The notes under the pieces were generated by a model. The model saw nothing but the letters and a program-made list of their open reading frames with translations. It did not search any database and had not been told where the DNA came from. From Acidobacteriota bacterium (lineage in GTDB: Bacteria; Acidobacteriota; Terriglobia; Acidiferrales; UBA7541), in NCBI GenBank assembly GCA_003224235.1, contig QHYU01000164.1:1-33932 (forward strand): a stretch of 33,932 bases of DNA, in the 5' to 3' direction. Below are positions 1 through 33,932 of this stretch, one piece after another (the stretch's first letter is position 1; each line of letters opens with the position of its first letter). The translations under genes and the position numbers were made by a program.

Positions 1-1
1 C

Positions 2-73
2 GCCACGGTGAACATTACTGACAATGCGGCAGGCAGTCCGCAGAGGGTCTCGCTGAGCGGCACCGGCAAGTGA
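2..73 (+). CDS. C-terminal end of a choice-of-anchor D / ASH-domain protein (partial)
   Basis: The frame is open from the left edge to a TGA at 71-73 and encodes 23 residues that include ITDNAAGSPQ and end in SLSGTGK. This is the usual last beta-strand of an ASPM-SPD2-Hydin / choice-of-anchor D immunoglobulin-like repeat, common as tandem copies in large secreted acidobacterial surface proteins. Only the very end is present, so the size and other domains of the protein cannot be seen. It is the only plus-strand gene in the first 15 kb and converges on the sigma-factor gene. No terminator hairpin is visible behind it. The family call rests on a short but characteristic motif. Confidence 0.7.
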   Translation, partial: ATVNITDNAAGSPQRVSLSGTGK

Positions 74-92
74 GGTTGAGCTGCGCGCCCCC

Positions 93-324
93 GCTCACCT
101 GGTTCGAGTAGAAGTCGGAGAGGGTGGGGGAATACCTGCAATATGGAGGTATGCCGAGGTCCGGCGACGGAGCTGTTTGTTCGTCCGCATGGGACTTGCG
201 CTCGGCCTTCTGGTACGCTTCTGCGCCCGTCAAGACAGTCCCTGGGTGGCGAAAAGAAAAAATAGAAGAGATACTCTACCAAGCTATTGCCCGAGCCCGC
301 GAAAGCGTGCATCTGCGCATCTAG
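93..324. repeat. Degenerate second copy of an internal piece of the membrane-protein gene at 1303-2493
   Basis: This 232 bp segment matches 1711-1944 in the same orientation with seven substitutions and one 2-bp deletion (a CC pair lost near 228), about 97% identity by eye. In the intact gene the segment encodes residues ~184-261. Here there is no start, the deletion shifts the frame, and nothing else of the gene is attached, so it is a dead fragment. Its right edge coincides with the end of the sigma-factor gene: the CTAG at 321-324 belongs to the repeat and supplies that gene's stop codon. Confidence 0.9.
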
Positions 325-989
325 TAGACTGAATTCCTGCCTGAGAAGTCGGCGAGCTCGCTCCGCCGAAAATACTTTGTCAATGCTTGGCGCAGCTTTT
401 GCCGGCCGCGAAGCGCTCGGGACTTCACGGCGGCAATCGACAGCCCCAACATCCTTGCCGTTTCCTCGGTCGAGTGCTCCTCTACTTCCCGGAGACGTAG
501 AACCTCCCTGAAGGTCATTGGAAGCTCACCCATCGCCTAAGCGAGAATGCGCTGAAGCTCCTCTTGCGAGTAGCGTTGTTCGGGAGTCGGAGTGTTGTCT
601 GCGACTTCAGCGCAGAAAGGAGTATCTCCGGTGGTAGCGGGACCGTCGAAGTGCAACTCGCGCAATCGGCGCGCGCGCAGTTTCATGAGCGATTGGTTGA
701 TCGCAATGCGCGCGAGCCAGGTATAAAAGCGGGAGTCTCCACGAAATGTGTCCATGTGCAGGAAAGCCTGTGCAAAAGAATCCTGAGAAACGTCCTCGGC
801 ATCCTCGCGGTTCCGGGTAATCTTTTGCGCGAGCCGGAAAATGCGCGGGCCGTATCTTGTCACGAGCTCTTTGAAAGCTTCCGGGTCGCGTCTCCTGGCA
901 GCGTCCAGGAGCGCGGCGTCGGGTTCCTGCGAGTTCAACACTGCGACGTTCGCCCTCAATGTGCTCGCTTCATTCATAACAATAGACAT
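321..989 (-). pseudogene. ECF sigma-70 factor interrupted by an in-frame TAG codon
   Basis: An RNA polymerase sigma factor of the extracytoplasmic-function type, which would direct transcription from a dedicated promoter class. The first 150 codons carry region 2 (about residues 35-105, with NREDAEDVSQDSFAQAF and WLARIAINQ). Codon 151 is TAG (537-539). The same frame then continues without a gap through region 4 (ARMLGLSIAAVKSR, RGRQKLRQAL) to a stop at 321-323, giving 222 codons before it, a normal ECF length. One C-to-T change from CAG would explain the amber codon. The start at 989 has GGAGG six bases upstream. No anti-sigma gene is adjacent. The last residues and the stop come from the junction with the duplicated fragment at 93-324, so the native C-terminus may be altered. 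It could be a recent pseudogene, a read-through gene, or a sequencing or assembly error. Confidence 0.85.
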
Positions 990-1071
990 CAGGTGCCTCC
1001 GTCATGTGTGCGCTATTCACTCCCTGTCTTGCTCCGGTGTCGATGGTCATTTTTCTGCGTTCTTCAAGCAT
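970..1071 (-). CDS. Possible 33-residue leader ORF overlapping the sigma-factor start
   Basis: An AAGGAG Shine-Dalgarno sequence followed by ATG opens a 33-codon frame beginning MLEERRKMT. It runs into the sigma gene in another frame and ends at 970-972, so its stop lies inside the first codons of the sigma factor. Such an overlap could couple translation of the two. The Shine-Dalgarno and the first nine codons lie in the duplicated block and recur at 5192-5278, after which the two peptides differ completely. The peptide has no recognisable domain. Whether it is translated cannot be told from sequence alone. Confidence 0.35.
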   Translation of the reverse strand: MLEERRKMTIDTGARQGVNSAHMTEAPDVYCYE

Positions 1072-1234
1072 CTGGTCTCCTTCCACACCAGAGAATAGTG
1101 CACTGCGCCTGCCAAAGACGCGTTCTAACTGAGACCGCGGCAACTGATTGAAGACAGAAGAGCTTTGCTTTGTGAGACTGCGATTCCTGGTTCGACACTT
1201 CTCTCGACAAGTGTCGAGCGTCTACGACACTTGA
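1046..1234. repeat. Promoter-type direct repeat, left copy (upstream of the sigma factor)
   Basis: This 189 bp block matches 5253-5457 with four substitutions and one 16-bp gap (about 98% identity outside the gap). Read on the minus strand it contains, in order, an array of CGACACTT half-sites, a spacer of about 90 bp, a possible promoter region, a Shine-Dalgarno AAGGAG and the start of a short leader ORF. The left copy lacks 16 bp that in the right copy carry one more half-site. There are no terminal inverted repeats or transposase, so it is a duplicated regulatory region and not an insertion sequence. Confidence 0.9.
1193..1232. promoter_or_regulatory. Three-half-site operator-like array upstream of the sigma factor
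   Basis: CGACACTT at 1193-1200, its reverse complement AAGTGTCG at 1209-1216 and CGACACTT again at 1225-1232 lie exactly 16 bp apart, in alternating orientation. This makes two overlapping palindromes with 8-bp spacers. Regular spacing of about one and a half helix turns between dyads suggests a dimeric regulator binding cooperatively. The regulator is not identifiable in the window. Confidence 0.6.
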
Positions 1235-1270
1235 ACAGGCGTCACCGCTTACCAATAAGGCCACGGGTCT

Positions 1271-1284
1271 ATCGGATATCCGAT
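1271..1284. promoter_or_regulatory. Perfect 14-bp palindrome
   Basis: ATCGGATATCCGAT reads the same on both strands. It lies just downstream of the unknown membrane-protein gene and upstream of the sigma promoter block. It could be a protein binding site, but a single palindrome of this length may be chance. Confidence 0.2.
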
Positions 1285-1302
1285 CCGCAAACCAGCCATG
1301 GA

Positions 1303-2493
1303 TCATGATGCAGGGACGTAGACGACATCCGGAGTGGCAGGCTGAATGACGATCGGAGCCGAATGCACCTGGTGCAGCAGCTTCATGAATTCCGAACGCT
1401 GATTGGGTCCGAGGCTGACTCCAGCATAAGCGACCTGGATGATGGGTACGTTCTTGCGCTGCGGGTCCCGAAAAAAGGGAAAAGGAGTTGGGGCTCCCAC
1501 GGCCCAGAAGAAATCCGCCTGGGCCCCCCGAAGATCGTCGGGCAGATTAAAGTAGTTGATTGTCTCCTGGTCGAGTGGAACCTGCCCTTGCGCTTCAAAC
1601 ACATAGAACGTTAGTCCGCCCGATTCAACTTCCTCCATGGGGGCAAGATAGAATGGGCGGAACATACCGTCCACGCGCCCGGCCTCGGTCGGCCGGTAGA
1701 CCGCGCCCGCGCTCACCTGGTTCGAGTAGAAGTCGGAGAGGGTGGGGGAATACCTGCAATATAGAGGTATGCCGAGGTCCGGCGACGGAGCTGTTTGTTC
1801 GTCCGCATGGGACTTGGGCTGGGCCTTCTGGTACGCTTCTGCGCCCCCGTCAAGACAGTCCCTGGGTGGCGGAAAGAAAAAATAGAAGAGATAGTCTGCC
1901 AAGCTATTGCCCGAGCCCGCGAAAACGTGCATCTGCGCATCTAGGGACTCGGCGTCACGCCCCATGAACGGGTTGTTGGAGACGGCGACTTGCAACAAGG
2001 AATGAGTTCCGGCGTTCTCCACGACCACAATTTCCGAGAAACTCACCTGCGGGGCAGAGGCGGCCAGACTCGGCGGCGGCGGCAACCGGACCGGTTCGCG
2101 GGCCGCCCAATCGTCAGGAAGATCAATAAGAGTTCCGCTGGGCAGCGAGAAGCGATGGAGCGGCGGACTCTGGGAAGCGACTTCAAATGCTGCCGGAGCA
2201 AGTAGGAAAAGCCCAACCATCCCAAGTAGCAGCATCGAAACTGCTCTTCTTTTCCTATTCATTTGACTGGGTACCACTGTCCGCATCTTGGCACCCGCAA
2301 CGCCCGGATAAGCGATCATCGCCAAGATCCCGTTCCTTTCCGGGGCGACGCCGTTCGCGGGCTGAGATGGGTCCGCAACAAGACCGGAGGGAATGTCCGC
2401 AGCCTGTTCTGCTCTCCTGCGGAACTGGACCAAGACGTGGATGAGGAAAGCGACTCCCACGCCAGCGAATGCAACGAAGGTTACAGTTGTCAT
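1303..2493 (-). CDS. Unknown membrane-anchored protein, 396 aa
   Basis: I do not recognise the family. The ATG at 2493 is chosen because GGAGGAAGG lies just upstream and because the longer ORF start at 2532 would overlap the preceding gene. There is a hydrophobic segment at about residues 5-24 and a second at about 86-107, preceded by a basic stretch (MNRKRRA), followed by a soluble C-terminal part of roughly 290 residues that is probably outside the cytoplasm. The layout could reflect fusion of a small membrane peptide with a signal-anchored protein. It follows the VWFA-related gene by 19 bp and is probably co-transcribed with it. Codons ~184-261 are duplicated at 93-324. Confidence 0.7.
   Translation of the reverse strand: MTTVTFVAFAGVGVAFLIHVLVQFRRRAEQAADIPSGLVADPSQPANGVAPERNGILAMIAYPGVAGAKMRTVVPSQMNRKRRAVSMLLLGMVGLFLLAPAAFEVASQSPPLHRFSLPSGTLIDLPDDWAAREPVRLPPPPSLAASAPQVSFSEIVVVENAGTHSLLQVAVSNNPFMGRDAESLDAQMHVFAGSGNSLADYLFYFFFPPPRDCLDGGAEAYQKAQPKSHADEQTAPSPDLGIPLYCRYSPTLSDFYSNQVSAGAVYRPTEAGRVDGMFRPFYLAPMEEVESGGLTFYVFEAQGQVPLDQETINYFNLPDDLRGAQADFFWAVGAPTPFPFFRDPQRKNVPIIQVAYAGVSLGPNQRSEFMKLLHQVHSAPIVIQPATPDVVYVPAS
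1711..1944. repeat. Intact partner of the duplicated gene fragment at 93-324
   Basis: This internal 234 bp of the membrane-protein gene is the in-frame version of the repeat pair. The copy at 93-324 is 2 bp shorter and out of frame. Both copies have the same orientation and are about 1.6 kb apart. Confidence 0.9.
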
Positions 2494-2512
2494 GACCTGT
2501 CCTTCCTCCCGC

Positions 2513-3472
2513 CTACCGTCCGGCAGGAACATAGACTTGGTCGGCTGCTACAAGCTCAGCGTTTGGCACTTCGGTCTCCAGTTTGACCCGCTGGAAGCCG
2601 GCCTTCTTCTCAGCCTTGGCGAGGAACGTGAGCAGGTACTGGTGATTCAGTTTGTTCGTCAAGTCCTCCAGGTAAGGTGCGAAGGCGATCGGGGTTTGGA
2701 AGCCTTGGAAATAGGCCTCGCCGCCGGTCTGATCAGCGAGCCGCGAGAGGTTATTCTGTCCCCAGTTGAACCTCCAGAAGCTGTGCCCGAAATGACCCGC
2801 ACCAGTGGCGTAGATGGTATAGATGAGGATCCCTGCTCGTTGAGCATGCTCGATCGCCGAATCCACATATGGGTCAGACGGTCCGCCGTCGAACCGGTCG
2901 ATGCCATCGGAGACCATCAGAATCTCGTGGCGCGCCGGGCCTTCCGGCCAGCGTTTGATCAGGTCCACCAGGGAGAAGTAAGGGCTGGCCGACGCGCCGG
3001 GAGAGCCAAGGGGCAACCGAAGCGCCTTGGCCGCCAGGGCGTGGTCGGTGGTGAAGTTCTGAGCGATGTCCACGGTCCCGTTACGCATGTAGCCGACAGC
3101 AATAGCCGTGGTGACCGGCTGCGCGTTAATGAATTTACGAATATCCTCCAATTGCAAACCGAGACTGGTGTCGGATCCGTCGTCCAGCAAGAGGAACAGC
3201 TCCAGCCCGGCATGGTCCCCCCCGAGTGCAACCCAGTTAGTTACCTGAGCCCGGTCGTGACCTTGATGCACGTTCACATCCTCGCGGTGGATTACCGGAA
3301 TGTCTTTGCCATGACGAGCTTCGACCGTGACCACCATGTGCACCGGCACCCCAGCGGACGGAGTGGCCACCTGAGCTGACAGAGACGGCGCATTCAAACT
3401 GATCCCAGCCACCAGGGCGAGAACCGTTTGGATTGCGATGGAGTGGATCTTGATCTTGGTTACGAGAGCCAT
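2513..3472 (-). CDS. Secreted VWFA-related protein, 319 aa
   Basis: Resembles the VWFA-related domain proteins (TIGR03436 type) abundant in Acidobacteriota, which are exported proteins of unknown role with a von Willebrand A-like metal-binding fold. Residues 1-34 form a signal peptide ending ..NAPSLSAQ. The MIDAS-like strand LFLLLDDGSDTS lies near residues 92-103, a loosened form of DxSxS, and MVSDGID near 186-192 matches the later conserved aspartate. The ATG at 3472 is preferred over 3484 because GGAGG then lies five bases upstream. It is 40 bp behind the hydrolase gene and 19 bp ahead of the membrane-protein gene in a minus-strand run. Many family members are about 300-350 aa, so the length is normal. 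Confidence 0.85.
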   Translation of the reverse strand: MALVTKIKIHSIAIQTVLALVAGISLNAPSLSAQVATPSAGVPVHMVVTVEARHGKDIPVIHREDVNVHQGHDRAQVTNWVALGGDHAGLELFLLLDDGSDTSLGLQLEDIRKFINAQPVTTAIAVGYMRNGTVDIAQNFTTDHALAAKALRLPLGSPGASASPYFSLVDLIKRWPEGPARHEILMVSDGIDRFDGGPSDPYVDSAIEHAQRAGILIYTIYATGAGHFGHSFWRFNWGQNNLSRLADQTGGEAYFQGFQTPIAFAPYLEDLTNKLNHQYLLTFLAKAEKKAGFQRVKLETEVPNAELVAADQVYVPAGR

Positions 3473-3512
3473 GTTTGCCTCCATTTCGTCAAGAGGTTCG
3501 CGGGCATCTACA

Positions 3513-4817
3513 TCAGTTTCCGCTGATTACTCCCTTCGGCCGAGCGTTGGCTAGGCTTGGTGAGCCTGCGATTTCGGCGTGGTGCGCCAAAGCGGCAACG
3601 TGATCCTGCCCGCGCACTTCAGGCCCCTCGGGCAAATCCGCCGTCAGCGACGCTGCGTTCGATGGGCCCCCCGGGAACGCTCCTCTGAGAGCCGAGGCTG
3701 CTTCCTCGATGGCCGTCTTGCCGGCGTCCACTGCTCCGGCCATCAGCACGAACCCGTGGATCATCCCCGGATAGCAGGTCGCCTTTACTTGCACACCAGC
3801 CTCCTGGAGCCTCTTCGCATACTCTTCGCCTTCATCCCGCAGGGGATCCTGTTCGGCGGTGATCACCAGGGCAGGCGGCAGGTTTTTCAGGCTCTTTGCG
3901 AATAATGGGGAAATATAAGGGTCTTGCAGGTCATCCGTTGCAGTCAGGTAGTTGCCCAGTAGGGAGACCATGGCCTCTTTGGTGACGACCGGTCCACCCA
4001 CTTCCCTCCAAGAGCGACAGCTCATGGTCGCGTCGGTGTTGGGATAGATCAAAACCTGATAAGCGAGGGCTGGGCCAGTCCGGTCCCGAGCCATCAGGGC
4101 AACCACGGCGGCCAGGTTGCCGCCTGCGCCGTCACCTCCAACAGCAAGGCGCTTGGCGTTGCCGCCAATTTCCGCTGCGTGCTGGGCCACCCACTTGGTC
4201 GCCGCGTAGGCGTCTTCCGGAGCTGCCGGAAACCGGTGCTCCGGAGCCAGGCGGTAGGCCACGGAAACGATGATGCAACCCGTTCGGTTGGCCAGCGCGC
4301 GAAGCAGAGTGTCGTGCGTGTTGAGGTCGCCGGTTGTGAATCCTCCCCCGTGGAAGTAAACCAAGACGGGCAAATCGTTAGCGGCGCGGGGGGTATAGAC
4401 TCGAATGGTGATCCTTCCTGCAGGCCCGGGAATTTGGCGGTCCTCCACCTTGAAGATATCTTCTGGAGCGCCAGCAAACTGTAGAAGGGAAAGGTAAGCC
4501 TTACGAGCTTCTGCGGCGGTTGTCGGATTGAGCGTGACGGAAGCAGCTATCTTGTCAAGCACCGCCTGGGCTTGTGGATCCAGTTGTTCCTTCACTCTGT
4601 TTTCCTGTCCCGGAACCTGTGGTGTGGTTGGCACGTCGCCCGGAATCTGTTCGGAAGACTGCAGGGCCCACAGTGACGCGCGCCGCGGAGTAATCTCCTC
4701 TTTGCCAGACGCACTGCGCGCCTTTTGGGCTCCTTGCGCAAGGAAAACCATCATCAAAGCGAGCCACACTGCCGTTTGAACTGGACTATGAGTCTTACCC
4801 ACGATCCTTTGGAACAT
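3513..4817 (-). CDS. Exported alpha/beta hydrolase (HSL family) lacking the nucleophile serine
   Basis: An Abhydrolase_3 / hormone-sensitive-lipase-type protein of 434 residues. The start at 4817 has AAAGGAG seven bases upstream; the longer reading frame to 5066 would swallow the small gene next door. A signal peptide covers about residues 1-36. Family motifs are the oxyanion-hole HGGGF (156-160), VAYRLAPEHRFPAA (186-199), an acid at D324 in EQDPLRDEG, and H354 in MIHGF. The nucleophile motif, normally GDSAGG, reads GDGAGG at 228-233, with a GGC glycine codon at 4128-4130 where AGC serine is expected. If the read is correct, ester hydrolysis by the usual mechanism is not possible, and the protein may be a binding or pseudo-enzyme. 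The C-terminus is some 60-70 residues longer than in typical members. Confidence 0.9.
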   Translation of the reverse strand: MFQRIVGKTHSPVQTAVWLALMMVFLAQGAQKARSASGKEEITPRRASLWALQSSEQIPGDVPTTPQVPGQENRVKEQLDPQAQAVLDKIAASVTLNPTTAAEARKAYLSLLQFAGAPEDIFKVEDRQIPGPAGRITIRVYTPRAANDLPVLVYFHGGGFTTGDLNTHDTLLRALANRTGCIIVSVAYRLAPEHRFPAAPEDAYAATKWVAQHAAEIGGNAKRLAVGGDGAGGNLAAVVALMARDRTGPALAYQVLIYPNTDATMSCRSWREVGGPVVTKEAMVSLLGNYLTATDDLQDPYISPLFAKSLKNLPPALVITAEQDPLRDEGEEYAKRLQEAGVQVKATCYPGMIHGFVLMAGAVDAGKTAIEEAASALRGAFPGGPSNAASLTADLPEGPEVRGQDHVAALAHHAEIAGSPSLANARPKGVISGN

Positions 4818-4858
4818 ACAGAACTCCTTTCCCGCCGTAGTGCAAAGCCTGCGTGGCT

Positions 4859-5041
4859 TTAGAATCCCATCGTGCCCAGCATTTGCGTTCCATCGCGCCC
4901 GTCTCCTAAATCCCTGAACCTGTTCTCCCTGTGCCAGCGCCAAAAAAGCAAACCAACAGCCAAGAAAGGTGCAAAGACGCCCAAGGCCACGAGCAGCAGA
5001 ATCGGAATCAACATTAAAAATCCGATTAGAATCCCAGTCAT
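4859..5041 (-). CDS. Small membrane protein, 60 aa
   Basis: A short ORF with a strong Shine-Dalgarno (GGAGAGGA, about six bases before the ATG). It encodes a long hydrophobic stretch at residues ~3-36 (likely one or two membrane-spanning helices), then a charged tail with WRWHRENRFRDLGDGRDG. It ends 41 bp before the hydrolase start and is read in the same direction, so it probably belongs to the same transcript. I recognise no family. The combination of ribosome binding site, hydrophobic profile and operon position makes it more likely real than a chance ORF. Confidence 0.55.
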   Translation of the reverse strand: MTGILIGFLMLIPILLLVALGVFAPFLAVGLLFWRWHRENRFRDLGDGRDGTQMLGTMGF

Positions 5042-5084
5042 CTTCGGGTCCTCTCCTCCCAGCCACTAGGGGTTGTCATACGTC

Positions 5085-5183
5085 CTATCCGATGCGCGTG
5101 GTGGATTGCGCTTTTGCCACAGACGCAAGCGCTCCCAGGCCCGTGATGGCAATCAACAAAGGGAGAACCGGGAACCACTTCAT
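5085..5183 (-). CDS. Possible 32-residue secreted or membrane peptide
   Basis: A 33-codon frame from ATG at 5183 to TAG at 5085-5087. The peptide begins MKWFPVLPLLIAITG and continues to an AKA-Q junction like a signal-peptidase site, leaving only about seven residues behind it. It follows the leader ORF at 5192-5278 by 8 bp and precedes the 60-aa membrane protein by 43 bp. The Shine-Dalgarno is weak, so it may depend on coupling with the leader ORF. It could be a leftover signal-peptide start of a lost gene. Confidence 0.35.
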   Translation of the reverse strand: MKWFPVLPLLIAITGLGALASVAKAQSTTRIG

Positions 5184-5191
5184 GTGAATAG

Positions 5192-5278
5192 CTAGAATTT
5201 CCGTCTTGCCATTTGAGGATGGCCGTAGCAATAAGCCAGAGACAGACCAAAAGTCATTTTTCTGCGTTCTTCAAGCAT
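5192..5278 (-). CDS. Possible 28-residue leader ORF in the duplicated promoter block
   Basis: The same AAGGAG-ATG start and first codons (MLEERRKMT) as the ORF at 970-1071, but a different continuation ending ..QMARRKF. The first part lies within the repeat, and the rest is unique. It is the first ORF behind the right-hand promoter block. A role as a leader peptide or a remnant of a duplicated gene start is possible. No domain is visible. Confidence 0.3.
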   Translation of the reverse strand: MLEERRKMTFGLSLAYCYGHPQMARRKF

Positions 5279-5457
5279 CTGGTCTCCTTCCCCACCAGAG
5301 AATAGGGCACTTCGCCTGCCAAAGACGCGTTCTAACCGAGACCGCGGCAACTGATTGAAGACAGAAGAGCTTTGCTTTGTGAGACTGCGATTCCTGGAAG
5401 AGAGTGTCGGGATTTCGACACTTCTCTCGACAAGTGTCGAGCGTCTACGACACTTGA
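5253..5457. repeat. Promoter-type direct repeat, right copy (upstream of the hydrolase operon)
   Basis: This 205 bp block is nearly identical to 1046-1234 and is 16 bp longer. It sits between the end of the metallophosphoesterase gene (5470) and the small ORFs that precede the hydrolase, so it would drive the run hydrolase - VWFA protein - membrane protein. Sharing this block with the sigma-factor gene suggests that both units obey the same regulator. Confidence 0.9.
5402..5455. promoter_or_regulatory. Four-half-site operator-like array upstream of the hydrolase operon
   Basis: GAGTGTCG at 5402-5409, CGACACTT at 5416-5423, AAGTGTCG at 5432-5439 and CGACACTT at 5448-5455 alternate in orientation with start-to-start steps of 14, 16 and 16 bp. 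The first half-site is missing from the left copy. The array is about 130 bp upstream of the first Shine-Dalgarno, so it may be an activator or upstream repressor array. Confidence 0.6.
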
Positions 5458-5469
5458 GTGGGTTACCAG

Positions 5470-6582
5470 CTAGGATTCGAAATAAATCAGGACGAGTTCC
5501 GGGGCTGCGCCAAGACGCATAGGCGGACCCCAAGTGCCGGTGCCGCTAGTGGTGTAGACCAGGAGACGGCCCAGCCGTTTCAACCCATACACGAACGGTC
5601 CGTAGATGCGAGAGGTGATCCAGGTCCAAGGGAAGAACTGACCCCGGTGCGTGTGCCCGGAAAGCTGCAGGGATATGCCTTCCTCTTCCGCGATCCGCAG
5701 CTGCTCGGGAGCATGCGCCAGCAGAATGCTAGGGCGCTTGGGGTCGAGCGAAGCCTTGCGCAGAATGGAGCGGAAGGTCTCGGGATGAACAAGAGCGCCA
5801 TGGTGCACACCGACCAGGTCCAAGCCATCAAGGGATACCTTTTCGTTGTCTAGTACGCGAATACCGGACGCCCGAACCGCGTCGAAGTATTTTGAGTGGC
5901 CAGAGAATTCTTCGTGATTTCCTGCAACGAAAAACGCGCCGAGGGGTGGTGCCAGGTGCACCCAAGGCTTGGCCACCCTTTCGAGGTTCGCGGACGTTCC
6001 GTCAAATAGATCACCGGTAATGAAGACCACGTCGGGTCGAAGGCGCAAAAGCATGTGGACGATGCGCTGCATGAAACCGCGGCCCCGGACGTGTCCAAGG
6101 TGCACGTCGCTGACCAGGGCTGCCACTCGGCCCCGCCAAGATTCCGGGAGGTTCGGAAGCTTCACGGAGATTCGTCTCACGCGAACCCGAAGGGCATTGA
6201 TGATGGCGTACGCGCTAGCACACGCGGCGAGGCTAAAAAGCAAAAGCGCGATCGTTTGTTTGTGAAACGGGAGGCCAAGAAGCACTGTCGCAGCACGCGT
6301 AAGCCAGGATAAGGACGCTGCCAGGAAGAAAAAGCTCAGCATCCCAAGCCAGACGGCAGAGATCGTGTAGAAGATTCGAATCAGCATATTCGAGTAACGG
6401 AACGCAAGCAGAGAAGTGATGACAAAACTGACCGAAAGCAAGACCAGAATGATCTTCGCCGCCGATACGCCTGGCGCGTTTGCAGCTCCCGTGAAACTCA
6501 TCCAAGTGGCGTAGACAAACCAGTGCACAGCAAGAAGAATCGCCTGAATGACGCTGATGAATATCGCAATACGCGCACGCAT
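5470..6582 (-). CDS. Membrane-anchored calcineurin-like metallophosphoesterase, 370 aa
   Basis: A YaeI/YkuE-like metallophosphoesterase: a two-metal phosphohydrolase domain behind a membrane domain. The first ~130 residues contain about four hydrophobic helices. The catalytic domain then shows DVHLGH (D159, H161), GDLFDG (D191), GNHE (N222, H223), LAHAP (H290) and SGHTHRGQ (H310, H312), so all metal ligands are in place. Family members act on phosphate esters such as lipid-derived substrates in the envelope, but the substrate cannot be read from sequence. The Shine-Dalgarno is weak (GAGG about nine bases upstream). It stands alone, upstream of the duplicated promoter block and in the same direction. 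Confidence 0.9.
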   Translation of the reverse strand: MRARIAIFISVIQAILLAVHWFVYATWMSFTGAANAPGVSAAKIILVLLSVSFVITSLLAFRYSNMLIRIFYTISAVWLGMLSFFFLAASLSWLTRAATVLLGLPFHKQTIALLLFSLAACASAYAIINALRVRVRRISVKLPNLPESWRGRVAALVSDVHLGHVRGRGFMQRIVHMLLRLRPDVVFITGDLFDGTSANLERVAKPWVHLAPPLGAFFVAGNHEEFSGHSKYFDAVRASGIRVLDNEKVSLDGLDLVGVHHGALVHPETFRSILRKASLDPKRPSILLAHAPEQLRIAEEEGISLQLSGHTHRGQFFPWTWITSRIYGPFVYGLKRLGRLLVYTTSGTGTWGPPMRLGAAPELVLIYFES

Positions 6583-6748
6583 TTGTGAAGCCTCGTTTGC
6601 GGCCTACCCTCGCCGAGCTAATAACGAACAGCCGAACATTGCCGCACCCACTTGCCATTCGTTAGATGTCTGAAAAATGAAATCAGCCACATCCTCAAAG
6701 GAAATCCTCCTGAGGGTGTTTGTACGCAAGCCGGTCCCCGAACGGCCC

Positions 6749-7000
6749 TTACAGGTGTGGTAATAGATTGGACCGCGTTATCCCAGGCTGGGCGCGCTCG
6801 GCGTTGATGCGCTCCGTCGCCAATTGAAGGTCGTAATTCTGCTTCAGCGCTGTGCGAATGAGCTCTTGCAGTTGCGACTCCTCGAAGACTTGCCACCAGG
6901 GAAGGTCTGCGTAGGACGCTGCCTGTGCTTGGGCCTGCGGGTTTTCTCTCAGATCGCGGTACGCCGTCGGAGGTTGAACGACGGGTTTATGAACACTCCC
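6749..7000 (-). pseudogene. Fragment of an RND-efflux outer-membrane factor (NodT/OprM type)
   Basis: A reading frame without its own start encodes about 83 residues that match the beginning of a mature NodT-type outer-membrane efflux lipoprotein: HKPVVQPPTAYRDL, then LPWWQVFEESQLQELIRTAL, NYDLQLATERINAERAQ and GITRSNLLPHL, followed directly by TAA at 6749-6751. Intact members are near 470 residues, so over 80% is missing, and the N-terminal lipobox is unrecognisable. No adaptor (HlyD) or RND pump gene is nearby. It is the relic of a tripartite efflux operon. Between 6583 and 6748 I see no further convincing coding sequence. Confidence 0.75.
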
Positions 7001-7123
7001 GCGCGTTCCGGAGGGACGAAGCGGCCCGCGTGGCTGGGCTGGAGAGATTTAGCAATTCCGCGACAAGTCGTCAAGCCCTTTATTGCCCATATCGCATTTC
7101 ACCTTCCGCGCCCCTGCGCCGAT

Positions 7124-7342
7124 CTAGCGCCTTCGGGTTCTCCTGGGCCTCTTCCACGTCTTCGACTTCGTCAGAGCCTCGATGGCGCGCCGAACATCCT
7201 TGGGGGACCACAGCCGCATTCTAATGCCACGTACGTTAGCGAGGGGAGGAGCGGGGATCGTGCCTCGCTTGATGGCCCGCTGGAAGTTTGGCTGATGCAT
7301 GCCCAGTAGTTTGGCGACTTGAACCGTGGAGAGCTTTGGCAT
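7124..7342 (-). CDS. Small helix-turn-helix DNA-binding protein, 72 aa
   Basis: The protein begins MPKLSTVQVAKLLGMHQ and has the pattern of the HTH_17 / MerR-like excisionase fold: a helix-turn-helix at about residues 5-30, a small wing (NVRGIRMRLWSPKDV) and a following helix. The tail is very basic (KTWKRPRRTRRR). The internal ATG at 7342 is chosen because the domain starts right behind it; the longer frame to 7378 adds an unrelated stretch. Such proteins regulate nearby genes or assist recombinases, but no integrase is present here. It is isolated and points toward the efflux-protein fragment. Confidence 0.65.
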   Translation of the reverse strand: MPKLSTVQVAKLLGMHQPNFQRAIKRGTIPAPPLANVRGIRMRLWSPKDVRRAIEALTKSKTWKRPRRTRRR

Positions 7343-7733
7343 TTCGTTATAGACCCAGAGCGCAACCGCGCACGACATCCAACCCTTCGGCCTTTGGGAG
7401 TTGCATCACACAGACAGTGGCAGGCCGGGACCAAGACCGCTGTTGTCCGCGGTCTGCGGCACCTGCCCTGTTCCCTTTCGTCGTGGAAACATCCAGCATG
7501 ACCCTGGTGCTCTCCATAGTTCATAGGCTAGCTTGCGCAGAGAGTTCTTGCCTTACTTATCGTTCGTATGCTTAGTACCCCAAGCAGGAAATACCTGGCG
7601 CTGCGAGGATGCGCCTCATCAATGGAAACGCTCGGCGGCGCTTCGCAAGAGCAAGTTGTGCAAGTGATTCAGATCAAGATCTTCGGCGGGCCACCTTAAC
7701 CTCGTTTGAAGGGGCGCAGATTACGCACCGGGG
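7343..7733. other. 391 bp without a recognisable gene
   Basis: No frame on either strand gives a protein I recognise. There is one short inverted repeat (GACCGC...GCGGTC with an 8-bp loop, near 7436-7455) without a following T-run. The right part is the untranslated region behind the amine-oxidase-like gene. Confidence 0.5.
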
Positions 7734-9326
7734 CTACTTCACATACCATCCGCGTGTCGCTGCCAGAACTGAAGTTGTGGTCTGACCTGACCGCACTGAG
7801 GCACGCCTACCGGGGCTTTCATGGCGCTCGGTACCGGGATGGCCCGCCAAGAGTTTCTCGACCCACTCGACAGAGTGGCGAGCGGCGGACACGGCCCCAG
7901 AGGTCAGCGATTCAGGTCCTTCGGAATCCGTGTTCGCGAAGAAGATGCGTTCCATCGGCTGTCTGGCTACGGGGATGATGCGCGTGTATGTGCCCGGCGT
8001 GGCCATAAACATGGGGTGGCCACGCCGGTAGATGTGCACCTCGGTCGGATCAATGTTGAACCCTGGCATCAGCCCCTGAAAATCACGGAGCACAGCGCCG
8101 GCCAACTCGCGGCAGCCCTCTTCGCTTAGCAGACGAGCACGTTCCGCTTCGGGGAGCGGGGTATAGAACGTCAGGATGTTCTGTTCTTGCCGGTAGTCCG
8201 GCTGATTGCGCAGCACCCAGTCAGCCACAACGAAATCCGTGAATGCCTTGCCCGGCGCCCAGGTATCATACCCGCGACTGTAGACCGGCCGGTCGAAAAT
8301 CACGTTTACAACAGGATAGGGCGCGTAACGGATTTTCTTCATCGCCTCTCTCTGCCTTTCCGGCAGACCCATCACCAGCCGTGAGGCGATGAACTTGGGT
8401 GTGGCCATGATCACGGCCTTCGCGGCGATCGTCTGCGGCTTTCCTTGATGCACGAAAGTCACATGGACTTCGTTCTTCTGGGGCTCGACGACCACAACAG
8501 TGGCCCCGCCTAGCATTTGCTCGCAGTGCCCTGGCATCAGAACTTCCGTCAAGCGCCTGCTGATGGCGCCCAGGCCCCCGGGCAGTGTGACACGTTGGTC
8601 GGACCCTTCCCCGGCGATGGTCTGGAGTTCCTCGATGGCCACCAGCGCTGAGGTTGCTTCCGCCCGCGCACCCCAGTTCGATGGGCCAAAGCAGTCCCAC
8701 CACTTCTGAACCTGCGTGGCGTAGCCGGCCGTATACTTCGTCAGAGGTTCGTTATCCAGTTCCTTGCGGCGCTTGTCGATGTTGATCGCTCTCATCGCTT
8801 CACGGAACTTCTTGAAGCTCTCGCGCACACTGGCTGGGTAGGGAAGCTGGTCCAGCCCCTTCCGCCAAGTGTCCTCGACGAAAACCCCCTTCACAATGGT
8901 GGGGTCGGGACAGTTGACAGGGAGCAGCTTCAGGCCGATTTCGTTTGCCAATTGGTCCCCGGCCTCACCAGCGAATTCAAATGCGGATCCCGTGGCATAG
9001 GCCTCGCCTTGGTGCTCCTCCAGATAGGCATTCCCGCCCCAATGGTTTTCTTTTTCGAGGAGGAGAAATTTATAGTTCTGCAAGAAGTAGGCGGCGGAAA
9101 GCCCGCTCACTCCTCCGCCGATGATGGCGACATCGTGGCGACCCGAAACCCTCGGGCGCGCGAACCGGTGGCCGTCGCGCACTTGGTGACAGACATTGTA
9201 GTCTTCGCCGTTGACGTCTGCCGGGTGTCCCGCCGGGATGGCCAGCAGTAGTTCGTCCAGCGGACAGCCGGCAACCACCGACCCAGCCACTATGAACTTA
9301 ATGAAATCCCTGCGAGTGTGCTTCAT
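7734..9326 (-). CDS. Tat-exported FAD-dependent amine-oxidase-like protein, 530 aa
   Basis: A flavoprotein of the amine oxidase / NAD(P)-binding Rossmann family, likely oxidising an amine in the periplasm. The N-terminus has a twin-arginine signal (TRRDFIKF, R5-R6) and a hydrophobic stretch. The FAD-binding dinucleotide motif IIGGGVSGLSAAYFL begins near residue 68 and is followed by the acidic ribose-binding end LLLEKENHWGG. A typical C-terminal FAD-contact region (FANTDSEGPESLTSGAVSAA) is near residue 470. GAGGAG lies upstream of the ATG. It is 52 bp behind the PotC-like gene, at the end of the transport operon, which supports an amine substrate. It could equally be a carotenoid-desaturase-like oxidoreductase; the reaction is inferred from context. 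The last ~40 residues look like low-similarity tail sequence. Confidence 0.8.
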   Translation of the reverse strand: MKHTRRDFIKFIVAGSVVAGCPLDELLLAIPAGHPADVNGEDYNVCHQVRDGHRFARPRVSGRHDVAIIGGGVSGLSAAYFLQNYKFLLLEKENHWGGNAYLEEHQGEAYATGSAFEFAGEAGDQLANEIGLKLLPVNCPDPTIVKGVFVEDTWRKGLDQLPYPASVRESFKKFREAMRAINIDKRRKELDNEPLTKYTAGYATQVQKWWDCFGPSNWGARAEATSALVAIEELQTIAGEGSDQRVTLPGGLGAISRRLTEVLMPGHCEQMLGGATVVVVEPQKNEVHVTFVHQGKPQTIAAKAVIMATPKFIASRLVMGLPERQREAMKKIRYAPYPVVNVIFDRPVYSRGYDTWAPGKAFTDFVVADWVLRNQPDYRQEQNILTFYTPLPEAERARLLSEEGCRELAGAVLRDFQGLMPGFNIDPTEVHIYRRGHPMFMATPGTYTRIIPVARQPMERIFFANTDSEGPESLTSGAVSAARHSVEWVEKLLAGHPGTERHESPGRRASVRSGQTTTSVLAATRGWYVK

Positions 9327-9378
9327 GTTTAGTCTCCTCGGAGCGTGGCCGGGACCATTTCGGCGGCGGCCTCAGGCC

Positions 9379-10167
9379 TTAGCTGCGTGTGCGCAGGCGA
9401 TACCACACCAGGATCAGGCCAACTGAGGCCAGGAAAATGATCGTCGAAACGGCATTGATTTCCGGGGTCAAGCCGCGGCGCAAGCGTCCCCAGATTTCCA
9501 GCGGCAAGGTGTTGTCCCGTCCGATCAGAAAAAAACTCACCGCGATCTCGTCCATCGAGAGGGTGAAGATCAGCAGCCCCGCGGCCACCAGCGGCAACCG
9601 CAGGTTTGGCAAGGTTACGCGCCAGAACGTTCTCCAGTAGCTCGCCCCCAGATCGAGCGAGGCTTCCTCCTGTGCCCGGTCCATCTTCTGCAAGCCGGCG
9701 GAGATTTCCGTGGTGCCCACGGAGATCAGGGCGGTCCCGTGGCCGATGATGACGGTGAGCAGACTCAATTTCATGCCCGCGAACACCGCCAGCATCAACA
9801 GGGAGAGCCCGGTGATAATCCCCGGCAGGATGAGCGGCAGCAGAACCAGCCGTCGGAACAGCGCCTTGCCTGGAAACGCCACGCGGTCGAGCGCCAGAGC
9901 CGCTGGCAGGCCGAGCGCTAGGGCGATCGCGACCGCGGCCAAGGCTACGAGCAGGCTGTTGACCACGGCGTCCAAGATTGCCCCGTCGCTCGCCAGCATC
10001 CGGTACCAATCGAGCGTGAGATGGCGGGGTGGGAACCCGCCAACGCCTTCGCGATTGAACGAATACAAGATCAACACCACGATGGGCAAGTAGAGGAATG
10101 CAAACACACCAGCCGCGTAGGTCGCCAGCCACCCGAATCGGCGCCGAACGGAACTCTGCCCACTCAC
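9379..10167 (-). CDS. potC: Polyamine ABC transporter permease, PotC type
   Basis: A second inner-membrane permease of a spermidine/putrescine-type importer, 262 residues with six predicted helices, the family's usual length. The cytoplasmic coupling motif is EEASLDLGASYWRTFWRVTL, with the EAA-loop pattern. A GTG start at 10167 is chosen because it overlaps the stop of the PotB-like gene as GTGA; a GTG at 10179 is in frame too. The longer reading frame to 10236 adds sequence without membrane character. It ends 52 bp before the amine-oxidase-like gene and acts with PotA, PotB and PotD. Confidence 0.9.
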   Translation of the reverse strand: MSGQSSVRRRFGWLATYAAGVFAFLYLPIVVLILYSFNREGVGGFPPRHLTLDWYRMLASDGAILDAVVNSLLVALAAVAIALALGLPAALALDRVAFPGKALFRRLVLLPLILPGIITGLSLLMLAVFAGMKLSLLTVIIGHGTALISVGTTEISAGLQKMDRAQEEASLDLGASYWRTFWRVTLPNLRLPLVAAGLLIFTLSMDEIAVSFFLIGRDNTLPLEIWGRLRRGLTPEINAVSTIIFLASVGLILVWYRLRTRS

Positions 10168-11009
10168 GTGAAGGTCCACTTTTTCTCGGTTCGCTCCACC
10201 GCAAACAGCATGCCCAAGACCAGGAGCATGATGCAAACAGAGATGGCCGCCCCCAGCGGCCAGTCGAACGCCGCGCCAAACAGGCTGACCACTATGTTGG
10301 AGATCATGATGCCGCTTGCTCCCCCAACCAGCAGCGGCGCAAGGAAATCTCCGAGCGTCAGCACAAAGGCAAATGTAGCACCGGCCAGCAACCCGGGTAG
10401 TGAGAGGGGAAAGATTACTCGCCAGAACGTCACCCGCGGCGAAGCGCCCAGGTCCTGAGAAGCCTCGACCAAATGCCGAGGAATGTGTTCAAGCGAGGCG
10501 TAAATGGGGAGGAGTGTGAACGGCGTATAGATATGTGTCAGCACGAGTACTACGGCAAATGGACTATAAAGGAAGAATCCCACAGGCTCGCGAACCAGGT
10601 GGAGATACTGGAGGAAGCCGTTCAGGACGCCGTCGCTGCCGAGAATGGTTTTCCACGCGTAGCCGCGCACGAGGTAGCTGACCCAAAGCGGAACGATCAC
10701 CAGTTGGTAGAGCAGGTCCTTCCGCGCCCCAGCGTGGAATGACAGGTAGTAGGCCAACGGATAGCCCAGGACCAAGGCAAGCATCGTGACAGCACCGGCG
10801 ATTTTCATCGATCGGAATAGCACCTGCAAGTACATCCAGTTCCGCCCGAGGTCGCGATAATTTTCGAGGTTCCACTGCCGCATGATCGTGCCCGAGGATA
10901 CAGTCCAAAAGCTATAGCTGAGCAACAGGGCATACGGGACTAGTAAGAACAGCGTTACCCACAACAGCGGCGGAATTGCGACGGCCAATTTATACGCTCG
11001 CGAATACAC
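10164..11009 (-). CDS. potB: Polyamine ABC transporter permease, PotB type
   Basis: The first permease of the importer, 281 residues with six predicted helices starting near residue 10 (LLWVTLFLLVPYALLLSYSF). The EAA loop reads EASQDLGASPRVTFWRVIFP. The start is the GTG at 11009, which has GAGGAG seven to eight bases upstream (inside the end of the PotA-like gene) and lies 2 bp behind that gene's stop. The longer frame to 11309 runs antisense-like through PotA and is not plausible. The stop overlaps the PotC-like start by 4 bp, which indicates translational coupling. Confidence 0.9.
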   Translation of the reverse strand: MYSRAYKLAVAIPPLLWVTLFLLVPYALLLSYSFWTVSSGTIMRQWNLENYRDLGRNWMYLQVLFRSMKIAGAVTMLALVLGYPLAYYLSFHAGARKDLLYQLVIVPLWVSYLVRGYAWKTILGSDGVLNGFLQYLHLVREPVGFFLYSPFAVVLVLTHIYTPFTLLPIYASLEHIPRHLVEASQDLGASPRVTFWRVIFPLSLPGLLAGATFAFVLTLGDFLAPLLVGGASGIMISNIVVSLFGAAFDWPLGAAISVCIMLLVLGMLFAVERTEKKWTFT

Positions 11010-11011
11010 GC

Positions 11012-12136
11012 TCAGCTCTCCTCTGCGTCGTGCAGCCGCACTGCGTCGCTCGCCGAAAAAGCGAATGCGCATTGCCCCTCGAGGATCCTGCGGCTCGGAG
11101 TCCGCACCTGGAGCACGCGGCCGTCCGCACAGGAGATCTCGATCAGGTCGGTATCGCCGCAGAAGGTCTGCTGCCCGATGGTCGCCAAGAATCGTACGGT
11201 TTGTTGGTCGTCCGGGTCCGCCGGTGAAACGAGTCGGATGTGCTCCGGTCGCAACGAGAAAGTGGCCGGCCCGGGGCGGCCTTCGCACGGCCAGGAGAAG
11301 GCGCCCCATCGCGCCACGCCGTCCACAACCTCGGCGCGTAACAAGTTGGTCTGTCCGACGAACTGCGCGGTGTAGGCCGTCGACGGGCGGTTATAGATTT
11401 CGCGCGGCGCAGCGATCTGCTCGAGCTCTCCGGCCCGCAGCAGCGCGATGCGGTCGGAAAGAGCCATCGCTTCGTCCTGGTCGTGCGTCACGAACAGAAA
11501 CGTGATGCCGACCTCGCGCTGGAGCATCTTCAGCTCCCACTGCATCTGCCGTCGCAGGTTTGCGTCCAGTGCCGACAGCGGCTCATCGAGCAGCAGCAGC
11601 AGCGGCCGGTTCACCAGGGCGCGCGCCAGTGCGACCCGTTGCTGCTGCCCGCCGCTCAATTTCGACGGAGCCGCGCCGGCATACGCGCTCATCTTGACCA
11701 TGGCGAGGGCCTGCTCAACCCGTTGGGCAATCTCGGCTTTCGCCACACCTTGCGCGCGCAACCCATACGCGACGTTTTCGAAGACGGATAGATGCGGAAA
11801 GAGCGCATAGTGCTGGAAAACAGTGTTAACCTGCCGGCGATGGGGAGGCAGCCGGTCCAACCGCTCGCCCCCCATCCAGATCTCTCCCGTGTCCGGCCGC
11901 TCGAAGCCGGCGATCAGCCGCAGCAGCGTAGTCTTCCCGGAACCGCTCTCCCCCAGAATGGTCAGGAACTCTCCCGGCGCGACATCGAGTGAGACGTCGC
12001 GCAGCACCGTGCGGGGCCCGAAGCTCTTGGCAACCGAGCGAATCTGAAGCAGTGGCTCGCCGGCAGCCGCCTTCTCCGGCGCCTTCGGGGCTTCTTGAGG
12101 TTGGGTCAAGTGCGTGTCCCGGTTCTGGATTGACAC
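11012..12136 (-). CDS. potA: Polyamine ABC transporter ATPase, PotA type
   Basis: The ATP-hydrolysing subunit of the importer, 374 residues. Walker A is GESGSGKTT (62-70), Q-loop Q108, signature LSGGQQQR (160-167), Walker B LLLLLDEP (179-186) and H-loop H218. A C-terminal TOBE-type regulatory domain begins around residue 290 (SLRPEHIRLV). All catalytic motifs are intact. The GTG start at 12136 is 22 bp behind the PotD-like gene. The residues before about 28 (QPQEAPKAPEKAAAG) form a flexible extension. Family relatives import spermidine, putrescine, opines or aminophosphonates, so the polyamine call leans on the neighbours. Confidence 0.92.
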   Translation of the reverse strand: MSIQNRDTHLTQPQEAPKAPEKAAAGEPLLQIRSVAKSFGPRTVLRDVSLDVAPGEFLTILGESGSGKTTLLRLIAGFERPDTGEIWMGGERLDRLPPHRRQVNTVFQHYALFPHLSVFENVAYGLRAQGVAKAEIAQRVEQALAMVKMSAYAGAAPSKLSGGQQQRVALARALVNRPLLLLLDEPLSALDANLRRQMQWELKMLQREVGITFLFVTHDQDEAMALSDRIALLRAGELEQIAAPREIYNRPSTAYTAQFVGQTNLLRAEVVDGVARWGAFSWPCEGRPGPATFSLRPEHIRLVSPADPDDQQTVRFLATIGQQTFCGDTDLIEISCADGRVLQVRTPSRRILEGQCAFAFSASDAVRLHDAEES

Positions 12137-12158
12137 CCCGCGGAATTTTGTCGGCCAG

Positions 12159-13220
12159 TTACTGCGCGGCCTTCACTTCGTTCCATATCTCGTTGTACTT
12201 ACCGCGCCGGGGCACGTGCCTCCAGAAGAAGATGCGCGCCATATAGGCATCGGGGTCATCGAGGTGTAGGTTCTTTTTCTCCTCCAAGGACATCTGCTGG
12301 GCAGCCAGGGGGTTCGCCGGGACGTAGCCGGTCACCTCGGTCACGAGCTCCTGCGTGCGCGCCTGGATCATGTACTCGAGGAAGGCGTGCGCGAGCTCCT
12401 TGTGCTCGCTTGCCGCAGTGATCATCAAGTGGTCGATCCAACCGGTGGTGCTTTCCCGTGGGATGATTTCGCCAATGGGAAAGTTGAGCTTGCGAAGCTG
12501 GTTGGTCATCAGCGGCCAGCCCATGGCCGCCACCACCTCGTGGTTCTGGAATAGGTTGGTGAGTTCGCCTCCGGTCGCCCAGATCTTTCGGATATTAGGC
12601 TTCAGCTCGAGCAGCTTCTGCTTGACACGAGCGAGCTGCTCATCGCTCAGGTTATATAGCGCGGCTGGATCGGGCTTGTCGTACCCCAGGACTTGCGCGG
12701 CCATGTAAACCGTCGAAAGGTCATCCCACACGGAGATCTTGCCCCGATATTTCGGATCCCAGAGCACGCTCCAGCTCTCCGGCGGCTTCGCAAAAAAAGT
12801 CGCGTCGTAGAGCAACGGGTTTGGCCCCCACATGAACGGTACGCCGTAGACTTTGTCGCCTGCGCGGACCAGTGGCAACGCGCGCAATTTCGGCGAAAGC
12901 TGCGGGTAAGATGGCAACTTCGAAGGGTCAAGTGGCGCGGCCAGGCCCGAGGTCGCAATCATTGTGGCCACATCGCTCGAAGGGGAAATGACATCGTAGT
13001 TCGAGGCGCTTCCCCCGCGAAGCTTGGCGACCAGTTCGTCGCTCGAGCCCATGTAGGACGCGACGATCTTGCAGCGGTGCGCCTCCTCGAATCCGCGCAC
13101 GAAGGACGGGTCGGCATATCCTTCCCACACCAGCAGGCTCAGCGTGGGAACCTGCCTGCGGCACGAATCTGTCGTCACCACCGCGAGGGCGATCAGGGCG
13201 ACAAGCACAGCTCGTTTCAT
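12159..13220 (-). CDS. potD: Extracellular polyamine-binding protein, PotD/PotF type
   Basis: The substrate-capturing protein of the importer, 353 residues. A signal sequence of about 20 residues ends in TTDSC; the cysteine (C20) could be lipidated, but the lipobox is not classical. The mature part has the family features LLVWEGYADPSFVRGFE, SNYDVISPSSD, VYGVPFMWGPNPLLYD (near 124-139) and SWSVLWDPKYRGKISVWDD. The usual start of such proteins in E. coli is near this length (about 350-370). Its ATG overlaps the stop of the amidohydrolase gene as ATGA. Ligand-contact residues cannot be assigned with certainty, so the exact amine is open. Confidence 0.88.
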   Translation of the reverse strand: MKRAVLVALIALAVVTTDSCRRQVPTLSLLVWEGYADPSFVRGFEEAHRCKIVASYMGSSDELVAKLRGGSASNYDVISPSSDVATMIATSGLAAPLDPSKLPSYPQLSPKLRALPLVRAGDKVYGVPFMWGPNPLLYDATFFAKPPESWSVLWDPKYRGKISVWDDLSTVYMAAQVLGYDKPDPAALYNLSDEQLARVKQKLLELKPNIRKIWATGGELTNLFQNHEVVAAMGWPLMTNQLRKLNFPIGEIIPRESTTGWIDHLMITAASEHKELAHAFLEYMIQARTQELVTEVTGYVPANPLAAQQMSLEEKKNLHLDDPDAYMARIFFWRHVPRRGKYNEIWNEVKAAQ

Positions 13221-14965
13221 CGGGTCGCCTCGGGCTGCGCGGCTCCGCGGCTAGCCCAGCAGGAAGCCTGATAGACTGTCTTCCCACCCACCATAGTCAA
13301 CAGGACTGTGGTCCGGCGGACGGCGTGGGGGTCGATTTCGAATAAATTCTGCGACACGATTACGAGGTCGGCGAGTTTACCCGGCTCGATCGATCCTTCG
13401 GTTTTCTCCCGTCGGCCGGCGATTGCCGCACCGAGAGTATACGCCTCGATGGCCTCGGCCATCCTGAGCCGCTGCTCGGGTACCCAGCCCCCTGGAGGGA
13501 GGCCTTGGACGTCTTGTCGTGTGACTGCATTTTGAAGTCCCGCCCAAGGGTTCAAGGTCACCACGGGCCAATCGCTTCCGAAGGCCAGCCGGCCTCCCCC
13601 GCTGGCCACGCTGCGCCAGGCAAACGCGCGTGTTTCGCGCTCCGGGCCAACGTTGCGCACCCAAACATTCAGCGTATCTTCGTCAGGATAGGCGTGCAAG
13701 GGCTGAAAGCTGGCGATGACGCCTAGCCGCCCGAAGCGTGAGATGTCCGCCGAGCTAATCGTTTCGATATGCTCGATGCGCGGGCGGGCGTCACGGCTGC
13801 CGTTGGCCTGAGGTGCCTGTTCATAGGCGTCCAGGGCCAAGCGCACGGCCGCGTCGCCAATGGCGTGCGTGAAAATCTGAAAACCGCGGCGGTTCAGCTC
13901 CGCCACAGACTGCTTATACTTGTCAGCCTCCCAAAACATCTTTCCGCTTACGCTGCGGTCGTCAGCGTAGGGCGCCAGCATCGCCGCCGTGTGCGACTCG
14001 ACGACGCCGTCGAGCATCGTCTTGACAGCTCCGGCCGAGAGCCACTCGTCGTTGAACCGGCGACGGGCTTCTTCAATGGTTTCGATCGTTTCCGGCTTGA
14101 GGGCTGGCGGATTCAGGAAGTAGGCGATGTACATGCGCACGGTGAGCGCTCCGCCGCCCCGGAGTTCGTCGTAGAGTTCGAACTCTTCAAAGTCTCCGCC
14201 GGCGCTGTGCACGCGGACCAGCCCGTTGCGATTGGCCTCAGCTATCCCTTGCTGTAAGGCTGCCAGCTTCTCGGCGCGCGTCGGCTTCGGCACAACACGC
14301 TCGATTAATTCGGAAGCCGCTTCCTTGAGCGCGCCCGTCGGCTCGCCGGTCTCCGAGTCGCGCACGATCTGGCCATTCGGCGGATCCGGCGTGTCGCGAG
14401 TGATGCCAGCCTTCGCCAGCGCGCGGCTATTCGCCCAGTAGGTGTGACCGTCAAAGCCCTCGAGCAGCGCGGGACGATCCGCCAAGATCTCGTCAAGGAA
14501 TTTCTTGTGCGGCAGCGCCGCCTGTCCAAAGACCGGGTAGGTCCACCCGCGACCCAGTATCCACCCCCTGCCAGGATGAGAAGCGGCATAGTCTTTGACC
14601 CGCTGCTGGATTTCGGCCACGGTACGCGCGCCCTCCAGGTTCACCTGGCCGAGGGCAAGCGAGCCGGAAAGGAAATGGATGTGGCAATCGGTGAAGCCCG
14701 GCAGCACCAGGTGCCCGCGCGCGTCGATCACCCGCGTCCCCCGCCCTCGAAACCGCTCGATCTCTCGGTTGCTTCCGACAGCCACGATTTTGTCGCCGCG
14801 GATGGCCAACGCTTCTGCCCACGGCTTTTGTGCGTTGACAGTGTAGACTTTGCCGTGGACGATGATGGTGTCTGCTGGCGCGCTCTTTGGCTTGGGAACT
14901 GCCGCGGAAGCCGCGCCCAGCGAAAAAAGGCACCCGATCACCAGCGCTCTTCGCCAATCTGACAT
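13217..14965 (-). CDS. Secreted amidohydrolase, YtcJ/Amidohydro_3 family, 582 aa
   Basis: A metal-dependent amidohydrolase. A signal peptide covers residues 1-22. The first metal motif is DCHIHFLSG (H95, H97). Later ligands appear in FTHAIGDAA, in PRIEHIETIS and in LAFGSDWPVV (the catalytic aspartate). The C-terminal composite domain ends in GKLADLVIVSQNLF and TVLLTMVGGKTVY. Known relatives hydrolyse N-substituted formamides or amides, but specificities vary widely. GGGAG precedes the ATG by eight bases. The gene follows the regulator by 58 bp and its stop overlaps the PotD-like start by 4 bp, so it is the first enzyme of the transport operon. A natural guess is that it frees the amine from an amide before uptake; this is an inference. 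Confidence 0.88.
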   Translation of the reverse strand: MSDWRRALVIGCLFSLGAASAAVPKPKSAPADTIIVHGKVYTVNAQKPWAEALAIRGDKIVAVGSNREIERFRGRGTRVIDARGHLVLPGFTDCHIHFLSGSLALGQVNLEGARTVAEIQQRVKDYAASHPGRGWILGRGWTYPVFGQAALPHKKFLDEILADRPALLEGFDGHTYWANSRALAKAGITRDTPDPPNGQIVRDSETGEPTGALKEAASELIERVVPKPTRAEKLAALQQGIAEANRNGLVRVHSAGGDFEEFELYDELRGGGALTVRMYIAYFLNPPALKPETIETIEEARRRFNDEWLSAGAVKTMLDGVVESHTAAMLAPYADDRSVSGKMFWEADKYKQSVAELNRRGFQIFTHAIGDAAVRLALDAYEQAPQANGSRDARPRIEHIETISSADISRFGRLGVIASFQPLHAYPDEDTLNVWVRNVGPERETRAFAWRSVASGGGRLAFGSDWPVVTLNPWAGLQNAVTRQDVQGLPPGGWVPEQRLRMAEAIEAYTLGAAIAGRREKTEGSIEPGKLADLVIVSQNLFEIDPHAVRRTTVLLTMVGGKTVYQASCWASRGAAQPEATR

Positions 14966-15023
14966 CGACGATCTCCCAGGGCTGCTTGGGCGGAAGTGAG
15001 AGTTCGACGAGCGACACCAACGC

Positions 15024-15866
15024 CTAGAAGGTAGGCGGCGTGTTCACCCACAGCAGCCACGTTTCTCTCCGCCCCGGATTCTGCCAGCGATGAGGCGTGC
15101 TACTTTCAAAGTAGAAGCTGTCACCCGGCCGGAGCCTGTAGCTCTCCTCCTCGTTGAGCCGAATCTGAAGCTGGCCGCGCAGAATATAGAGAAATTCCTC
15201 GCCGTCGTGCGCGTAGGCCTCGCCGCTGCCCGCGCCGGGGGCGATGCGGAATAAGTGCGGCTCCATCGCGGTATTGCCCCAGGCGAGCAACTCCATGCGC
15301 ACGCCCGGCCCGGTTTCCAGCACTTTGCGATTGCCGGGACGCACCAGGCGCGGGTTTTCGGCGGAGGGATCAAACAGCGCGAGGATGCTGGTGCTGTAGA
15401 AGCCGGCCAGCCGACGCAGGGTGGCAACTGACGCGCTCATTTGGCCGCGTTCGAGCGCGCTTAGGAAGCCGACCGAAAGGTCGGTGGCCCGGGCAACAGC
15501 CGCGAGCGAGACGCCGCGACTTCTCCGCAGGCGCCGCAATTGCGGTCCTAACAAGCGGGCCGGGGCCGGCGTCGTCCTTCGCATCCTCCCCTGACGTTTT
15601 AACAGGTGGATTATGGCGGCAGGATTCAAGCCGCGGACACGCCGCCAGAAGTACGCGCGCTTGAGCAGCTGCACGTCCTGCTGCGTATATAGCCGATAGC
15701 GGCTCCTACTGCGCTGAGGTTGAATCAGCCCCAGCGCTTCCCACGAGCGCAGCGCCGAGGAAGATATCCCCACCATCCGGGCGACCTCGCCGATGCGCAG
15801 ATAGCCGCCCACGCCCAAACGGCGTGGGGTCGCCCGCGGCAAACTCTTTCCGCTTGACAGGGGCAT
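15024..15866 (-). CDS. MerR-XRE-cupin three-domain transcriptional regulator, 280 aa
   Basis: A likely amine-responsive regulator of the flanking operons. Residues ~21-95 form a MerR-type winged helix (YLRIGEVARMVGISSSALR, SWEALGLIQPQR). Residues ~109-165 form a lambda-repressor-type HTH (LRRLRRSRGVSLAAVARATD, LSVGFLSALERG). Residues ~195-275 form a cupin sensor (AHDGEEFLYILRGQLQIRL, RPGDSFYFESSTPHRWQNPG). The XRE-cupin half has the layout of PuuR, which controls putrescine use in E. coli. It is the first gene of the minus-strand operon, 16 bp behind the predicted promoter -10 region's start site, and lies back to back with the receptor gene. No strong Shine-Dalgarno is seen, so the transcript may have a very short leader or a later start. 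Confidence 0.9.
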   Translation of the reverse strand: MPLSSGKSLPRATPRRLGVGGYLRIGEVARMVGISSSALRSWEALGLIQPQRSRSRYRLYTQQDVQLLKRAYFWRRVRGLNPAAIIHLLKRQGRMRRTTPAPARLLGPQLRRLRRSRGVSLAAVARATDLSVGFLSALERGQMSASVATLRRLAGFYSTSILALFDPSAENPRLVRPGNRKVLETGPGVRMELLAWGNTAMEPHLFRIAPGAGSGEAYAHDGEEFLYILRGQLQIRLNEEESYRLRPGDSFYFESSTPHRWQNPGRRETWLLWVNTPPTF

Positions 15867-15888
15867 GGGGTTTCTCTAAGTTTGCGGG

Positions 15889-15917
15889 ATTATAGTAAGG
15901 TTCCGTCCGGGGGGCAA
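15889..15917 (-). promoter_or_regulatory. Sigma-70-type promoter for the regulator-transporter operon
   Basis: On the minus strand TTGCCC (15917-15912) and a perfect TATAAT (15894-15889) are separated by 17 bp. The predicted start of transcription is near 15882, only about 16 bases before the regulator's ATG. The site lies in the 79-bp gap between the divergent regulator and receptor genes, where a bound regulator could act on both directions. Confidence 0.55.
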
Positions 15918-15945
15918 CCACGAATTCTCGCTCGGGAGTGGGGTG

Positions 15946-18900
15946 ATGAAAACACAAGCTGAGTGTGGGCAGCCAACCGGCTGTCGCCGAATCCCTGCGC
16001 GTTTCCTTTTTGCTTCTCTGTTCGCGCTGCTGCTTTGCGCGCCTGTGAGCCTGTGGGGCCAGGCGACTGGCGGCCGCGTGCGCGGCACGGTAAGCGATCC
16101 TAGCGGTGCGGTGATTCCGGCCATCAAGGTTTCCCTTGCCAGCGAGGCCACGCGCGCTACGCGCGATACGCAGACCAACTCGAACGGAGACTACGCCTTC
16201 CTCGAGGTCCCGGTTGGCACCTACACCATCGAGTCAGGTGCCACGGGGTTCAAGAAGTACGTCCGCAAGGGCATCACCGTCGAACTCAACCAAGTTGTGC
16301 AGATTGATATCGTGTTGCAAGTGGGTACTGCGAACGAGGTCGTGGAAGTGACTGCCGCTCCGCCGCTGGTGGACACCACAACGACCCAGTTAGGAGCCGT
16401 GGTCAACGAGCGTGCGGTGACCAACCTGCCTTTGGCCTCCCGTGACACCTATCAGCTTTTGCAGTTGCAGCCAGGGGTTCAGTCTCCAGTCGGCTCCGAC
16501 GCCTTCTATGGAAGCGATCGTGCCGGGGTAGTCTCCGTCAACGGTGGCCGGGGCCGCGACAACAACTTCTCTGTAAACGGTGGCGATGGCAACGACCTGT
16601 TTGCCAATCTGCCGGTCGTACAGCCCTCGCCGGACAGTATCGCCGAGTTCCGCGTGCTGACCAACACGTTTGACGCCGAGTATGGCCGCAACTCCGGCGC
16701 CGTCGTAAATGTTGTGACAAAGTCCGGCACCAACAACTTCCACGGCAACCTCTACGAGTTCTTTCGCAACCAGGCGCTCAATGCTCGCGGCTTTTTCGAC
16801 ACCACGAAGCCCGATTATCTGCAGAACCAGTTCGGCGCCACCTTCGGAGGCCCCATCCGCCCGGACCGCACCTTTTTCTTTGTCTCCTACGAGGGCAGCC
16901 GCGTCCGCCGCGGCACGCCTTCCGACACTGTGACCCTGCCAACGGATGCCGAGCGCATGGGTGAGTTTTCGAGCGGCCCGATCTTCGCTGGCACCCTGAC
17001 CAATCCCACCGTGGCTGCACTGTTGGCCGGGCGTCCTGGTTGCCAGGCAGCGATTGATGCTCAGCACGGAGGGTCTTTTCCCATCACGGCCAATACATCC
17101 TATGGGGCCACCCGAGACTCGCGGGGCAACATCCTCACCGCCGGCTTGTTTACGGATACCGTGCGCAATCGGGACAATATCATCCCTGTGGCCTGCTTTG
17201 ACGCCACCGCGCTCGACTTGCTCAACCAGTTCGTGCCCCGCAGCAGCACCGGCTCTTTCCAGTCGGTGCCACTGGGACACCAGCGAGATAACCAGTTCAC
17301 CTTAAAGATGGATCATGAAATCACGAAGAATCAGCACCTGACTGGCTACTACTACTTTACGAACGAGTTCCTGGCTAAGCCGTTCGCGCGGTTCCAGGCC
17401 GGCGGCGCCAACCTACCCGGCTTTGGCGACCTGACCGATCAGCGCATCCAGCAGGTCAACATCAGCCACAATTGGGCGATCAATGCCAACACGGTGAACG
17501 AGGCTCGCTTCACCTTCTTCCGCGAAGGCCAAGGGACATTCCTGCATCCCCAGCGCACCAACCCGGTCACCGCCTCGTGCACAAGTGCAGCTCGGGCCTT
17601 CTGCTTCACCGGAACCAACAACGGGCCTCTGGTGGATGGCAACGGCAACCCTATTTCCCCCAACCCAAAGCTGGGAATCACCCCCAGCCTCGGCGCCGGC
17701 CGCGAAGGGGTGCCCTTTATTTCAATTTCGGGTGGCCCGACCTTCGGCAATAACTTCGAGGGTGAGCTGCCGCAGACCGGCAACACATTTCAGTGGTCCG
17801 ACGGTTTCAGCAAGGTCATCGGCAGACACGCGCTGAAGTTCGGCGGCGATCTCCGCTATCAGCGGTTCGACCAGGAACTCTTCTTCGACATCAACGGCGA
17901 ATTCCTCTTCACCGGTGGCGGGCCCAACGATGTCGGTGGCGCCAATCTGTTCCCCAACTATCTATTGGGGTTGCCGGAATCCTATCTTCAGGGCTCAGCG
18001 CAGCAGGAGCTGATCCGCAGCAAGTCCGTCTACCTCTTCACTCAGGATAGCTGGAGCATCCGGCCCAATGTGACGCTGAACTACGGTTTGCGCTGGGAGC
18101 TGAACACGCCACTCGCCGACGCGGGCCTTAAGGTCCAAACATTCCGCCCCGGCCAAAACACCACCATCTATCCTTGCCAACTCGCTCCCGGCAATCCCTT
18201 GATCGCGACGTTCGGAACAAACAACTGCAATCCGGGGAGCCCCGGCGCATCAGTCTTTCCCACCGGCTTGGTCGTTCCCGGCGACAAAGGCATTCCCAAC
18301 GGTCTCACGCAGACTTACTACAAGGCGTTTGCCCCGCGGATCGGCCTGGCGTGGAGTCCGGGTTGGAAGGACGGCTGGCTGAGCAAGCTCACCGGAGGGC
18401 CCGGCAAGACCAGCGTCCGCATGGGCTGGGGCATGTTCTACAACCCGGTCGAGCAGCTGGTGCTCGAGCAGTTCAGCGCCGAACCGCCGTTCGGTGGCAG
18501 CACGAGCCTCTTCAACGTTCTATTTAGTACGCCCTTCCTAGGGCAGAACGGGATTGTGTCCCCCAACCCTTTCAACGGAATCCTGAATCCTCCGCGCGGC
18601 CGGCCAGTGGATTGGTCAGTCTTCCGTCCCGTCGTCCTGTTCGGGCAGTTGCAGGCGCATGAGCGCACGCAGTATGCGGCCCAGTACAACCTAACCATGC
18701 AGCGCGAAATCACCAGGAATGTGGTTCTGCAGATCGGCTACGTAGGCCGCCAAGGCCATCGGCTGCTGGCCACGCACGACCTGAATTTCGGAATCGCTCA
18801 GACCTGCCTGGATCTGCAGCGGCTGTCCAGCACCGCAAACCCCGCTTATACCGACCCGGCGCAAATTTTCGGTCCGCTGACGTGCCAATCCTTCTCGACA

Positions 18901-19917
18901 GAAAACGCCTACGGCTTCGTCCTGCAACCGGGCGATAGACTCACCTTGCCGAATGGAAGAGTGATCACCGGGGCAGCGGGCGGCACTCCCATTGGCTTGG
19001 TGGGGCTGCGGCCCTTCTCCTCCCCCAACTGCGACCCACTAAATGGCTGGAACCCAAGCACAGTCAGCTTCAGCAACGGCTGTCCACCGGACGGCGTGCC
19101 GATCTTCGGCAGCATCTTTGCCCAGGACAACATCGCGAATTCCAGCTACCACGCGCTGCAGGTCATGGTCGAGAAGCGCTTCTCCGCGGGATTGCAGTTC
19201 CAGGCGGCGTACACTTTTGGCAAGTCGCTCGACAACGCTTCGAGCTTTGAGAACCTGCTCAACCCCCTCAATTCCCGGGCCAACCGCTCGCTGTCGCTCT
19301 TTGACGCGCGCCACCGTTTCGTCTTCAGCTACTACTGGGAGTTGCCAATCCCCAAAAAGCAAGGCTTTACCTCCAAAGTTCTCAATGGCTGGGCCTTGTC
19401 CGGAATCACGACCTTTCAATCCGGCTTCCCAATCCGGATCACGTCCCAGAGTGACCTCGAGCTGCAGAATAGCTTCGATTTTGAGACACCGGGCGAGCCG
19501 AACCTTGTGGGAACGTTCCGGAGCCTGGATCCGCGCCAGAGTGTCTGCGCTCTCGGCACCGGCCCCAACGCCGGCCGCAACACGCCACCCACAGGTCCAG
19601 TGCCCTGCGTTCCGATTGCAGGTGGCTTTGATCCCAACATCTTCACGAACGCTACTGTGCGGTTGGGAACTATCGGCAACGCCCCGCGCTCAATTTGCTG
19701 CAGCAAGGGCATCAATAACTTTGAGATTGGCATCCTCAAGGCCACACCGCTTACTGAGCGGACGCGGCTCGAGTTCCGCGCAGAGTTGTTCAACGTATTT
19801 AACCACGCGCAGTTCTTCGTCCCGGACGGCAACATTACCAACGGGAACGACTTCGGCCGGGTGAAGCGCGCACGCGATCCCCGCTTGGTTCAGTTCGCGC
19901 TCAAGTTGTTTTTCTAG
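15946..19917 (+). CDS. Oar-like TonB-dependent outer-membrane receptor, 1323 aa
   Basis: A large outer-membrane transporter of the acidobacterial Oar/CarboxypepD_reg class. The ATG at 15946 is chosen over the GTG directly before it. A signal peptide (to about residue 41, ..LWGQ) is followed by a carboxypeptidase-regulatory-like beta-sandwich (RGTVSDPSGAVIPAIKVSLA to about residue 130), a plug region (EVTAAPPLVDTTTTQLGAVV, then NNFSVNGGDGNDLF) and a long beta-barrel ending in KLFF with the terminal aromatic residue expected for barrel assembly. Several cysteine pairs occur in the long extracellular loops. It is divergent from the regulator and 120 bp ahead of the aminotransferase gene, so it may bring the amine or its conjugate across the outer membrane. 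Related receptors usually face oligosaccharide or peptide ligands, so this is context only. Confidence 0.9.
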   Translation: MKTQAECGQPTGCRRIPARFLFASLFALLLCAPVSLWGQATGGRVRGTVSDPSGAVIPAIKVSLASEATRATRDTQTNSNGDYAFLEVPVGTYTIESGATGFKKYVRKGITVELNQVVQIDIVLQVGTANEVVEVTAAPPLVDTTTTQLGAVVNERAVTNLPLASRDTYQLLQLQPGVQSPVGSDAFYGSDRAGVVSVNGGRGRDNNFSVNGGDGNDLFANLPVVQPSPDSIAEFRVLTNTFDAEYGRNSGAVVNVVTKSGTNNFHGNLYEFFRNQALNARGFFDTTKPDYLQNQFGATFGGPIRPDRTFFFVSYEGSRVRRGTPSDTVTLPTDAERMGEFSSGPIFAGTLTNPTVAALLAGRPGCQAAIDAQHGGSFPITANTSYGATRDSRGNILTAGLFTDTVRNRDNIIPVACFDATALDLLNQFVPRSSTGSFQSVPLGHQRDNQFTLKMDHEITKNQHLTGYYYFTNEFLAKPFARFQAGGANLPGFGDLTDQRIQQVNISHNWAINANTVNEARFTFFREGQGTFLHPQRTNPVTASCTSAARAFCFTGTNNGPLVDGNGNPISPNPKLGITPSLGAGREGVPFISISGGPTFGNNFEGELPQTGNTFQWSDGFSKVIGRHALKFGGDLRYQRFDQELFFDINGEFLFTGGGPNDVGGANLFPNYLLGLPESYLQGSAQQELIRSKSVYLFTQDSWSIRPNVTLNYGLRWELNTPLADAGLKVQTFRPGQNTTIYPCQLAPGNPLIATFGTNNCNPGSPGASVFPTGLVVPGDKGIPNGLTQTYYKAFAPRIGLAWSPGWKDGWLSKLTGGPGKTSVRMGWGMFYNPVEQLVLEQFSAEPPFGGSTSLFNVLFSTPFLGQNGIVSPNPFNGILNPPRGRPVDWSVFRPVVLFGQLQAHERTQYAAQYNLTMQREITRNVVLQIGYVGRQGHRLLATHDLNFGIAQTCLDLQRLSSTANPAYTDPAQIFGPLTCQSFSTENAYGFVLQPGDRLTLPNGRVITGAAGGTPIGLVGLRPFSSPNCDPLNGWNPSTVSFSNGCPPDGVPIFGSIFAQDNIANSSYHALQVMVEKRFSAGLQFQAAYTFGKSLDNASSFENLLNPLNSRANRSLSLFDARHRFVFSYYWELPIPKKQGFTSKVLNGWALSGITTFQSGFPIRITSQSDLELQNSFDFETPGEPNLVGTFRSLDPRQSVCALGTGPNAGRNTPPTGPVPCVPIAGGFDPNIFTNATVRLGTIGNAPRSICCSKGINNFEIGILKATPLTERTRLEFRAELFNVFNHAQFFVPDGNITNGNDFGRVKRARDPRLVQFALKLFF

Positions 19918-20037
19918 GGGGAAACCGGAGGGCCGCAAAGTACAATCTTGGCCGTGGCAGGTCAATGGGCCGGGTGGTGCGCCCCAGCCAGCATCTCGTC
20001 ACCAGGACGCCACCGGGGCCTTGGATCGAGGATACCC

Positions 20038-21408
20038 ATGCACGAAGGCTTGAAGAAAGAGCTAGAGATCTACGAGAAGCGCACACCGCGCTCTCGCCTG
20101 GCCCATCAGAAGGCCGTCCCACGCATCCCACTCGGCGTAGCGAGCAATTATCGTGCCTATGAGCCGTATCCGCTGTTCGTCCGCGAAGGCCGAGGTGGGC
20201 ACATCTGGGACCTCGATGGCAACGAGTACGTCGATTTTAATCTCTGCTTCGGCGCGCTGATGGCCGGCCACTGCCATCCAGCAGTCGTCCGCGCCGTTAA
20301 AGAGCGCCTGCACATCGGCACCATGTTCGGCATGCCACACGAAATGGAGTGGGCTCTGGCCGAGGAGATTTGCACGCGCTTCCCGGTGGAAATGGTGCGC
20401 TTTGGCAGCAGCGGCACCGAGGCCACCATGCACGCCATTCGCCTGGCTCGCGCGGCCACCGGCCGCGACCGCATCGTCAAAATGGAAGGGGCGTACCATG
20501 GGCTGCACGACTCCGCCCTCGTCAGCGTGAAACCGAAAAGCGACCAGTTCGGTGACCCAGCCGCACCAACACCCGTGCCAGCCGGCGCCGGCGTGACGAC
20601 CGCGACGCTCCAGAACACGCTGGTGGCGCCGTTCAATGACCTCGCCGCTGTCGAGCGGCTGTTTGCTGCACATACGGGCCAAATCGCTGCGGTGATCGTT
20701 GAGCCCATCCTGATGAACATCGGCATCTGCATGCCCGTCCCGGGGTATCACCAGGGTCTCCGGGAGTTGACGACCCGGCATGGCGCGCTGTTGATCTTCG
20801 ACGAGGTCAAGACCGGCGCAAAGCTTGCCCGCGGCGGCGCCTGCGAGTATTTCGCAGTGAAACCGGACATCGTCTGCCTGGCGAAATCTATTGGCGGCGG
20901 CTTCCCCCTTGCGGCGTTTGCTGCACACAGAGAAGTTATGGACTTGATCGCTCAACACAAGGTGTTCCACGGGGGGACGTATAACACGAACCCGGTGTCG
21001 ATGGCCGCCGGTCTGGCCATGTTCCGAGAAGTACTCATTCCGGCGGCCTACGAGCACATCAACCAAATGAACTCCCGGTTGGTCGAGGGCTACCGGAAGA
21101 CGATCGAGAAAATGGGGCTCAATGCCTACGCCATCGGCGCGGGGGCGAATGGAGCGTTCATGCTTTACCCGAGGGAGATTCGCAACTACCGCGACTGGAT
21201 CACCATTGATGTGGACCTCTGGCGGCATTATTGGTTCGGTATGGTGAATCGCGGTGTGCTGCCTCAACCCTATTGGTGGGATGAGCAGTGGACCATATCC
21301 GTGGCCCACACGGAGGAGGATATCGACCGCCACTTGACCGCCTTCGAGGAGCTAGCGCCGCAGTTGGCGCGAGCGCAGCAGGAACGCATGGCCACTGCGG
21401 CCCCCTGA
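20038..21408 (+). CDS. Class III PLP-dependent aminotransferase, HemL-like, 456 aa
   Basis: A fold-type I, class III aminotransferase of the glutamate-1-semialdehyde-aminomutase-like subgroup. The phosphate-binding SSGTEATMHAIRLAR, the pyridine-binding aspartate D255 in IFDEVKTG and the Schiff-base lysine K283 in CLAKSIGGGFPLAA are all present. The ATG at 20038 has GAGG seven bases upstream; the frame extends to 19948 without a better start. True HemL makes 5-aminolevulinate for haem, but the setting between an amine receptor, a permease and an aldehyde dehydrogenase argues for a catabolic amine:2-oxo-acid transaminase that yields an amino-aldehyde. The start of the permease gene follows by 26 bp. 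Confidence 0.88.
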   Translation: MHEGLKKELEIYEKRTPRSRLAHQKAVPRIPLGVASNYRAYEPYPLFVREGRGGHIWDLDGNEYVDFNLCFGALMAGHCHPAVVRAVKERLHIGTMFGMPHEMEWALAEEICTRFPVEMVRFGSSGTEATMHAIRLARAATGRDRIVKMEGAYHGLHDSALVSVKPKSDQFGDPAAPTPVPAGAGVTTATLQNTLVAPFNDLAAVERLFAAHTGQIAAVIVEPILMNIGICMPVPGYHQGLRELTTRHGALLIFDEVKTGAKLARGGACEYFAVKPDIVCLAKSIGGGFPLAAFAAHREVMDLIAQHKVFHGGTYNTNPVSMAAGLAMFREVLIPAAYEHINQMNSRLVEGYRKTIEKMGLNAYAIGAGANGAFMLYPREIRNYRDWITIDVDLWRHYWFGMVNRGVLPQPYWWDEQWTISVAHTEEDIDRHLTAFEELAPQLARAQQERMATAAP

Positions 21409-21434
21409 GCTATCTTGTCCGGCAGGAGGTGGGC

Positions 21435-22889
21435 TTGTCCACCCCGGTGTCAAGCTCCGAGGAGACTTCGCACCTTCGGCGCGTGCTCGGGCAGCGCGAC
21501 CTCGTCCTGCTGTTCGTGGTTGCCGTGCTGAACCTTAACTTGGTGCCCGTGGTAGCAGCCGACGGCCCGGTGACCCTGTGGCTCTGGCTGCTCGCACTAT
21601 TACTGTTCTTCTGGCCGCAAGCCATCGCCGTAATCGAGCTCTCGCATCGCTATCCGAGCGAAGGGGGGATCTACCTGTGGGCCAAGGAGCTGTTCGGCGA
21701 TTTCCATGGGTTCCTCTCCGGCTGGTGCTATTGGACGAACAACGTCTTCTATATTCCCACCCTGTTGCTCTACGCAGTCGGCATTTCAGTCTATGTTGGA
21801 GGGGAACGCACACGGTTGCTGGGTGACGATCGGCTGTTCGTATTGATGTTTTCGTTGAGCTTATTATGGCTGATGGTGGGCCTGCACATCCGCGGTCTCG
21901 GTGTGGGGAAGTGGGTGAACAACCTGGGGGGAGTCGGCACGGTGATTACCGCGGTGGCGCTGATGAGTCTCGCTGCTTATGTGTTGCGCAGCCAGGGAAG
22001 CCGGTTGACCCTCGCCAGCTTCCGCAGCGCGGGTGCCGACTGGCGGCTGGTTTCGTCGTTCGGCGTGGTGTGCTTCGGGCTGGTCGGACTGGAGTTGGCC
22101 TCGGTCATGGGCGATGAGATCCGTGATCCGCGGCGAACCCTACCGCGCGCGGTCCTGTGGGGTGGCATCATCTCCGGGGGGCTGTATGTGGGGGCGACTC
22201 TGGCGTTGCTGCTGGCCCTGCCGCAGCAGGAGATCGGCGTGGTGCAGGGCGTCCTGCAAGCGGTGGACCGGATGGCCCAGAATGCCGGCATCGCCTGGTT
22301 GGTTCGCCCGCTCGCGCTCCTGCTGAGTTTGTCGATTGCCGGGGCCACCTCGGCATGGCTGGCGGGCTCGGCACGCATTCCATTCGTCGCGGGAATAGAT
22401 TGTTATCTACCTTCGGCACTGGGACGGCTTCATCCGCGCTATGCAAGCCCGCATGTGGCCCTGCTGGTGCACGCGGGCCTTTCTTGTGTGTTCTTGGCCA
22501 TGAGTTTTATTGGCGCCACGGTGAAAGAAGCCTACGAAATCCTGCTCCACCTGGCGGTCATCCTCCAGCTCATCCCTTTCCTTTACATGTTTGCCGCGCT
22601 GGTGCGTCTGGCTCGACACGGCGATCCAACTCAAGCGTACTATCGGAAGGGGCCGCTGTTGACGGCAGGGTTCTCGGGCTTTGCCATCACGGCCCTAGGA
22701 ATCGGATTGGCGTTTGTGCCCCCGCCCCAGATCTCGTCAATCTGGCGGTTTGAAGCGAAAACCATGATCGGCTCCGTTTTCTTTGTGGGACTTGGGGCGA
22801 TGCTCTTCCGCATCTATGCCGCCCGCAAGCCGGGTAAGGCTTGGAAACCGGACAGACCGAAATCTGTCTACCCGGGAGAGGGACTATGA
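21435..22889 (+). CDS. APC-family amine/amino-acid permease, 484 aa
   Basis: An inner-membrane proton-coupled amino acid-polyamine-organocation transporter with about twelve predicted helices. Characteristic stretches are IELSHRYPSEGGIYLWAKE (helix 1-2 region), the GLELASVMGDEIRDPRRTLP motif after helix 6 and LSIAGATSAWLAGSARIPFV. The start is taken as TTG at 21435 because a perfect AGGAGG lies five bases upstream (21424-21429); no in-frame ATG is better placed. It gives the locus a second inner-membrane entry route besides the ABC importer. Its stop overlaps the aldehyde dehydrogenase start by 4 bp. PuuP-like putrescine or glutamate/GABA transport are both plausible. Confidence 0.88.
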   Translation: MSTPVSSSEETSHLRRVLGQRDLVLLFVVAVLNLNLVPVVAADGPVTLWLWLLALLLFFWPQAIAVIELSHRYPSEGGIYLWAKELFGDFHGFLSGWCYWTNNVFYIPTLLLYAVGISVYVGGERTRLLGDDRLFVLMFSLSLLWLMVGLHIRGLGVGKWVNNLGGVGTVITAVALMSLAAYVLRSQGSRLTLASFRSAGADWRLVSSFGVVCFGLVGLELASVMGDEIRDPRRTLPRAVLWGGIISGGLYVGATLALLLALPQQEIGVVQGVLQAVDRMAQNAGIAWLVRPLALLLSLSIAGATSAWLAGSARIPFVAGIDCYLPSALGRLHPRYASPHVALLVHAGLSCVFLAMSFIGATVKEAYEILLHLAVILQLIPFLYMFAALVRLARHGDPTQAYYRKGPLLTAGFSGFAITALGIGLAFVPPPQISSIWRFEAKTMIGSVFFVGLGAMLFRIYAARKPGKAWKPDRPKSVYPGEGL

Positions 22890-24343
22890 AGAGTTACCGC
22901 ATGTATATCAACGGCGAATGGGTCGAGAGTTGCCGCGGAACATACTTCCCTGTCCATGACCCTTCAACCGAAGAGATCATCGCCGAAGTGCCCGACGCCA
23001 ACGCGCAGGACGTTGACCGCGCTGTCGCCGCAGCGCGCGCGGCATTTGACTCCGGCCCTTGGTCGCAGAGCACCGCGCAGGACCGAGGACGGCTCCTGTT
23101 TCGCTTGGCCCAGAAGGTGCGCGATGAGACGCCACGGCTTGCCGAACTCGAATCACGCAACTGCGGCAAGCCCATTGTCGAGTCCGAATACGACATGGCG
23201 GACGTGGCCACCTGCTTCGAATACTATGGCGGGCTGGCAACAAAGGTACTGGGCCATGTGAATCCCGTCCCTGCCAACGCCCTGAGCCTTTCGCTGCGCG
23301 AGCCGGTCGGAGTAGCCGGCCAGATCATCCCGTGGAACTACCCGCTGCTGATGGCGGCATGGAAGCTCGCGCCGGCGCTGGCCGCGGGGTGCGCCTGCGT
23401 GTTGAAGCCCGCCGAACAAACCCCGCTGACGGCGCTAGAGATGGCCCAATGGTTCGAGGAGGTCGGGCTGCCGCCCGGGGTGGTGAACATCATCACTGGT
23501 TTCGGCGAGACGGCTGGCGCACCGCTGGTCCAGCACCCACAGGTGAACAAGATTGCGTTCACCGGCAGTGCCGCAGTGGGCAAGCAAATCGTCAAGATGG
23601 CCGCTGACACAGTGAAGCGCGTCACACTCGAACTCGGTGGAAAATCTCCAAACATCTTCTTCGCCGATGCCGACTTCGAAGCGGCAATTGACGGCGCGCT
23701 GTTCGGCGTGTTCATCAACCAGGGCGAGGTCTGCTCGGCCGGCAGTCGAATTTTGGTTGAGCGCACGATCTATTCCCGTTTCCTGGAAGCGATGACCGAA
23801 AAGGCCGGGCGCATCAAGCTCGGCCCGCCCCTGGAGCGCGAGACGAAAATGGGACCGCTGGTCAGTAAAGAACAGTACGAGCGCGTCAACTCCTACGTCG
23901 AAATCGGCAAGAAAGAGGCGAAGTTGGCGATCGGCGGCAGTCGCCCGGCAAGCCCAGCCCGGGGCTATTACGTCGCGCCCACCATCTTCTATGATGTAGA
24001 CAATAGCGCCCGCATCGCGCGAGAGGAGATCTTCGGACCCGTGGCTGCGGTCATCCCTTTCAATAACGAAACCGAGGCGATCCGCCTCGCCAACGACACT
24101 CCCTATGGCTTGGCCGCGGCCGTCTGGAGTCGCGACATCTTCAAGGTTTTCCGCGTCGTCAAGGCGCTGCGGGCGGGCGTCGTCTGGGTCAACCATATGC
24201 AACCCACTTACGTGGAAGCGCCCTGGGGCGGATACAAGCAGTCGGGCTTCGGCCGCGAACTCGGCCCCTGGGGCATCGAAGAGTACCTGGAGACCAAGCA
24301 GGTCCACATCAATCTGGACGAACAACCGATTGGATGGTACTGA
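22886..24343 (+). CDS. NAD(P)-dependent aldehyde dehydrogenase (betaine-aldehyde / 4-aminobutanal type), 485 aa
   Basis: An ALDH-superfamily enzyme that oxidises an aldehyde to the acid, probably an amino-aldehyde. The conserved proline-rich IIPWNYPLL, the coenzyme motif FTGSAAVGK, the general base E249 in LELGGKSPN and the nucleophile C283 in NQGEVCSAG are intact, as is the C-terminal PWGGYKQSGFGRELG signature. The ATG at 22886 has GGGAGAGG upstream and overlaps the permease stop as ATGA. Length is normal for the family. Downstream it abuts the second aminotransferase with no gap. The sequence resembles betaine-aldehyde and gamma-aminobutyraldehyde dehydrogenases; the locus favours the latter. 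Confidence 0.92.
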   Translation: MKSYRMYINGEWVESCRGTYFPVHDPSTEEIIAEVPDANAQDVDRAVAAARAAFDSGPWSQSTAQDRGRLLFRLAQKVRDETPRLAELESRNCGKPIVESEYDMADVATCFEYYGGLATKVLGHVNPVPANALSLSLREPVGVAGQIIPWNYPLLMAAWKLAPALAAGCACVLKPAEQTPLTALEMAQWFEEVGLPPGVVNIITGFGETAGAPLVQHPQVNKIAFTGSAAVGKQIVKMAADTVKRVTLELGGKSPNIFFADADFEAAIDGALFGVFINQGEVCSAGSRILVERTIYSRFLEAMTEKAGRIKLGPPLERETKMGPLVSKEQYERVNSYVEIGKKEAKLAIGGSRPASPARGYYVAPTIFYDVDNSARIAREEIFGPVAAVIPFNNETEAIRLANDTPYGLAAAVWSRDIFKVFRVVKALRAGVVWVNHMQPTYVEAPWGGYKQSGFGRELGPWGIEEYLETKQVHINLDEQPIGWY

Positions 24344-25708
24344 ATGACCGCGATTCAGCTGCACACGCCGATTCCTGGGCCTCGCTCGCAGGAGTTGATG
24401 CGGCGCCGCGCGGCGGCGGTGCCGCAGGGAGCCTACCACGTCACGCCCATTTTCGTCGCTCGTGCTGAGGGCGCCGTGCTCGAAGACGTTGATGGCAATC
24501 GGCTAATCGACTTCGCCGGGGGCATCGGCTGTCTCAATGCAGGGCACCGGGCCCCGCGGGCCGTGGCGGCGATCCGCGCGCAACTCGAGCGGTTCTTGCA
24601 CACCTGCTTCCACGTGACGCCCTACGAAGACTATGTGACTCTGGCGGAACGCCTGAATGCGCTCGTGCCGGGTGATTTCCCCAAGAAGACCTTGCTGGTC
24701 AATAGCGGCGCCGAGGCCGTGGAGAACGCCGTGAAGATTGCGCGCGCCTATACACGCCGGCCCGCGGTGATCTGCTTCGAAGATGCCTTTCACGGGCGCA
24801 CCTTGCTCACGCTCTCCCTAACCAGCAAGACGCATCCCTACAAGAGCGGCTTTGCGCCCTTTGTCGGCGACGTCTACCGCATCCCCTACGCGTACTGTTA
24901 CCGCTGTGCCTATTCGTTGCGGTACCCATCGTGCGGCGTCTTCTGCGCTCACCACCTTGAGGACACTTTCAGGCGTAGCGTGGCGGCCGAATCGGTGGCC
25001 GCCCTCGTCGTTGAACCGGTGCTGGGCGAAGGGGGATTTGTGGCGCCTCCGCCGGAGTTCTTTTCGATCCTGCAGGGGATTTGCCGTCGCCACGGTATCC
25101 TGTTCATCGCCGATGAAGTGCAGACAGGTTTTGGACGCACGGGCGCTTTTTTCGCCTGCGAGCGCTATGGCGTCGCGCCGGACATCCTGGTAACTGCGAA
25201 ATCGTTGGGGGGCGGGCTGCCGCTGGCCGCGGTTACCGGCCGGGCGGAGATCATGGATACGCCGGGTGTCGGAGCCCTGGGCGGAACGTTCGGGGGAAAC
25301 CCATTGGCGTGCGCCGCGGCGCTCGCAGTGCTTGAAGCTTTTGACCATGACGGCCTCCTTCCCCGCGCCGAACTGATCGGTGAGCGTTTTCGCGCGCAGG
25401 CTCGCGCTTGGCAGCAGCGTTGGTCGGCCATCGGCGACATCCGCGGGTTGGGCGCGATGCAGGCCATCGAGTTGGTGCGCTCACAGGCCTCCCGCGAACC
25501 ATCCGAAGAGGAAGCCAAACAGATTGTGCGCTATTGCTACGAGCATGGTCTCATCGTGCTTTCCGCTGGCAGCTATGGAAATGTGATTCGGCTGCTTGTG
25601 CCCCTAGTCATCTCCGACGAGCAGCTCACTGAGGGGTTGGGCGTGCTGGAGGCCGCATTCGAGGCCGTTCTGGAACCTAGGTCGCAGGTGGTGTCGCCCC
25701 CCACGTAG
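24344..25708 (+). CDS. Class III aminotransferase, 4-aminobutyrate-transaminase-like, with a Cys4 cluster
   Basis: A 454-residue PLP enzyme that could transfer the amino group of GABA or a related omega-amino acid to a 2-oxo acid. NSGAEAVENAVKIAR, D257 in ADEVQTGFGRTG and K286 in VTAKSLGGGLPLAA are the expected cofactor contacts. Between residues 185 and 201 four cysteines are spaced as CYRC and CGVFC (C185, C188, C197, C201), a possible structural metal site seen in a subset of this family. The start codon follows the dehydrogenase stop directly, so translation is coupled. It is the last gene of the plus-strand arm. The 193 bp behind it hold no gene and no clear hairpin. Confidence 0.9.
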   Translation: MTAIQLHTPIPGPRSQELMRRRAAAVPQGAYHVTPIFVARAEGAVLEDVDGNRLIDFAGGIGCLNAGHRAPRAVAAIRAQLERFLHTCFHVTPYEDYVTLAERLNALVPGDFPKKTLLVNSGAEAVENAVKIARAYTRRPAVICFEDAFHGRTLLTLSLTSKTHPYKSGFAPFVGDVYRIPYAYCYRCAYSLRYPSCGVFCAHHLEDTFRRSVAAESVAALVVEPVLGEGGFVAPPPEFFSILQGICRRHGILFIADEVQTGFGRTGAFFACERYGVAPDILVTAKSLGGGLPLAAVTGRAEIMDTPGVGALGGTFGGNPLACAAALAVLEAFDHDGLLPRAELIGERFRAQARAWQQRWSAIGDIRGLGAMQAIELVRSQASREPSEEEAKQIVRYCYEHGLIVLSAGSYGNVIRLLVPLVISDEQLTEGLGVLEAAFEAVLEPRSQVVSPPT

Positions 25709-25901
25709 CGCGCGCGTGCGCCGAACGAACTCCGCCGTGACCCCTCGGCGCCCCTTCGAGCACACGTTTCTAGTTTCTTCTCGGATTGGCTCGCCCGCAC
25801 TGCTCCCCTTGTGCTCTGGGAATCCTCACGTCCTTAGCGAAGGGGCGACGAAGAAATTTATGGAATTTTCGGGGCGTGTCATCGTAGATCGCGATTATTG
25901 G

Positions 25902-28900
25902 TTAGAACGCCCACCGCAGCGAGAACTGAATTAGCCGCGGCGTGCCCACTGTCTGAGTGATCTTGCCGAAGGTGGCCGGGTTTTCCACGTCGGCCTGCGC
26001 CGGGTTGGAGAAGTTGGCGTGATTCCAGATGTTAAAGAAGTCGGTCTTGAACCGGACCGTGTTCCGCTCGGTGATCTTGAAATTCTTGATCAGGGAGAAA
26101 TCCCAGTTCTGCTGAAACGGCCCGCGGTAGATGTTCCTCCCGAGGTTGCCGAAATCGGTCGTGCAGAAATTCGGATCGGACTGACACTGGACGGGATACA
26201 GCAGCGGCGCCGTCGTGAAAGTATTTGGATTCAGGTAGCCGTCGATGCGCTGGCGAATGTCACCGCTCGTCGTGCCGGCCCCGATCGACCCGCCGGACGC
26301 CAGGCTGGCGCCCAGGGTAAGCGGCGTGAGCCCGGCCCCGAGAAACGCCGTGCCAGCGCCCGAATCGGTGACGGAGAAGGGAGAGCCGGACTGGAAGATG
26401 GAGATTCCACTAATAGCCCAGCCGTGGAGCAACGCGCCCCTTAAGCCGGTCGCGTCTCTGTAGAAAGGCAGGTCGTAGCGGTAGCTAACGCTCAGACGAT
26501 GCGTGCGGTCGAAGTCAGACAACCCGCGCGAGGCATCTAGGGTTGATTCGTCGTTGAACGCAGTATTCAGCGCCGTGTTGCCGCTCGAGGTCGCGTCGGT
26601 CGAGCGCGAGAACGTGTACGCGCCCAGGAAGTAGCCCCCAGCCCAGCGGCGCGACAGCGTCGCCTGCAACGAATGGTAATGAGAATAGGCGTCATTGGCA
26701 AAGAGCTGGAAGCCGCTGTATCCGTTGATGCCCTGCGCCCGCGTACGCGCCGGGCCGTTGGCAAGCGTGTTTGTCGTGATCGTGAACTGTTGTCCCCCCG
26801 CGCCCGTCTGGACAATCGGATTGGATGGACTGGCGCGAAGTGCCTGCAGGCTTGTGCGGGTCTCCCGCAGATGCACGGCGTGGGTACCCACGTAGCCGAC
26901 CTCGAGCACCCACTGTTTCCCGAGAGCACGCTGGATCGTGAGGTTCCATTGCTGCGTGTTTGGCGCGACAAAGTGTCGCGGCACCGTCAGGCCGAAAATG
27001 AACTGCGACGGAAGCACACCGGGGCCGCTGCCACATACGTAGTTTGGCGGCTGCGTCGTGTCCCCGCCCGGAAAGTCTTGTAACACACCGAGGCAAGGAA
27101 CAAAGGTCTGGTCGAGGAGACCGCCCCGCGGTAGGGCATTCGGATTGGGATTGGGGCAACCAGCCAGTGGCGTCGCCGAGAAGAAGGTACCCAGACAGCC
27201 CGGCGGTCCGCCGCCGAAGGCTACCGGAAGAAACGGCGCCTGGAAGCTGAGCTGATCCACCGTGCCGACGTCTTCGCGGACAAAGTAAATACCATAGCCG
27301 CCGCGGACGGTTGTGGTGTGATGGCTGAAGAGGTCCCACGCGAAACCGAATCGGGGCCCGAGGCCCGTCGTGTAGTCATTGCCGTAGGTCGTATTACTGC
27401 CGGTTGGATTCAAGCCTGGCACGTTCAGGCTCTTCACGCAACCACCGTAAATAAAGGGGTACTTACCCGCATTGGACAGAACCGGATCGAGGTTGCCGAT
27501 GTGGCAGAGATTGTCGTGGAACGCGCCGAGCATCTCGACACGAAGACCAAGGTTCAGCGTCAAATCGCGCCGGATTTTCCAGTCGTCCTGGCCGAAGAAC
27601 GCAAAATTGTTCGTCCGGTACTCGTGGTCGAAGACGCCGCCGCCGCCGAAGCTGAAGTCCGGCGCACCGATCAGCCATTTCTGGAAGTCGGTCAGGCCGC
27701 CGCCGTTGACGAAGAAGAGCTGGCCGTTGAAGACCTGCGGGAAGAGCTTGTCGAGATTGACGCGCGTGTACTCCCCTCCGAACCGCCACACGTGTGCGCC
27801 TTTCACCCAGCTCAACGTGTCCACGAAGCTGAAATTGTTCTGTGTCTGGAACTGCTCGGCCGGTGGCGTGGGTCCGATCTGAAAACCCGAGCTGCCAAGG
27901 GTGAACTTGTAGATCGACTTGGTTACGTTGTTCGTCGGACGGTCGATGCCGAGGTCCGCTGCGGTCACTGGCGCCACGTTGATCAAGCTGTTGTTGATAC
28001 GTACAAAGCCGAACCGGAAGTCATTCACCAGCGCCGGCGAGAAAAGGTGAGTTTCATTCACGGTCAAAAACCGCCCGTTCACCGGCAGGTCGTAGGGGAA
28101 GTTCAGGTCCGTGGCGCTGATGCTGCTCGCCAGCGTTCCGCCGAGCGAGGCCTGCAGGCCGCCCGCGCCAAAGGGCAGCAGCGATTCCGAATTCGAGAAG
28201 AAGAACCGCGCGGAAACCTTATCCTGCGCGCCGCGGAATTCGCGGTCCCAGTTCGTTGTGAACTGGTCGTCGGTGTACCTTCCCGACCGGCTGACGGTCA
28301 AAAGTCCCGTGCCAGTGCCGTCGTCACGCACGCTGGGGATCAGGAACCCATTGGGGTCGCCGAACTGGTTGCTCTTAAACTGGAGCAGCTTCAGGATCAC
28401 AGGATCAATCGTCGTCGTTGTGTTGTTGAAGAAGGCCTGCGAAATGGACTGCTGCGAGCGGTTCGTTGGAATCGCTGGAATGCGCGTGCTGATGAATGTC
28501 CCCGGCGAAATGCCGCTGCGCTGCCGCGTCCCCTGATAATTCAGGAAGAAAAAGCCCCACTTCTCCGTGCCAACTGGTCCCCCCAGGCTTCCGCCAAGAA
28601 TGTTCTGCTTCACCGGCGGTCGCGGCTGGTCGGCGCGATTCAGGAAGAACTCGTTCGCGTTCAAAACATCATTGCGGAAGAACTCATACAGGTCGCCGTG
28701 AAAATCCTTTGTGCCGGATTTCAGAATCGCGTTGACGTTGCCGCCACCGTTCCGTCCCTGGCTTGCGTCGTAGAGCGACGTCTGGACCTTGAATTCCTGA
28801 ATCACATCCGGGTTTGGCAGCGGCACGTTGGTCGCCTGGGCGACGTTGTAGTCGGTGGCGCTGATGCCCTCGATCAGATAATTGTTGTTGTCCTCGCGCT

Positions 28901-29465
28901 GCCCGTTTACGACGATGCGCACATTGCCGCGGCCGAGCTGCGCCGAGGCGTTTAGTTCGCTCTGTGCACCCGTGGAAAGCGTCAGCAACTGCTGGTAATT
29001 CTGTGTCGCAAGCGGCAATTCGCGCACCGTAGCCGTACCAATGGACTGGCCCGTTGTGGCATTCGTGGTCTCAACAGGGATGATATTGGCGGTAACTTCC
29101 ACCTTCTCCGCCAACGCCCCCGGCCGCAATGTGATCGTGACGCGAGTGGTTTCTGTAACCCGGACCTCGATATCCGCAGCCTTGGCCTCGGCAAATCCGG
29201 TCTTGTTCACGACGACAGTGTAGGTCCCTGGCGGCAGCAGCGGAGCGGTGAACGCCCCGTCCGCATTTGTCGGCAGCTTGCGCACGAGCGTCTCCGTGCG
29301 CGCGTTAATAATCTGTACTTCCGCATCCACAATGGCGCCGCCGCTCGTATCCAGCACCGTGCCGCTGATCGCGCCTGTGGCTCCTCCCTGGGCGTATGCG
29401 CGCACGCCCCCGAGGGCCACGATCAGCATGGATGCAAAGGCCAATAATTTCACCGCGACTCGCAT
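25902..29465 (-). CDS. Second Oar-like TonB-dependent receptor, 1187 aa
   Basis: Another large acidobacterial outer-membrane receptor. The signal peptide (residues 1-26, ending RAYAQ) is followed by a carboxypeptidase-regulatory-like domain (ISGTVLDTSGGAIVDAEVQI to about residue 120), a plug (VEVTANIIPVETTNATTGQS, VVNGQREDNNNYLIEGIS) and a barrel that ends in FSLRWAF. GGGGGAG stands just before the ATG. It converges on the GABA-transaminase-like gene and so is not part of that transcript. It differs clearly from the receptor at 15946-19917 in length and loops, so the two are paralogues of a large family and not a recent duplicate. Its ligand is unknown. Confidence 0.9.
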   Translation of the reverse strand: MRVAVKLLAFASMLIVALGGVRAYAQGGATGAISGTVLDTSGGAIVDAEVQIINARTETLVRKLPTNADGAFTAPLLPPGTYTVVVNKTGFAEAKAADIEVRVTETTRVTITLRPGALAEKVEVTANIIPVETTNATTGQSIGTATVRELPLATQNYQQLLTLSTGAQSELNASAQLGRGNVRIVVNGQREDNNNYLIEGISATDYNVAQATNVPLPNPDVIQEFKVQTSLYDASQGRNGGGNVNAILKSGTKDFHGDLYEFFRNDVLNANEFFLNRADQPRPPVKQNILGGSLGGPVGTEKWGFFFLNYQGTRQRSGISPGTFISTRIPAIPTNRSQQSISQAFFNNTTTTIDPVILKLLQFKSNQFGDPNGFLIPSVRDDGTGTGLLTVSRSGRYTDDQFTTNWDREFRGAQDKVSARFFFSNSESLLPFGAGGLQASLGGTLASSISATDLNFPYDLPVNGRFLTVNETHLFSPALVNDFRFGFVRINNSLINVAPVTAADLGIDRPTNNVTKSIYKFTLGSSGFQIGPTPPAEQFQTQNNFSFVDTLSWVKGAHVWRFGGEYTRVNLDKLFPQVFNGQLFFVNGGGLTDFQKWLIGAPDFSFGGGGVFDHEYRTNNFAFFGQDDWKIRRDLTLNLGLRVEMLGAFHDNLCHIGNLDPVLSNAGKYPFIYGGCVKSLNVPGLNPTGSNTTYGNDYTTGLGPRFGFAWDLFSHHTTTVRGGYGIYFVREDVGTVDQLSFQAPFLPVAFGGGPPGCLGTFFSATPLAGCPNPNPNALPRGGLLDQTFVPCLGVLQDFPGGDTTQPPNYVCGSGPGVLPSQFIFGLTVPRHFVAPNTQQWNLTIQRALGKQWVLEVGYVGTHAVHLRETRTSLQALRASPSNPIVQTGAGGQQFTITTNTLANGPARTRAQGINGYSGFQLFANDAYSHYHSLQATLSRRWAGGYFLGAYTFSRSTDATSSGNTALNTAFNDESTLDASRGLSDFDRTHRLSVSYRYDLPFYRDATGLRGALLHGWAISGISIFQSGSPFSVTDSGAGTAFLGAGLTPLTLGASLASGGSIGAGTTSGDIRQRIDGYLNPNTFTTAPLLYPVQCQSDPNFCTTDFGNLGRNIYRGPFQQNWDFSLIKNFKITERNTVRFKTDFFNIWNHANFSNPAQADVENPATFGKITQTVGTPRLIQFSLRWAF

Positions 29466-29564
29466 GGTTCTCCCCCAGCTAAAGCACTGCTCCCCGGTGG
29501 CGGGGCCACTCCGGCGGATACACCATAACCGCCTCAGGACACAGCCCGCAAGCGGCTCACCCCC

Positions 29565-29622
29565 GAACTGTCAAGTTCACTGGCCCGGATACTATCACGC
29601 CTGTAGGTATTCCCTTGTCAAC
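29565..29622 (-). promoter_or_regulatory. Possible promoter and small dyad upstream of the second receptor
   Basis: On the minus strand a perfect TTGACA (29622-29617) is followed after about 20 bp by GATAGT (29596-29591), which is longer than ideal spacing. Slightly nearer the gene is an inverted repeat GAACT-GTCA-AGTTC (29565-29578) that could bind a regulator. Both are weak on their own. Confidence 0.25.
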
Positions 29623-29655
29623 GGAGTCGTCGAGTGTTGAAAGCGGGAGTCTGGC

Positions 29656-30171
29656 TTGATACCATCCGCGCAAATGGTCGAGGATAGGGTCCGCCTCCAC
29701 TTCAGCGACTATCTGGGCAAAGCCGAAGTGGCCATTTATTCCATTCTTGCCGTGTTGCTTTCTGTCACGGCCCTAGCGGCGATTGCGAGCGCTGGCAAAC
29801 TGCTCTGGGATGGCCTCAGCCACTGGGCCATGGCGACCGAGACACTGCGAGTGTTGGACCAATTACTGCTTGTGCTGATGCTGGTGGAAATTCTGCATAC
29901 GGTGCGCATCTCCATCCGCTCGCATATTCTCTTTACCGCCGAGCCATTCCTGGTGGTGGGCCTGATTGCCTCGATTCGGCGCATCCTCGTGATTACCTTG
30001 GAGGCGGCCACCCTCACCAAAGAAGGAAAGTGGTCGACTGAAGGCGCCAGCATCTTTCGCGCTTCCATGATTGAGCTTAGCTTGCTCGGGATACTCGTCC
30101 TCGTTTTGGTATTCTCTATTTCACTCTTGCGTCGTTATGCTCCTGCCCCGAAAGACCTCAAGGTCATCTGA
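29656..30171 (+). CDS. PsiE-like membrane protein, 171 aa
   Basis: Resembles the phosphate-starvation-inducible PsiE family (PF06146 type), small four-helix inner-membrane proteins of unknown biochemical role. Hydrophobic segments are near residues 25-47, 68-82, 94-114 and 138-160. The conserved middle part reads VLDQLLLVLMLVEILHTVR followed by EPFLVVGLIASIRRILV. The start is taken as TTG at 29656 because GGGAG stands seven bases before it; the ATG at 29674 lacks a Shine-Dalgarno but is possible. It is divergent from the second receptor and has no clear operon partner. No PhoB box was recognised. Confidence 0.75.
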   Translation: MIPSAQMVEDRVRLHFSDYLGKAEVAIYSILAVLLSVTALAAIASAGKLLWDGLSHWAMATETLRVLDQLLLVLMLVEILHTVRISIRSHILFTAEPFLVVGLIASIRRILVITLEAATLTKEGKWSTEGASIFRASMIELSLLGILVLVLVFSISLLRRYAPAPKDLKVI

Positions 30172-30505
30172 AGCCTGAATATCATCCCCACGCCTACCGG
30201 AAACTCCAGGAGCCTCCGTGCGGTCCTCGGCCAGCTGAACCTGACCCACCCGCCCCCAATGCAGATTCGCTCGCCCCCAGGATCGATGAGGGTGGTTGGA
30301 CTGCGAACACCGTTTTGGCAGGCCAGGCCTTCTGGGATGCGACTGCCGATCACCTATTCCGAAGGCACCGCAGATGGTCAGAGAAGTGCTAAACAGGTTC
30401 CCTACTTGTATATATCCGGCTCGAGGCAGACCCATGTGAAGTAGAATAATTCGTTGAAAACAATTGTGGCTCCCGAATTTAATTCGCGAAAAAGGATAGA
30501 GTGAG
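30172..30505. other. 334 bp non-coding stretch before the TPR gene
   Basis: Neither strand shows a reading frame that resembles a protein I know. The left two-thirds are GC-rich and featureless to me. The last ~100 bp turn AT-rich and carry the likely promoter of the TPR gene. Confidence 0.5.
30454..30483 (+). promoter_or_regulatory. Likely sigma-70 promoter of the TPR gene
   Basis: TTGAAA (30454-30459) and TTTAAT (30478-30483) are separated by 18 bp, each matching five of six consensus bases, in an AT-rich patch of an otherwise GC-rich region. The start codon at 30506 with AAAGGA upstream fits a short leader. The -10 region overlaps the palindrome GAATTTAATTC (30475-30485). Confidence 0.4.
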
Positions 30506-31855
30506 ATGAGATCAGGCAAGACGCCTGTGGTGCTGATGGGAAAGTTGTTTCTGTGCCTTTGGGCCCTGGTTGCATGCGCCCAGGAGCTGCACTGGGATAA
30601 GTCTATGGCTGCTGCCGGAAAGGCTCGTCAGGAAGGCCGCTACTCCGAGGCTGAGAGACTGTTTATAGACGCAATCAAAGAAGTGGAGGGATTCGGACCC
30701 GGAGACCCACGCTTGCCCGCTAGTTTAAACAGCCTGGCAGAACTCTATCGTACGCGCAGCAAGTATGCAGAGGCTGAGGCGCTCTATAAGCGGGCGCTGG
30801 CGATCCGGGAGAAAACCTTGGGGCCAGACCACCCCGAGGTGGCCACGAGCCTAAACAACCTTGCGCTTCTCTACCACGACGAGCGCAAGAATGCCGAAGC
30901 CGAAGCGCTCTACAAGCGGGCGCTCGCGATCCGGGAGAAAACCTTGGGCACAGACCACCTCGAGGTAGCCTCGAGCCTGAACAACCTTCCGGTTCTTTAC
31001 CACGAAGAGCGCAAGAATGCCGAGGCCGAACCCCTTGACAAGCGGGCGCTAGTGATCTGGGAGAAAACCTTGGGGGCAGACCACCCCCAGGTAGCCACGA
31101 GCCTGCACAACCTTGCGGTTGTCTACCACGACGAGCGCAACTATGCCGAGGCCGAGCCGCTCTACCGGCGGGCGCTCGCGATCTGGGAGAAAGCTGGAGG
31201 GATGGAGAACCCGGAGGCAGCCGCCACTCTTAACAGCTTAGGGGAGCTTTACCGCACTCAGGGCAAATATGCCGAGGCCGAGCCGCTCTACAGGCGGGCA
31301 CTGGCGATCTGGGAGAAAGCTGGGGGGCCGGAGAATCCGGAGGCGGCTGCCACTCTTGGCAGCTTGGGGGAGCTTTACCGCACCCAGGGCAAATATGCCG
31401 AGGCCGAGCCGCTCTACAGGCGGGCACTGGCGATCTGGGAGAAAGCTGGGGGGCCGGAGAACCCGGAGGCGGCCGCCGCTCTTACTAGTTTGGGGGAGCT
31501 TTACCGCACCCAGGGCAAGTATGCCGAGGCCGAGCCGCTTTTCAAGCGAGCGCTGGCAGTCAAGGAAAAGAGCCTCGGGCCGGAACACCTCGACGTGGCC
31601 ATAAGTCTGAGCAACTTGGCGCTGCTCTACAATTATGAGGGCAAGTACTCCGAGGCAGAGCCCCTCTACAAGAGAGTGGTGGCGATCCGGGAGAAGAACC
31701 TGGGCCCAGAACACCCGGACGTGGCGCAGTCTCTGGATGCTTACGCCGCGCTGCTTCGCCAGGCAGGCCAAAAAGCTGACGCAGAGAAAATGGAAGCCCG
31801 GGCAAGGAAGATCCGAGCCAAGCGCCCGCGAGAACCAGGACGAGACTTGCATTAA
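30506..31855 (+). CDS. Exported TPR-repeat protein of the kinesin-light-chain type, 449 aa
   Basis: A protein-interaction scaffold. A signal peptide spans about residues 1-26 (LFLCLWALVACAQ). From about residue 35 to 435 it is a solenoid of 42-residue TPR_10/TPR_12 repeats with the pattern NLALLYxxxxKxAEAEPLYKRALAI, roughly nine to ten units. The central three are almost identical in sequence. The tail is basic (ARKIRAKRPREPG). Alone in its transcript, it converges on the cyclase gene; the 195 bp between them show no gene. Length is free to vary in such proteins because repeats expand and contract. Its partner is unknown. Confidence 0.9.
   Translation: MRSGKTPVVLMGKLFLCLWALVACAQELHWDKSMAAAGKARQEGRYSEAERLFIDAIKEVEGFGPGDPRLPASLNSLAELYRTRSKYAEAEALYKRALAIREKTLGPDHPEVATSLNNLALLYHDERKNAEAEALYKRALAIREKTLGTDHLEVASSLNNLPVLYHEERKNAEAEPLDKRALVIWEKTLGADHPQVATSLHNLAVVYHDERNYAEAEPLYRRALAIWEKAGGMENPEAAATLNSLGELYRTQGKYAEAEPLYRRALAIWEKAGGPENPEAAATLGSLGELYRTQGKYAEAEPLYRRALAIWEKAGGPENPEAAAALTSLGELYRTQGKYAEAEPLFKRALAVKEKSLGPEHLDVAISLSNLALLYNYEGKYSEAEPLYKRVVAIREKNLGPEHPDVAQSLDAYAALLRQAGQKADAEKMEARARKIRAKRPREPGRDLH
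31154..31531 (+). repeat. Three tandem 126-bp near-identical repeats inside the TPR gene
   Basis: Units at 31154-31279, 31280-31405 and 31406-31531 each begin GAGCCGCTCTAC and encode one 42-residue TPR unit. The second and third differ at only a few positions. Flanking units are clearly more diverged, which points to recent local amplification by unequal crossing-over or slippage. Confidence 0.9.
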
Positions 31856-32050
31856 AACTCAGAATGACGATAGTTCTTTTTTGCCTGCACTGTCCGACTC
31901 TACATCGGCGCACGACGGGCCGGAAGCCGGTAGTGTTTTTGATTTTTCCCTGAGAAGCCAAGAGCAGTGCGTCGCCAGGGCACGGCAGTCGCTAAGGGCT
32001 CCTGCGGATAGGTCAGTCGAGCGGTGGAAGTGCGTAAAGTTTCTTAGCTG

Positions 32051-33637
32051 CTAAACACAGCGCAGGCACTTCACGCGGTAGGCGGAAAAGTCTCCCTCGT
32101 GCTTCGTGGGAATGCAGACGTGCTCGGCCTCTATCTGCTTCCAGACACGTTCATGCATTTCGGGGCTGATGATCACTTCTCTGGCATTCGCGCCTGAGCA
32201 ATATCGCGCCGCGCGGTTAACTGCATCTCCAATCACGGTGAACTCCATGCGGTCTGTTGTGCCGATGAATCCGTGCACCACCTCCCCGCAGTGGATGCCA
32301 ATGCCCATCTCGCAGGTTGGCAGTCCGCGAGCCTTTCGGTGTGTGTTCAATTCCACCACCACGGCCTGCATAGCCAACCCAGCGCACACGGCTTGTTCAT
32401 GTTGCTGCGGATCCGGCTCGGGACTGCCGAAAACCGCCAGAATCGAATCTCCGACGTACTTGTCCACGGTGCCGCGGTGGGCGAAGACGATGGGCACCAG
32501 GGCGCCAAAATACTGGTTGAGCATTTCGACGACGTCGTCCGGTTCCATGTCTCGCGCGAGGTTGGTAAAGCCGCGCACGTCGGAGCAAAGGATAGTCACC
32601 TCGCTGCGCTCGCCGCCCAGTCGCAGGCGTCCGCGATGAGCCAGCAGGTGCTCGACGATCTTTGGAGAGAATTGCCGTTTCAGGTTGCCCATGGCGATCG
32701 ATTCGCGCCGCAGCTTCTCCTGCATCTGATGGCTGGCCACGGCCATGGCGGCATACTGGGCAACCACCAACATGAGACGCAGGTCGATCTCAGTAAAGGC
32801 CGCTTCCTTGCCGGGATGGTCCGCGCAGAGCACGCCGAGGGCTTCTTCCTGCCAGACCAGCGGCACATACATGCCGGATTCCATCTGCTCCCGCACGATG
32901 CTTCTGCTTGGTGCGTCTTCCGTACGACGCTTCCAGATGAATCCTTTGCGCGTGGTTAGAGCCCGCCGGGCCAGCGTTTCGCTCACGGAAGGCTGTCCCG
33001 CGGAGTGAAAGGCCTTCAGTAGCAAGGCATCCGTGCCGGGTTCGCGGAGAACCAGGGCCCAGCGCGCCGCTTGCGGGATGACCTCGACAAGCCGATCCAC
33101 AATGGTCAGCAGCAGGGTATCGAACCGCGTTTTGGAAGCAAATTGCAGCGGCAATTCGTAGAGTAACTTCAGCCGCCGCTTCGCGCCTCCCGTGGCTTTT
33201 TCCACGGGCACAGAGGGCGCGACCGTTGCATCCACGTGTTGGGAGATGGCAACGGCCTCTTCTTCGTGTGGCTCGCCTGCCGCGAGGGATGTCCCCGTTT
33301 CCAAGTAGCTGGTCTGGGTTGTCGGAGCTCGCGTTTCCAGCGTTTCCACACAGAGGGTCGTTTGCCCCGCTTGGATAACATCTCCGACTTTGAGCTCGCG
33401 CTTGCCTTGGCCCTTGATCTCCACGGCGCTCAGCAGCGTGCCACGCGAGCTGTTCAGGTCTTCAATCCAGAATTGACCGTTCTCCTCCCAGATGCGTCCG
33501 TGTCGCCGCGACACCTTTAGATCGGGGGAGAGGTCCAGATCGATGTGCTGTTTATCGTCGGGCCGCCCGAATAGCACCTCGCTCTTCGGCGTCTCGAAGA
33601 CCCTCTCCGTGCCGCGATAGGAAGATACGATTCGCAT
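32051..33637 (-). CDS. FHA-GAF-class III adenylate cyclase, 528 aa
   Basis: A soluble signalling enzyme likely making cAMP. The FHA domain (residues ~1-100) keeps the phosphothreonine-binding residues G24-R25, S43-R44-R45-H46 and N62. A GAF-like sensor covers about 165-310. The cyclase domain covers about 335-520: metal aspartates D353 (CSDVRGFT) and D397 (DKYVGDS), the purine-selecting K393 and D471 (IGDAVNRAAR), and the transition-state N474 and R478. The lysine/aspartate pair favours ATP over GTP. A phospho-threonine partner, hence a Ser/Thr kinase, is expected elsewhere in the genome. The same FHA-GAF-cyclase layout is common in Acidobacteriota. No strong Shine-Dalgarno precedes the ATG. 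Confidence 0.92.
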   Translation of the reverse strand: MRIVSSYRGTERVFETPKSEVLFGRPDDKQHIDLDLSPDLKVSRRHGRIWEENGQFWIEDLNSSRGTLLSAVEIKGQGKRELKVGDVIQAGQTTLCVETLETRAPTTQTSYLETGTSLAAGEPHEEEAVAISQHVDATVAPSVPVEKATGGAKRRLKLLYELPLQFASKTRFDTLLLTIVDRLVEVIPQAARWALVLREPGTDALLLKAFHSAGQPSVSETLARRALTTRKGFIWKRRTEDAPSRSIVREQMESGMYVPLVWQEEALGVLCADHPGKEAAFTEIDLRLMLVVAQYAAMAVASHQMQEKLRRESIAMGNLKRQFSPKIVEHLLAHRGRLRLGGERSEVTILCSDVRGFTNLARDMEPDDVVEMLNQYFGALVPIVFAHRGTVDKYVGDSILAVFGSPEPDPQQHEQAVCAGLAMQAVVVELNTHRKARGLPTCEMGIGIHCGEVVHGFIGTTDRMEFTVIGDAVNRAARYCSGANAREVIISPEMHERVWKQIEAEHVCIPTKHEGDFSAYRVKCLRCV

Positions 33638-33743
33638 GGCGGATCAAATGAAGCGCTGACGGGCCCCGGAGAAAAGCTGCATGAACCCATGGGGCGGTCT
33701 CTTGTTCCCTGCTTGCTTTGAGATCATTCGACGGGCTGGCCTG

Positions 33744-33932
33744 CTAAAAGTTATAGGAAACGCCCACGAGAGGCACGGCAAGGGCGCGGAGTCCGGCATT
33801 GTCCAATTTCAGCAGCACGTTCGCCGTGATCACCAGATTGGCGAACAGCCGGAGCTTGAGGCCGAGCGATGCGTTGGTGATGTTGTAGTCCGTACGCTCT
33901 TGATCCACATTCGGATGAGTCGTCCCCGGGGT
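33744..33932 (-). CDS. C-terminus of an outer-membrane beta-barrel protein (partial)
   Basis: An open frame enters from the right edge and stops at 33744-33746 after 62 codons. The peptide shows alternating polar/hydrophobic strands (NASLGLKLRLFANLVITANV, LLKLDNAGL) and ends VGVSYNF, with the C-terminal phenylalanine recognised by the BAM machinery. It therefore looks like the last strands of an outer-membrane protein. The N-terminal part is outside the window, so the family is not assigned. It lies 107 bp ahead of the cyclase gene in the same direction. Confidence 0.65.
   Translation of the reverse strand, partial: TPGTTHPNVDQERTDYNITNASLGLKLRLFANLVITANVLLKLDNAGLRALAVPLVGVSYNF

Follow-up and report, generated by a model that had tools for sequence, protein, structure and literature searches.

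Comparison of the window (the whole stretch of DNA analysed, 33,932 nucleotides in length) with itself reveals two pairs of direct repeats (1046-1190 and 5253-5397; 1191-1234 and 5414-5457), which delimit a block present in two copies. In the pairwise alignment of 1046-1234 with 5253-5457, 185 of the 189 aligned bases are identical (97.9%), the differences being four mismatches in ungapped columns and a single 16-bp gap. Both copies have the same orientation and each is located closely 5' of a minus-strand gene. Self-comparison and alignment are thus in agreement with the preliminary description, which had reported two blocks about 98% identical except for a 16-bp gap, similarly oriented and 5' of an ECF sigma gene and of a hydrolase/VWFA/membrane-protein run. 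The genome-wide search for more copies that had been suggested at that stage was run on the complete assembly (4.57 Mb in 237 contigs, about 99% complete) and yielded these two copies and no others (E values of 3e-117 and 5e-79), so that their likeness is far beyond chance. The genes and features concerned are listed below.

5253-5457, minus strand: block copy A, located 5' of the small-membrane-protein/hydrolase/VWFA operon and comprising enhancer sites, sigma-54 promoter (both putative), Shine-Dalgarno sequence and the beginning of a short ORF
4859-5041, minus strand: 60-residue ORF without a Pfam match, judged by eye to be a membrane protein; the first complete gene that follows copy A
3513-4817, minus strand: alpha/beta hydrolase of the hormone-sensitive-lipase type (NF058653 LipP1, above cut-off)
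2513-3484, minus strand: VWFA-type protein (weak match to the acidobacterial VWFA family TIGR03436, below cut-off)
1303-2532, minus strand: gene X, no family match; 6 of 60 relatives have homologues, at 38-48% identity
1046-1234, minus strand: block copy B, located 5' of the ECF sigma gene, shorter than copy A by 16 bp and 97.9% identical to it
324-989, minus strand: ECF sigma gene, region 2 in 537-989 and region 4 in 330-536, with an in-frame TAG (537-539) between them
84-324, minus strand: frameshifted copy (about 96%) of an internal piece of gene X (1702-1944), directly downstream of the ECF gene

Copy A is flanked on one side by a metallophosphoesterase gene (5470-6582) and on the other by the membrane-protein/hydrolase/VWFA/gene X run, and 57 bases separate the end of copy B from the ATG of the ECF sigma gene (989). 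In the relatives that possess gene X, no VWFA, hydrolase or sigma homologues adjoin it; among viral contigs, it has one weak relative. The ECF gene is bracketed by recent copies, of the putative operon promoter on one side and of a piece of the last gene of the operon on the other. Both show a similar divergence of about 2-4%. The simplest explanation would be one local rearrangement, and to judge from these sequences it is likely that such an event put a copy of the block before the ECF gene. Two other regions of the window may be mentioned. Tandem units of 126 nt at 30633-31766 encode TPR-like repeats (ORF 30506-31855). The minus-strand genes at 9329-15866, to judge by eye, would encode a polyamine-type ABC transporter (ATPase, two permeases and substrate-binding protein), an amidohydrolase and a MerR/cupin-type regulator; they lie upstream of plus-strand transaminase and aldehyde dehydrogenase genes, and this is possibly an amine-use locus.

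Promoter and enhancer motifs of the block

Both copies contain the sequence TTGGCAGG-N5-TGC followed by a Shine-Dalgarno sequence and an ATG, and in both the spacing between the GG at -24 and the GC at -12 is exactly that of sigma-54 promoters (YTGGCAC-N5-TTGCW type). In copy A, read 5' to 3' on the minus strand, the order of the elements is TGTCGTAGACGCTCGACA, TGTCGAAATCCCGACA, a conserved spacer, TTGGCAGGCGAAGTGCC, GGAAGGAG and the ATG of a short ORF; the block reaches into approximately the first eight codons (MLEERRKM) of this ORF, which is preceded by a strong Shine-Dalgarno sequence. The elements are located as follows.

5435-5452, minus strand: putative enhancer site 1 of copy A, TGT-N12-ACA (TGTCGTAGACGCTCGACA)
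5405-5420, minus strand: putative enhancer site 2 of copy A, TGT-N10-ACA (TGTCGAAATCCCGACA), its centre 31 bp from that of site 1
1212-1229, minus strand: putative enhancer site 1 of copy B (N12)
1193-1197, minus strand: leftover half of enhancer site 2 of copy B, the other half missing through the 16-bp gap
5348-5358 (copy A) and 1141-1151 (copy B), minus strand: TCAA-N4-TTG between enhancer and promoter, a weak candidate for an IHF-like core
5306-5322, minus strand: -24/-12 element of sigma-54 type in copy A, TTGGCAGGCGAAGTGCC
1099-1115, minus strand: -24/-12 element of sigma-54 type in copy B, TTGGCAGGCGCAGTGCA
5284-5291 (copy A) and 1077-1084 (copy B), minus strand: Shine-Dalgarno sequence GGAAGGAG
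5192-5278, minus strand: short ORF MLEERRKMTFGLSLAYCYGHPQMARRKF, first after the promoter of copy A
970-1071, minus strand: short ORF MLEERRKMTIDTGARQGVNSAHMTEAPDVYCYE, first after the promoter of copy B, overlapping the start of the ECF gene

The specificity of these motifs was evaluated by pattern searches. Exact matches to YTGGCANGNNNNNTGC occur twice in the 34-kb window, where 0.33 are expected, and both are found in the blocks, on the gene strand and before the Shine-Dalgarno sequence. A pattern combining enhancer and promoter (with TGGCNNG) likewise retrieves two sites in this genome, both in the blocks, and none in the reversed control. Over the 399 genomes of the class, the same pattern is only about 2-fold above control, which means that most of its matches outside the true block homologues arise by chance and that it is unusable as a regulon list. 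Three further CGACANNTGTCG sites of the genome all lie inside coding ORFs and were taken as chance occurrences.

Inverted repeats of the form TGT-N10-12-ACA, located mostly 100-250 bp upstream, are the enhancer type of FhlA- and NifA-like activators, as described in a study of Clostridiales regulons (PMC6615313). The repeats of copy A (N12 and N10) and that of copy B (N12 only) have this form and lie within a range of roughly 80-250 bp upstream. The 16-bp gap in copy B takes away half of enhancer 2 and alters the position of enhancer 1 with respect to the promoter by about 1.5 helical turns, so that a weaker activation is predicted for this copy. Taken together, the motifs make it quite probable that the block constitutes an entire sigma-54 promoter along with binding sites for its activator, and that recent copying has left one such module in front of the ECF sigma gene and one in front of the neighbouring operon.

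Block homologues and candidate activators

A DNA search of the 399 genomes of the class identified block homologues in genomes G143, G321, G270 (at two places) and G043; blocks with full similarity are rare, being present in 4 of the 89 genomes of the family. In the alignment of seven blocks from five genomes, the two copies of the window included, the invariant columns take in the GGC and the TGC of the -24/-12 element, and the element of G043, TGGCACGACAGTTGC, differs little from the textbook consensus. Enhancer sites in pairs, their centres separated by 31-31.5 bp or about three helical turns, are found in copy A and in the blocks of G143, G321 and G043; the spacers are N12 and N11 in G043, and one site of the pair is imperfect in G143 and likewise in G321, whose promoter spacer is moreover one base short. 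The two G270 copies are without clear enhancers; these departures, like the rarity of fully similar blocks, speak against the promoter model. The likeness of blocks between genera goes past the known motifs, and for this the sigma-54 promoter model alone does not account. The block itself belongs to an ordinary class of element; what is unusual is its duplication and the sporadic presence, in other genera, of highly similar copies 5' of genes unrelated to each other.

The genes nearest downstream of the homologous blocks, which we infer from their position to be the targets, are diverse. In G143 (contig L025, around 5938-6103) and G321 (contig L027) the block precedes a multihaem cytochrome c/molybdopterin-iron-sulfur operon whose beginning resembles that of an alternative complex III operon, which it may be. 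The G270 blocks precede an OmpA-family gene and a BBP2-type porin gene, and the G043 block a short ORF encoding, by eye, a membrane peptide. Scanning the genome collection for the enhancer array retrieved 19 stretches, among which the block-like ones with a sigma-54 element after the array are only the three known from Acidobacteriota (that of G321 with its short spacer); the others had the look of chance matches or of an unrelated repeat, the latter confined to a single Melioribacteraceae draft genome. In that genome the same sequence of about 60 bp, with TGTCGTAGACTTCGACCATAGTCGAG and lacking a sigma-54 element, is present on four contigs (L064, L067, L073 and L082), as an unrelated dispersed repeat. 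A tentative reading of the distribution of the homologues, which we consider rather unlikely, is that in Acidobacteriota the block serves as a portable regulatory cassette. Copying of the whole unit, either locally or from genome to genome, with a likeness well past the motifs, would bring unrelated genes (ECF sigma gene, envelope operon, cytochrome/iron-sulfur operon and OmpA-type gene) under one FhlA-like activator.

The genome to which the window belongs (G000) contains one copy of rpoN (PF04552, E value of 1.3e-57) and 25 matches to the sigma-54 activator family PF00158, about 20 of them strong. At least five of these activators have an FhlA-like HTH, and for the one scanned against NCBIfam the best match is FhlA, below the equivalog cut-off. 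No enhancer sites were found near those activator genes of this genome that were fetched. In G043, an activator gene (L018:8399-9979) is located 2-3 kb from the block; its product contains GAF and AAA+ domains with a weak match to a Fis-type HTH, and its best NCBIfam match is again FhlA, with 550 bits but below the equivalog cut-off. This gene is divergent from an HlyD-type gene, and the stretch between them (L018:9980-10188) carries TGTCG sites and a sigma-54-like TTGGCATTCGCGGTGCC. By association, this linkage, seen in G043 only, suggests that an FhlA-like protein could be the reader of the TGTCG sites.

Control of the two units and alternative explanations

In the mechanism that we propose, sigma-54 RNA polymerase would bind the -24/-12 element, and an enhancer-binding protein of the FhlA/NifA type would bind the TGTCG...CGACA sites, whose centres are some 115-150 bp 5' of the predicted start. 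The bound activator would loop to the promoter and open it through ATP hydrolysis, and transcription would begin some 12 bases past the -12 element, near 5296 in copy A and 1089 in copy B (minus strand), running straight into the Shine-Dalgarno sequence and the short leader ORF. Through a recent local duplication, the ECF sigma gene would then have acquired a second copy of the promoter, which would make it answer to the same activator as the operon, in a cascade from sigma-54 to ECF sigma factor. Later, the sigma copy would have lost one enhancer and the sigma gene would have gained its in-frame stop, so that this branch is probably weakened or dead.

The fate of copy B is the point on which a second explanation, a real possibility although a somewhat doubtful one, departs from this mechanism. 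It shares the promoter reading and holds that the sigma-54 promoter is live before the operon only (copy A), copy B, the gene X fragment and the sigma gene being debris of the local duplication that form no working two-unit regulon. The loss of enhancer 2 from copy B through the 16-bp gap is in its favour, as are the frameshift in the adjoining gene X fragment and the TAG that precedes region 4 of the ECF gene at a position occupied by a sense codon in all 19 aligned ECF homologues; regions 2 and 4 are both recognisable, yet not in one uninterrupted frame. On the other hand, copy B retains the -24/-12 element, enhancer 1, the Shine-Dalgarno sequence and the leader ORF, region 4 is otherwise intact, reinitiation is possible at an ATG two codons past the TAG, and the TAG itself could be a sequencing error. 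A homologue of the ECF factor, with 56% identity, is encoded elsewhere in the same genome.

A block devoid of promoter function, be it a small repeat of mobile or palindromic kind (MITE or REP) or a terminator hairpin, is very unlikely. The enhancer region does fold as hairpins (z of -5.1), the block directly follows gene stops, and similar sequences precede unrelated genes in other genomes, but the genome contains just two copies and not the many of a MITE or REP element, a terminator scan found no T-run terminator at the hairpins of the block, an Rfam search assigned the block to no family, and the promoter elements are among the invariant columns of the alignment. Slighter still is the chance that the duplication is an artefact of draft assembly. 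The assembly comprises 237 contigs and the window, a complete contig, has its left end next to the second duplicated piece; nevertheless, the copies differ by about 2-4% plus indels and thus do not represent one locus assembled twice, the sequences at the junctions differ, and the sigma gene sits between the copies.

ECF sigma factors often autoregulate, and the preliminary description had taken the block common to the sigma gene and the operon as the sign of a small regulon under one factor, perhaps the sigma factor itself. The least credible of the alternatives is that both the sigma gene and the operon depend for their transcription on the ECF factor itself, acting at a promoter within the block, since the conserved promoter is of sigma-54 type, the ECF-type pair of -35 and -10 motifs searched for as a regular expression (GGAA[CT]-N14-18-GTC) has no match in either block, the ECF frame is interrupted before region 4, neither the enhancer array nor the sigma-54 element occurs 5' of any of 19 ECF homologues in relatives, and the block homologues of other genomes precede genes other than ECF sigma genes. 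The idea of a common regulator fares better than that of ECF self-control, the same enhancer half-sites and promoter being found before both units, which probably share a regulator that is not the ECF sigma factor.

Relation to known regulatory systems

Horizontal regulatory transfer and promoter replacement are known in bacteria. As in such transfer, unrelated genes of different genomes are preceded by promoter sequences that closely resemble each other, whereas one of the copies described here arose locally. In every sequence feature that could be examined, the block conforms to a sigma-54 promoter with an enhancer of the FhlA/NifA type. With the FhlA/NifA-type sigma-54 promoters (PMC6615313) the block shares the enhancer half-sites and their spacers, the pairing of sites and the distance to the -24/-12 element, as well as, in G043, a nearby activator with GAF, AAA+ and FhlA-like HTH domains; it differs from them by the extended half-site (TGTCG) and by its downstream genes, which are of envelope type, respiratory, or encode an ECF sigma factor. 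A sigma-54 promoter before an ECF sigma gene also has a counterpart in hrpL of Pseudomonas syringae, which is under HrpRS/sigma-54 control (PMC5263251). Compared with hrpL, the locus studied here has the same module also before a neighbouring operon, through a recent duplication, and an ECF gene with an in-frame stop.

A limited literature search found no described sigma-54 regulon in Acidobacteriota. The present analysis replaces the guess of ECF autoregulation by a specific and testable sigma-54 circuit in this phylum, in which the duplication is recent enough to show a sigma factor gene that would have been wired into, and perhaps then out of, a sigma-54 cascade.
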